Source of the DNA: Aspidiotus rigidus
Taxonomy: Eukaryota > Arthropoda > Insecta > Hemiptera > Diaspididae
Direction of reading: 5' to 3'
Length of the DNA: 64,000 nucleotides
Assembly: GCA_035079385.1 (NCBI GenBank)
Contig: JAVHKY010000054.1
Span: forward strand, 10,455,501 to 10,519,500
Numbering within the stretch: the stretch's first letter is position 1; every line of letters starts with the position of its first letter. Made by a program: the position numbers and the translations under genes. Below the pieces are notes generated by a model, which saw only the letters and a program-made list of their open reading frames with translations, was not told where the DNA came from and searched no databases. This document shows positions 1 to 64,000 of the stretch, one piece after another.

Positions 1-3000
1 CTTGCCAGATTTAGGTTTGTGTTATCAATCAAAAATAGGCACGTTGACACTCGAGTTGTGTGAAGCCGAGTGATGAATTTCTGTTTCATCGAGGGCTCAA
101 AATCCGATGAACGATTCCTTTTAAATGGTGGCTCTATCTTGAACTTTCTGCCTGGTCCACGAAAAGTTCGGTGAATAGCTTAAACTGGAAGGGTCGAGCG
201 TGCAAAATATATCTTAGGCTATACAAAAAAATTGAATTTCTTCAGGTAATGGAAAATTTCACCCATTCATGCTCTCAATTAAAGAGTTATCGAGGCAAGT
301 CGTTCGGAATGCTGAGTTATCTCTGAAACACTGCCTTAAAAGAGCAAACCCGATTCCTATGATTTGTATTCTTAATTAAGAGGGTATGAGGAGACTACTG
401 ATGTTCATGGATCACGTCGCGAGGATATAAAGAAATTTTAGCCCAAAGGCTCGTAATAAATTCACCTATGTATATTTTTAGAAACTTCTGGTCGAAAATG
501 GGGAAAAGAACGAAAAAATAATTTGAATGCAAGATTAGACGGGTCGGTATTGCACGCGACCGCTCTCGAAAAGGCGTGCGTAACTTTATTTGGCGACTGT
601 AGAGAAGCGCAATTATTCGAGACGATGAGTAGTCGAGATTAGTCATGATTTTAATTGTAAGATCAAAGTACTTCCTCTTTTCTATATGATTTAACGAGTG
701 GTATTTGTCAGCGTTAAGAGATGCTGTTTCTGCCCTTTATCGCACGAGGGGGACAGTTTTGCGATGAGTTTTCCAGGATCATGAGCGAAAGTGAAGCAAT
801 GGAAACCGACAACGGATTTGCTCGAGTTTCTGTAGATCATCGAGGCGTTTCGGTCTGCTTGACGTAGGTGGCCGGACCTTCGTCACGAATTACTTTTTAG
901 GTATCTCGTCTCTGAGTTTCGAGAGGCTTGAGCAGGATTGTATCCGAGCCGACGAAGGTCTTGTCCTAGCATTGCTGAAGGTCTTCTAAGGAAAGGTGCA
1001 CTCATACATTTTATCTTTCTGCATGGAAGCATCTGTCAGGAGTTTCTTCAACAATTTTCTTCTTCCGAGCGGTTTTACATCGAGATTTAGGTCATTTAGC
1101 GTCCGGATTTTCGAAGGATTTTTTATATGAAAAAACAGAGCCGCGAGTCTGGAGCGAACTTATAGGCCCGAGTGTGGTATGGAGATTTGAGGAAATGTTG
1201 ATTTCTGGTATACTTCAAATTGTGGATGATGATGGGGTCCGTGCTGAATCCGAATAGTTTATGTGCCTCTCCAGATCTCGATCGTTAAAGAGATCGAAGA
1301 ATGGTATGCGTTCACGTGATCGACAGAATTGGATCTACGTAACGCCGTCAAAGAATGTGGTTCTCCATACCGTCTGTGAAGACTTCGACTACGAGCGAAG
1401 AGCGAGGTCCCGTAAGCCATCTGGAATCGAAATATTATTTCACTGTTGAAACGGCGCGAGGCAGAATTCGATGAGGGATGTCCATGGTTAGATTCTTTTT
1501 TATGTGTTGGATCGTAAGATTGATGGTGATTGCGCAACTGGAACTTGGCAGGTCAGTTGGGATAAGTCGTGACGATGACCTTCAGGTTTTCGGTGAGTTT
1601 TACCGAGAATTCCAACGCTGAACCATACGGACTGGTCGTAGTGGATTGCCAATTTCGTGAAGCTTCAAGTTTGGGTTCATGCGTTCGTTGTAAGCGTCGA
1701 GATTGAAATCAGGAGCTAGAGTGGCACCTGTACTAGTGAGCAGATCTAGGATGTTTTAGTTGAAAGCTACTGCTTTGACTGAGGCTCAGTTCTGCTGGCT
1801 GAGCCCCTCTTCAATCTGCAATAATGTTTTTTATGACGATGAGGAAGGTGTAAAATAAGCCCGAGAGTCCATGGTTGTGAAGCGTGTGCAGTTTAGTCGG
1901 ATGTTACTTTCGAGGAAACTGTTAAAAAAAAACAATGTTGGTGATGAATAACTTTGAAACTCGCTTAGCAACATGGATAGAAAAAATTAGGCAATACCAT
2001 CAAATGTCCTTCAAAGATTATATTTCTTCTGGGAGGTACTTCGATACCTCATTCTGAAATCAACCGCTGCAAAGACATGACCTCAAACTTTTAGGTGTAT
2101 TCCAGAAACACGTCGTGCCTTCCTTTAATACACCCATCAAGTCAAAACTTTTTCCATCGCTCTAGTTGTACGCATTATCCTCTGTATTAAGCGATTTCTA
2201 TCGAATTAGGTATTTCGAAAGTTTATTACTAGCGCTACTTTGTACTCCCTCAATATGGTGAGTGACCCTTATCTTTTCTCTTATTACTCGAGGTTTACTT
2301 TACTTATTTTTCAGACTAGGCTTTTCTTTTTTATACAAAGAGAAAAAATATATGGATACGCGTTCAAGGAAGAATCTTCTCATTTACTCTCTACTTTCCA
2401 ATCATTTTTTCTTCCTATACAGCTTAATTCAATGCATAATAATATTAGTAAATGGTAATCAATCCGGTTGCTAAATTGTACCTCATCAGGCTCCGTAATA
2501 GATGACGACTCTCACCTCACACCCAATTTCCCAGTCAGTCGAGGCATTGTAGCGAATGTTTCTTAATTCATACAACCATATAGATCTGGTGCTGTAATGT
2601 TTTAAACAGGTTTTATCTATTTCTTATTTTTCTATTCATTTAAATCAAGATAGTGAGTTTTAATGCTCTAGCGCTTTCGTCAACCTATTAGCGAGATACT
2701 AAAGTTTTTAATGTCCTTTCTTTTTGTATATTTTGGTTAGATGGTAATATTTATTAAACATTCCACGCATGAATTTCTCACACGTAAAGAAGCGCCATTG
2801 ATCAGCGCAGCTTTTATTTCGCTTTCAGAATTTATCTCTTGATTCTTTTGAAATATTTTTTGTACATTATAATATAGGTGCACATCATGCCTACCTAAAT
2901 TTGGTTACATTTATGTACTTATAAAGTAGAGTAAATCTAGGTTTACCTATACACGTTTGATCTGTATTTCCATGTGGTAATGAACTCTACTTATGCGAGA

Positions 3001-4078
3001 ATGTTTAATTATTCATTTCACAGTATAGGCTTTGAAAGTGCCAATAAACTCAGGTACGATTGTTATCGCAATAACCCGTACATTTTTGATGGTATTGTAC
3101 TTCGTCGATAAATTTCTTACTTGATTTTGAAAGTGCAAAAAACTCAATCATCCTGGTTAAATATATTGTTTGTTTTTTAGAATCAGTTCAACTAAATTTG
3201 AATTTTTAGGTGGAAAAGATAAGTGAAATAAAAGATATACTTTTTTCCTCAAGGGCGAAAGTCAATATAATGAATCGATTCTATACCAATCTCGGACACT
3301 CAGGTCAAGGTCATTGATGACGTCATAATGTACCATGGATAAAATTATTCCAAGTCCCAATTAGATGGAAGTCTTTGATGACGTCATTAACAAGTATATT
3401 TCAAGTACCTATATTTTCAATCGATGACGAAAAAAACGTGACGGCTTTTTCAAGAGTACGAATGGTCGCTATTATAATTCACGAAATTCTTACATATGAA
3501 TTTTGTGAATCAGGTCTATTATTGTGAGTTGTGACCATTTGTATGATTTTTTGTTTTGTGTTTTAATGAACCACAAGTCACTTATCAGAATGTTTTAATG
3601 TTCCAGTCTTATCAGCATGTAAATTGCTAATAACCGTATTCTCAAACAAACAAAATAATTTTAAGTTTGCTTAAAGAACCGAAAATTAAGTTTTTTTTGG
3701 GGGACTTTCTGGGACTCTTAAGTGCACTTAAAATTATTATTGTTTGTTTACGAACGACTGCTAGGAGTGTGACAGCCTATCAACAGTCAGGATTGTTTAT
3801 TGTGAACAAATTTCGGAAGCTAAATTCACTCAAATACTTTTCTGTATTTAATATTCGTCTATTAAGTCTCAACTTTAGGAAAACTTCGACCAAAAACTTC
3901 CTTATAGTATACGTATTATCAAGTATGTGATCACAAGTTCTTGTAAGAAGGAAATACAAAAAGGTACAGCAATTTATTTGGTATTATAGGCTATAGTCTT
4001 CCTCACATTGAGCCCGAAGGCTGTAAGTGGCTGCAATATTAAAACCCTCTCATCATTCTGCCTACACACACTCAACAT
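1..4078. other. No recognisable gene
   Basis: I read both strands and found only short ORFs without family motifs, splice-bounded exons or long conserved repeats. The region is AT-rich. Two perfect TGACGTCA palindromes occur at 3318 and 3379, each next to a similar GGTCAAGGTCATTGATGACG-like context. That context resembles 30122 and suggests a small dispersed repeat. Confidence 0.5.
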
Positions 4079-4176
4079 GTAGCAAGGTCAACAGGGGAAG
4101 TGGGCAATGAACTTTCTCGACGTTTTAGGGGTCCTAGATCACAACTAGCATAAAAAAAAATTTCAGGTTTCCTTAT
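4079..4176 (+). repeat. 98-bp direct repeat, left copy
   Basis: It starts GTAGCAAGGTCAACAGGGG and ends in TTTCAGGTTTCCTTAT. It is nearly identical to 5156-5252, so the pair brackets the KRBA2-like pseudogene in direct orientation. More diverged copies lie near 7017-7115 and 10213-10290, so the unit belongs to a dispersed family and is not necessarily an LTR of the pseudogene. Confidence 0.75.
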
Positions 4177-4389
4177 ACATATGTTACCGTCAAATCGTAT
4201 AATCCGTCATTCAACAAAATAACTAGTCAATTTAAAAACTGTCAAATGAGCTTTCTTAGTATGCATCATTTTATCAAATGACTGACATTTAATAAAATGC
4301 AATAACACGCTTAGGCAAATTGTAAACTTTTGACCGAGTACATGTCTAAACATAGTTTGCCGGCAGACCTACATCCGTCATACTCTCGA

Positions 4390-5094
4390 ACAGGAAGAAG
4401 AGCTAAAAGAAGCCCAACAGGGCATGTATCTGATGAGCGACTGTAGCAATGAGGACAAAGATAGCGACAAAGACAACAATGATGACAACCCCACTCCCGC
4501 TGCACAAGTGCTCAGCGCTCTGCAGGAAACAATTGAGCCCTTCTTTTCAAGAAGGGCGTAACTCGCATGAACGTCCCAGAAGAGATACTCCCTTTTTGAA
4601 AAGAAGGATTCAATTGAGGCTGAACGAGCTGCAGCAAGAGAGGTACTCATTCCGCAAGTGAAGAAAATGAAACGAGATTTGGATGCAAAATTCCCGCCAC
4701 CGGCAATAGGTGCAACAGTCAGAGTACTTGTGTCGGTTGTTGACAGGGCAAAATTAGACTCTTGTTTGAAGCCTTCTTGCGTCCTACAATCGACCGAGGA
4801 TGGACTCTACAAGTTGAGGATAAGAAATGGACAATTAGAGCAGCTTTACGCAAGGCAATGTCTTAATTCTATGTTTGCCAAGAGAAGTTCATTAACAATG
4901 CAGATGTACAAGAGAACACCACCTCCTTGCGTTGAGCCGCTACACAGCAGTCCGTTGCAGCTGGAGGTCACGGGCAAGGATTTGTGCGCTGTAATTATAG
5001 CAAGGGATGCGAAAGGAACACTTGTTCATGCCGCCGCAAATATTTACTGTGTAACAGTAAGTGCCACAAAGTCACATCCTGTTTAAACAAATAG
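4390..5094 (+). pseudogene. KRBA2-like integrase C-terminal tail, frameshifted remnant
   Basis: This is the C-terminal part of a protein resembling the KRAB-A domain-containing protein 2-like family. Those proteins are animal genes derived from integrases of Ginger-type transposons. One frame from about 4390 gives an acidic linker. A second frame (4658-4900) has the family-like segment PPAIGATVRVLVSVVDRAKLD followed by TEDGLYKLRI and LEQLYARQ. A third frame, from about 4975 to the stop at 5092, gives the Cys-rich end with CNYSKGCERN, CSCRRKYLLCNSKCHK and a final SC. At least two frameshifts and in-frame stops separate these parts, and no integrase core is visible upstream. The family call rests on motif memory, not a search. 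The acidic linker is the weakest part. Confidence 0.62.
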
Positions 5095-5155
5095 TATTTT
5101 CTTCTCTTCTCTCTTTTACCGACTTTTCTAACTAGAAAAGTGAGGTATTACACCC

Positions 5156-5246
5156 GTAGCAAGGTCAACAGGGGGAGTGGGTAATGAACTTTCTCGACGT
5201 TTTAGGGGTCCTAGATCACAACTAGCATAAAAAAAATTTCAGGTTT

Positions 5247-5252
<6 letters not shown>
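5156..5252 (+). repeat. 98-bp direct repeat, right copy
   Basis: This is the second copy of the 4079-4176 unit, with only a few substitutions. It begins 60 bases after the pseudogene stop and runs into a TA microsatellite. A palindrome ACTTTTCTARCTAGAAAAGT sits just upstream (about 5120-5141). That palindrome recurs near 6611, 8517 and 10712. Confidence 0.75.
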
Positions 5253-5286
<34 letters not shown>

Positions 5287-5303
5287 TTATATATATATAT
5301 ATA
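5253..5303. repeat. (TA)n microsatellite
   Basis: An almost pure TA run with two TTTA interruptions. Confidence 0.95.
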
Positions 5304-5939
5304 AGATTTTTTTGTCCGCGGAACTCCTCCGAAACTACCCGATGGATTTTTTTGTAACTTGGCCATATTGTAGTAGTATATCTGAAGATGTGCACCTGCA
5401 ATTTTTTTGAAAATCGGATGAGTAGTTCTCGAGAAATTTTTACTTTTGTTGAAAATTTTTCACTATTACGAGTAGCTTCTTACGAATAGCTGCGAGTAGC
5501 TGCTTACGTTAGGAGAAGCGGATTTTCCCATACGTTTACCAGTTTCGTTATCAGTACGTATATTGTGAAGAACCTTTCATCATTCGACAGGTTCATTCTT
5601 CGTTCGTTCTTTACCAAGGGTTCATTGGATTTTATTTCTGATGAAACCTTTTCGTTCAAATTTAGTACACTTGTATCTCGCTTCCCACAGCCTCTAGAGC
5701 GTTGAATTTTGTTTTGTCAAATTTTATTTGTTTTGTTAAATTTATTTTTGAACGGATAGTGGCAATGGCGAGTTGTTCATTTTTCTAGCTATTTTTCATT
5801 ATTATTAGTCATACTCGATAGTTTTTTTTTTTTTTTTTTTTATTTTATTATTATTTTACGAGCATTATAAACTGCACGAGGGTTATTTGCTCGGCGTTAC
5901 AATCTTATTTTAGAACATTACTTGAATTAGGTTAAATTA

Positions 5940-6300
5940 GGTACGTATTGGTGGAATTGAGTGGCGATCGAACGGAATTTGTTGGTGAATTATATGAAGT
6001 TGTAGAATTGAGTGGTGCGTAAATAAGTTAGGGTTGAGTCGATGGTTTCGGAGTTGTTGTTTAGTGCTGCATTGATATTGGAAGATATATTTAGGGAGGT
6101 TCGAGTGGATTGCAGGACGGGGCATGAGAAAATAAAATGATCAACTGATAAATTTTCTTGGAGACAGTGAGAGCATGATGGAGGAGCGAGATTAGTGACA
6201 AGATAAGTATGAGTAAGACGAGTGTGGCCTATTCGCAGCCGAGCTAAAATGACCTCCTCTTGCCTTGAATTTCGTTGGGATGAGGACCAAAATGTGGGTT
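5940..6300 (-). pseudogene. LINE ORF2 C-terminal zinc-finger remnant
   Basis: Read on the minus strand from 6300, one frame contains EEVILARLRIGHTRLTHTYL, then PPSCSHC about ten residues later, then DHFIFSCP. This matches the end of ORF2 in I/Jockey-group LINEs that carry RNase H. Those end in a conserved LxRLRxGHtxLth block followed by a C-x2-C-H-C finger. It lies downstream, in the same orientation, of the RNase H remnant at 6640-6918, but about 300 bp of unrelated sequence separates them. No start or complete ORF is present. Confidence 0.6.
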
Positions 6301-6639
6301 CACGTTTTATTTTTCTTAATTTGTTATTCGACTGATTTTAGTGAAAACCTTGAGTTTGAATGATTAAGTACAATTTTTTAATCTTCATCAAGTGTGCTGA
6401 TGCGAGACTACCTGGGTGATTTCACTCTTAATTAATAATTGATTTATTTGTCATTTTTTCATGTATGGGTACATAATTAATAGTGGTTCATAGTTGATTT
6501 GAGGTGTCAAAAGAGATGGAAAGATTATTTTCAATTTGGACTGGCTTTTTTGAGTGAGATTTGAGATTAGACTAACGAGTAAACCGGGCTTGGGTGCTAT
6601 ATATTTTTACCGAATTTTCTAGCTAGAAAAGTGAGGTAT

Positions 6640-6918
6640 TTTGTTAATACGTTTGGAATGGTTGAAGCGTGAGGGAAGGAATGAGGGGTTGACTATTGGG
6701 TGATTGGTTGCTTCTTTCGTTTCGACATCGATTTTTTTAGTTTTTCGGGATCTCGTTGTAGCTGGATTCCCAGATGAAGAATTTTGGGGTGGAGTGTGCA
6801 TAGAAAATGGTGATATGATAGCGTGAAGGCAATTTATGAGTGCACGAGAGGAATAGCAGCTCGAGATAGCTTTAAGAGATGCCAGAAATCGGAAGTGATA
6901 AAGAATTGAACCACTCAT
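6640..6918 (-). pseudogene. LINE ORF2 RNase H-domain remnant
   Basis: On the minus strand one frame gives FLASLKAISSCYSSRALINC, then HAIISPF. A second frame gives FFIW, and the first returns with DVETKEATNHPIVNP. These correspond to the DSLASLKA block, the IWIPSHVGIPGNE block and the VDxEAKEAT block of LINE-type RNase H. The switching frames show it is dead. Two relatives are at 9038-9290 (minus) and 10421-10545 (plus). A weaker one lies at 9419-9520. Confidence 0.5.
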
Positions 6919-8613
6919 CCTAATATACAGTATACTAGACTAATAATATGCTAAGAATAAGGTATGGGAAAAAATGATTGTAGAGCTCTTTTTTATTAGA
7001 AACAACTGTTATAGCCTCGTAGCAGTTTGGACAGGGGGAGGGGGAGTGGTTTTTCTGGAGACGTTTTGTAGGTTTTAGATGACTCTTAGCCTAAATTATA
7101 ACAAAATTCAGGTTTCCTTATTGGATTATAGGTATCTTTACTCTGTTATCTGTTGATGTGACATCGTAGTGTTAGAATTTATAAACTGAGTTTTATTGTT
7201 TATTCTACAAATGTTTGACATGATTGACAGGTCATTGGTATTTAATTTAAAGAGAGGGAGTGACTCTCTCAATGTTTTTTGCATTGTGGGAAGAAAAGTC
7301 GTGTACTACTCACGCGACTGCGTGAGTGTTTTTTTTTTTTCTTTCTCTTAATAACAGGATGTGACTTCTTTAGTTTCTAATTTGACAATGTACTAAGTTT
7401 CATTTCATAATTTTACAATTTGTCAAAAGCCCGTCTGGCATTTTATTGAGAGCCTAGTCATTTTATATACTACCTAGGCATTTCAATTAATATTATTTGT
7501 AATTTTATAATTTGTCTAAAATGCAGTTTCATTTAATAAAATGACTAGTCAATTTATTAAATGACGGTATTTCACTATTTGACGGTAACATATATAAAAG
7601 ATTTTTTTGTCCGCGGAACTCCTCCGAAACTACCCGATGGATTTTTTTGTAACTTGGCCATATTGTAGTAGTATATCTGAAGATGTGCACCTGCAATTTT
7701 TTTGAAAATCGGATGAGTAATTCTCGAGAAATGTTCAATTTGTTGAGAAATTTTGCAGTATTTCGAGTACCTTTTTGTCCGCGTAACTCCCCCGAAACTA
7801 CCCGATGGATTTTTTTGTAACTTGGCCATATTGTAGTAGTATATCTGAAGATGTGCACCTGCAATTTTTTTGAGGATTGGATCAGTAGTTCTCGAGAAAT
7901 TGTCAATTTTTTGAGAAATTTCTGAGTATTTTCAGTAGCTTTATACAAATAGCTGCGAGTAGTTGCTTACGTTACGAGAAGGGGATTTTCCTATACTTTT
8001 ACCGCTTTTGTTATCAGTACGTGTATTGTGATGAAGAACCTTTTTATTCATCATTCAACAGGATCATTCTTGTTTTATTCTTAACTACGAATGAGAGTTC
8101 ATTGAATTTTATTTTCCATGATATTTTATTCAGATTTAGTACACTTGTATCTCGCTTCCCACAGCCCCTAGAGCCTTGAATTTTGTTTTGTCAAATTTTA
8201 TTTGTTCTGTTAAATTTGTTTTTGAACGGATAGTGGTAATAGCGAGAGTTGTTCATTTTATTTTTCATTATTATTAGTCATACGCGATAGTGAAAACCTC
8301 GAATTTGAATGATTAAGTACAATTTTTTAATCTTCATCAAGTGTGCCGATGCTTAATTAATTATTGATTTATACGTTATTTTTTGATGTATACATAATTG
8401 ATAATGGTTCATAGTTGATTTGAGGTGTCTCGGGAGACCCTTTAGACTGGCTTTTTTGAGTGAGATTTGAGGTTAGACTAACGAGTGAACCAGGCTCGGG
8501 TGCTATATATTTTTACCGACTTTTCTAGATGGAAAAGTGTTTTATTTTAAAATAATTAAAATTTAAATTGACGCTTTTTAAATTATAATAAATTTTTTAT
8601 TTTTAAAGGCACT

Positions 8614-8680
8614 GACGTCAACAAAAACAAAAACACACAAATTAAACCCGACGTTTCGACGACTCTGTCGTCTTCATCAG
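8614..8680 (-). ncRNA. Hammerhead-ribozyme-like motif, left arm
   Basis: This is the mirror copy of 8926-8992 and reads on the minus strand: CTGATGA at 8680-8674, a GACGAC/GTCGTC stem, then GAAAC and a distal GACGTC. Because the arms are inverted, the two motifs face each other on opposite strands. Confidence 0.5.
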
Positions 8681-8925
8681 GGGCAATACTACAATGAGTA
8701 AAAACTATCGAAAGAAGAATAAGGGAGGCCATTGAAATTATAAAATTCAAAAAATCTATCAACTATAAAAGAGACGCGCAAGAAATATACGATAATTTTT
8801 CTCCCGTTATAACACGGATACGTAATCAGAAATAAGTTAGCCTAGTTTTTTCATGTCACCGCTTAGGTATTTACTCTGTACCATACTGTATTTTTCGATA
8901 GTTTTTACTCATTGTAGTATTGCCC

Positions 8926-8992
8926 CTGATGAAGACGACAGAGTCGTCGAAACGTCGGGTTTAATTTGTGTGTTTTTGTTTTTGTTGACGTC
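8926..8992 (+). ncRNA. Hammerhead-ribozyme-like motif, right arm
   Basis: The core CTGATGA (8926-8932) is followed by one A and a perfect 6-bp stem II, GACGAC (8934-8939) and GTCGTC (8943-8948), with loop AGA, then GAAAC (8949-8953). A candidate stem III pairs ACGTC (8952-8956) with GACGT (8987-8991), leaving C8992 in the cleavage position. Stem I pairing across the CCC before the core and AGTGCC after 8992 is poor. The core is therefore convincing but activity is unproven. PLEs are known to carry hammerheads of this general type. Confidence 0.55.
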
Positions 8993-9037
8993 AGTGCCTT
9001 TAAAAATAAAAAATTTATTATAATTGTGTTTTATTTT

Positions 9038-9290
9038 GTTAATACGTTTGGAAATGTTGGAGCGTGAGGGAAGGAATGAGGGATTGACTGGTAGTGATTG
9101 GTTGCTTGTTTGGCCTCGACATCGATTTTTTTTGTTTTTCAAATCTCCTTGTACAGCTGCATTCCCAGATGAAGAATCTTGGGATGGAGTTTGTATAGAA
9201 AATTGTGATATGATAGCGTGAATACAATCTATGAGTGCACGAGAGGAATAGCAGCTGGAGATTCCATGGATTTTTTTTGGTAACTTGGTC
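9038..9290 (-). pseudogene. LINE RNase H-domain remnant, second copy
   Basis: It is homologous to 6640-6918 and in the same orientation. On the minus strand it reads SSCYSSRALIDCIHAIIS, then SSSGNAA and a Lys-rich stretch, with frames broken as in the first copy. It begins right after the target duplication of the 477-bp foldback. That insertion therefore landed between this remnant and the palindrome that normally adjoins it (compare 6611-6640). Confidence 0.5.
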
Positions 9291-9679
9291 ATATTGTAGT
9301 ATTATTATATTTGAAGATGTGCACCTGTAATTTTTTTGAGAATCGGATAAGTAGTTCTCGAGAAATGTTCAATTTTTTGAAAAATTTCTCAGTATATTAA
9401 TACCGAGTACTTGAAGAGAGCATGAATACAATTTATGAGAGGACGAAAAGAAGAGCGGCTGGAGACATCTTCAAGGGATGCCAGGTATTGGAGGAAATTG
9501 AGAGTTGAGGCACTCAGCTTCATATTCAGTATACTAGACCAATACTAGGCTAAGAATCAGTTTTATAGGTTACGCTCAATCCTATTGAATTATTATGAAT
9601 ATTCGTAGGAGTATTAGTTTTTTAAATTTGTATTATTATTTATTAGAACAGGAAACTTGTTCTATGGGGGATTTTTCGA

Positions 9680-9835
9680 AAATTTTGCCGTGCGCTGTTC
9701 AACAAAAAACTTGGAAAAATTTCGACTCTCGGGCTATACATGATAGGAGGGGGACTTGGAATAATTTCAACTTTCGAGCTATATATGATAGAAGCGGGAC
9801 TTGAAAAAATGTCGACCTATATAAGATAGGGGGAG
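9680..9835 (+). repeat. Short array of 'CTTGGAAAAATTTCGACTCTCGAGC' minisatellite
   Basis: Three units of about 50 bp share CTTGGAA-AATTTCGA-CTCTCGAGCTATA-GATAGGAGGGGG. They follow a GCCGTGCGCTGTTCAAC leader. The same leader and units occur inverted at 23990-24200 and as a longer array at 35490-35882. Confidence 0.75.
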
Positions 9836-10420
9836 GTAATTCCTTTATTATGTTAACTGAAGATAATTTAGTACCCTTGTATCTCGCTTCCCACAGCCTC
9901 TAGAGCCTTGAATTTTGTTTTGTTGAATTTTTGTTTTGTAAATTTGTTTTTGAACGGATAGTAGCAATGGTGGATTGTTCATTTTTTTTCATTATCATTA
10001 GTCATACTCGATAGTGAAAACTTTGAGTTTGAATGATTGAGTACAATTTTTTAGTCTTCATCAAGTATGCTGCTAGACTACGTCGGTGACTTCATTCTTT
10101 ATTAATTATTGATTTATACGTCAGTTTTTCATGTGTGTGTACGTAATTGATAGTGGTTCATTGTTGATTTGAGGTATCTCAGGAGATGGAAAGATTATTT
10201 TCAATTAAACAATTGTTATAACCTCGTAGCAGTTTGGGCAGGGGGAGGGTGAGTCGTTTTTCTGGAGATGTTATTAAAACAAAATTCAGATTTCCTCATT
10301 GTATTATAGGTATTTTTACTCTGTTATCAGTTGATGTGACGTCATAGTGATAAAATTTATAAACTGAGTTTTATTGTTCATTCTACAAATATTTGGCACG
10401 ATTGACAGGTCATACTGGAT

Positions 10421-10545
10421 ATGAAGCTGAGTGCCTCAACTCTTAATTTCCTCCAATACCTGGCATCACTTGAAGATGATTCCAGCCGCTCTTCTTTTCG
10501 TCCTCTCATAAATTGTATTCATGCTCTCATCAGCTACTTGATAAT
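10421..10545 (+). pseudogene. LINE RNase H-domain fragment, inverted
   Basis: The plus strand gives LQYLASLEDDSSRSSFRPLI and then NCIHALIS, matching the remnants at 6640-6918 and 9038-9290 but on the opposite strand. It runs into an inverted copy of module 1 and interrupts module 3 at about 10412. It looks like a small inverted rearrangement and has no coding capacity of its own. Confidence 0.4.
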
Positions 10546-11467
10546 ACTAAGAAATTTTTCAAAAAATTGGAAATTTCTCGAGAACTGTTTATCCGATTCT
10601 CAAAAAAATTGTAGGTGCACATATTCAAATATAATAATACTACAATATGACCAAGTTACAAAAAAATAAATACGAGTGAACCAGACTCGAGTGCTACATA
10701 TTTTTTTACCGACTTTTCTAGCTAGAAATTGGATTATAGGTATTTTTACTCTGTTATCAGTTGATGTGACGTCATAGTGATAGAATTTATAAACTGAGTT
10801 TTATTGTTCATTCTATAAATATTTGGTATGATTGCCAGGTCATTGGTATTTAATTTAAAGAGAGGGAGTGACTCTCTCAATGATTTTTGCATTGTGAGAG
10901 GAAAAGTCGTGTACTACTCACGCGACTGCGTGAGTGTTTTTTATTTCTCTTAAATACAAAAATAAGCTTCTTGAACGAATATTTTTTTGGAGATGAGTTG
11001 CATGCTGAGATATGTTGTCCAAGTATGAAAATCTCAGATTTGTAGAAGAATTTCTAGTTGAATAAAAGAAAATACCATCACGTAACGAAATTTGAATCCT
11101 TCCAACTCCTAATGATGAACATTTTCAATGAAGAAGAATATCTGTGTTACAGCGAATTTGCGCGATTGCCAAATTCATGAGGACTTGAAATCTCTTAAAA
11201 TTAATTTTACCTCCTTTCAAGTGTTTTCAGGGTAATTCTAAGTATTATGAAGTATCTTCTGACAATATCTCAATTGTAATGTGGCCTCGGTGCGCTACGT
11301 TCTAGTCCTACTCTCAGCCTGTGTGCTGAAGCGGGAAAACTCCCTCGCGTATCCTGCTAATTTTCTTGCACCCTCAGTCCAATTTACTCAACTTAAAATC
11401 TGCATCCAATTGATTCCAATAATCCATTTTTAGCTTCTTTTTATGGCTAAACCAATACACCTTGTCG

Positions 11468-12055
11468 TTAATCTTTTTCACCATACTGTGCGTGGGCCTT
11501 CCCATTTACTTTGAAATTTTCTTCCATTCTTCCTTTGTGGGTTGTATAACCAGACTTTATCACCAGGTCCAAGAAGTTCTTCAATTGCGTCAATTTTTTG
11601 GCGATCTCTAAGCTGTCTCGGATTAGCTCATGGACCTTCTGGAGTTGTTTTCCAAGTTGCATTGAATGCTCTTGAACATTGTGTGATTTGTGAAGAGACG
11701 TTCCAAATTCCAAATCACATGGTAACCATACTTCGCGTCCAAACATAATCTTGGCTGAAGTCTTTTTCGTACATGCATGCACTGATGACCTATATATTAG
11801 GCGAAAAGGGGGATTTATGGATCCTGGTCCTTTAGGCTTTCATCGATGACTTTGGCTAGAACTTGTCCTCGGTGTGATCACATCGTTCAACCATTCCGTC
11901 TGTTTGTGGATGGTGCGGTGTGGTATGGACTTCTTCTGATATTGTTGTAACCTGTCTAAATACCTTCGACTCGAAATTTCGACCTTGGTCTGTATGTAAA
12001 TCCACTTCTATACACTTTGCGAAATAATTCTTATAACCAGGATAAATCAGTTTCC
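11468..12055 (-). pseudogene. Ty3/gypsy integrase remnant
   Basis: Read on the minus strand, about 12010-11890 gives HTDQGRNFESKVF and then TTPHHPQTDGMVER. These hold the second catalytic Asp and the Glu of a DDE integrase core. After a frameshift, 11782-11468 continues with SAKIMFGREVWLPCDLEFG, the usual sequence after the core in Mdg/412-type gypsy integrases, then a Lys-rich tail. The first catalytic Asp, zinc finger and RT are absent. It faces away from the RNase H fragment at 12820-13164, so the two are separate pieces or were rearranged. It is unrelated in detail to the intact gypsy element at 53227-64000. Confidence 0.8.
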
Positions 12056-12819
12056 TCTGTCTGGTTCTGGAAATAGCCTGGTAAGAAATAAGGGAAAAAT
12101 TTTATGATACTCCCTTTTTTATTCACTCAGTGTCCCTTATTATTTCCATTTTGTCGTTCATCTAATTTGAAACAATCGAAGAAACTGTGGCGTAAGTTAG
12201 ATTTAAGTAGCTGTAGTAAAGATAAAATCTAAGATCGGAGACCGCAAGAAATATTCATTCGTTTCAACAAAAAATCTACTCACAAAATAAAAAAGACGGA
12301 TGTGTAGATAATATACCTTGTATTTTGCGCGAATAAGGCGCCTCCTGTTTGCTCGAGAAAAATCAACTATTCAAATAATAATTCAATCGTGTTGAGCGAA
12401 ACAACATATGCATAGGCTTATTTTTTCCAACACAAATACAAATGCTCGTACATTCCATAATCCGGATTATGATCACGTACTTGATGAACGTTGACAGCTT
12501 ACATGGACGACGATTTAACAGACACGATAATTTCCCCCTCATTTATGTATTGTTGTTATTATTTGTCTTCGATTTCTATTGCGTTACAAGAACTGGACGA
12601 ATGGAACGCGTAAAAGCTTCGCGAATAGTAAAAATGCACAATCATTTTTTTGTTTAGTATATTATGAACCACGAATAGCCTATTAGCTCTTTTAGTACGT
12701 GGGTTTATCTCCGCAATGAGAATGCGATACAGTTCAACATATTCGTATTAGACCTAAATAGTTATCGTACCTAGATGTAATGTTAAATTCGCTTGATTGC
12801 TAAATCAGTAGACTCGATA
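12056..12819. other. AT-rich spacer, nothing identified
   Basis: Only short ORFs without motifs. It lies between two gypsy remnants in opposite orientation and may be decayed retroelement sequence. Confidence 0.4.
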
Positions 12820-13164
12820 TCTTTTTCGCCGAAGTTGTGAAATCGGCAACGATATTTGTGGCCATAGAAACTGTATTGTCTCAAATAGACAATTCTGAAG
12901 AAAACCCTATCGCGTATTACAGTAAAGCTCTGAGCAAGGCAGGCGAGAACTACTGGCAGTTGTCGAAACAAAAACAATCAAGCATTTCACAAGTATTTTT
13001 ATATAAGCAGAAATTTTTATTGAGAACTGATCACGGTGCTCTACACTGGATAATGTCCTTTAAAAAACCAGAAGGGCGAATTGCGAGATGGATTTGCAAA
13101 CCTACACTTTTAATATCCAACACCGCACGGGAAAGATCCATTAAAATGCCGATGTCTTGCCAGG
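12820..13164 (+). pseudogene. Ty3/gypsy RNase H remnant
   Basis: The frame contains IETVLSQIDN, PIAYYSKALSKAGENYW, KFLLRTDHGALHWIMSFK and PEGRIARWI. This is the RNase H domain of a Ty3/gypsy Pol from just after the first catalytic Asp, which is missing, through the TDHxAL block. The usual tether between YSKALS and KFLLRTDH is degraded, and the frame is lost after ERSIKMP. Its downstream flank is cut by the PLE insertion at 13177. Sequence after the second target duplication (from 19170) may be its continuation. Confidence 0.85.
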
Positions 13165-13176
13165 AAGAATGAAGTT
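13165..13176 (+). repeat. 12-bp target-site duplication, left (PLE-A locus)
   Basis: AAGAATGAAGTT here recurs at 19158-19169, immediately after the far end of the compound element. Confidence 0.85.
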
Positions 13177-13325
13177 TCTAACGACGACATACTCAACGAT
13201 TAAAACGTACGGAGTAATTTGAATAGAGCCACAGAAATGAAAATACACCGGAGCGCTTTCGATTAAAAAACCATTGTCAACGGGGACGTGAAAGCAACTG
13301 AACCAACTCCGGCCGGCAACAAGAA

Positions 13326-13950
13326 CTACCGAGGAGGACATGACTGAACTAGCGAGTCATCACAATGTGAATCATACTCGTAAACTAATTCAATCAAACC
13401 CTCATCAGGTATGTACCTGTTGAGCACATTTAGGTTATCGTTATTCAGATGGCGAATAATTTCGATGTGTTCTGGCGCGGTACGTTTGAAAGCCGAGGAC
13501 TCTCTATGGAGGAGGGACTCAGATCCCTCTATGAAACCATGGCCAGTGGTAATAAGATGGTCCGCAAATGCCGAATCACCCAATTTCTTCTTTTCCCACG
13601 CCTTTCTATGCTCATCTATTCTGATTTTGAGCTGACGTCCAGTCTCGCTTATATAGATTCCATTACAATCATTACACTCAATTTTGTAAACCCCGCTTCT
13701 TTCGACCAGTGGGATGGGGTCCTTTAACTTAACGAACAAGCTTTTTACAGTGTTAAGATTGTAAAACACTGGCCGAAACCCAAATGATCGGAGGACACGA
13801 CCTAATTGGGAAGAAAATTTCCCCAAAAACGGAAGCCTAATCCAACGTTTCCTACTATCTGACGCTGGATTACGGGGGAGGGAGATAGTAGAATCAAGGC
13901 ATTTCCGAGTCAATTTCCTATGGACCATCAAGTCAATATCCAAGCTGATC
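13326..13950 (-). pseudogene. PLE-A inverted 5'-truncated copy: GIY-YIG endonuclease part
   Basis: This open frame of about 210 codons covers the C-terminal third of a Penelope-like protein: the RT-to-endonuclease linker, then the GIY-YIG domain. Visible motifs are RSGVYKIECNDCNGIYISETG with a Cx2C pair, then KIRIDEHRKAWEKKKLG, FADHLITTGHGF and EHIEIIRHLN. The YIG glycine is changed: YISETG here, YIGETG in the copies at 17413-18917 and 51558-52565. The RT is absent because the copy is truncated at 13950, where it abuts the plus-strand copy. The 3' untranslated part continues to 13177. Confidence 0.85.
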
Positions 13951-14777
13951 GTTTTCATCCCATATTTGGTTTCTTAATAAGTGTTTAAAATTGCATGTGA
14001 AACCCAAGTTTATCAAATTTGGGCTGTTCTCCGATTGTGTTCAGACCACCAGGAAACTGGAAAAATTTTTGACAGAAAAATGGATCCGTACTGAGTTGCG
14101 GAGGTGGTATGGGAAGCTGAATATCACCACAAGGTTGAACTTGTTGGTCCATTCTAAGCTTTCTGGTTTACTTTCGCTGGGTGAGTTGGATCTGTTTATC
14201 AAGTCGGTTAACCTTAAATGTCGGTCTTTTGAGGCTAAATTGAAACGTAAGAAAAATAAGAAGCTTACCTCCCTCCTAAATTTGAATGCCTCCGCTGTCC
14301 AGGAAGTGAGTACTGACGTCAGCGTTATCCAAAAGTTTCAACCGCGGATTATAAATTGTAGTAATGTTGAGTTTGAGAGTGACGAGTTGTATCTCGTGGA
14401 GAAGGGGTTAAAATTCGGGTTACCCCCTCTTAATAATGCTAACACTTTGGCCAATGTTGTTGCGGACCTCGAAATAAAAATTGGGCCTGGGGTTAATACT
14501 CAGAAAGCGTGTGCCGCCCTTGTCCGCCATACCCCCCTCCCTCGTATAAATGATCTGGCTTTTGAGGTGATTAAGAGGATCAAGAGGAGGGTCAGGGAGG
14601 AGGGCTTAACCATTACTAAGGCTGATAAAGGGAATGCCATTGTCGTTATGGATAAGTCCTCTTACGTCTCCAAGGTCTATGACGTTCTCGACCAGTGTGG
14701 CGCCAAGGAAAATGCGGATTTCAATTTTCCAAATCACGTCAAAGAAGTTAGATGTGTTATAAAGAATTGTGAATTTA
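13951..14777 (+). pseudogene. PLE-A N-terminal and early RT region, split by family B
   Basis: The frame encodes the N-terminal domain of a Penelope-like RT (KWIRTELRRWYGKLNITTRL, VEKGLKFGLPPLNN) up to the first RT block (ITKADKGNAIVVMDKSSYV). It stops at 14777 where family B is inserted. The reading frame itself is open throughout. The same protein resumes at 17413. The 5' end is truncated at the head-to-head junction, so the true start is missing. A homologous, slightly diverged piece is at 52576-53226. Confidence 0.85.
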
Positions 14778-14865
14778 AACGAATCCGTTCCTTCAAATTA
14801 CGGCTATCCATATTAAACAAATTAAATTTAGGATAGCCGTAATTTGAAGGAACGGATTCGTTTAA
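14775..14865. repeat. 35-bp perfect inverted repeat at the 5' end of PLE-B
   Basis: Arms 14775-14809 and 14831-14865 are perfectly complementary around a 21-bp AT-rich loop. The left arm is the first sequence of the inserted element. It is therefore a tiny 5' inverted duplication, analogous to the longer inverted copies of family A. Confidence 0.9.
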
Positions 14866-17256
14866 TTGAGAACGCTTCTGCGGCGTATTTACAGTTCCTT
14901 TTTCTGAAATTTCGGAAGCAACGCGCTTCGTTTTCCTCTCATATTTGGTTTCTTCGTCGGTGTTTAGTGTTGCATTTGAGACCCAAGTTCGTTAAATTCC
15001 GGTTTTATTCCGATTGTAAGGTTACGACTGAGAAACTGGAAAATTATATGAGGGAGAAGTGGATCAGAACAGAGTTGCGAAGATGGTATGGTAAATTTAA
15101 TATCACGACCAGATTAAACCTTATGGTCCATTCGAGACTCTCCGGCATGCTCCTCCCCCTCGAGTTTGATTACTTCATGCGGGACGTCAATGAAAAGTGT
15201 CGGAAGTTTGAGGCGATGTTGAGGGAGAGGAAAAATAAGAAGCCCTAATGACGGTTAATGAGGAGGTGGTTGAGGAGGGGGTGAGTGATGGTGTTGTCGT
15301 TCATAAATTCCATCCCCCCCCTCATAAATAATAGTCAGGAAGTGTTCAATAGTGACGAAACATCCCTCCATGAGAAAGGTTTGAAGTTCAGTATGCCTCC
15401 CCTCAAGAATGATGAAACCTTGGCGAATGTTGTTGCGGATCTTGCGGTTAAGATTGGTCCTGGTTTTAATACCCAGAAAGTTTGTGCCGAATTAGTCCGT
15501 AAAAACCCCCTCCCTCGCATGAGTAATAAATTGGGAGGAGTGATTCAAGGTTTGAAGAGGGAGATTTGATCGTCACTAAGGCTGACAAGGGCAACGCTGT
15601 TGTAGTGATGGAGAGATCGGCCTATTCTTCTAAGGTCCATGAAGTCCTACAACAGTGTGGTGCTAAAGAGAGTGAGGATTTCAGCTTTCCCAAGCACGTC
15701 AGAGAAGTTAGGTGTGTCATCAACAGGAGTGAGGCTATTATCAAAACCCCTGCTTTGAAAAAAGCCCTCCTTGTTCCTAACCCCACACCCCGCCTCTTGT
15801 ACGGGCTGCCTAAAGTGCATAAGAATAATACCCCGATGAGACCCGTTGTTTCTTTCGTCTCCTCTCCTACCTACCTCCTTGCAAAATTCCTTGACCGTTG
15901 GTTCAAAAATCGTATTGATTTTGAATCCCCTCATTCGGTCTTGAATTCGGCCTCTTTAACTGACGTCCTCAAGGATGTAAGCCTTCCCCCGGGAACGACC
16001 ATCTGCTCGTTTGATGTTGTTGGTTTGTTCCCGAATATTCCTAAGGCTGCTACTATCCAGCGTATGGGTGAGCTACTCGTCAAAGCCAACGTTTCTCATA
16101 ATGAGCTTCACGAATTCTTCGATCTTCTTAATACTTGCTGGTCCCCTAACTACTGCAAATTTGAAGGGAAATTTTTCGAGTTCCCTGACGAAGTCCACCA
16201 CTAGGCTCTCTCCTATCCGAAATCTTCATGTCTAAGTTTGAACTTGACCTCTTTTCCTCGAACCACGTGTTACTTAATCATATTCATTATTGGCACAGGT
16301 ACGTTGATGACGTTCTATGTACCTGGACTGGTCACCCAGATCTCCTTGGTGAGTTTCTGAGGTATCTCAATTCCTGGTACCCTTCCATCAAATTTACGTT
16401 GGAAATAGGGGTATTTTCCATTAACTTTTTGGATTTATCGATCTCTATAATAGACGGTATCCATAAGTTTGGAATTTACAGGAAAGATACTACGACCGAT
16501 GTTTTAGTCCACCGTGGTTCGTTCGGTCCTGTTGCTCACAAGATGGCTGCTTTTCATAGCCTAGTTCACAGACTGACTCGTATTCCTTTGAGTCAGTCTG
16601 CCTTGAAGAAAGAGTTAATCACAATAAAACACCTGGCCAGAGTGAATGGGGTCAATGTCGATGTTGACGTGATGGTTCGGAGGAAAGTTACAAGGGGCCT
16701 CCTGGATTCCACCACCTCCCTCCCCCGAGACACGATCCGTGATCGCCGTTTGCGTTGGATCAGTCTCCCTTTCTTGGGGAAGTTCTCCCAGCAATTGGGT
16801 CGGGCCCTTCGCCCGTTTGGCTTCAGACCCGCGTTTTACAACCCTACCACAGTCAAGAGGTTGTTTGTGAGACTGAAGGACCCCATACCTGTTGATGAGA
16901 GGAGTGGTGTGTATAAGTTGGAGTGTGAGGATTGTGGAGGCTTTTATATTGGCGAGACCAGCCGCCAAATGAAAGTTCGAATAGCTGAGCATATGAAGTC
17001 TTGGAAGAAGGGACACTTGGGGGAGTCAACTTTCGCCGATCACTTAATAAACAGTGGCCACAGCTTCCGCGAGGGATCCGAAAAGCTCCTCCATAAGGAG
17101 AATTCCTACCGAAAGCGTATCGCCCTCGAGAATATAGAGATAATTCGTCATCTCAACACTGACGGTATCACTGTACTCAATTCGTACATTCCGGAAGATG
17201 GCTTGATCGAACTGGTTTATGACTCACACCGTGATTTCTCGTTTGGACGATCTTAA
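14844..17256 (+). pseudogene. PLE-B reverse transcriptase with GIY-YIG endonuclease, frameshifted
   Basis: The reading frame is collinear with family A but broken. The first frame (14844-15248) ends at a stop after KNKKP. A frameshift lies at a C8 run (about 15315-15322). Another is near 15560 before the DLIVTKADKGNAVVV block. A gap near 16195-16205 removes residues equivalent to GIPIGSP of family A. RT landmarks are LLYGLPKVHK with PMRPVVSFVSSPTYLLAKFLD, ICSFDVVGLFPNIP with the first catalytic Asp, and HRYVDDVLCTW with the catalytic YVDD. The endonuclease part has SGVYKLECEDCGGFYIGETS, RIAEH and FADHLINSGHSF. The endonuclease frame (16228-17256) is uninterrupted. PLEs use GIY-YIG cleavage to prime reverse transcription at the target. 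Confidence 0.9.
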
Positions 17257-17302
17257 TACCTCGTTCTTCTCTTTTGTTCGTCAGTTGCTTTCATTTCAGG
17301 CT

Positions 17303-17330
17303 TTGAAGATGGTTGTTTAACCGAAAGCGC
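17303..17330 (+). ncRNA. Degenerate hammerhead-like motif in PLE-B 3' region
   Basis: TTGAAGATGGTT-GTTT-AACCGAAAGCGC. A GGTT/AACC stem is followed directly by GAAA, with TTGAAGA in place of the CTGATGA core. It occupies the same place after the stop codon as the motif at 19015-19045 in family A. It closely resembles the motif in the 176-bp insertion at 38935-39110. Confidence 0.35.
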
Positions 17331-17412
17331 TCGTCGTATTTTCATTTTTTCTGCGGTTTGCATGTTTACTCCACGTCGGAGTATTCCTCTTTCTTGTTTA
17401 ATTGTGAATTTA

Positions 17413-18917
17413 TTATTAAGACCCCTAAGCTTAAAAGAATGCTTCTTGAGCCCAATCCAGTGCCGCCCCCCCCCCTTGTACGGGCTACCTACGGTTCATA
17501 AGAGGGACACCCCGATGCGGCCGGTCGTTTCTTTTGTGTCTTCCCCCACGTACTTCTTGGCGAAATTTGTGGACCGTTTGTTCAAATCTAGAGTGGAATT
17601 TGAGTCATCCTACTCTGTGAAGAATTCGGTCTCTTTGGCTAATAAGCTTAAGGATGACATTCTTCCGCCCGATTCAACCCTATGCTCCTTTGACGTAGTC
17701 GGCTTATTTTCAAGTATCCCTAGAGCTACTGCCATGCAACATATGGGAGACCTTTTGATCCAATCTAATATCTGTCACGAAGAGTTGGCAGAATTTTTTA
17801 AATTACTCAATATTTGTTGGTCTCCCAACTTTTGTAAATTTGAAGGCAAATTTTTCGAATTTCCTGAGGAGGTATAGGTATCCCTATTGGCTCTCCTCTG
17901 GGTTCCCTCATTTCGGAGGTTTTAATGTCTAAATTTGAGCTTGATCTCTTTTCCTCTGGTCAGGGGTTTTTGGGTCATATATATTATTGGCATAGGTACG
18001 TCGACGATTTGTTGTGTTTGTGGACCAGTCAACGGGATCTCCTTTTGGAGTTTCTCAGGTATCTTAACAGTTTATACCCATCCATCAAATTCACTTGGAA
18101 GTAGGCGGTTCATCTATAAATTTTTTGGACCTTACTATCTCTAATAGAGAAGGTGCCCACGAATTCGCCATGTATAGAAAAGATACCTCGACCGATATTA
18201 CTGTCCACGGCAGATCTTTCTGCCCTGTTGCTCACAAATATACCGGTTTTAATAGTTATATTCACCAGTTGACGAGTATCCCATTAGGTCAGCTCGCTTT
18301 TCAACAGGAGCTTTCGACTATAAAGCACTTGGCCAGAGTGAACGAGATCAGCTTGGATATTGACTTGATGGTCCATAGGAAATTAACTCGGAAATGCCTT
18401 GATTCCACTACCTCCCTCCCCCGTAATCCAGCGTCAGATAGTAGGAAACGTTGGATTAGGCTTCCGTCTTTGGGGCAATTTTCTTCCCAATTGAGGTTGT
18501 GTCTTCCGCCCATTTGGGTTTCGGCCAGTGTTTTACAATCTGAACACTGTAAAAAGCTTGTTCGTTAAGTTAAAGGACCCCATCCCACTCGTCGAAAGAA
18601 GCGGGGTTTACAAAATTGAGTGTAATGATTGTAATGGAATCTATATAGGCGAGACTGGACGTCAGCTCAAAATCAGAATAGATGAGCATAGGAAGGCGTG
18701 GGAAAAGAAGAAATTGGGTGATTCGGCATTTGCGGACCATCTTATTACCACTGGCCATGGTTTCATAGAGGGATCTGAGTCCCTCCTCCACAGAGAGTCC
18801 TCGGCTTTCAAACGTACCGCGCTAGAACACATCGAAATTATTCGCCATCTGAATAACGATAACCTAAATGTGCTCAACAGGTACATACCTGATGAGGGTT
18901 TGATTGAATTAGTTTAG
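17413..18917 (+). pseudogene. PLE-A RT core and GIY-YIG endonuclease, frameshifted
   Basis: This is the continuation of 13951-14777 after the family B insertion. A C9 run at about 17466-17474 shifts the frame before YGLPTVHK. PMRPVVSFVSSPTYFLAKFV and LCSFDVVGLFSSIP follow (up to 17877). A one-base loss then brings a stop just before the GIPIGSPLGSL block. RT motif HRYVDDLLCLW is intact in another frame (17990-18025). Frameshifts near 18095 and 18500 separate the linker from the endonuclease frame 18528-18917. That frame keeps a good YIGETGRQLKIRIDEHRKAW and FADHLITTGHGF. A stop after GLIELV shortens the C-terminus compared with 51558-52565. Confidence 0.88.
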
Positions 18918-19157
18918 GAGTATGATTCACATTGTGATGACTCGCTAGTTCAGTCATGTCCTCCTCGGTAGTTCTTGTTGTCGGCCGGAGTTGGTTCAGT
19001 TGCTTTCACGTCCCCGTTGACAATGGTTTTTTAATCGAAAGCGCTCCGGTGTATTTTCATTTCTGTGGCTCTATTCAAATTACTCCGTACGTTTTAATGG
19101 TTGAGTATGTCGTCGTTAGATGTTTATGGTCATATTTTAGAGAACCGAATTAATTCT
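18918..19157 (+). other. PLE-A 3' untranslated region and 37-bp tail
   Basis: Nearly identical sequence is found inverted at 13177-13330 and 51373-51560. A degenerate hammerhead-like motif lies at 19015-19045 (GGTTTTTTAATC stem followed by GAAAGCGC). After GTCGTCGTTAG, a 37-bp tail ending GAATTAATTC is present here and at 51373-51410 but missing from the inverted copy at 13177. Confidence 0.8.
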
Positions 19158-19169
19158 AAGAATGAAGTT
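19158..19169 (+). repeat. 12-bp target-site duplication, right (PLE-A locus)
   Basis: AAGAATGAAGTT, identical to 13165-13176. Confidence 0.85.
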
Positions 19170-21714
19170 ATTGTGATCGACAGGATCAGTAGGAGATCAC
19201 CATCAAGAACACTCAGTTTGGGACTAACTTCAACATGTGAGATTCTCAACTGCAAGATTACGACATTTTCTTTGTTTTGAACAGAAAGGAAGAAAAATTG
19301 GCAGGAGATCAGCTGTTCAAAATCAGTCAACTGTGGTCTCCAGGAGAACGCCCTATATGTTGAACAAGGAATTCTTTACAGAATCTAGGAATCTGTTGAT
19401 GGTCTTAGGGCTCGAGACGAAAAGTTATTCCAAAAATAGCTTAGTTCCAGGAGTGTTGGTCGATGACCGGAGATTCGTGAAACAGAAAAAATGTCGACCA
19501 GCGAGCTGTTACGAGGTACAAAAATTCTTGTGTGCATATTACCTGAATTAGTCTCTTTGCGCGCCTCTATTAATATTGAAATTGTCCGCGTGAATTTTAA
19601 ATTTTATATTTCAGTTAGAAATAAAGTGGTTTTAAAGAAACTCACGATCTAAGCCATTTGTAGGAGGATTGGGACAACGCGAGGGTCTTGAAAATGAGTA
19701 AAAATTGTGATAGTTTTCTTGTTTTTATTTTTTCACAATTACCTCTTTCCCCGATTGTTTAATCTATTTACTGAAAAATCAAAGTACTTACGTCTGTATT
19801 CTAAGACAACAGGAAATGCGTTAAAAAACTTGCCGATTGCGCTCTCGCACTTAGACAAACTTTTTATGTACACGTTACATATTCGCGCTATTGTTTTGTA
19901 GTCACGTGTGTTCATTTCCGTTCGTTCGACACAATATTAGCTGCGATTGTATTAAATAAATTGTTTTGTAATCATTCGGGAGTAAAAATTCGACGAATTT
20001 TCCGTCAACTATGAGAAACTAAATCCGTGCAAGGAATCGAGAACACGAATAACGGGATTGAGGAGGGAAAAAATTCAAACGGTAGAGCTGACAGACAGAA
20101 TACGTGTGGTACTACATTACACTCTTACATTCGGAGTACTAGGACGTAAATCTTTCTGTATTTTCAACGTGTGAGCTTATAACTCGTGTTTTTCTACCTT
20201 ATAAATCTGACGTCAGATGTTATCAAGATAAAGTATTAACAATGTTGAGAAGGTGTTACGCGCTAGGCTGGCGCGCGAGTTGTTCGATCAGCGGGCATTT
20301 TAAGATAAATCTATATAGGCCTAGGTACTGTGCTGAGTAGAATTGCTGAATTACAAGTGCACTACGAAGACCATGTGTTCTATAGTAAATTGAAAAAGGT
20401 AGAGACGGTAATATTTGAAAGTGAATAGTTTGAAATCGACAATAATTGTCGCGAGTGACCGACAGTAGGCCCCGCTCTGATAATTACAACGCTCGTGAGG
20501 GCAAAGGGGAACATTCTTTGCCGTACGTTCACAATAAAAGATTTTGCTCGTCTAAGAGGAGGTACGAGCCTATCATGAAACCTGCATTTTGGCTCGCTTT
20601 CAGAAATTCAGCTCAAAGTAAAAGTGATGTAAATCAAGCTCCCTCGGTAGACAGGTGACATACCAATGACGTAAGGTGGAATTTGATAAAACAGCATTAT
20701 CTATACAAATTCTTCATGAAGAAATACTATAGTAGCTTACAGTTCCACTGATTTACAAAAAAAATTCGCCAGGTACAGCGCTTTTGAGACAACTCTAAAG
20801 AGTACTTGTCGAGATGCTACTAATGAGGGTCGTGAGAAACGCCACGGTAACCGATACGAAGGTGAGATTTTGGGTTCAAGACTCCCCGCTTACTTTTTCG
20901 TATGATTAAACGATGTAATTTGTTCGAATAAAGTCGGTGCACAAACTGTACATACATTAGAAAATTAATACCTAATCTAGGGCCTGAGGCATTGGAACGG
21001 AACTATTAGTAAGGAGACATTTTGGTCAAAAAAAAAAAAAAAAAAAAATCTTCCAGTTTATGATTAAAAGAAATAATGTCAAGTCGCTGCTGCTTCGTTA
21101 ATAAGTCACGCCGTCGCGAAGATACCAAGTATGGCTCCATATGAATTACCAGTTAACGGTACGGCAGCCTGTCTAAATACACTAATTTTTGGAGCGAATT
21201 AAAGAAACCAGATATGCTTTCTCTTTTTCTTAGCACCATTTTGGTTCGTTTTTTTTAAGAATCCGCAAAATTTTAAAATTTTGGTACCACCGGCGAACTT
21301 TGATGAACGAGGTGCGGTTGAAGGTCACCAAAGAGTGACAGCAATCGCTGTTCGCGTAAAGGCTAAGAACAGTACAGTTTTTTAAAGGTGATCGGTCGAG
21401 AAAATTTCACAATCTTGTGATACCCCTTGAACGATTTTTAGAGTATTAGATTAAGATCTCAAGTGTAATTCTATTTTATTGGTCAGCTTACAAGAGTACT
21501 TTCGGGTATGTATCGTTACTGAGGAACAAAACCTTAAACATTAGTTTTTATGGTCTATCACTGTGATCTGATTCAGTGTCGTGCTAGCCCAGACGAGTGG
21601 CCGGGATCTCTGGCCAGAAAAGGCTCGGCCGCGAAGGTTTTAGGGGGCGCCGCCACGAAACTCTCGAAAGTTTGACCATGAAAGTTTGGTGGGGCCTAAA
21701 GAATATGAGCAAGC
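19170..21714. other. No confirmed gene; possible gypsy continuation at the left
   Basis: The first 350 bases hold scattered in-frame pieces that could be decayed Pol following the RNase H at 12820-13164, but no signature motif confirms it. Beyond that I see one TGACGTCA (20208), an A19 run near 21030, and a segment near 21590-21715. That segment resembles 25075-25200 (GGCCAGAAAA and GGGCCTAAA-AAT-TGAGC elements). Confidence 0.35.
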
Positions 21715-22130
21715 ACGACACTGGCACATAATCCAAATCAGAAAAGAGACGTTCGCGGTGTCATTTACAGTGAAAGCGTAGAAAGTCCCGCAAATAGTCC
21801 AAATCAGGAAAGAGGTGTTAATTGCGGTGGCATTTGCCACAAATTTCCAAATGGTCTCGCAAATAGTCAACATCAGAAAAGAGGCATTTGCGGTGTTTTT
21901 TACAGCGGGAGCGCAAATAGTTCAAATCAGAAAAGTGTTGTTTGTGGTGGCATTTGACACAAATTTCCAAATGGTCCTGTAAATAGTCCAAATCGGAAAG
22001 AAGGCGTTTGCAGTGTCGTCTGCCACAAAATTGCAAATAGTTCAAATTGAAAAAAAGATGTTTGCGTTGCTATATTCCATGAAATTGCAAATAGTTCAGC
22101 AAATAGTGAGAAACGTTTGTAGTGTCACTC
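21715..22130. repeat. Degenerate tandem repeat, about 60-130-bp period
   Basis: Units combine AAATAGTCCAAATCAGAAAAG, GCGTTTGCGGTGTCATTTG and CCACAAATTTCCAAATGGTC. At least six degenerate units are visible. On the minus strand they keep an open frame reading repeatedly like FSDLDYLRDHLEICGKCHRK, with a recurring C-x2-C-H. Without a clear start or flanking exons I treat it as a minisatellite. Confidence 0.7.
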
Positions 22131-22569
22131 TCTGGTCCAAATTAGGAAAATCGCGGTTAGAACCCCGAAGAAAAAGTTATCGAGAAGTGCCCACATTTTT
22201 ATGTAGAATTCTTCTTAAGAATATAGGTAAACAAAGTATTACAGTACTTCCACCAGAATTACTTTTGTTCATACATTTATTCCTTATCTTTTCCAAAGAA
22301 TTGGTATAAACTATGAGAAAAGTGCTCCATATAGGCATACATTTGAATTCTATATTCTGGCTTCAAAACTGATATTTTCATCGACTTTTTTTTTTTTTTT
22401 TTTTTATCCTTGAAATCTCTATTTTTGAATAAATCAATTTATGAGGTTGGAATTTCAATAGTTACCCCGAAAAAAACGACGGCTTCTTTAACAAAGTTCA
22501 GGAGGGAATCTGTTTCATCAGTCAAACTAGATGACCTGTGCAACCATGACACCTGGACAGGGGGAATAT

Positions 22570-23060
22570 ATCATTATAGGTGGAATATATCCTCATAAGA
22601 AATGTAATTGGTGAAACCGCGTTTTAATGTTTTGGGAATTTGTAAGGGAGGCTAAGTTGATCAAGGAGTGATGGCGGATCGGAGGGTATAAAAAATCAGC
22701 CCGACCTGTTTAGTTGAAGTCTCTGGCAAATTGGAAAAGGCGATTCGTTTTCCTTTCACAAATATCCCCTTAAGAAATGTACAGGGAAAAATTGTGTTTC
22801 GATTTTTTGAAAATTTGTGAGGAAGGCGGAGTAAATTGTTGAGTGACGGCGAATCTGTTGGTGAGAGGCATTCATTCGAAAAAAAAAAAAAAAAAAGATC
22901 AGTCTGATCTGTTTAGTTTGACGCTGGTAAACTGAATAAAATGGTTCAATTTCATCTAGAAAATACCTACACATATATCCATAAGAAATGTACAGGGCAA
23001 AATCGCGTTTCAATACTACCCAAAACTGAAGTCAGGGACGGATCAGCCAATGGGTAATGG
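22570..23060. repeat. Tandem repeat, about 200-bp units
   Basis: Three diverged units each contain ATAAGAAATGTACAGGGMAAA, a CGCGTTTCAAT-like segment, a GACGGCGAATCTGTTGG-like segment and GATCAGYCTGATCTGTTTAG. An A17 run interrupts the second unit near 22880. Confidence 0.7.
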
Positions 23061-23454
23061 CTTATCTGTTGGTTGGAAGCATTTATTCAGAGGAAAGATC
23101 AGGCCAATCTGTCCAGGGGAAATGTCTGGCGAATTTTATTAAGTTTTACCGAATTTTTTTCAGTATATAGATGGATAATATGTGAAAAGCTCAATTGAGG
23201 AAAATTCAAGAACGCCTTAAGTCGAGCGGCTGCTGATCCTTAATGGCTTAGCTGGTGTGCTAAATGAACAAATTAAAGAAAGTGAAGCAAATTGATTGAG
23301 TGGAACGGCCAGGCGGACTGTCATGAAGTTATTTTTGAAAGTTTTTTCATATATTAAAAAAAAAAGAATAGAAGGTACCAATTTTCAAGTTTATGCCTCT
23401 CTCACTGCTGGATGAGTCAACATACGTACTATAGCTACTAAATAGAGCCTACGC

Positions 23455-23835
23455 TTCTCGCGTTCAATCAACCGAATGTATGAAAAATTCCTTATAAGAA
23501 ATACATGGGCAGAAAACGCAAATGCGGGTAAGTGGGGAATACCTGAAGTAGGGCACTAAGTAATGCTTGATGGCTATTCTAAAGGTCATCCTGAGGAGAG
23601 TAAAAAAGAAATGAAGCAAATAGGCCCAGTAGAACGTTCTGAAGGACTGTCATTGCGTTCAACCGAATGTATGAAAAATTTCCCATAAGAAATACATGGG
23701 GAGAAATCGCAAATGCAGATAAGTGGGGAACACCTGAAGTGAGGTACTCAGTAATCCTTGACGGCTAATCTAGAGGTTATTCTGAAGAGAATGAAAAAAA
23801 TGAACCAAATCCGTCCAGTAGAACGCCCGCACGAA
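23455..23835. repeat. Tandem duplication, about 190-bp period
   Basis: Two units begin with CGTTCAA-CCGAATGTATGAAA and share AGAAATACATGGG, GCAAATGCRGRTAAGTGGGG and CAGTAGAACG. They are related to the neighbouring 22570-23060 array through the shared ATAAGAAATRCA element. Confidence 0.8.
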
Positions 23836-23989
23836 CTGTGAAAAGGATAGATCCCAAATTTTTTTAATGTATGGATGGGATTTGGTATTGAAAATTCAAG
23901 GAAGCCTAGACCTAGATAAAGCTAGTATAAAGAAGGCCTAGACCTACTATAAGCCTAGTATTATATAGTTTGAGAATCTAAATTTTTCT

Positions 23990-24200
23990 CGAATCTGTTG
24001 AAATTTTTCTAAGTCCCTCTCATCTCATAATAGCTCGATAGTCTAAATTTTTTCAAGTTCCCCTCCCATCACATATAGCTTGAGAGTCGAAACCTTTCCA
24101 AGTCCCCCTTCTATCATATATAGCTTGAGAGTCGAAATTTTTCTAATTTTTTTATTGGACGGCGGACGGCGCACGGCAAATTTCTCAAAAAGCCCCCCCA
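23990..24200 (-). repeat. Inverted copy of the CTTGGAAAAATTTCGACTCTC minisatellite
   Basis: Three to four units of GAGAGTCGAAATTTTTCCAAG plus TCCCCCTCCTATCATATATAG end in GGACGGCGGACGGCGCACGGC. It is the reverse complement of the arrays at 9680-9835 and 35490-35882, including the leader. Confidence 0.75.
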
Positions 24201-24732
24201 TAAAACAGGTTCCCTGTTAACAACATTTTCAAGTGACAAACCCAACTAATTGGGTATAAAGTAGCAGATAATGGAAACTTCAGCTGCTAATATGCGTGAA
24301 TAGTAGAGTTATAATTCATTAAATAACACGAGTTGGCAACAAAATTTGGAAGGAACATCGTCAGTTGGCGGTAGCGGTAAAACTACACTGCCGCCGCTGC
24401 AGCTGCGTGATATAAGAGTGAATAGAATTTGAGCTATTAAGAAGTTGATCAGTAGACTGACTGTCCTCCTGGATGGGAATCACATACTAAATTTTGTAGA
24501 TATTATATTGCAAAATCAACTTCAAATTTAGATTTAGCAATCCAAAACAAAAAAAAAATCTTTTGAGGATTTCATTTGGAAAAAAATTTATTTCTGGACT
24601 AGTGATCGAGATGTTACAAAATATAGAATGACTCTCATTTTCATGAAAAAATGTTCTGTTCTCAGAAAAATTGTTTGTCTCGGAAGAAAACGTGTTATTT
24701 TTTTGTGAAAAATATGTTTGTTACTTTCAAAT

Positions 24733-24868
24733 GAGCCAGTCTACAGAAACCTGGCTTGATCAGTTTTACATAGATCAGCAGAAAGGTATTTATGCTACAT
24801 GTAGTTTAGTTACTTTTCTGCTGATTCGTACAATACTAATTAAACCGGATTTCCGTAGACTGAATCAT
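24733..24868. repeat. Inverted-repeat element, CAGTCTACAGAAACC family, copy 1
   Basis: Imperfect arms of about 50 bp face each other around a short loop: CAGTCTACAGAAACCTGGC to GATCAGCAGAAAG, and its inverse ending TTTCCGTAGACTG. There is no coding capacity. Confidence 0.7.
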
Positions 24869-25221
24869 ATATCTGTTCCTTGGAAAAACATGTTTTTTTG
24901 GTGAAAAACATGTTCGTTGAAGTTGCATGATAAAACTGCTACCATATTCGGATTCTGCGACCCAAAAAACGGGAATACTCAAAGTCCTGAAGTTTTGCCC
25001 ACAAAAAATCATTTCTGGATCAGTGTGTGTCACGTGCCATAAAATTGCTGAAGGCCTCGCAAATAGTATTGTCAAACTAACCCGGCCAGACGACCGGGGA
25101 CCCCAGGCCAGAAAATTCCTGCAAATGTTTTATGGTGCCAGTGAGAATATTCATGAAAGTTTGGGAGGTCCGACAAGCTGGGACCGGGCCTAAAAAATTT
25201 GAGCCATTAAGACACTGATCT

Positions 25222-25339
25222 GATTGGCTGTAACAATTCTGCGTCGTGATTGGTTCATCCTCTATATACTGCGTTTCTATTGGCTATCGCGTTTGCTGCT
25301 ATCCTATTGGTCGGTTTTGTTCCTCTTGTCTTATCCAAT
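25222..25339. promoter_or_regulatory. Cluster of five CCAAT boxes with regular spacing
   Basis: ATTGG (reverse CCAAT) starts at 25223, 25249, 25279 and 25306, and CCAAT lies at 25335. The intervals are 26, 30, 27 and 29 bp. A TATATA-like element (CTCTATATACTG) lies at about 25259-25270. Such regularly spaced CCAAT boxes are typical NF-Y target arrays in promoters. No gene is evident immediately downstream on either strand, so function is unproven. Confidence 0.4.
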
Positions 25340-25486
25340 CACCAAATCGAATAATCTAGAACTCTCATCTAGGATTACATTGTTTGAGAGGCTGGTTTTT
25401 CTCCTCTTTACCTTGGCAATCTCTGTCTGTTCTCAGATTCTTCTTCTCTTCATGCGGTTTTCTACATATATGACTACAAATGTGAC

Positions 25487-25617
25487 CCTGTCTACAGAAA
25501 CCTGCCTTAATGTTCAATTACAATCAGGAGAAAAGGAATTTTCCTTCCTCTGTGAAAGATCTTTTCCTCCTGATCGATGTTCAACACTGAGGCGGGTTTC
25601 TGTAGACGGGGTCACAA
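25487..25617. repeat. Inverted-repeat element, CAGTCTACAGAAACC family, copy 2
   Basis: Arms of about 55 bp (TGTCTACAGAAACCTGCCTTA and its inverse ending TAAGGC-like GAGGCGGGTTTCTGTAGACG) fold around an 8-bp loop. It shares consensus with 24733-24868, so these are two members of one palindromic family 750 bp apart. Confidence 0.7.
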
Positions 25618-25989
25618 ATAATGTAGCACCATTGTGCTGTTCTTTATTGCAGCGTTACAAAACTAAAAATTGCCACCTTCGTTTTCGCAAGATGTTTGGT
25701 GCTTTGTCGTCTGAACTTCCTCCCATGCCCTATTTGCAACTGAGCTTGTTTACTCCGCTCAAGCTGTCCTTGTCTTTTCCACCGTCTGTTCGTTGATTAT
25801 TCTCTTCACCATGAGTTTTTATGGATGCCCTCATTCACATGATAATCGCTGAACGCCTCTTATCACCTTATTTGTGTATTTTCCTATGTATGGTACTGAT
25901 CCGGAGTGCTTTTTCCCTGTGGTGTCCTGGGTTCTCTTATTTGCTTCCCTTTTTTCAAGGATACCCCCAATAACGCCTCTAGAGTTGCC

Positions 25990-26812
25990 GTAGTCTACTG
26001 CGATCTGCTTTACTACGGTATCTGAATTTCATTCCTCTTTTCTTCCTCAGGACAAAGATTGCTTCTTAGTCGCCGCTAACTTGTGGCTGTGTGTAATCGT
26101 CCTTGTCCGTCAAGACTACCGTTTTGCCTTTGTCCAGATCAGGTTGTTCTGTCGGATCTTCTTCTGTAGATTTGTGACCTTCCTCTGCATTACTTACGTT
26201 CTGTTATTGGTTCGGCACATGTTCTCCCTGATACCAAACAGTAGTTCTCCAATTCTGGTTCAGGCTCGTGGTCTCATGTCATATTCCATGGTTTGGAATA
26301 TTTTCTCTAGTTGAGTGTACATCATGCCTTTTTGAAGCAGTCTTTCTTCTTCTTCCGTGATAGTAACGCTTTATACGTTCTCGGTTCTGGTAGCGAAGTT
26401 GTGCTTTGATGTCGCTGTCTCTCCTTTGTTTCGGGTCAGTCCGGCAGGCTTCTTTTTAATCTGTTTCTTTTGGGTTTCCATTCGGTTTTTCACGTATTTC
26501 TCTTCTCCGTTGAATACTATTTCTTCAAATTCTGAGTGGTATTGGTCCCCCATTCGACTTGGTGATCCTCTTGTACAGTTCTTTTATTTCGTTCTCGACT
26601 CTCAATCTTCCCGCTTGCACCTTGGTGCGTTTCAGTGTTGCAGTGCTTCCTGATAGCCTGATATTCGCATACTCGGATACTTCGTTGTTGAACCAATTGT
26701 CCCTCAGTATGGCCTTCGTCTTCAGAAACGTAAAAACCTCATTGACCATGTCATTTATTTGAGTGTCATGAGATGTTAGTAGAGCAGAGTTCCGATTCTG
26801 CCAATATATCAC
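25990..26812 (-). pseudogene. Diverged Penelope-like RT N-terminal remnant
   Basis: On the minus strand, 26812-26525 is an open frame with no clear motif (RLRVENEIKELYKRI). It is followed in another frame by ITEEEERLLQKGMMYT, which resembles the ExxLLxKGLxF block before the RT in PLEs. Near 26140-26100 comes DLDKGKTVVLTDKDDYTQ, which aligns with KADKGNAIVVMDKSSYV of the PLEs in this window. The order and spacing fit a PLE N-terminal half. No PKVHK block, YVDD or endonuclease could be found further on. The frames are broken, and divergence from families A and B is large. Confidence 0.4.
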
Positions 26813-27313
26813 CTAGTATACCACAATGGAAGGAAGTCAATCCCATTTGGACCCTTGGAATATATATGAGGCGAAAAATTGCAGGGATGAAAAGTTTAAG
26901 CCGATAGTGCTTGATCGTCTTTTAAGCGTATGCCAAATCAGTCTCTCTGTAAAGCCTGTCAAAAAGAAGACGCTGATTGGATGTTCCTTAAAAACGGATT
27001 TTCAGGCTTAGTACAGTTCCGGAACCGTTTTATAGCGCTTCGCCGTCATTTTTTTCATTCCGGTGCTGATTTGGAACCGGTTTATCTCGCTTCTGAACAA
27101 AATGTTGAATATTGACTACTCGAAAAATTAGGCCGATAGTCAAGTGCTCAGAATGTAATGATAGGAGCAGAGAGCCGAAGTTGAGCTAACTTTAGGCGCT
27201 TTGTGATCCTCTTCCCTTCTCAGAAAAATTGATGTCTTTAACTATGCAATCGCTGGAAGCTTTTCTTTGTTCACAGACTCACATAAGTGTTCCGTTTTTG
27301 TTTCTTTTTGCAG

Positions 27314-27543
27314 TTGTTTCGCGATCCAAAGTGGCGGATGACAGTTTGGTAGTACGGCCGGTCGGGGCCTATCGAAGTGCCAGTCTAGCAGATTCCATAA
27401 TTACGGACCTTTCTTCGACTGACTCGCCCTCTAGCCGATTACATTTACCCGCTAATGACGTCAACGCTTCGTCCGCTATGCTGTACAACCACGTGTTACC
27501 TTACTATCACTCGTCGAATTATTCCTCGTTGCCTTGCTATCCG
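27314..27543 (+). CDS. Candidate internal coding exon of a host gene
   Basis: A pyrimidine-rich tract ending TTTCTTTTTGCAG (27301-27313) is followed by a 230-bp segment open in one frame. The segment ends in CCG directly before a strong donor, GTAAGTA (27544). It starts with two bases of a split codon and ends on a codon boundary. The encoded peptide is Ser/Tyr-rich and polar (ADDSLVVRPVGAYRSASLAD, then LYNHVLPYYHSSNYSSLPC), resembling the low-complexity part of a transcription factor. The GC content is higher than the flanks. I do not recognise the protein. No partner exon was found nearby, so the gene would extend beyond the visible introns. Confidence 0.45.
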
Positions 27544-29475
27544 GTAAGTAAAAAAGTTCACAATTTTCACATTTTCAACTTCGTTCATTATTTGTGGACC
27601 TGATTCGCTCTCTCTTCTTTTTCTCTTGTTTGCATTTAACCATTCAAACAAACATACATTAAATTTTTGGTGGTTTACTTTCCTCGCTTATGACCGAGGC
27701 AAATTAGATGGGCGACTAGGGGACTGTGTATTCGGTATTAGGGGAAGCCAATTTTAAGTACAATCGAATAGAAAGATACATCGTCGCTTATCGAGGGTTG
27801 AACTACGCACGTTTACAGTACGTATCCACATCTGCTGCGCTTAAACAAACACACTGTGGTGGTCGTTTTTCGAAAAAATACGGTCTGTCGGGGTCGAGAC
27901 GAGAGCGAGTGAGAAAGTATACGATCGGGGTAGAGCGAAAAACTAAATAAATACGATGCACGCTAGCTCGCGAGTAGAGTTGTAGACTGTACAACATTTT
28001 ATCTTTTTCGCTATTGAACGGGGTGTCGCAATTGAATTATCTATGGTTCGCTGGATAGAGACCGCTGATGAGAGCCATCTTGATTAAGGGTGTACCATCA
28101 TATAATGGCTTCACGCTGAAAGAGAAATAATAGCCGGGTCAGAACATACCAGATTTCTAAATGAATCGTTTGAATTTAATTGAAAGTTCTTTAGTTTAAA
28201 CTTTGTAAAGTAGCCCTAAGAAAATGAACTCCACATATTTGTCACGAGGTAAAACTGTAGGCGTGAAGATTCGCTTCTCCTTTACTGGGGCAACGATCAA
28301 TCGTAATCTTGACAATCTTCCTAGATATGAATGGAAATTTAGGATACTTTTAATGTATGGGTAATTTCCTCTTCTTTTTTTGGAACCGAGGCCTCAATGG
28401 TGCAATACAGGAAAAGTCTTTTGTGCGAATGGAAAATGTGTTTTTTATATCAGTTTCGATTATTAGCTGTGGTTCAGACGAAGGCAATTTTCTTAGGTTC
28501 ACTTGAATTAAATTTGGACCTTATGGTTTGAAGTTTTTTATTTGTAAAAGGACTTTGAGATTGAAAACTCCTGAAATCCTGGATAAGACCTCATTTCAGA
28601 TTTCAAATGACCGAAATTTTATTCAGGTAGCTCCCTATGTATAATAGTTTTCTATCTGAGGAGAGTTGATTAAGTGTCTTGTAAAGTATTTCAAATCCTG
28701 CACTTATTATAGAGCTCAAAGTTTGAACGTATTCCACAATCGCCACCAGCTCATATAAATCACTCGAATGTGATGTAGACACTAAATAATGCTATAAACT
28801 TTTACTGGAGGTAGATAATTGTATTTTTAAAACTGTATTAGCAAAGTATAAATTGAAGTGGCTCAAGACGAAATAAATACTTATGAACATTGCTGATGAA
28901 GTTCCAGGGATGAAGATAAATCGAAATTTTGCATTTTCTATCGTGAGTGGAACTTGACATGTCGAGTTCAGGGTTTGATATTTTTCAAAAAACTGAGTAG
29001 TTTTAATATCAATAAATAGACCATCAGAATTCGCTAGATAAAATAGCAAAAAAAGTATGTGTGGAACATTGGATCAAATGACTTGAGCTTGAAACCCTCT
29101 TTAGGTTTTACTACTTGTAGGTGGAAATTTTTCCATGTCCCAAAATATGAATCTTGTAAAAAATAATTTTCTAGAAATTAGGTTCTTAGCTGTTTTGAGA
29201 ATAAAATAGATGAACAATCCGTACACCGATTCGGTCTCTGAAACTGATATCATTCAAATTAAAATTTTGGCGCAGTAGAAAAAAAAGCAATCAAAATTTT
29301 TTAAGAACAATCGCAAAGTTGTACATCAAATATTCATCGAAGTTGATAATGATTTTATAATCTTGATCGAAATGCTTGAATTTTTCCAATAAAAATTCAG
29401 TATTTATATTCCTCGATGAAAGAAATTTAAGAATATAGTACTAATAATACTTACTTAGTTTAAAAAAAAACCTTC
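27544..29475. other. No gene recognised (possible intron)
   Basis: AT-rich, with scattered short ORFs. If 27314-27543 is an exon, this would be downstream intronic sequence. No second exon with matching phase was convincing. Confidence 0.4.
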
Positions 29476-29560
29476 CTCCATCTCTACTCCTCGCTGGGAC
29501 TTAAACCTGTAACTTTTTGCGCAAGAGATGGTCGCCGAGACCATTGTGCCACTTAGTACT
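29476..29560 (-). pseudogene. tRNA-like sequence with Pol III boxes
   Basis: Minus strand: TGGCACAATGG (A-box-like, 29551-29541) and GGTTTAAGTCC (B-box-like, 29507-29497), followed by a T9 run (about 29470-29462). Acceptor and T stems do not close, so it is a decayed tRNA or the head of a tRNA-derived SINE. It lies about 320 bp from the intact tRNA-Arg, on the same strand. Confidence 0.4.
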
Positions 29561-29861
29561 AGGTTCAAACAACACCGAGAAGGTGCATAAATTCTTGCAT
29601 TCTCAACTTCCAAAAAACCGATCGAAAAAGCAATTTTTGATGCGTCAAAACCCATCGCAAAATCCAAGAATTATTTCTCGAATTTGTAGGAGAGCTCTTC
29701 TGATAAAACCACTCTTTCCCCTCCTCATTACAATCCAAAAAAATAATTAGGAAAGTGTTCTTCACTTCTTTAGACGCTTAGGTACATTTTTCCGTGACAG
29801 GGATACGAAGTCACGCTTTTGAAGGATGTACATCGGGTAACTCAAACTCACGTGACTTGAT

Positions 29862-29868
29862 AAAAAAA
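29862..29868 (-). terminator. Pol III terminator of tRNA-Arg
   Basis: A T7 run on the minus strand, 14 bases after the tRNA 3' end. Confidence 0.8.
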
Positions 29869-29882
29869 TCTTTCGATAGAGT

Positions 29883-29955
29883 CGACCCTGCCAGGATTCG
29901 AACCTGGAATCTTCTGATCCGTAGTCAGACGCGTTATCCGTTGCGCCACAGGGCC
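29883..29955 (-). tRNA. tRNA-Arg (ACG)
   Basis: A 73-nt cloverleaf on the minus strand. The acceptor stem GGCCCTG pairs with CAGGGTC (one G-T), with discriminator G. The D arm has TGGCGCAACGG (A box). The anticodon stem TCTGA/TCAGA carries loop CTACGGA with anticodon ACG. The T arm CCAGG-TTCGAAT-CCTGG contains the B box GGTTCGAATCC. There is no intron and CCA is not encoded, as in eukaryotes. All stems are intact, so this is a functional-looking nuclear gene. After A34 to inosine it would read CGU, CGC and CGA. Confidence 0.97.
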
Positions 29956-30564
29956 TTCAAAGAGAATCAGTAGTTTTTCCCTATACCTTCTTAAGTGGCT
30001 CCGCAAGGTGACGTCATCATCTATGTAGTAAAGTAGGTGATCCTTGTAATCTAAATGTTCAAATGTATAATAGAAGAAAGAATAAATTTTTTGAAGGTCA
30101 TGTCTCGCGTCTCATCGCGTATGACGTCATTTTAAGTAGGTCAAGGTCACTCATACCTTATGAAGTCATCAACGGGTCGGAACCTATGTCTTGCTAATAG
30201 AAGTTCCATAGGCTAGGCTCATCAGAACTTGGGATTCAAGTCCCTAAAGAGTATGCTAGGCTAACTAATTGAAGGGCTATATAAGAGAACCTCGACAAAG
30301 GACTTGACAAAATATCTGTGCGCTAACGTTATGTGAGAGCGGAGCAGGATACACGCATTGGCCTCGAGTTTCGAATTATTTAAAATTCCTCAATACTTCT
30401 TTTTTAACGTTATGAAAAATTTGTGTGAAAATTTCAGCATAAGAGTCAGTTTCAAAATTTTCTAGAGCCTTATGGGAACTTTGTTTTCTGTCCAGAATTA
30501 GGCCATTTGCGATACAACCGCCTGGCACATTAATTTCACACGCGTTATATAGGCCTCACCCCCT
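29956..30564. other. No gene; two CRE-type palindromes
   Basis: TGACGTCA at 30009 and 30122. The second lies in GACGTCAT-TAAGTAGGTCAAGGTCA, resembling 3300-3390. Nothing else identified. Confidence 0.4.
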
Positions 30565-31043
30565 GGCCTATATCATATTGCATACTTGTTTGCCTGATTC
30601 TTTATATTGGTCTTATGGCAGGGGAATGGATATGCTATTATTGCATATTCAGTTCCCCTGCCATAAGACCAAGAGGCGGTGTAACTTGGAGTTTTCAGTG
30701 TTGGTAACCCTGCGTACAAATGTGATCATGGTTCAATTTGTATATCTCCATTCAATTCTGTTTTCCAATTTAAGTATGAGCTTTAGAAAAAATTATTTAT
30801 TAGAAAAAATGTTCTTTTGAGAATTCTCTACTACTTTGATTCTCGCCTTGTTCTTGATTGAAAATCAAATAACTTCAGAAAATGCGTTTGAACTAACGCA
30901 TGTATTTGGTCCATAAGAAAAAAAATCCATGATCACCTTTGTTACTAGCGCTACCTAGTGTAGGTTACGCCGCCTATGTAAATAAAATTAAGTACCATTA
31001 GGATAAGAATCAGGTAAACAAGTATGCAATATAATATATAGGC
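30565..31043. mobile_element. MITE-like element with 38-bp terminal inverted repeats
   Basis: The left end, GGCCTATATCATATTGCATA continuing to GCCTGATTCTT (30565-30602), is inverted at the right end (31004-31043). Near the left end there is a second, perfect 20-bp inverted repeat (30607-30626 and 30653-30672, starting TTGGTCTTATGGCAGGGGAA). No transposase is encoded, so it is non-autonomous. A target duplication is not obvious. The right end abuts the next MITE. Confidence 0.75.
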
Positions 31044-31294
31044 TTAGACCATACAACAGGTAGACCGAGCATAGCAATGAATCTTTGAACGGAGGACATG
31101 ATAAGAATACACATAAGAAAATAAGAGGGACTGGACCTTGTTTACAAATTTGATGGGCGGCGCGTGTGTACGGTGTGTTTCACTGCTCCGCGCGTTCACT
31201 CGCGTTGCCTTCATTGAGGTCCAGTCCCCCTTATTTTCTTATCATGTCTTCCGTTCAACGCGTTGTACACACGTATATGGTCTAAGAATATAGG
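31036..31294. mobile_element. MITE-like element with long inverted repeats
   Basis: The outer ends TATAGGCTTAGACCATA and TATGGTCTAAGAATATAGG, then inner arms GGACATGATAAGA and AAGAAAATAAGRGGGACTGGA (to about 31139), are inverted at 31217-31294. The core (31145-31215) is GC-rich (GGGCGGCGCGTGTGTACGG), unlike the surrounding DNA. Non-coding. Confidence 0.75.
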
Positions 31295-32373
31295 AGAAGA
31301 GCCCTGTAGCAAATCCGACGTCTAGGTGGCGCTAGAATCCCGCAGAACAGAAACGGAATATTGATGGGCGATGCGAGTGACAGGCGGAAAGTTTCCTGAA
31401 TCCAGTTTAATATCAATAATTTGTAAAAGATTGATTCCTCTTCATTTTTCTCCTAAATTGCTTTTGTTCTCAAGTTATTTTGAGATTACTCGCTGAACAT
31501 TCATATGAGAAAATCGTCCTGAAGTTTAGGTATCACTCACCACAGAAGAATGACAGCCCGACTGAGCTGTTTCCTGTTTTTCACTGTTATCTCGGGGAAT
31601 ATTGATTTTTGAGCAAAAATACCTCTTATAAAAATGAAGAATTATGCAATTTCCTAGGTATAGTGTTCCGTTCATTTTTTTCCTGGCGTTGATATTAACC
31701 GAGATAAGAACAGTCAAAAATGACCTCATTTAATCTAAGTATATAAAGCAGACAAATTGCTTGTTTGTTTGCCTTCTTATACCTTGAGTTGCGCTTAATC
31801 TATCAACTTGAAATTTTCACCGTATATTTGTGTTATTCAGGAATAGCTTTTAAGCCTTTAAATAAAATTTGTAGCTACCATAGAAGAAAAGCTGTTACTA
31901 AAACTTGTGTCTTTGCTGTTTGACGCAACAGAAGGCAAAGAAGAAGGAAATAGCGAATCATCTGTCATTCTGACCAGCGCATGCGCAGCGATGTAGATTG
32001 AGAGTTCAGTGTTCAGTTGGCTGTTGTTCTTTTGTTGTCTCCTCTTTATCCTCTTCTTGGTATTTGGTATTTTTGGCCCATTTAGTCAAACAATGAAGTG
32101 CATAATGTTTGAATTCTACACAAACCTACAAGCGCAAGACAAAACGTTCCATCTTCTGTTCTTTCCTAAATATTTGGTATTTGGGTTTGAACTCTGATTT
32201 GAGAATGTAAAATGATGGAATTCATTTTGGAAAACAAAGTTGAAATATTGGATAGTTCCGGTAGAATTCTTGATCTCATCCAGGGTTTTTTGTGGTTTCA
32301 TGGATTATTGGTAGAAATTGAAAGAGAAATGTATATGTGTTCTAGTTTTGCAATAGGAGTCAAACCAGCGAGT
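31295..32373. other. No gene recognised
   Basis: Short ORFs only. A hydrophobic 62-codon frame at 32009-32197 has no domain. Confidence 0.4.
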
Positions 32374-33073
32374 ACGGGACGGGTTCAAATGGGCGCCGAG
32401 TTCATGTAGGCGCCAAAGGGTTTTTTGCTACCAAATATTTTCGCCTTCTCCTTATATCATATGCAATAGTTTGAGCGAGTTTTCGTAATATTTGGAGAAA
32501 GATTTCGGGCTGTTCACTCTTTGTATAAAACGGCCAGGACATACAAGAAAATGTTCACCGCTATTAGTGAATTAAGCGGCAATACTTTGAACCCGGACTC
32601 ATTTTCGGGTGATTTCAAGTTAGGTCTAATCAAATCATTTCAGGAAGTGTTCCCCTCGACAGCGGTTGGTGGTTGTTTGTTTCATTTCGCACAGAATGTG
32701 CAGAAACATGTAGGTGAGGTAGGCTTAAAGGTTCAGTACCAGACCGATCCGCGGATTAATCTTGAGGTACTTATGATTATTGTGCTGGCTTTTGTTCGTC
32801 CGGCTGATGTAGAACGGTATTTTGAAGAACTGCAAGAATACGCCCACGATAGTCTAGACGACATGTACGATTATATCGAAGGTTACTACATAGGTCGCCG
32901 AGTACGAAGAGAACGGAAACAGCCACGCTTCCCTCAAGCATGGGGGAACGTCTACAGTCGAACGTTACAGAGTGGACCGCGGACTAATAATCACGCTGAG
33001 GCAGGGCACCGGCGACTCCAATGCGCCCAATTGAGCTTTTTGGGGATTTCGCGCCCAAATGAACGGGACCCTG
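32374..33073 (+). mobile_element. Short Mutator-like (MULE) derivative with terminal inverted repeats
   Basis: The left end GGGACGGGTTCAAATGGGCGC (32375-32395) is inverted at the right end (33051-33071, GCGCCCAAATGAACGGGACCC), with a few mismatches. The GAGTAC hexamer flanks both sides and may be part of a target duplication. The 700-bp interior is mostly a piece of MULE transposase. It is therefore an internally deleted, non-autonomous MULE that kept its ends and part of its catalytic domain. Confidence 0.65.
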
Positions 33074-33114
33074 GAGTACAAATAGAAGATATTTTCCTAT
33101 CAACGCTAGGATAA
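32521..33114 (+). pseudogene. MULE transposase C-terminal half, truncated
   Basis: The frame gives SGDFKLGLIKSFQEVFPSTA, then GGCLFHFAQNVQKHV and GLKVQYQTDPRINLEVLMII. These match the second half of the MULE catalytic domain: DFExA at the second acidic residue, FPxxxxxGCxFHfxQ, then the GLxxxY block. RTNNHAEAGHRR near residues 160-170 fits the RTNNxxExxH motif carrying the final Glu. The first catalytic Asp and the N-terminal zinc finger are missing. After about codon 176 the frame runs through the terminal inverted repeat, so the last twenty residues are not transposase. The frame is uninterrupted, which suggests recent truncation or simple luck. Confidence 0.82.
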
Positions 33115-35489
33115 AAATGAATAGAGCAATATTTGTAAGAAATTGTACGACCTTTTGTTCTTATCGGAGGTATTCCTGTTTGAAGATCAATATTTACCGA
33201 GATAATAGCAAAAATTTGCTGAGTGGGACACTCGTCTCACTGTTGAGGGTGGCGCTCACATTTGTGAGGTGGGGCGTTTCGAGGGTTTCATTAGGACACA
33301 TGGAATGACGATCATATTGAGTTTCAATATCAGCCTTTTTTTTTTTTTTTTTTTTTCAGCGAAAGTGCTCATTCTTTTTTACTACGAATGGGGACACGAA
33401 ATATCAACTTCTAAAACATTGGAATTTTATACCTTAGGTCACTGGTGAGATTTCGCTCGATATCAGCCTACATTACAAAAACTGACAGCTTCTATAACGA
33501 AGTTAATTGACGAATACTGGGTGTCCAAATTTTCTTTCGATATTGAAAATAAAATAGAAACTGAAAGTCGCTGATCATTAATTCTATCTTTTCTTAGGAT
33601 TGAGACGTACTTGAATTATTTGACCTTGAATCGTATACAAGAAGAGATGTATAGGAAAATTCTCACGTTCTACCCCGACAATTGAACTAGGAGATTTCCG
33701 CGGACGATTAAGAACTCTGATGTGTTGTGAGCTCTAGAGAGAGAAATGTATGGCCTTAAATTTTCTTCCTGCCATATTTTTGTCCGGCCTTTGAACGAGG
33801 TAAAGTCCACTGTGTCGTCCAGGTCTGTACAGAAGCACGAGGTCAGTCAGCTTATTGCGTGCAAGATGGAAGTCGTAAATGAGCAATGACTGAAGCAATG
33901 AAGGCAACGTCTATTCTATTTACATACTCATTAATAAGATTACGGTTACTTGTCTTTGAATGACAAGTTATTTAGGCAGAGGAGACCCATCATACGTCCT
34001 GGAACGGTATAAAAAGGTTATGTTGTAGGAAAAAGGGTGATGAAACTGACACCCTGCTGTGGAAGGATTGCGTTAAAGGTTCCATATAAAGTACTCGAGA
34101 ACATAATATTACACCAATCATACGTGCGTGGATATAATAGAAGTTATGCGCTGGGCCTACGTACTTCGAAAAGAGTTCACGAATTGAAAATACAATATTG
34201 TATTTGTTATTCCCTTTCGCCGGGGAGTGCTGACAAGTACTGCATTAGGACATTCATATTTAACTGTATTCTAATACCAAATAAAGCTGCCAATGATTTG
34301 GCGAGTGAGTATAAATATTTTCGAAGATAACGAGGGCGCGAATCCGTATGTCTATGGTAGAGATTACGAACAAATACCTTTGAAGAAGTACACATATATA
34401 CCAATATTATAAAGTTCAAGACTCTTCACTCCCTCGTAAAACATCTTTGAAGGAGCACTTGACATACGAGGCACAGCAGAGTTGTACGCTGTCGGTAATA
34501 TTAAAAGCAAAACATCTGCACGAGAAACAGGGTCGAAATTACCTTCCCAACATTTTTCGAGTGTTTAGTATAAGTTCTTTTTATTTCATTCGTCTTCTTT
34601 CTATTTCGTGCATTCGTTCTTTTTTCTCGATACGCAATATATTCGTTCTCGCTATTATTAAATTTTATATAAAAAGAGGATTATTCGATTTGATTTCGTG
34701 CGACAAATATGTACACGGATCGCGGATCTGTACCTACAACAGCGAACTTGGTAGCGTAAAATATACCCGAAGGCCTGTCTGTAGTTGCGCTACAGAAGAT
34801 TTTTTCGAATAGCGAATACGACACCTACAGCGAAATGTTTGCCAGCATCTGAGGCGCGAGATCGATTTAACGTCGCGAGAAAGAGACTCGCGATGAAATA
34901 AATTCGAGAACCGCGTCAGGAAAGGGCAAATATGTTTCGTAACTGGTATTAAGGGTTTAGTCTTACATCAACGAGATGTCATCGATGGATCACGATGTGC
35001 TGAATACAAAAAAAAGAAACGATATTTTTGAAGCGCGTAGGTGTTCGAAAACTCTCGGGTCAGGGACGCGGAAACGATGGCGAGAAATAATATTTGAAGG
35101 AAAAAAAGTTTGGAATTATAACTTTTCGATCGGGACTTATGAAAATTTTTAGAATTTGGATTAGGCGAGTAGGCCATGAACAAATTTTTAGACCCTCATT
35201 CTGGAGCTGGTGGGCAAAAAAACAAAAACCTCATGAGAAAAAATAACGTGTCGCTTCCAGGTCTTTCCAGAACACGCTGTGACAAGTTTTTCAAGAGTGC
35301 AACATTGGGATAATCTTTTCTAGTAGTCCTAGACTTTTAAGTATGTAAAATACTGAAACCATGACAGTTTTTTGGGACGGTTTTTTCACACATGGGATCA
35401 GTCCGCAGAAACTGTTTTTTTAGCGGGGAAGCCGCTATCCATTTTGTTAGGAGATTACATCCTCAGAAAACGTCCGCAGGTTAGGTTGG
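33074..35489. other. No gene recognised
   Basis: It contains a T22 run near 33337. One 121-codon hydrophobic frame at 34447-34812 has a Phe/Ile/Ser-rich centre but no known motif. The right part (35230-35450) resembles the degenerate repeats at 46380-47110. Confidence 0.4.
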
Positions 35490-35882
35490 GTTACGGGACT
35501 TGAAAGAATTTCGAGTCTCGAGCTATGTATGATAGGAGGGGGACTTAGAAGAATTTCGATTCTCGAGCTATCTATGAAAGGAGGGGAACTTAGAAGAATT
35601 TCAAGTCTCGAGCTATATATAATAGGGGAGGGGGGGGGGACTTGGAAGAATTTTGACTTTCGAGCTACCGTCCGCCGTCCAACCAAAAACTTGGAAAAAT
35701 TTTGAGACTCGAGCTATATATGATAGGAGGGGGACTTAGAAGAATTTCGAGTCTCGAGCTATATATTAAAGGAGGGGGACATAGACGAATTTCGAGTCTT
35801 GAGCTATATATAATACAGGGGGGGGGGACTTGGAAGAATTTTGACTTTCGAGCTACCGTCCGCCGTCCAACCAAAAACTTGA
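35490..35882 (+). repeat. Higher-order minisatellite array
   Basis: Units of about 50-58 bp (GGGACTTRGAAGAATTTCGA, then GTCTCGAGCTATATATGATAGGAG). The array has two higher-order blocks. Each closes with a variant unit containing CTACCGTCCGCCGTCCAACC, at about 35666-35685 and 35853-35872. The same family is at 9680-9835 and 23990-24200. Confidence 0.85.
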
Positions 35883-36030
35883 CATGTTCCATGTCTTTTC
35901 TCTCGCCGGACACCGATTTTGAAACTCGCGAGTACACCCCCCCTCCCCCCCCCCCGTCAAGAGAAATCTCTACCCCGTGGGTGATTCAGAAATTCGCGAG
36001 TACACCCCGCGTAATAATAATAATTAATAA

Positions 36031-36085
<55 letters not shown>

Positions 36086-36580
36086 ATGATTAAATAAATA
36101 AATAATTAAATAATTAATATAATTAATAATTAGAAAATCTCTACCCCGTGGGTAATTCAGAAATTCGCGAGTACACCCCGCGTAATAATAATAAATAATT
36201 AATTAATTAATTAATTAATAATTAAATAATTAATTAATTAATTAATTAATAATTAAATAATTAAATAATTAAATAAATAAATAATTAAATAATTAATATA
36301 ATTAATAATTAGAAAATTTTGACATGTTCCATGTCTTTTCTCTCGCCGGACCCCGATTTTGAAACTCGTGAGTACACCCCCCCTCCCCCCGTCAAGAGAA
36401 ATCTCTACCCCGTGGGTGATTCAGAAATTCGCGAGTACACCCCGCGTAATAATAATAAATAATTAATTAATTAATTAATTAATTAATTAATAATTAAATA
36501 ATTAAATAATTAAATAATTAAATAATTAAATAATTAAATAAATAAATAAATAATTAAATAATTAATATAATGAATAATTA
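35883..36580. repeat. Compound satellite of AAAT/AATT runs and a GC-richer unit
   Basis: Long (AAAT)n and (AATT)n tracts alternate with CTCTACCCCGTGGGTGATTC plus AGAAATTCGCGAGTACACC (three copies near 35970, 36140 and 36403). GACATGTTCCATGTCTTTTC blocks occur twice (about 35881 and 36320). Confidence 0.85.
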
Positions 36581-36582
36581 GA

Positions 36583-36740
36583 GGGGTTCCTTAGACTTGA
36601 ATTGTCTCACACCATTCCAATACAACAGGGAGTTCGCGCTACCTCATATTTCTCATAGAAGACTTATACGACGCCAAGATAGGTAAAGGGGTAAACGAAT
36701 AATATCTCATGAACACTTGACCTAGTACAAGAATTAATAA

Positions 36741-36791
<51 letters not shown>

Positions 36792-37080
36792 ATAGATAAA
36801 TAAATAAATAAATAAATAAATAATATTCAATAATTAAATAATTAAATAATTAAATAATTGAATAATTAAATAATTAAATAAATAAAGGCTGGATAGTCGA
36901 AATTTTTCCAAGTCCCCTAGACTTGAAATGTCACATACCATTCCAATACAACAGCGAGACGGGGGGCGAACGAGCGGAGCGAGTTCGCGCTACCTCGTAT
37001 TTCTCATAGAAGACTTATACGACGCCAAGATAGGTAAAGTGGTAAACGAATAATATCTCACGAAAACTTGACCTAGTAGA
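36583..37080. repeat. Two 150-bp direct copies around an (AAAT)n tract
   Basis: TAGACTTGAA to TTGACCTAGTA at about 36592-36727 and 36909-37077. They share CATTCCAATACAACAG and AAGACTTATACGACGCCAAG. The second copy has an extra GACGGGGGGCGAACGAGCGG insert. The 63-codon LFIYLFIY frame here is just the tetranucleotide repeat. Confidence 0.85.
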
Positions 37081-37458
37081 AGCCTAGACTGAAATATTTC
37101 ATGATGACTGATAAAATATAAAAGACATGGAACATGATTTTCATTTATTTGGCTATGCCAGAAAATTTAATAATACTACAAAAGTTACATTTCTCGTACC
37201 ATTCCAATACAACAGCGAGATCGCTCGTTCGCCCCACGAAAGTTGATACCTCAAAATATAGAACACCCACAATTACCTCATAATTTGGCTTTTTTTTTTT
37301 TTTATGATGTAATATGAACTGCCTAGTGGCATTTACATATAGGTAGGGCAGATATGGCATAGTTAACTTTACTTAGCTAATAGTGCAACCACTATTATAC
37401 TACAACCTAATATTAGGGGATGAATTGCTAGCAGCGAGTGTGCCTTGAGTACAAGTAA

Positions 37459-38766
37459 CTATTCAATGCCCGCTATGGGCTTACGCTTTAGTCGTTGGGT
37501 AGATGGTTGTTCCAGTAGCTGAAGTGCCTCTATGTTTGGGTGGCCGTGGACTCGTTTGATGTACCTTGTCGTGGCTTTTGATGCGATTTGCTGGATATTT
37601 TCCAGTGCCAAGTCCTCGTGCAACTGCTGGTTTGTAATATACCACGGTGCTCCTGTGATTTTACGGAGTGCGTTGTTTTGGAATCGCTGTAAAATTTCTA
37701 TGTTGCTACTTGCTGTCGAGCCCCATAATGGTATTCCATACGTCCAAATGGGGCGAAGGATCATGACATATAGTAGCCTTTTATTCCAGAGTGATAGCCG
37801 AATCTTAGCTCTGAGCATCCAGAATCGGAGTTCGAGTTGCTCTCTTTTCTTGATTATGTGCGCTTTCCAATTTAGCTTACAGTCCAAGTGTAAGCCTAAA
37901 TATCAGGTGCAGTCAGCCCGCTGTACAGGTTCATTATTTATATACGTGGGATCATATCCATGATTTCTAAGGGCAAAGTCAATACGGACAGTCTTGGATG
38001 CGTTAGTTTGAATTTTCCACCTGGTGGTTCATTCCTCGACTTTGTTGACAGCTCTCTGCAAATTGGTGACTGCAGTAGAGTAGTCTTCATGCATAGCAAG
38101 TATAGCGGTGTCGTCTGCAAATGTGGCTAGTGTGGAATCATCTTGCTCTGGAATGTCTGCAGTGTATAGTAGATACAGCAGGGGACCAAGAACACTGCCC
38201 TGTGGTACACCCGCTGCTATTGGCTTGTCAGAAGAGTCAGCTTCTCCATAGTGAACATAGAATCTTCTGTCGCTAAGGTAAGATGATAAAATTTGCACAT
38301 TACAAGTTGGAAAGTGTTTGCTGATTTTGTGGAGAAGTCCGGGGATCCAGACTCGGTCGAAGGCTTGACTAACATCCAGAAATACGGATGGGCAGAACTT
38401 TTCTTCTTCTAATGCCTTTCTAATTGCTGTTCCAACACGATGAACCTGTTCAATGGTACAGTGCCTGTTTCTGAATCCAAACTGGTGGTCTGGGATTAGG
38501 TTCTTGTTTATGACTATTCCCAGTAAACGCCTCATGTAAAGCTTCTCAAATAGTTTAGAAAGAACTGAAAGCAGGGATATTGGACGATACGAGCTGGGTA
38601 TTTCTGGCGGCTTACCTTCTTTAGGAATCATGATTATTCTCGCTAACTTCCACTGTTTTAAGTAGGTCAACATTATCAGGCCTTTGCGTGGCAGCTTTTG
38701 TAAAATACGTGCCGACATTTGATCGTACCCAGGTGCTTTCTTAGGGTTAAGTTTCTTTTTAATCAT
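37459..38766 (-). pseudogene. LINE reverse transcriptase domain
   Basis: From 38766: KLNPKKAPGYDQMSARILQK, YRPISLLSVLSKLFEKLYMR, FGFRNRHCTIEQVHRV, SVFLDVSQAFDRVW with the first catalytic Asp, GVPQGSVLGPLLYLLYTADI, and TFADDTAIL with the catalytic FADD box. A stop follows NKVEE at 38029. The frame is re-entered with the thumb-like region LNWKAHIIKKREQLELRFW, then LRPIWTYGIPLWG, and ends at 37459. The order and wording are those of Jockey-clade ORF2 proteins, which copy element RNA at nicked target DNA. There is no RNase H after the RT, as expected for Jockey and unlike the LINE at 5940-6918. Confidence 0.9.
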
Positions 38767-38921
38767 AGTTTTGATTTCTCTTGGAAAAAATAAGTCAACT
38801 ACCTGCTCCTCTGCTAGGCAGAGGTCAGGAGAGATATCGGTGACAATTTCATTAGGTTGGAATCTTTGCTCAAGGTGCTCTGCATAGACTTCAGCTTTCT
38901 CTCTATCCGTTCTCGCCGAAG

Positions 38922-39123
38922 TATTGTTTGGATGACAGAATACTCAAAGAGTAGAGTAAACGATAATTACTAATTACAAAGACCACAGATATAAAGGAGA
39001 AGATGCGAGATCTTTCGGTTAACAAACCATCATCGGGCAAAGTCTTTTACTCTACTCTTTGAGTATTCTGTCATTATGTCGAGCCGTAACGTTTCTGACC
39101 GTGTCAATTCTATTGTTTGGATG
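38922..39123. mobile_element. 176-bp insertion with hammerhead-like motif and 13-bp TSD
   Basis: TATTGTTTGGATG flanks the insert (38922-38934 and 39111-39123). The insert (38935-39110) begins with a 26-bp arm that is perfectly inverted at 39046-39071, then carries a further 39 bp present on that side only. Between the arms the minus strand reads CCGATGATGGTTTGTTAACC followed by GAAAGATC: a hammerhead-like core with one change (CTGATGA to CCGATGA), a GGTT/AACC stem and GAAA. It has no ORF. The LINE reading frame is continuous across the empty site. Its layout mirrors the PLE insertions, so I class it as a candidate non-autonomous PLE-type element. Confidence 0.75.
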
Positions 39124-39566
39124 TTTCGATGGGGAAATGTAGTCTGATGGTTTATTTAACGAACGAGCTGCCTTCCAGAGTGAGTAATCAGTGGCTTCTG
39201 TGGCTCTCAGAGTGGTTACAAAATGGTTGAAGGAATCATTGTTGTGCTCACAGATACGTGTTTTGACCAGTTTACAGAGACCTGCTTGTGCAAAGGGTTG
39301 CGCGAAAGCTGCCAGCGGTGCCGCGCTTGCCTGCGTTTCTTGACCAGTTCCAGTATTTCCTTGGGATAGCACATATGATAGTGTTGTCCTTGTGAATTCG
39401 TGGGTGTGGCCAATTTGGCTTCACGTTGGAGCAGTTTGGTGAAGGAATCAACTGCTGCCTCTAGTTGGTGTGGCGATTTCAGCCGTATGCGGAGGTTAAC
39501 ATTATTATTCACACCGTCACGAAAAGCATCCCAGTCTGTATGTTCGTTAGTAAGTTTAGGAGCCAT
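39124..39566 (-). pseudogene. LINE ORF2 linker between endonuclease and RT
   Basis: Two overlapping frames (39566-39216 and 39372-39124) give the Jockey-like inter-domain region. They include KLTNEHTDWDAFRDGVNNNV, PKEILELVKKRRQARHRWQ and DYSLWKAARSLNKP. The frame shift lies between about 39370 and 39220. It leads into the 13-bp duplication of the 176-bp insertion. Confidence 0.75.
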
Positions 39567-39630
39567 CTGCTTGCGTATAATGGAATTGCCAAGTGTTAGG
39601 ATAAGTGGCGAGTGATCTGAGGACAGGTCA

Positions 39631-40165
39631 TCAATGTTCTGATCTCAGTATAGTTGGCCGATACTGCTCTCGTGATAAAAAAGTCGATGCAGTCTGGTAT
39701 TTTGTCAGAATGACTGGGCCAGTGCGTTGGTTTACCATTGGAGAGGCACTTTGCGTTGACGTTAGCTGTGGCCTGCTATGATTTGCGGCTTTTAGTTGTA
39801 GTAGTGCGAGATCCCCAGTAAGGATGCTTGGCATTAAAGTCACCACCAATGATCCATTCGCCTCCTAGGTGGTTGAAGAAGTGAGTGTACTGATCGGCAG
39901 TGATCTTGTGTTTTGGCGGACTGTAAACTGAGGCAATAACAAGTTCAGTGCCACAGTGGAGCTTAGTGGCTATGCCTGCTGCTTGGATGGGTTCGGTGCA
40001 GTAGGGGCTGTGATATAGTGTTCCGGATATAGAGGCAGCTCCTCCATGGGCTGCATCTTTTGAGTGGTTGCATGTATATAGCTTGTAATTCCTTATTTCA
40101 GCATACGATCCTGACGTGAGATGAGATTCGGATATCAGTGCTATATCAATTTTTTCGGTATTCAT
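39631..40165 (-). pseudogene. LINE apurinic-type endonuclease domain
   Basis: 40165-39776 gives MNTEKIDIALISESHLTSGS with the catalytic Glu, an NYKLYTCNHS strand, LVIASVYSPPKHKI, and WIIGGDFNAKHPYWGSR with the catalytic GDFNAKH. Stops and a shift follow. The distal DDLSSDHSPL block with the final His is recognisable near 39640-39610 in another frame. This is the exonuclease-endonuclease-phosphatase fold that nicks target DNA for target-primed reverse transcription. Confidence 0.85.
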
Positions 40166-40266
40166 GAATTGCGTCTATTCAATCTTGCGTGCCAAGAGGC
40201 CATTGGCATTCCATGTAAGGATTTTTGTGGTTTGACGTGTAGAGGAGGTTTGGGCGGAATGCACCA

Positions 40267-40515
40267 TTATGGTTTCGTACCTATTGACTTTGGGCTTGTT
40301 ATATTAACAATAATAGTTAGTATTTGGTCCATGCGTTCGCCTAGTTTAGTAAGCTGCAAAGTGAGATTTTCAGCTAGCTTCTCTAACTGCGTAAGACGGT
40401 TGTTGTTGGTTTGATCCAAAGTTGGCTGGCCTTGATTTCCAGCAACCTCAGCATAGGAATAGAGTGGTTGAGTTTGCCTCCTAGGAATGTTAGCGTTATT
40501 GTTGGGGAGCAAAAA
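40267..40515 (-). pseudogene. LINE ORF1 C-terminal end
   Basis: It reads PLYSYAEVAGNQGQP, then LEKLAENLTLQLTKLGERMD and QILTIIVNI. This matches the SYAxxV block and amphipathic heptad-like C-terminus found after the zinc knuckles of Jockey ORF1 proteins. The knuckles and everything upstream are missing because the element is 5'-truncated at about 40515-40520. Confidence 0.65.
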
Positions 40516-40520
40516 CTGTT

Positions 40521-40649
40521 TTTGATGAAAGTTTTTCCAAGGCTGAGAACCCAAATAAAAAATAATATAAAGAATCTTGTAGGACCCAAATCTCACAGAA
40601 ATATTTTAGGATCCAGATCAAATGGAAAATGAAAATACAAAATCGTATA
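40521..40649. repeat. GGATCC-rich dispersed repeat, left part
   Basis: Together with 41086-41175 it forms one copy of a repeat also found inverted at about 46600-46900. Shared pieces are TTTTTCCAAGGCTGAGAACC-like, AAATGAAAATAC and GGAAATGAAGATACAGGACC. A MITE splits this copy. Confidence 0.7.
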
Positions 40650-41085
40650 CTGTAAAATCTCGTGGATAATACGCACCCCAGATTTTTCACTCATTTTTCA
40701 AGAAAAAGCTTTATTCGTGTATAATACGCATTTGAATTTTAGAACGCTAAAAACATGCAAAAATGAGTACATACTCAATAAAAACTCTAATACGATCAAT
40801 AGACAATAGGTGTTCGACTATCAACACTGCACTAATGTATTATTAGTACTGTACTTCTTACAACTCACTCCTTATCGCAATTTAAGTACTGCCCAAACCT
40901 GCAACATTACAGTATTCAACTCGCATTCATAGGTGAATCATTCTGTCTCGTATACAAATACTAATTCCAATCGATTTTTCGTTGTTGAAAAAAATAAAAG
41001 CAGTTTTACTCGTGTATAATACGCACCAAGGATTTTGGAGGCAAAATTCGGGAAAAAAGTGCGTATTATACACGAGATTTTACAG
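40650..41085. mobile_element. 436-bp MITE with TA duplication (Tc1/mariner-type)
   Basis: The ends CTGTAAAATCTCGTGGATAA and its inverse ending GATTTTACAG (about 28 bp each) are bordered by TA (40648-40649 and 41086-41087). Internal copies of CGTGTATAATACGCA lie near 40716 and 41012. The homologous repeat near 46.7 kb has the same flank with a single TA and no insert. That proves insertion and shows the target. Non-coding. Confidence 0.88.
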
Positions 41086-42734
41086 TACAGAAAATGAAGA
41101 TACAGGACCTTTTTGGATCCAAATTCCATTTCGGATCCGGGTTTTGTAGATCTCAACTCCGGTTTTTTCAAGAGAAGTCCCAGTCAAATGACTGAGTTGG
41201 TTTTGTGGGACAATTCTTCTGAGCGGTCTCGGTCTCATTATTGTCGTATAAAATGCAAAAAAAAAGGTTTTTTGGGCGGGGGAGGGGGGGGGGCTTTTCA
41301 AAAGTAATCCTCGTCAGAAAAAACTAAAATTGTTATGGCCAAAAACTGTAACAAGTTTTTGACATGTTACATGTCTTTCTTGAAATTTCATGAATCCTAG
41401 CACTTAATATTCTAAAATTTGCGAGTTCACACCATCCTCGCGAGTTGCCCCTCTTCCACCCCCGGACAGAAACCCTAGGCATGATTCTGAAAATCTACGA
41501 GTTCCACGAGTCCTGAATCCTGCCCCCTAATTCCAAAATTTATATGTTCACACCACCTCACGAGTTCCCCCCCCCCCTCTAATAATCGTGTATACGGTAT
41601 TCCTTCTCTTCCTTTATAATAAATTATGACGTCATGAGCCGTGACCCCAGGTCCCCTCCCATTATGATGTCATCAATAGTGACCCCGAGTTTAATTCTGA
41701 AATTTGCGAGTTCAATCCACCTCCCCTCATCCTTGTAATCTATAAGTGGTTCAGTACAGGCTTTTATACTTCTGTATGTTGGGGTCATGTTAGGCCTAGT
41801 TTCATGAAGGCTAAAAGTAGGTCAAGTATAGTTTAGTATACGGCATAGTCCAGTATAATGAAGACTAAGGAGTAGTACCGCAATTCTAAAATCTACATGT
41901 AAATATGACGTTATCAGACGTGACCCGGAGGCTTAGTATGAGGAAGACTCGAGCAGTATTACTGGAGACCGTTAGGAGGCTTACGAGCGGAGTGACAGAT
42001 CCCGAGAATAGGTGTACAGTACGGAAGAGAGACAGCCCAAGCTGATGACGTCATTAGCTTGTGACGTCATAACCATCATGATGGTCGCCTAACTTCGCTT
42101 AGAAGAGAGTGAGGAAGAGAGAGAGCCCAAGCTGATGATGTCACAGGCAGCCATATGGATGCTTATGACGTGACGAGCTAATGACGTCACGAATGTCCGC
42201 TCCTCGTGGACTAGATCGCTTGACTTACAGTTCACCTCACCTGTATCAATTCGAGAACAGTGAGCCCCTGAGTTAGATATCTTATCTTACAGTACACCAC
42301 GCCCAGATTAGTTCAAGAAGGGAACGTACGCCTCTGAGGCTCTGTGAGAGAAATTAACAAGCTAAGCCATGATCTCACCACGAAGCAGACGTAGCCTTAG
42401 AGTATAAAAGAGGTAATTTACTAGTAGACATGAAACATCATCTTTATTCATTTGGCTGTGCCAGAAAATCTTTCCTTATGAGTAATCTCAGTCGAAGAAC
42501 TCGTGATGGTTTTTTGTGACAGGTTTTCCTCACGTATAGTCCCAGAAAAACTGTTGTAGTTTTTTATGACAATTTCTTCAAGTATGGTTACGAGGTAGTC
42601 AGAACTTGGATTTTTTAGCTGCTACTTCTCACCCACTCGGTCAAGAATTGGAGGGCTATATTCCTTTGATGGAAGAAAGTCGAGGATAAGATACAAATGT
42701 ATAGGACAGAGACCCGAACGGACTGAGCACTCGG
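41086..42734. other. Dispersed repeats, no gene
   Basis: The right part of the GGATCC repeat runs to about 41175. It is followed by segments with GCGAGTTCACACCACC-type units and a dense set of TGACGTCA palindromes (41627, 42046, 42062 and 42182). A short direct repeat of GAGAGMCAGCCCAAGCTGAT lies at 42029 and 42120. Confidence 0.5.
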
Positions 42735-42910
42735 GGCTGTGCTCTCGGAAAGTGGGTCAACGAAAAGAGAGTGGGAACAATCGACATCTCATAAACCACC
42801 CTTCCTCTATCGAGAGTGTAGGTCACTATGCCATCATACTGAAATCTACAGAACCTTTCTTTCTTGGTGAATTTCCCGCTTGCAGAGCCTTTTCCCTTTC
42901 TTTGAATATT
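42735..42910. repeat. Dispersed repeat R2, copy 1
   Basis: It shares GCTCTCGGAAAGTGGGTCAAC, CACTATGCCATCATACTGAA and the GAATTTCCCGCTTGCAGAGC region with the inverted sequence at 46065-46265. Confidence 0.55.
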
Positions 42911-43224
42911 GCAAAAACGACCTTCATTTCCAAAAATAGCTCTCCATAGATCATGCCTCCTCTTGAAATCTCGTTCGCCGATGAACTGAGAGTATAAGAA
43001 AAAGTAGCACTTGGAAAAATCTTTAGCTTAGAACGTACCCTAGCAGAAAAAAAAAAAAAAAAATTCCAAGTTCTGAATCCCTATAATAGAGAAAGGACTC
43101 TAAAAATGAGCTAAATAGATATATAAAAAGAGAGATTTGGGCTTCCTCAGGTAATCGACTGCTTATCAAAATCGAATAATAGAAAATATCGCATATCTTT
43201 CACAGAAGTTTCCCTGCACTCCTC

Positions 43225-43565
43225 GATTTACCCCGTTGATGAATCCGTGCACCGTCGACTATCTTAATTTCCAATTTCCAAGGAAGGAAAAAGTGCTCTA
43301 CAGGTGGGAAAAGCACCAGGACGAAAAGGCTCTCCTAGTATTCAATAAGAATATAATACTGACCCATTCCCCTCGGTGGAGGCAGGGGGTTAATATTTTT
43401 GGTGGTTTTTTCGATTCTATATCCATTGAATCCTCTCTTCGAGAGCAGAATGGCAGGTGCTCAGTCAGTTCAGGTCTCCGTCCTATACAATCGTATGTTT
43501 ATATCTTCTGGATGGACTCTTTTCTAACTGGAGAAAAAACTTCGAACACTTGCAGAGTAAGAGTG
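43225..43565. repeat. Dispersed repeat R2, copy 2
   Basis: GTGCTCTACAGGTGGGAAAA, ACTGACCCATTCC, GAGAGCAGAATGGC and a final GTGGATGAGAATTAGCAGC match 46080-46345 in order. Shorter relatives are at 49855-50000 and 50375-50560. The 113-codon plus-strand frame here has no motif. Confidence 0.6.
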
Positions 43566-46064
43566 GATGAGAATTAGCAGCTTAAACTGTATACGCATAT
43601 ACCCCTTACCTCCATAATTGTTATTCGACCACAAGGATATGTATTAATAGTAGCCAAGATAGTACCACCTGTGTAGTATCCTTTGCAATTGAGATTCCAA
43701 ACCAGTCCTGTTTAGGTTTTTTATGCAAGGTTTAAATTAAACTCTAGGTATGCTCAATTGACTTATAAAAATCTTGCAGGGTTCATCATTATAATTATAC
43801 AGAATCTGGGTAAGCAAAATACGTAGGGCGTCCCTTTCCTAGGCCACATGACTCCCAGATCTCATTTTAGTGCTAATATCACTTCTTCACATTTTCCTAC
43901 CCTCTCTTCGCTACACCTTTCAAATCTGTGTTCATATCCCTATATTAGATTTTGAACTATTTCCAAGCCTCCACTTTTGTGTACAGAGTTCCAAGTAGCC
44001 TTTGACCAAAATTTTGCGTACTAGTTGAAGAAGAGTAGCAAAATAATGTCTTGTGAGATAGACGAGCCGCTGATAAAGCATCCTTAAGTACAATGAAACC
44101 TCTTTAACTAGGGTATCCTTTCCAAGTGCAGCGAAAACACAACAATTTACTTAAACCATCGATAACAAATCAATATGCGTCATTATCTACCTCGGAGTAC
44201 TTACTCTTGTCCGTCTCTTCGATAAATCCTCTTAAAAAGGAATAAAGTACACCTATATAAAGATGTTCGGAACAGGGGAAGATGGAAGAATCGTGCCAAT
44301 AATTTTTTTCAATGGCATCAATCGATGCAGAAAATTATAAAGAGGCTCTCATCATCATTGAACGTGCGGTTCTTCTTTCAACGTCGGTTGCTCCTTCGGG
44401 ATGATTTTAACAAAGTATAGAAGACCCTTAAAAACTCATTATTATAGTAAATCTTTTTATTTTCTTCTTTTTACGTAATACACGGGGAACGTATAAAAAA
44501 TTACATACTGTATATCCTCGATATATACGAGAGTAGGTACCTTCGCTCTACTCACTCGTTCATGAACGGAGAAATCTTAGGTAGACTGCCGTGAATTCGA
44601 TTATAAAGGAAGATGAATTAAACGAACCGTGGTGTAATAAAAGATCTTTATCGTACTTATTTTTTCTTTCTATCTTTTCTTTTCCTTTCCTTTCTTTTGG
44701 TCCTTCCAGTGTCATCGGCGCAAAAGAGCGTATAGGTATTCGAAGTGCTTCCCAAAACGTCAAACAGAATAATATCGCCCGAATAAGTATATTAAAATAT
44801 TAAAAATGAAACGCACACGTATAGTACGAGTTGAAAATTTTACCTCTATGCCTTGTAACCCAAGATAACAGACGACCTGGAAAGAAAAACACCCATTCAC
44901 AGTACAAGGTTCGAGTCATTCACAATTTACGCTCATCGCATTAAGAAAAATTGACGTAGCGAAAAAACGTTTATTCTTTTTTTTTTTTTTTTTTATTTTG
45001 AGAAAAAAAAATTAATTTGAAAAAGAGTGTGTAAGATAGAAAACCATGAAAGTATATTAGTATACAGATGAAGAGGCAAAAAAACAGGTGCTGATTCGGT
45101 GACGTACGGCCTCACTGCTAGAGTAAATCTCATTTATCGCTTGACCGGACTAATGTAATGAAAACAGAGCGAAGAGTCCTCCCGAAGAGGCCGATCGGTC
45201 TGAGAGAGTTGAAGAGGGGAACGGCGTATGACGATACTAATGATGACAGACGATGGATGCTCCAGGTTGTCGGTAAAATGAAGAAAAGATCATCGTATCC
45301 TGTCACTGTGTGGATTTTAAGTAGAGGGTAAAGAACCCTCGTTGTTGTTAAATATACACGCCGAGGAAGAGGAAGGAAAGGACCATTCGTGCATGTTTGA
45401 ACACAAACCTTATCGTGTATATCGTAAGAGAATGCGACAGCCACTCCATCGGGTAGAAAATGAAAATAAGGAATACAAAAACCCGAATGTGGTACAAACA
45501 TGTACCAGGATGTGCAAATACCTTGTTATGACATGGATCGAAACTTAGTGGAGAAGAAATAAGGATGCAGACGATTTCCGAACGTCGACCGTCGACGTAA
45601 TTTCAGTTAGGTCGTTCGGTCAATTCAGAGTTAAAGAGTCGAAACGAAATACGATTTGACAATTCCATGGTTTGTAAATCTTACATGAGAACAAGAACTC
45701 TCTTTACTAGGCGCCGACCTCTTCTGGAACGCAACAATATAGACAGATAGTCAGGAATTGAGATAAATCAAGATAATTCAATCTCATGTTTTTATATCGA
45801 AATTTTGCGAAGTTTCTTTTTTGGAGCTTGATTCACTCCTTTACAAAAGGTGACGCTTTCTCTCATACTCTTAGTCCATTAGCAAAATTTTGTCGAGTCA
45901 CACCCGCTTGAAAAATAAAGACATAGTCTGTGGGGACCTCTTTTTGAAAATATCCGTCGTCCGGACCTTCTGACCTTGAAAGTGAATTTCAATATTTGAA
46001 TTATGCATGTATGAGCTAGGGAGACTTGGAAAAAAATTCTGTAAAGACGTACTAACCCATACCT
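43566..46064. other. No gene recognised
   Basis: AT-rich, with a T20 run near 44978. Short ORFs on both strands (for example 45130-45501 minus) have no motif or splice context. Confidence 0.4.
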
Positions 46065-46345
46065 TAATGTCCAATTGAAAAATGCTCTACAGGTAGAAAA
46101 CCACCAGGAAAGAAAGGTTTTCCCAGTTTTTGGTGTGATGTCATACTGACCCATTTCGACAGTGCGTTGATTATTTCTGGTCTCTTTTCGTTGATCCACT
46201 CTCCGAGAGTAGAGCCCTCGGTGCTTAGTCCGTTCCGGTCTCCATTCTGTGCATTTGCATTTCATCTTCGGAACTGATTTGCTTTCAACAGGGAAAGAAA
46301 GCCATCCAATACTTTCCGATTGTGAATGGGTGAGAAGTAGCAGCT
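46065..46345. repeat. Dispersed repeat R2, copy 3
   Basis: The clearest copy: ATGCTCTACAGGTAGAAAAC, GTCATACTGACCCATTTCG, GAGAGTAGAGCCCTCGGTGC, AACAGGGAAAGAAAGCC, then GTGAGAAGTAGCAGC. Confidence 0.6.
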
Positions 46346-46379
46346 AAAAGTTTCAAGTTTCAACACCCCTCGCACCCAT

Positions 46380-47110
46380 ACTTGAGCAAATCGTCACGAC
46401 TGGGACTATGGAAAAACTCTCACGGTTTTTTGACTGAATTGTTTTGGGGAAAACGTCACGAATTTTGGACTGGAATTACTCTTGAAAAACCCTTGTCAGT
46501 TTTTGCTTACTGGGACTATTTTTAGAAAGGCCGTAAGAAAACAAGTGACGGTTTTTATGCCCTTAAGATTGGAACTTCTTAGGAAAATCGTCACAAGGAG
46601 TGCTCGAACAAAATAGGACTTAGATCCAAAACTCAAATCCAAAATGGGATCCGGATATGATCCTATATTTATAGGGCTCAGATCCGATCCAAAGAGGTCC
46701 TGTATCTTCATTTCCAGTAGCATCCTGAATTTTCATTTTCCATGTGATCCGGATCTTGAAAGGTCCTATTTTCTTGAACGAGATCCAAATCCAAAAAGAT
46801 CCTATACACAGTATATTTTTTTTTCTCTGAGATTTTGATCCTAAAACATTCAGTATATTTTTTATTTGGGTTCTCGGTCCTGGAAAAACTGTTACCAAAA
46901 ACCGTCGCGCTTTTTGACCAGGAGTATAACTCTTGAAAAATTGTCACAGTTTTTGGACTGATCCTATGTTTGGAAGAGCGGTCACAAAAAACCGTCATGG
47001 TTCTAATATTTTATATGCTTCATAACTTTTAAGACTGGAACTCCTTTAAAAAATGGTTATAAGGTTTTTGTGCTGGGACTACTCTTGAAAAATTTGTCAC
47101 AGTTCTTTGA
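46380..47110. repeat. Degenerate tandem repeat split by a GGATCC repeat
   Basis: Units of about 60 bp read like ACTGGGACTACTCTTGAAAA plus CCGTCACGGTTTTTG. They occur at 46380-46600 and resume at 46870-47110. The inverted GGATCC-rich repeat lies between, and its flank holds the empty MITE site. Related units are at 35340-35420, 42495-42600 and 41330-41350. Confidence 0.7.
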
Positions 47111-47120
47111 CTGCTTAGTG

Positions 47121-48500
47121 TGGCGTCATCAATTGTTAAGACAATGAACCACTTGAACCTAATGAAGCGTCTTGAAATCAGAGTTGCAAAAAAAAACTTG
47201 TTTTTTTTAGTTTAAAACGAATTTTATGTTTAAAACATGTTTTGAATGATGGTTTTCAATTCCTTGCTTAAAACACGTTTTAAATGTTTTAAACATTTTT
47301 GAAACCGTTTTAAATCATTCAATTATTGTTTGGGACACATTTTTCGAGTTTTAACTATCGTTTTAAACACATTTTGAATGTTTTAAACATGGGTTTTAAA
47401 CATCGTTTAAAACAACGTTCTAATTTTTTTTTCAGCTTTTTCAACCCTGGGGAAATTGTTAAATATTCATTTTAAGTGAAGAATAATATTGAAAATATGG
47501 AAAAGAACAAGGTTTTTCATTTTTTTTTATGTATTGAAAAAAACAAGTTTTATACAAAAAACACATTTTAAACATATTTCCGTTTAAAACACAATTTTGA
47601 TTTTTTTGTGTTGTAAACATGTTTTAAACATTGTTTGCTTAAAACATCGCAACCCCGCTTGAAATAGTTTCACCAAGGTCGAAGTATGACGTCATCTGTA
47701 TGCTTGATCTGATATAGCGTGTGTACATCAGAGTATTGCAGCCAGCCAAAAGCCAAATTCAGCGGAATTTCCCTGATGAAGGAGGAGCTGAATGTTAGTT
47801 TTACTGGCGTCATCAATTGTTAAGACAATGAACCACTCGAAGCTAATGAAGCGTCTTGAAATCAGAGTTCCAAAAAAGAACGGTTTTTTTCGAAGAAAAC
47901 AAAAAACATTTTTTTTTTACTTCAAAACGAATTTTATGTTTAAAACATGTTTTGAATGATAGTTTTCAATTCCCTGCTTAAAACATGTTTTAAATGTTTT
48001 AAACATTTTTAAACCCGTTTTAAATCATTTAATTATTGTTTGGAACACATTTTTCGAGTTTTAACTATCGTTTTAAACACATTTTGAATGTTTTAAACAT
48101 CGGTTTTAAACATCGTTTAAAACAACGTTCTAATTTTTTTTTTCAACTTTTTCAACCCTGGGAAAATTGTTAAATATTCATTTTAAGTGAAGAATAATAT
48201 TGAAAATATGGAAAAGAACAAGGTTTTTCATTTTTTTTTTATGTATTGAAAAAAACAAGTTTTATACAAAAAACACATTTTAAACATAATATTTCCGTTT
48301 AAAACACAATTTTGATTTTTTTATGTTTTAAACATTAATTGTTTGAAATATCGCAACCCTGCTTGAAATGTTTTCACCGAGGGCGAAGTATGACGTCATC
48401 TGTATGCTTGATCTGATATAGCTTGTATACATCAGAGTATTGCAGCCAGCCAAAAGCCAAATTCAGCGGAATTTTCACTGATGACGGAGGAGCTGAAAGT
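47121..48500 (+). repeat. 684-bp tandem duplication rich in GTTTTAAAC
   Basis: TGGCGTCATCAATTGTTAAG at 47121 recurs at 47805. The copies stay aligned through CAGCCAGCCAAAAGCCAAATT and GATGAMGGAGGAGCTGAA, with small indels and few substitutions. The centre of each unit is dense in short palindromic TTTAAA and GTTTTAAACAT words. One TGACGTCA occurs in each unit (47687 and 48391). Confidence 0.93.
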
Positions 48501-51372
48501 GAGTTTTATTTAAACCTTTGTAAGCCAAAAGGTAAAATGAGGCAAATTTTTTCAGTTTTTCTAACTTTCTTTCCGCAAAATAGAAAACTCATTGCTTGAG
48601 TGTTCAAATTTCCAGCTTGACTGTTCCGCTCTCTAAGTCGACTAGCTTTGCCAAAGAATTGACAAAGATAAGAAAGATAGGTCCCCGCACAGTTCAGCTT
48701 TTCAGCCGTTCAGCACAGAAGCAGTGCAGTCATTCGATGGAGATTAATACCACGGTACATTATAGAGGTATTGACACAACGAGAAATTTCTGTCGCACGA
48801 ATTGTGTTAATTCATACGGAATTCCACTACGCTCGCAGCGATCGTTTGAATACCTTCCACACTCCACCTGTGTCCGAACCTTACCGGAGGTACCCTAATA
48901 TTGACGAAATTTTCGAGGGTTGTAAAAGGTGAAGAAATTCACCTAAGAAAATAATTTTTTTTTAAATAAGTAGAGCATGGTGAGTTGTCTATTCGTACCC
49001 GGTTTCAGATTTTTAGGTTAATACCTGATTCCTCTATGAATTTTTAAAAATTGATGAATTTACATTACCTAGTATTCATGTAGTTTTCATGCTTAGTAAT
49101 ACCTTGCAACGCTCCTAGCGTAGATTATATCAACTGACACAACTCAGGCGACAGTAACAAACACGGCTAATATACCTTTGTGTCAATACCTCTATAATGT
49201 ACCGCGATTAATACAAACTGGAGAATAGGTATCTTCCACAAGTATGACGAAGCCTCAATTCTCCTGATCGTTTCACCTGGACTCGCAGTCGCATAACTGA
49301 ATTTGGGCCAGACAGCACTACAAAAACGGCAACCAAATTTTTCAAGGTCTCTGTTTGAGCCGAAAGCCGAAGTTGAAATTTTCGGCAGCAATACTCTGGT
49401 ATTTATAAGAAAAGGCAATATGAACTAGTTAGCCTATGTTATTGTGTAACCTTGAGTATAGTACACTAGTTTGGATTTCTTTCATGGTTTTGTTGCAATG
49501 ACGTCATCAATGACTGTAACCTGATTAGGGACATGCGTGAGCTAAGAAATACTAACGGAGTCTATATATAGAGGGAGAGAGGATGCGGCATGAGTTAGTT
49601 AGTCCAAAGTATGATGAGGCTCTTAGTGCTCTATACTAGCTTAGATGAACTCAAGGCTGAGAGGCAAGTAAGCTATAGTCCTTTAGGGTAGTCAGCTTAA
49701 CTCACGCAAAACTAGACTGATACCAAGCTGAGAATTACTGGCGAGGGGCGTTACTAAAATATCATCATGACCAAGATAGAGATGATCGGCCAATATGATC
49801 GGATAAAATAGATATATAGATGAAGTGGGGGGATCACAATGTTGATATCTTGCTTGAAATCCACTGTCCAAGAGTACAGCCCTCGGTGCTCAATCCTTTC
49901 GGGTTTCCATTTTGTGTATTTGCTTTTCATCCTCTGAATTCACTCTCTTCCAACAAGGAAAGAAAGCCCGAGTCCGAGTAGGTAAGAAGTCTCTCGCACC
50001 TACGCACCCCTCACCCTATAAAAGTATTTTATTCATAGTAGCCAAGTTCGTATAATCCTCCAAGATATCCTTCGACATTATAGTTCCGAACCGCTAAACT
50101 CATTCAGAAGAAGGACTGAAGCGCTGAAGGGAAATTCGAGCTCCATAACCTTCCTTATTGAGATGGTCCCGGAAGAAATCTTGCCAATGGGTTGAATAGG
50201 TACAGAAAAACTATCGATTACTGCATAATACTTTATCAATGTTCACATACGCATTATCACATACTCTCAGAGAGCAAGTTTCCTGCACACATCATTTAAC
50301 TTCATTTTTCAATCCGTAGGTTTTTTTTAAGTCTCGAGGTCAACAATTCTTGACGGTAAACATCGTATGATTTTTTTTCAAAAAAACTTCCCCGTCCGAC
50401 TGGCGATTCCCAGGCTCCCTGTAAGTCGATCTTTTTGCCCTATTCGATCAGATCTCGACTCTACGCATCTGCACGCTGTATTCTAAATAGACTGTTTTTC
50501 AACTGGGAAAGAAAGTCGTCGTACTTTTACAATGCCCGAGTGGACGAGGAGTAGTAACTTTAAACTCTTACTTCAGTTAGCCTGGTAGTTGGCTGTTGTT
50601 ATAGATACAAGAAAAAAAAATTGACTTTACAATGACTGACTAGTGGATTCAAAAATTAGTTTTTCCAGCAATCACAATCTGTATATATAAAAAAAGAAAA
50701 GCTGTAAATAGTTTCTACTAGTCCGTTTACACTAATCCGGGCCAAGAGCCAATAGGAATACCATCGCGGATGAATGCAAAAATGGTGTAATTGAAACTAC
50801 TCTATTTCGAGTAAAGTATTTGTACGATATCGTTACTTATTACTATCGTCTCTCGTAATAAAAACGGGTACTGGTTCTAAATAGAGGATGAATTCAAATA
50901 ATATTAATATCGACCTCGGCGGTAGTGCCACATGCTATTTCATCTACCCCGCGCCACATCTTGCTTTAACGCGACCACAAACAAAAGCAGACGATTCAAC
51001 TCGTACGCAGTCGTGCGACGTCAAAACAGAATCCAATTCCTCCAAATTATCACGCGAGTGGAGAGAACTATTTTCTGAATAGTGATATGGAACATAATTA
51101 TGTTACAAATATTTTATACGATCGACTGCACTTTTTGAGCATTGGGTCAATATACCTTTCGAGTAAATCCTACACAACCCGAGAGGGTCATAAAATTGCT
51201 ATGCAGAAATCAATATGACTGGTTTCTAATGCGTTGTAATTACCTGGATTAATATCTCTGTCGAATAACGATATATTGGGTTGCGAGATTTGTACAAACA
51301 TCCAAAATGTAAAACCTAAATGAAGTTACAGGGCAATTTTTTGTTGCCAGAAGGGGCAATAAGCTTTTCTTT
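48501..51372. other. No gene confirmed
   Basis: Weak R2 relatives lie at 49855-50000 and 50375-50560. TGACGTCA is at 49499. A short inverted similarity links 48745-48780 (CGGTACATTATAGAGGTATT) and 49183-49206. A frame at 50888-51082, ending in a TAG, has host-like codon use but no recognisable motif or clear splice site. Confidence 0.4.
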
Positions 51373-51557
51373 GAATTAATTCGGTTCTCTAAAATATGAC
51401 CAGAAACATCTAACGACGACATACTCAACGATTCAAACGTACGGAGTAATTTGAATAGAGCCACAGAAATGAAAATACACCGAAGCGCTTTCGATTAGAA
51501 AACCATTGTCAACGGGGACGTGAAAGCAACTGAACCAACTCCGGCCGGCAACAAGAA

Positions 51558-52565
51558 CTACCAAAGAGGACATGACTGAACTAGCGAGTCATCACAATGT
51601 GAATCATACTCGTAAACTAATTCAATCAAACCCTCATCAGGTATGTACCTGTTAAGCACATTTAGGTTATCGTTATTCAGATGGAGAATAATTTCGATGT
51701 GTTCTAGCGCGGTACGTTTGAAAGCCGAGGACTCTCTGTGGAGGAGGGACTCAGATCCCTCTATGAAACCATGGCCAGTGGTAATAAGATGGTCCGCAAA
51801 TACCGAATCACCCAATTTCTTCTTTTCCCACGCCTTCCTATGCTCATCTATTCTAATTTTGAGCTGACGTCCAGTCTCGCCTATATAGACTCCATTACAA
51901 TCATTACACTCAATTTTGTAAACCCCGCTTCTTTCGACCAGTGGGATGAGGTCCTTTAACTTAACGAACAAGCTTTTTACAGTGTTCAGATTGTAAAACA
52001 CTGGCCGAAACCCAAATGGGCGGAGGACACGATCCAGTTGGGAAGAAAATTTCCCCAAAAACGGAAGCCTAATCCAACGTTTCCTACTATCTGACGCTGG
52101 ATTACGGGGGAGGGAGGTAGTGGGATCAAGGCATTTCCGAGTCAATTTCCTATGGACCATCAAGTCAATATCCAAGCTGATCTCGTTCACTCTGGCCAAG
52201 TGCTTTATAGTCAGAAGCTCCTGTTGAAAAGCGAGCTGAACCAATGGAATACTCGTCAACCGGTGGATATAACTATTGAAACCGGCATATTTGTGAGCAA
52301 CAGGGCAGAAAGATCTGCCGTAGACAGTAATATCGGTCGAGGTATCTTTTCTATATATGGCGAATTCGTGGGCACCTTGTCTATTAGAGAAAGTAAGGTC
52401 CAAAAAATTTATAGATGAACCGCCTACTTCCAACGTGAATTTGATGGATGGGTATAAACTGTTAAGATACCTGAGAAACCCCAAAAGGAGATCCCGTTGA
52501 CCGGTCCACAAACACAAAACATCGTCGACGTACCTGTGCCAATAATATATATGACCCAAAAACAC
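51558..52565 (-). pseudogene. PLE-A RT 3' part with intact GIY-YIG endonuclease
   Basis: An uninterrupted frame of 335 codons starts within the RT. HIYYWHRYVDDVLCLWTGQ carries the catalytic YVDD. Then come FLDLTFSNRQGAHEFAIYRK and the linker. The endonuclease follows, with RSGVYKIECNDCNGVYIGETG (GVY and YIG intact, Cx2C pair), KIRIDEHRKAWEKKKLG, FADHLITTGHGF and EHIEIILHLN. It is the best-preserved PLE endonuclease in the window. The upstream RT blocks are missing because of the head-to-head truncation, so it cannot be a working gene alone. Confidence 0.9.
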
Positions 52566-52575
52566 CTGACCAGGG

Positions 52576-53226
52576 AAATGTCGGTCTTTCGAGGCTACAT
52601 TAAAACGTAAGAAAAATAAGAAGCTTACCTCCCTCCTAAATTTGAATGCCTCCGCTGTCCAGGAAGTGAGTATTGACGTCAGCGTTATCCAAAAGTTTCA
52701 ACCGCGGGTTATAAATTATAGTAATGTTGATTTTGAGAGTGACGAGTTGTATCTCTTGGAGAAGGGGTTAAAATTCGGGTTACCCCCTCTTAATAATGCT
52801 AACACTTTGGCCAATGTTGTTGCGGACCTCGAAATAAAAATTTGGCCTGGGGTTAGTACTCAGAAAGCGTGTGCCGCCTTTGTCCGCCATACCCCCTTCC
52901 CTCGTATAAATGATCTGGCTTTTGAGGTGGTTAAGAGGATCAAGAGGAAGGTCAGGGAGGAGGGCTTAACCATAACTAAGGCTGATAAAGGGAATGCCAT
53001 CGTCGTTATGGATAAGTCCTCTTACGTCTCCAAGGTCTATGACGTTCTCGACCAGTGTGGCGCCAAGGAAAATACGGATTTCAATTTTCCAAATCACGTC
53101 AAAGAAGTTAGACGTGTTATAAACAATTGTGAATTTATTATCAAGACCCCTAAGCTTAAAAGAATGCTTCTTGAGCCCAATCCAGTGCCGCCCCTCTTGT
53201 ACGGGCTACCTAAGGTTCATAAGAGG
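52576..53226 (+). pseudogene. PLE-A N-terminal and early RT region, cut by gypsy LTR
   Basis: It is collinear with 14210-14777 and then 17413-17503 of the first locus: LEKGLKFGLPPLNNANTLAN, ITKADKGNAIVVMDKSSYVS, FIIKTPKLKRMLLEPNPVPP and LLYGLPKVHKR. It spans the point where family B sits in the other locus, giving an unoccupied reference for that insertion. The frame is open to 53226. Homology then stops abruptly at TG, the first bases of the gypsy LTR. Confidence 0.88.
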
Positions 53227-54772
53227 TGCGGTATCTTTTTTCGAGACGTCTTCTCAAATTTTAGTGAAATTAATATCGTAGAAAAGAAAGATCGGAAAAC
53301 AAGACAGAAAGAAATTTGGTCCAGGGATGCCACGATGTTTTTATAGGGAAACACCGAAACCTGTCGCTACTAATTTGAGGAAGAGCGCAGTTTTTATTTA
53401 AATTTTAAGAAAAGAGACCCCGCCCCCCAATATTAGACGGCGATCTTTTCCGAGTCGGATTTTAGTTGAAGTACAGCGAACATATCCGACCGACGCTTGC
53501 GTTTGTTGAGCTTAAAAAAAAAGAAATTCAGAAATCGACGGTAAACATGTGTATTAGATGATCAAAAAAAACAAACAAAAAATGTCACAGAAATAAAACA
53601 AAAAAAGAAAAAATTGAAAAAACACTGGGAACTAGCAAAAAAAAAAAAAACAATAAATAAATAAATTATAATATAATCGGAATGTGAAAGAGATCAGGGA
53701 CTGAGTGACCTGGCCAACAATTTTTTTTTTTTTAAACAATCATTTTTAAACATTACTTTTTTACAAAAGCCCCCCCCCCTACTTTTTGGGCACAGAGACA
53801 CATCGTTTAAATTAAGAGGAAAACAGTGGAGGAAAAGTCATTGCGCGAATCGAATCAAAATATAATGTATAACTATGGGAGAAATTTAGCCAAAAAAAAA
53901 CAAAACAAAAGAAAGAGAGTGTCAAATTGGAAGAAGAGAAAAAAAAAATAAAAAAAATTGAATTTCGAAAAAGAAGAGGGGACATAAAAAGGTGGAATAC
54001 TCGAGGGGGATCGCTAGCCTCTCACGTGTGCGTCAGATCCCTGAAGGAAATTCTCCTTGACATAGTATATTCCCCTCAGGGACGTGAGCCTCTACGGGTG
54101 CCCCGCTGACCTTACCCCGAGCATCCAAAAAAAAAAAACTAGACGCGGAATACCTAGGGGGACAACTATCCTATTCGTCGGACTCGCTTCCTGAACCTAG
54201 GTACCCGGAGTGGACTATTCGGGGGGACAACTATCCAACAACTTAGGACTCGCCTCCGTGACCCGTCACCACCCATAAAAAGGAATAACTAAAACTAAAA
54301 TTCGCTACAATGAAGGGAATCGCAAGAACTCGACTTTAGCGCAGGGCCGTGGCACACCCACACTTTAAAGACGCGAATCTTGGATATAGGAACCGATATA
54401 GGGCCGAGGCTCTCCCATATCTTGGAAACGACAAGGGACTTTTATGGAGAAGACCGATATCTCTGTGCCCCTGACTTTCGAATAATTTAGAGAACTTAAC
54501 TTTAGAAGAAACCACCCTTCCCAGAAATATTAATTAAATCCAAATTACAAAACACAAAAAATTATTACGAACAAAAAAAATCCCGCCCCAAAGACACAAA
54601 CGCATAATAAAAAAAATTACAAACTTTCGGTTACGTACCGTGTTATGTAGACTCGTTGGTAGAGATGTGCACATTCCACCGCAGATCTGTGAATAATTTC
54701 CTGAAAAGTTCTAAAAGAAAAAGTACGTGCAAATATATGAATTTATAGTGTTGTGACCCCTGGCTAGTGACA
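53227..54772 (-). repeat. 3' LTR, 1546 bp
   Basis: The minus-strand U3 starts TGTCACTAGCCAGGGG at 54772, directly after the polypurine tract. The other end is ...GATACCGCA at 53227, where PLE homology breaks. The LTR thus has TG...CA ends. A TATAAAT-like element lies about 25 bp into U3 and an AATAAA signal at 53398-53393. A tandem pair of about 65 bp containing GGGGGACAACTATCC lies at 54157-54270. The partner LTR is outside the window, so identity cannot be measured. Confidence 0.82.
53393..53398 (-). promoter_or_regulatory. AATAAA polyadenylation signal in LTR
   Basis: TTTATT on the plus strand, about 165 bp before the LTR end. It is a plausible end-of-R signal, inferred from position only. 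Confidence 0.4.
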
Positions 54773-54795
54773 CCCCCCCCCCATTTTTCTCTTTT
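54773..54795 (-). other. Polypurine tract
   Basis: The minus strand reads AAAAGAGAAAAAT followed by G10, then TG of the LTR. It is 23 nt with a single pyrimidine, in the exact place required for plus-strand priming. Confidence 0.85.
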
Positions 54796-56832
54796 GCTAA
54801 CGAGATTACTACTGTCTTACACGGATAACTAATCAGACTTTCATGAGTGAAATTTCGAAGAGGAAAGAGGAAAATGAAATTTGCAACGACAAAAAAAAAT
54901 AAAAATGTGTGGTATTGAACTCTAATCTGCATGAGTGCTCGACGAACAAAAATAAGAAATAAATAAAAATAATACGAACAAGATATAAAAAAAAATAAAA
55001 TGAAACGGTAAGTAAAAAAATTGAGAAAAAGATTAAATTAGGAGATGACATGACGATTTTTTGAAGTTGACTGGTTTGGAACCCTGGTGGCAGATGGAGA
55101 CGAACTGATGGTTGACTGGTGGACAGCATCGCGAAAAGGTGGAAGTGTTCGCCGAAAAAGTGCGCATTCCTTGGCCGGATAAAACACATGACCCGCGCGT
55201 GATGGAAAATTTTAACACGTGGACATGACGGTCGAGAGAGATGGGGCCCACTAATGGGGCTTAGGCGGCCATCAGGCCAGCGTTACACATAGCACCAAAC
55301 CAATTAACAATTTGAGGTAACAATGCAATACGAGCACCGAGTAACGTGTGGGATCACACACCCGAATTTAAATTCTTTTTTAATAATAAAAAAAAACTCG
55401 AGTTTTTCGAAACTTTCGAATTATCGGCGAGGTGGGTTCGGTAGCCGACGCCTTTTTCGAACAACGACGCGCAATAGAGCGAATGTTTCAATTTCAAGAT
55501 GCGAACTAGCGCGAGTGCTCTTGAATAAGATAAGATTTAAACTTGGAAATAATGTGATTAGATCTTAGAAGAATTCGGCGCACGAAGTCGACATCGATCC
55601 GGTAGCATAGATTCGAACATCAGTGATTTCGCGCCGCGTTCCACATAGCCGCCTTAAAATCTTTTAGAAGTCTGACCCGCCGAAACTTCCCCCGACTTTC
55701 TCATTTCCGAAAGACTCCAGCGAATCCAAAAACTGGAATCTTACGTAATTGACCGCCTACTCGTTCTTACCCTTCCAATTGGTCCAGAGAGCCGTGATGT
55801 CAACCGTCTCTTAGTACCCTCGAGGATATGTCGAGATGGACGGCTCGACGACACCGCACAAGTAGTGAACTGTTCATCTCCCCGAGAACCCCGACTAATC
55901 CTATGATTTACGAGGGCTTGCATCGCCTCCGTCGACATTAACTAAGATCGGCTAACACACGTGCAAAGTCAGGACACGCTGCCCATCAAGAGGACCCCCA
56001 GAGTCAGGATGAGCTTGCGCGTATTGACACTGCACCCTCTAACCTATAAAAGAGAAAGAACGAGAGAAACAAAGAAAGAGCTGGGATCGAAACTACAAAT
56101 TTCCGTGTCTGCAGCCTTTTTTTTACGACTTACATCCGCGGATGACACTGCAGACAAAGACCGAAACATTAAAATTCAAAACTCTTCCTTTCGGTCAATC
56201 GAATTTTTTGAAATAACATCTGCGTCTTCCAAAATCTCCGTCTAAATATGCCAGATGTAGGCTCGCATCACCCCAATGTCTAATTCCTAAAGAAACTGAA
56301 ACCTCCCGCACAAATTATTTTATTGCTTTTACGCAGTTTCTCCGAGACATCAGAGTATAGAACAAAGGAGTGTTGCAAGCTCGGCCGAATAAGACACAGG
56401 AAGACCGTCGGATGAAAATAGAGGGAGAGAGAATGGAAGAAGACGAGCGAGACAGCGAGAAAGACCACCAGCGGCCACGCAACGCGCTCGCCACCCGATG
56501 AAATATCTTCGAATCTATGCTTAACCGAAGAAGCGTCAATCTATCTGTGTTTTGAATTTACATATTTTTTGTGACACTACAAGATGCCCCTAGAAATTTT
56601 GAGTGTTAACTTGGGATTTCTACCCGGTAGTGTCCTAGTACTGCTGCCACCTCTTTGGCCTTCATCGTCCACCAACCGTCTTGGCAGATTCCAACAGCCA
56701 TCACCCGACCATCCAATTTGTAATGTGTTGATTTTTGTTCCACCAATAACGCTAGGGACATACTTGTCTATGCATAGTTTAAAGATTACAATTATTACTA
56801 CCAATTACTATTGTACTTAAAAACAACGTCAC
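54796..56832 (-). other. 2-kb region between Pol and LTR, no recognised ORF
   Basis: Only short frames occur here. One hydrophobic 118-codon frame (55189-54833) is driven by T-rich sequence and lacks envelope features such as a signal peptide plus cleavage site. Several plus-strand frames (55323-55568, 55961-56245) are also unrecognised. The length is unusual for a gypsy element without env. It may hold a spliced or decayed third gene. Confidence 0.5.
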
Positions 56833-59800
56833 TCACTCCACTCCTGTTTGGATTATGGTTCGGGGGCGTGACTCCCCTGCATACTTTACAACTGCCAAGC
56901 AAATGTCGTTGCTCTTACTGTCTTGATGGGCCATCGCATCCTTAGCTTTATTGTCAGCCTGTTTTATCAAAATGAGTTGGCGCACGTTCGCCATTATGTT
57001 TTTTTGTAGGTTCGCTGTGTCCCTCAGGAGATAAGCATTCGACCCGATCCGTTTGACCACCAAGTACTCGCCTTCGTACTTTTTATAGAACTTTTTGGTC
57101 AGCCCGTAATAGGCCTGAGAGATGTGGTGACTTTTCAGTGCAACCACATCCCCCTCTCGGAATCGGGTCAACTTCTTGCCAGAGATCTGCTCCTGGTGAC
57201 GACTTCTTCGAAATTCGATGTCCTTAAACGCTTTGACGTATTTGGTAATCGCCTCGTTCTCGTTAAGCTTGGATGCGTTTACCTCCGTCCACAGTCGATA
57301 CTCCCGCAATATCTCCTGGGCCCCATAGTCCGCCTCGAGGTTCCCAAAGTCTAGCGTGTGACCGTGGACAAACGTCAGGCGTACGTTCTCCCTACCCATC
57401 ATCTGTATTGCTTCTCTCAACCTGGAAAGCCACGCAAAATTCTCGTAACTGGGGAGTTTCGGATTGTTGTCACTCAGCAGACCCTCGTTGACTAAATCTG
57501 CTACATACTGCGAATCAGTATGCACTGCCACCCGAGGTACCTTGTGAGCGTGCGCGATCTCTATGGCCCTTATCACCGACAGTATCTCCGCCTGGTTGTT
57601 GGTGAGGGCCGGGTGCGTTACTCTTGCTTCATTAGCTCTATGGTCTTGGGCTATCCAGACCGAGATTGACGAGAGCCGATCTTTAGATGACCCTACCGAT
57701 GCTCCGTCACAAAATGCATGGGCCCAACCTTCCTCATCGTAGGTAAACTTGAGAGGTGTGGGTCTCTGGCCTTTCTTTATCACATAATCGCTCACATCTT
57801 CCTGTAACTTATTCACTCTTTCCTGTATCAGTAGTGCGGGATTGGGCGGCACTATTCGGACATTTGCCACGGGGATCGGGTCAAAATCATCAATTCCCAG
57901 GATTTGATTCGGGGAGTACTTATGGGATTTGGGAATGGCGTTAAGAACCTTTTGGATGGTTTTAAGCTCGCGATACCACAGTGTATGGTCACGCGCTGGG
58001 ACTGTGCTATCATTGATCTTCACTCGCAACTTCTCTCCGAGGTCCCGCATAGCTCTTTCCACTGGGTTCGCGGAGGGATTATGGGCTGTTGTAAACCGAG
58101 GTTTTATGTTTCTAGCGTAGAGGCACTTAACCCACTTATCGGATCGAAATTGGCGAGCATTATCGGACAAAACCGTCTCCACCGGGATATTGAGCGCGTC
58201 GTAATCCTCAAGAACTTTCCCCAAAGCCCGCACGAAACTATCCGTTGTCATCGATCGAATCGGCTGGTATGACACGTAACCTGACAATCTGTCCAGAGCC
58301 ACAAACACGGCTGTAATACCCCCTCTTCGGAGCGGCAAGGGACCAAAAATATCGACCGATAACACCTCACCGGGATAGGACGCTTCCACTCGTGAACGCT
58401 CGGGGTTGATCGCTTGATTAGATACTTTATTATGTTTGCAGGTTACGCAACGACCCACCAATTGTCCTACTTTCCGTTTTAAATCATTGACATGAAATTG
58501 GCGTTTAATCAACAGCTCAGTTTTTACCACACCCGGGTGACAATAGAACTCATGAAAGAATTGTATCAGGTCATCGACTGCATGTTCCGGAACGACCAAG
58601 AGTTTTGCCCCGCTCTTAGTTGTTTTGAATAGCCGCCCGTCTATGAGAATGAACTTGCAATCAACTTTTCGCTCAATTTTTTCGATTATTTTCTTGCAGT
58701 ACGAGTCCGATGCCTGATGCGACTTAATATTCTCAAATAGTTCAAAAAGCATTTCAGACGGCTCCTCGCTCGCCTTGACCACGTGCCCCTTGAATACCTG
58801 ACACATTTCGCATACTTCGGTTTCCTTGACCTCAGTCTCCACTAGTGTCTGCGATCCCTCATCGTCAACTTCCACAATTTCACACAGACCGGCGACCGGA
58901 TCCATTGGTATAATACAAGCGACCAGTCCATAAGTTTCTAAGATTTTAAACGGGCGCTCAAAATTCCCCTCTTCATATCCCTGAGACCTGATGTTGAAGG
59001 AATTAATATAGACATACCATTTCGCACATAGACTATTCACCCCAATAATTTCGCGACAACGCTTGATGAGTAAAATTTTACTTTTGCTCACAATAACTTG
59101 GTACCCTACCAATAAATCTTTGTATCTTTTCAAAACGTGATAGAGAGCGTATAGATTCTTCTCGTCAGTCGTTTTTCGCGCGATATTGAACTCTAATCGG
59201 TGGTTAAGCATTGTAATAATCCCAGGGGTCCCTTCTTCACTGCACTGCAAGATACAACCAGTGATACAGTCTTGCTCTACTCTTACAACCACATAGAAAG
59301 GCCGGGAATAACAAGGTTGCTGGAGTTTAAAATCACGAAAGAACGCTTCTTTCAACGTGTAGTACGCTTCCTCGTGCCTCTTATCGGTCTTAATGGGTGG
59401 TGGGAAAGATAGCAAATCAATCAAGGGGGAGACTAAGATCGCGTAGTTCGGAATGAATCTGGAGTACCAGTTAACAAACCCTAACAATTGTTGTACAGCT
59501 CTCTTATGCGGGATGGTGAATTTCGAGTTCTTGAAATAAAGTCCCTCGAACTTTTTAAAGAACGCTCCCTTCTCTAAATTTTTTGTGATTATACCCGGTG
59601 CTAGCCAGTGTCCTACGTACTTCACCCTCGAACGAAAAAGCACGGTCTTGTCAATAGATAAGGTGAGCCCAGCTTCGAAAATGCTCTTAATGGAGCGGAC
59701 TAACAGATCACGATGCGTTTTAAAGTTGGGTGTTTGAATTTTGACATCGTCGATGTATGCCTTAACGTGAATAGACTTTAAACTATCCGCTAACACCTTG

Positions 59801-61761
59801 CGAATGATACGATTGAATACCGACCCGCTAACTTTCGTGCCGAATGGCAACCGTTTGTATTGATAAGTTTGATTGTCGATCTGAATACCAAGGAACTGAC
59901 TTGAGATCTCATCAAGCATGATTTGTAAAAACCCCAGCCTTAAGTCGAAGACCGAAAGGATATCGCCTACGTTCTCCTCGAACAGTATGTCCTCGATTCG
60001 AGGTGGGTCATGGTGCTCTTCACACAGTATCTCATTTAATGCAGACGCGTCAACACAGATCCGAATAGAACCGTCGCCCTTCGGGGCGATTACCACTGGG
60101 TGGATGTACTGGGTATTTGACTCGATGATAATTCCCTGTTCTAACATTTTTTCGATCTCCGCTCGCACCGCCTCGTGGTACGCGCGTGGGTAACCGTATC
60201 GCTTAGCCCTCCATCGTTCTGTTATTTTGAACGTTAAACTTACTGGTCCGCCGTTGTAACAACCCAGTTCCCTTCTGAAGACCATTATGTAGGGCGATAC
60301 CTCTTCTAGCGCTTCCTGAGCCTCTGAGGCACTAACAACCCCGTCCACGACTGCTGTATAAAGTTTGTTCTTTAATTGCCCCAGAAGTACCGATCTCTCG
60401 TCACTCTCACTTGCTCCCGTATGAAAAATGCACATGCTATTGAACTCTTCTTCGGTGTCCTTGGAAAAAAGCTCGGGTATCTTCTCTCGAGACGTATGTA
60501 CTGTAAAAACCGACATGCGCTTGGTCTCCTGAATAATGGGAAGAGTGACTTTTCCTTCATTTATATGTACCAACGACATCGTGAGAGCGCCATAGTCGAC
60601 AACGGCCTTGTAATTTAATAAGAAGTTTCCCCCTAAGAGTATCTGTTCAGTCAGATCTTTAACTATTAAAGCGGCCATGAATAGTGAAACACCCGCTACC
60701 TCTAACTTAATGACGGCATATTCCTCTAACGAGTAAGCCGCACCATGGGCCAAAAGTAATTTTACCCGACGGGACAGCTTTCTAAAAACAACGGATCCTG
60801 GGCGTAGCAACTTGGCTCTCATGATCCACTCATAATCTACAACGCAAACTGTCGCCCCGGTGTCTACCAGAAGAATCACTCTTTTCTCTCCCAGCCGACC
60901 CTCCACTCGGAAGAGCAGACCCGTCGCGCTGGCACCGATCAAGTCATCGACCTCTAACCCTGCACTCCAATTTGATACGCAGACACTTTTGGCCGCTGAC
61001 GCGTCATCACTCCTATCGCTCTTCTTAGACTCTGCCTCCAATGCATTGATCCTTCCTCCGTTTTTCAACTGATTCACAGCTCCCGCTAGTTCATCGAGTA
61101 CTTTAGAAATAGCTTCCTTTTGAAAACCCGTGTGACTAGCTCCTGTTTGGGAGTAGGTCGCTCCGTACAAGTCCACGTTAACCCTGGTAGGGAATCCCCC
61201 CTTGTCCACTAATAAAATGTCACCTTCCGGATCTTTACGCGAAAAGAAAACCTTATCAATATAGATAAGACTTGAAAAAGCGCTAAATTGTTTTGCCACT
61301 TGCTCGTAAATACGTCGTATCTCTTCGTAACATTTCCACTGCTCTAGCTTATTGTTCCCGGGCCACGGAGGTGGCACAATCAGCCCTAAATGCTGCACCC
61401 CACATTTTTGAAGATGTTCGACTATATCCACAAGAGTTTTGTGAAATTTAGACGGATTAAATTTGTTTGAATCGACTTGGTCACAATACCCGACTGATAA
61501 TAATACATAAGGATGAAACGCTTTCGTTGCCCCCACGCTCACTCGGAGGTAGTCGGCCGTTATAAACTCGTAAACCAAGAAATACCTTTTGACCCGACGT
61601 AGGGGTTGATTCAGCATTTTAACGTTGTAAAATTTTAGAATTTGGTAGAAAAGGGTGTCGCCGATTAACTGGCACCACCGGAAAAGCTTAAACTGTGGAG
61701 CCGGTAATCGCTGGTTATCGGATGCACTCCCTTCCACGTTCGAAGAGAGTGCGGTCGCTAG
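56833..61761 (-). CDS. pol: Pol polyprotein with two RNase H domains and an SGNH-like domain
   Basis: Counting from the first codon of the GTG-initiated frame (61737), the domains are as follows. SGNH-like: residues 20-215 (GDT 26-28, VGYCD 82-86, His202). Aspartic protease: DTGA 292-295 and ILLGG 366-370. RT: about 510-710, with Asp598 and YIDD 661-664. Ty3-type RNase H: about 810-920, lacking the first Asp and the TDH Asp. Integrase zinc finger: about 1062-1100. Integrase core: Asp1129, Asp1192 and Glu1227, with 35-residue spacing. Second RNase H: Asp1344, Glu1384, Asp1408, His1460 and Asp1470. SH3-like integrase tail: 1526-1573. The frame is open upstream through the slippery site, so Pol is made by -1 frameshifting from Gag, not from the GTG. 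No stop or frameshift occurs in over 1640 codons. Confidence 0.93.
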   Translation of the reverse strand, partial: LATALSSNVEGSASDNQRLPAPQFKLFRWCQLIGDTLFYQILKFYNVKMLNQPLRRVKRYFLVYEFITADYLRVSVGATKAFHPYVLLSVGYCDQVDSNKFNPSKFHKTLVDIVEHLQKCGVQHLGLIVPPPWPGNNKLEQWKCYEEIRRIYEQVAKQFSAFSSLIYIDKVFFSRKDPEGDILLVDKGGFPTRVNVDLYGATYSQTGASHTGFQKEAISKVLDELAGAVNQLKNGGRINALEAESKKSDRSDDASAAKSVCVSNWSAGLEVDDLIGASATGLLFRVEGRLGEKRVILLVDTGATVCVVDYEWIMRAKLLRPGSVVFRKLSRRVKLLLAHGAAYSLEEYAVIKLEVAGVSLFMAALIVKDLTEQILLGGNFLLNYKAVVDYGALTMSLVHINEGKVTLPIIQETKRMSVFTVHTSREKIPELFSKDTEEEFNSMCIFHTGASESDERSVLLGQLKNKLYTAVVDGVVSASEAQEALEEVSPYIMVFRRELGCYNGGPVSLTFKITERWRAKRYGYPRAYHEAVRAEIEKMLEQGIIIESNTQYIHPVVIAPKGDGSIRICVDASALNEILCEEHHDPPRIEDILFEENVGDILSVFDLRLGFLQIMLDEISSQFLGIQIDNQTYQYKRLPFGTKVSGSVFNRIIRKVLADSLKSIHVKAYIDDVKIQTPNFKTHRDLLVRSIKSIFEAGLTLSIDKTVLFRSRVKYVGHWLAPGIITKNLEKGAFFKKFEGLYFKNSKFTIPHKRAVQQLLGFVNWYSRFIPNYAILVSPLIDLLSFPPPIKTDKRHEEAYYTLKEAFFRDFKLQQPCYSRPFYVVVRVEQDCITGCILQCSEEGTPGIITMLNHRLEFNIARKTTDEKNLYALYHVLKRYKDLLVGYQVIVSKSKILLIKRCREIIGVNSLCAKWYVYINSFNIRSQGYEEGNFERPFKILETYGLVACIIPMDPVAGLCEIVEVDDEGSQTLVETEVKETEVCEMCQVFKGHVVKASEEPSEMLFELFENIKSHQASDSYCKKIIEKIERKVDCKFILIDGRLFKTTKSGAKLLVVPEHAVDDLIQFFHEFYCHPGVVKTELLIKRQFHVNDLKRKVGQLVGRCVTCKHNKVSNQAINPERSRVEASYPGEVLSVDIFGPLPLRRGGITAVFVALDRLSGYVSYQPIRSMTTDSFVRALGKVLEDYDALNIPVETVLSDNARQFRSDKWVKCLYARNIKPRFTTAHNPSANPVERAMRDLGEKLRVKINDSTVPARDHTLWYRELKTIQKVLNAIPKSHKYSPNQILGIDDFDPIPVANVRIVPPNPALLIQERVNKLQEDVSDYVIKKGQRPTPLKFTYDEEGWAHAFCDGASVGSSKDRLSSISVWIAQDHRANEARVTHPALTNNQAEILSVIRAIEIAHAHKVPRVAVHTDSQYVADLVNEGLLSDNNPKLPSYENFAWLSRLREAIQMMGRENVRLTFVHGHTLDFGNLEADYGAQEILREYRLWTEVNASKLNENEAITKYVKAFKDIEFRRSRHQEQISGKKLTRFREGDVVALKSHHISQAYYGLTKKFYKKYEGEYLVVKRIGSNAYLLRDTANLQKNIMANVRQLILIKQADNKAKDAMAHQDSKSNDICLAVVKYAGESRPRTIIQTGVE

Positions 61762-61767
61762 TTTCCC
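61724..61767 (-). promoter_or_regulatory. -1 ribosomal frameshift signal between Gag and Pol
   Basis: The minus strand has GGGAAAC (61767-61761) read as G-GGA-AAC in the Gag frame, directly followed by the Gag stop TAG. Slipping one base back puts ribosomes on GGG-AAA-CTA, the Pol frame. An 8-nt spacer (61760-61753) precedes an 11-bp stem (61752-61742 with 61734-61724; one G-T pair) closing a 7-nt loop. The heptamer, spacer and stem match the standard X-XXY-YYZ arrangement. Confidence 0.92.
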
Positions 61768-63161
61768 TGATATAGCCTCGAAATGGAATTGATATTTCCT
61801 GCTTCCGCACCACCGTGGGCCTGATTTTCATAGGTACTCGGCTCGTATAGCTCGGACACCTCCTCAATTTCGGTTAGATTCGCTCTCTGGAATTGAGTTC
61901 CCCGATTAGGCTCGTTAGTCCCCCGATTCGCTCTCTCGAAAGGCTGCTGTCGCGCCGGCGGTTTACTCATGTCACTATAGGGAGCTTGTCCTGGAACTCC
62001 TTCTCGAAACCTAAAATCTCGCGGATTAACAATCCGGGTCACCCTTGCCTTAAACTCGTTATAATTGCTGTTATCATGGCTTTTCAACACATCATGCTTT
62101 GGGATTGGCATTTTATTGATCAATTTATTAATGATATCATTTTGAGATAGAGGGACATGAGAGAGGGAAGATAATCTGTTATACCACGTGTCTAACTGCT
62201 GTACAAACGTGGCGACGTTTTCATATTTGAATCGGGTTTCATCAAACTCGCGCATGATAGCTTCCTGCGTCGCCCGGTTCCAAAATTGTTCCAGAAATTT
62301 ATGTTGGTATTGCTCAAGATTATGATATAACATGTTCAACTCTGCATCCCATGGCGGTTCATTCACTCGTACTAACCGCTTGAAAAGACGAACCTTTTCC
62401 CCATCGTTCAACCCCAACCCCATAATGGCTTGATTGAAATTTTGGATGAATCGGTTTGGCGCTATAGACCCATCTCCCATGAACGGTGGACAAATCGGAT
62501 AGGGCGAGTTTAACCCCAGTGATATCTCAGCGTCTCGTAAACGTTCACTGGAGTGAATACTACCTTCCGACCATCCGTTAATTCCTCTTTCTCTTCTGTC
62601 AGGCGTCACACGCTCCTGCCTGCCCCCGTAACTTCCGGGTGAAACTCTATGCGCAGGCTGATAGGCGGATCGATTAGACTGGGGAAACTGTCGAGTATTA
62701 GGGCGAGGTTGATTGTGGGAGAGGTGATCTTGAGCGGGTAAACGTGATGATCGCGCCGGACTACTGTGTTCGGGTACGCTCGGTACCTCGGGAAGAATAG
62801 CAGAGGGCGCTGGATGTGAGGCCCTGACACTAGCTTGAGCCGTGAGTGCAGTAAGAGCCTGTGCAATATTCCCTAATTGGGTATTGAGGTTAGCTTGGGT
62901 CTCAAGTTGCGCCTCTAAGAGTTGCCCCAACAGATTGCGTACTTCATTTCCGCGCTCACCCGGGCCATTTCCCTCCACCGACTGATCAATCTGATCGTTA
63001 TTGGGAAGCTCTCCTTCCCCGCCATTCTCGACACCTTGCTCATTCGGAACGTTATCTTGCTCTTCCCCATTCTGTTCTTCGAGCTGATCGATGCGGTCTA
63101 AATTATCCTGGTTCGAAAACTCTCCGGCTGCTTTTTTGCTATTTTTGGTATTTCGCGTCAT
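61758..63161 (-). CDS. gag: Gag polyprotein
   Basis: This 467-codon frame starts at ATG 63161-63159. The frame extends four codons further, but without another ATG. The first 115 residues are acidic and polar, with Gln/Asn/Glu-rich repeats and a probable coiled coil (LLGQLLEAQLETQANLNTQL). A Pro/Ser/Arg-rich linker follows. Residues from about 215 to 400 form a capsid-type domain: PPFMGDGSIAPNRFIQNFNQ, LVRVNEPPWDAELNMLYHNL, FLEQFWNRATQEAIMREFDE and VATFVQQLDTWYNRLSSLSH. No CCHC zinc knuckle is visible; the C-terminus is Arg/Gln/Asn-rich instead. The stop lies inside the frameshift signal. Gag packages element RNA into cytoplasmic particles. Confidence 0.88.
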   Translation of the reverse strand: MTRNTKNSKKAAGEFSNQDNLDRIDQLEEQNGEEQDNVPNEQGVENGGEGELPNNDQIDQSVEGNGPGERGNEVRNLLGQLLEAQLETQANLNTQLGNIAQALTALTAQASVRASHPAPSAILPEVPSVPEHSSPARSSRLPAQDHLSHNQPRPNTRQFPQSNRSAYQPAHRVSPGSYGGRQERVTPDRRERGINGWSEGSIHSSERLRDAEISLGLNSPYPICPPFMGDGSIAPNRFIQNFNQAIMGLGLNDGEKVRLFKRLVRVNEPPWDAELNMLYHNLEQYQHKFLEQFWNRATQEAIMREFDETRFKYENVATFVQQLDTWYNRLSSLSHVPLSQNDIINKLINKMPIPKHDVLKSHDNSNYNEFKARVTRIVNPRDFRFREGVPGQAPYSDMSKPPARQQPFERANRGTNEPNRGTQFQRANLTEIEEVSELYEPSTYENQAHGGAEAGNINSISRLYQGN

Positions 63162-63463
63162 TATTATTCTCAAGAACTGATAAGCTAACGAAAACTAAAA
63201 CTACGAAAGAAAATATGCTCTTTGCACGATAAAAGAAAATTTCAATAAAAGTAAATCACATTAAAATAAGTGGGTCACCATCTCTCATCCCACGTCACGC
63301 TGTCTTTCTTTAAAATCACTGAACTCCGCTGCCTCGATATGTATTTATTCATTTGTCATCTCAATCTTTTAGAAAATGTAATTAAATAATAATGCTAACG
63401 CTATAAAGTAATAATAATAACTAAAAAAAAACAAATCCACTCAGACCACTCCAGATTGCTGGA
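63162..63463 (-). other. AT-rich leader between upstream ORF and Gag
   Basis: About 300 bp, no ORF and no obvious primer-binding site or LTR terminus. It contains CACGTGGGATGAGAGATGG-like and poly-pyrimidine segments. Its first 40 bases belong to the direct repeat shared with the end of Pol. Confidence 0.6.
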
Positions 63464-63535
63464 TTATGGCTCGGGGGCGTGACTCCCCTCCTCACTACTT
63501 GACGATTGAAACGGGACAAGATAGACTGCTACACT
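63425..63535 (-). repeat. Direct repeat shared with the 3' end of Pol (56817-56910)
   Basis: The core is 29 bp with one mismatch (63461-63489 and 56850-56878, GGATTATGGYTCGGGGGCGTG...). Weaker similarity extends to GGAGTGG-STGAGTG-TTGTTTTT on one side and CGACATT-GCAGT on the other, with a gap of about 30 nt. It covers the last codons of the upstream ORF and of Pol. Confidence 0.8.
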
Positions 63536-64000
63536 AATGTCGTAATGCTGCCCGCCGCAGACATTCTCTTCACCTATTCCTGTCGGGCTATGCTCGCGAC
63601 TCTCAAACTTAATTCCTGGCGACTCGCGCCCCTCGCATGCAAAGAAATCGTCATAGTCGTCCTCATTCTCATTCTCATTCTCGAGCTCGTTCCCAGAAAG
63701 AAACCCGGGCGCGTCTGTCTGATCTCCTTCGAGAGGGTCAGTATCATCCTCGTGCTGAAGTGGCTCTATCTCTACCCTCTCGACTGCAGCATTCCTCAAC
63801 CGACATTGCATTCCAAGATAGGCGGACATAGCGACTAACACCTCCGGAGTCGGGGGAGAGTGGATGTATGTGAGTTTACTGACCACATTGGTTTGCATCC
63901 TCACTTCGTCGTTGTTATATCGCAATACCTCCACTCGACCGACCCTTTCGTGCCCCTCGACTATTTCCGCCATCTCGTTCAACATGTCGATGTCGGATCT
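63464..64000 (-). CDS. ORF upstream of Gag, partial, unknown function
   Basis: The frame is open from the right edge to a stop at 63464, giving at least 178 codons. The first visible Met is at 63985, but the true start may lie outside. The N-terminal visible part is mixed alpha/beta-like (VEVLRYNNDEVRMQTNVVSK). The middle is strongly acidic (ELENENENEDDYDDFFACEG). I recognise no domain. It lies on the same strand, just upstream of Gag. An extra ORF in this place is known from plant Ogre/Tat-type giant gypsy elements, but no homology is claimed. The alternative is that it is the end of an adjacent tandem element. Confidence 0.6.
   Translation of the reverse strand, partial: RSDIDMLNEMAEIVEGHERVGRVEVLRYNNDEVRMQTNVVSKLTYIHSPPTPEVLVAMSAYLGMQCRLRNAAVERVEIEPLQHEDDTDPLEGDQTDAPGFLSGNELENENENEDDYDDFFACEGRESPGIKFESREHSPTGIGEENVCGGQHYDISVAVYLVPFQSSSSEEGSHAPEP

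Follow-up and report, generated by a model that had tools for sequence, protein, structure and literature searches.

In the portions of the literature available to us, Tat, Chronos, Archon, Odin and the retroviruses, all of which carry a further RNase H, are described as having lost catalytic residues from the native one (PMC10508981, PMC5348765, PMC9040795). In retroviruses, lokiretroviruses and Odin, the native domain was degraded to a tether and a new RNase H was acquired (PMC9040795); this new domain, which belongs to a Fungi/Metazoa-like cluster (PMC10508981), lies after the tether and before the integrase. The oomycete elements Chronos and Archon have a retrovirus-like dual RNase H in which the native domain has lost its catalytic residues and the extra one is of archaeal type, and Chronos also carries a chromodomain (PMC5348765). 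In the plant Tat elements (aRH, structures #1 to #5), an extra RNase H is accompanied by a degenerate native one at any position of the extra one (PMC10508981). None of the five structures listed in the part of PMC10508981 available to us has the extra RNase H behind the integrase, and for the Tat subclade TatIII an extra domain after the integrase has been reported (PMC6317226), so that a place behind the integrase is not new as such. The extra domain of Tat is described as being of archaeal type. The dual RNase H of Tat was reportedly also the subject of a 2015 paper.

The locus analysed here, from Aspidiotus rigidus, resembles all of these systems in the decay of its native RNase H and differs from them in where the second one sits. 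In the window (the whole analysed stretch of 64,000 nucleotides), a Ty3/gypsy Pol carries a native domain without catalytic residues and an extra domain with the complete set; unlike in Tat, the latter lies between the integrase core and the integrase C-terminal domain, and the nearest named host is an insect. It is not placed directly behind the native domain and before the integrase, and the retrovirus-like structure #1 is thus not the one found here. In the literature searched, partly available as extracts and with Repbase and subscription papers outside it, we found no dual-RNase H Ty3/gypsy element of arthropods, nor any element whose extra RNase H separates the integrase core from the C-terminal domain.

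All features of the element lie on the minus strand. The Pol open frame extends from stop to stop over 56833..61827 (1,634 aa from a GTG at 61737), and its order is SGNH-like domain, protease, reverse transcriptase (RT), degenerate Ty3 RNase H, zinc domain, integrase core, RNase H and integrase C-terminal domain. The aspartic protease (60619..60906, Pol residues 278-373) matches PF13975 below the cut-off and shows DTGA, and the RT (59605..60084, residues 552-711, RVT_1) shows YIDD. They are followed by the original Ty3-type RNase H (gRNH; 59089..59382, residues 786-883, RT_RNaseH_2), which is tether-like with D, E and D replaced, by the Pfam-matched H2C2 zinc-binding domain of the integrase (58423..58593, residues 1049-1105), and by the integrase catalytic core (57883..58374), where Pfam rve covers residues 1122-1221, the domain reaches to about 1285 by eye, and D1129, D1192 and E1227 are present. 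The integrase C-terminal domain, with a GPY/F-like G-E-Y, follows downstream of the new RNase H at 56962..57171 (residues 1523-1592); here SH3_Tf2-1 matches residues 1529-1580 below the Pfam cut-off (E 7.4e-5), and the Pol alignment shows, by eye, KKFYKKYEGEYLVV..GSNAYLLR, which we take to resemble the GPY/F region of Ty3 integrases. In the part of PMC12440569 available to us, the GPY/F motif is mentioned by name. A weak structure model of the piece from core to C-terminal domain (pLDDT 61.5, pTM 0.38) has beta strands at the C-terminal domain; the best 50 Foldseek rows obtained with it are nearly all integrases at low TM and of little use for the RNase H. With the core ending at about 1285 and the C-terminal domain starting at about 1523, the RNase H occupies the linker that joins the two.

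The second RNase H itself occupies 57298..57735 (residues 1335-1480). The reverse complement of this segment translates without a stop into the peptide given in the preliminary description, with the motifs CDGAS, NNQAEIL, HTDSQYVADL and VHGHTLDFGNLEAD and with the catalytic set D1344, E1384, D1408, H1460 and D1470, whose columns are all invariant in an alignment with three other Pols, so that peptide, frame and residues were reproduced. The match to Pfam RNase_H (PF00075) at residues 1341-1475 (E = 5e-14, 53.1-56.9 bits, cut-off 25.8) is not a chance one. RVT_3 also matches the domain, which fits neither of Pfam's gRNH models. The claim of a second RNase H beside a first therefore stands as far as its complete DEDHD is concerned and is not supported as far as two working enzymes are implied, since the active site of the first RNase H is lost. 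Both this loss and the location of the second domain in the integrase had been missed.

Upstream of Pol, the gag open frame (61758..63194) has no Pfam match (P0003) and is named by its place and by a by-eye likeness to the N-terminal part of P0009, one of the related Pols introduced below. Directly before its stop, a GGGAAAC heptamer (61761..61767), presumably a −1 slippery-type sequence, lies by eye in phase for a −1 shift, and Pol is in the −1 frame. Between the 5′ LTR and gag, an acidic ORF of 245 aa (63467..64201) passes the window edge at 64000; a Pfam search with its last 173 aa (P0004) matched no family. The 3′ LTR of 3,355 bp (53227..56581) has TG...CA ends and a GAGG target duplication, and an identical 5′ LTR lies beyond the window at 65501-68855. 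The order of protease, RT, RNase H and integrase, the TG...CA LTRs and the short target duplication identify the element as a Ty3/gypsy LTR retrotransposon. A 37-nt repeat (89%) occurs at 56849-56885, close to where Pol ends, and at 63460-63496, close to the end of the ORF that precedes gag; it contains GGGGAGTCACGCCCC, which could form a hairpin. At the 5′ LTR end (65461-65500, minus), we see by eye no obvious tRNA primer site beginning there, and a candidate primer site, TGGTGGGGACC, lies 17 bases inside. Elsewhere in the window, ORFs at 16189-17253 (+) and 51561-52697 (−) have weak GIY-YIG matches below the cut-off and are perhaps Penelope-like, RVT_1 is matched at 38032-38943 (−), and a weak MULE match lies at 32470-33111 (+).

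The N-terminal domain of Pol (61093..61716) has an SGNH fold with replaced catalytic residues, and its top structural matches are the OSK domain of Drosophila Oskar. By eye, the Ser block reads GDT, GDT, GDT, GDL and GDA in the five Pols holding it, and GxxDQ lacks the Asn. In a sequence search with the SGNH-like domain, no Oskar chain was among the four matches at E ≤ 10, so the link to Oskar is one of fold. An OSK-like fold in a retroelement could bear on the origin of oskar, the likeness being a fold-only one. A GDSL/SGNH domain in an LTR retrotransposon is also described, in the part of the source available to us, for the bdelloid Vesta elements, where it forms a separate ORF3 with intact catalytic residues, whereas here it is the N-terminus of Pol and these residues are replaced (PMC5408684).

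We then considered how widely the arrangement is shared. Three Pols carry the window domain at 48-62% identity, and a search with the RT part adds P0008, P0009 (from the scale insect Parthenolecanium corni) and P0010. Of these six, P0010 stops before the integrase, the C-terminal domain of P0008 is broken, and the other four show the full order; the new RNase H is present in five of them, all from other data sets. The host genome (441 Mb, 102 contigs) holds at least 71 matches to the domain at E ≤ 1e-3, among them 16 copies, the window's included, that are 99-100% identical over the 146-aa domain, have a frame of 1,664 aa and show no stop within the match; six further matches lie at 55-60% and seven at 49-50%, besides fragments and more distant ones. 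We refer to the host sets at 99-100%, 55-60% and 49-50%, together with their relatives, as clade A. Its DEDHD is complete in 10/10 new RNase H domains, the window's included, and the order of core, RNase H and C-terminal domain is kept in all nine Pols whose frame reaches that far (the ends of L011-L013 were read by eye, and P0008 and P0010 are excluded). The same domain order thus recurs in relatives, including the Parthenolecanium corni data, as the search of related genomes proposed in the preliminary description was meant to find out. That description had also raised an assembly chimera joining a LINE RNase H to this Pol. Nothing speaks for this or for a LINE fragment inserted into one Pol copy; such an origin is refuted by 16 near-identical copies at separate places and by the presence of the domain in five Pols of other data sets, and we regard it as practically out of the question. 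The arrangement is that of a lineage, not an accident. Scans of viral and of prokaryote contigs found no relative.

LTRs were examined at three places, namely in the window, on C47 and on C25. The window copy spans 53227 to 68855, and its LTRs differ at 0/3,355 positions (aligned pieces of 400, 2,374 and 581 bases), while the copy on C47 has an LTR difference of 1/3,355 and an ATGT target duplication. The window element thus looks to have been mobile recently, although gene conversion could be another cause of identical LTRs. On C25 (L021-L023), two element copies stand in tandem, 12,277 bp apart, and apparently share an LTR.

The decay of the original gRNH is common to the same lineage. Its first Asp and its Glu are lost in 11/11 clade-A Pols, the window's included, and the third Asp is lost in 10/11, P0009 having an Asp in that column. 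These counts combine seven rows of a 50-Pol alignment (first Asp lost in 7/7, Glu in 7/7, third Asp in 6/7) with L010-L013 from the same genome, where all three residues are missing. Among the 43 other rows of that alignment, one of which (P0028) is gapped, D, E and D are kept in 38/42. The four exceptions are P0046, which appears here because it is misaligned (its TDAS is visible in another alignment), and three beech Pols that list RVT_3 as well, as would be expected of Tat elements. Pfam still matches the window's tether to RT_RNaseH_2 (36.2 bits), and across the family this part retains 34-58% identity, so it is presumably preserved for structure. With the old RNase H decayed in 11/11 and the new one complete, the new domain looks like a replacement of the old one.

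What, then, was the source of the new domain? Against solved structures, a profile of six clade-A domains matches best the RNase H1 2qk9 (E 6.5e-11, 45.6 bits), followed by 3h08 (42.8 bits), RNase HI chains (about 18-28 bits) and retroviral domains (about 13-21 bits); we take 2qk9 to be human RNase H1, 3h08 to be from Chlorobium and the HI chains to be from E. coli. The same profile weakly matches the RVT_3 part of three beech Pols (E 1e-5 to 1e-4). A search with the domain alone against 5.8 billion proteins listed 54 candidates, none of which reached E ≤ 1e-3, so a close free-standing source did not turn up at this sensitivity. The host has cellular RNase H1-like genes of its own, in exons at two places (L045 on C3 and L046 on C13), and at L045 a second first-exon-like piece lies 1.8 kb downstream. 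Exons of both, together with five LINE-like domains of the same genome, were added to a richer domain tree. For the domain trees, two of the three beech domains were dropped, as were between three and five gRNH rows. There, the new domains and the cellular RNases H fall outside a group of gRNHs and tethers (UFBoot 100). In the richer tree (SH-aLRT/UFBoot, as read before rerooting), gRNH is separated from the rest at 99.6/100, the LINE-like domains group at 97.2/99, eukaryotic RNase H1 at 95.3/97, clade A at 100/84 and a second clade of the host genome, clade B (below), at 78.5/83; the two clades are not united, and neither of them is nested in RNase H1.

The AU tests rejected none of eight groupings. 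Clade A could be joined with RNase H1 (p-AU 0.602), with the whole gRNH group (0.536), with Tat (0.466), with clade B (0.448), with the LINE-like domains (0.171) or with 3h08 (0.143), clade B with RNase H1 (0.175), and both clades with RNase H1 (0.253). As to an archaeal-type origin like that of the Tat domain, the window domain fits PF00075 better than RVT_3 (56.9 vs 28.9 bits, the latter above its cut-off of 21.6), its His is present, and the Tat grouping stands at the 0.466 just given. The domain might also derive from the RNase H of a LINE (a non-LTR element) and not from cellular RNase H1: many RNase H matches of the host are LINE-like (about 45 bits, 126 aa, named by eye), such domains keep DEDHD in 5/5 aligned, and their grouping with clade A goes unrejected, but the best tree sets A, B, RNase H1, the bacterial 3h08 domain and Tat apart from gRNH and the LINE-like domains (91.4/69), and we consider this origin quite unlikely. 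Capture was to be doubted, according to the preliminary description, if the domain grouped with its own element's gRNH. In favour of an old duplication from the gRNH side, a union of clade A with its own tether goes formally unrejected in the set with tethers (p-AU 0.083), as does a place beside the whole gRNH group in the test given above. That own-tether tree is, however, 21 log units worse, a joint version that puts the new domains of A and B with the tethers of the two clades is rejected (p-AU 0.003), the gRNH and tether group is closed, no Pfam gRNH model matches, and the best phmmer match of the window domain among 44 other Pols has an E of 0.28; a duplicate thus seems very improbable. 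The proposed capture of a cellular-type enzyme is accordingly favoured by the PF00075 type, by RNase H1 as best solved match and by the position outside gRNH, and held back by the eight unrejected groupings and by a tree, as good as the best one, that inserts the two clades between gRNH and the cellular sequences (p-AU 0.556). From profiles and trees, we infer that the new domain is old and of PF00075 type, that it resembles RNase H1 in profile searches and that it falls outside the closed gRNH group. It appears too short to fix its nearest relative, and the trees are compatible with several positions of clade A.

Clade B (L014-L018) is a second multi-copy Ty3/gypsy clade in the host genome, with some frames reaching 2,520 aa; the more distant domain matches that were examined proved to be Pols too. 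In L014, L015 and L016, Pfam finds RT, RT_RNaseH_2 and integrase, with RNase_H coming last, at the C-terminus of Pol or close to it; L016 is split over two frames and L017 over three. An integrase C-terminal domain before the RNase H is seen by Pfam in L015 only (SH3 at 1292-1335, E 0.02, below the cut-off; RNase_H at 1523-1671) and by eye in L014 and L016. The clade resembles clade A in its SGNH-like N-terminus (by eye), its degenerate gRNH and its extra PF00075 RNase H, the DEDHD of which is complete in 9/9 domains (L014 and L018 being near-identical) and which, in a single domain run against solved structures, matches RNase H1 at E 1.2e-11. Unlike clade A, it has this RNase H after the integrase and keeps the Glu of the old gRNH (4/4), where the first Asp is lost in 4/4 and the third is absent in the 3/3 that reach it. 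The RT+gRNH tree joins the two clades with local support 0.964 and the RT-only tree at 35.6 SH-aLRT and 87 UFBoot (P0028 and P0046 were dropped from one set of these trees, ten more distant Pols from another), suggesting that a common origin of A and B is likely.

Taken together, we think it probable that the window holds a recently mobile Ty3/gypsy element in which the integrase-borne RNase H supplies the activity needed in reverse transcription and the old one is kept as a tether. The old gRNH would then serve as a structural connection, as described for retroviruses, and the integrase part, with the sole complete RNase H active site, would be where hybrid RNA is cut. An enzyme in this place must act either in the RT-integrase protein or in trans. 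RT and integrase are first made as a single polyprotein, and there are several retroelements in which they remain joined or bound. In cis, the RNase H might act within the unprocessed or partly processed RT-integrase protein; in trans, it might act from an integrase that is bound to RT inside the particle. This would physically couple the removal of RNA to the later integration complex. The model does not hinge on which source the domain came from.

Alternatively, the place in the integrase may be functionally meaningless. Across the family, RT, integrase core and new RNase H are conserved to a similar degree, with identities to the window of 47-63%, 50-71% and 41-62%, whereas the flanking linkers reach 22-47% and 26-45%, both being less conserved than the neighbouring domains except against P0008 with its broken C-terminal domain. 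Such poorly conserved linkers suggest that the element's protease may cut the domain free to work on the hybrids of reverse transcription or, at the target site, on R-loops of the host, and the clade-B domain, which a long linker attaches at or close to the end of Pol, would suit release as well. Nevertheless, the domain lies between core and C-terminal domain in 9/9 clade-A members showing it, and cutting both linkers would part the two; integrases generally need core and C-terminal domain joined. We therefore consider a freed enzyme unlikely, if the most serious of the alternatives, and retain the integrase-borne enzyme as the preferred reading. That an animal Ty3/gypsy lineage evolved the retroviral solution on its own, with a cellular RNase H in the integrase, so that an integrase-RNase H fusion carries out the removal of RNA, and with clade B, its enzyme behind the integrase, as a sister arrangement, is a broader proposition to which we would give an even chance.

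Replacement of the native RNase H is regarded, in the portions of the papers available to us, as one step in the emergence of retroviruses from retrotransposons (PMC9040795, PMC10508981). In the present element, the new enzyme does not lie beside the RT, and two features that usually occur together, a new RNase H by the RT and the decay of the old one, are thus separated. It makes testable whether an RNase H serves reverse transcription from within the integrase, and since the copies look recently active, such an experiment would be feasible.
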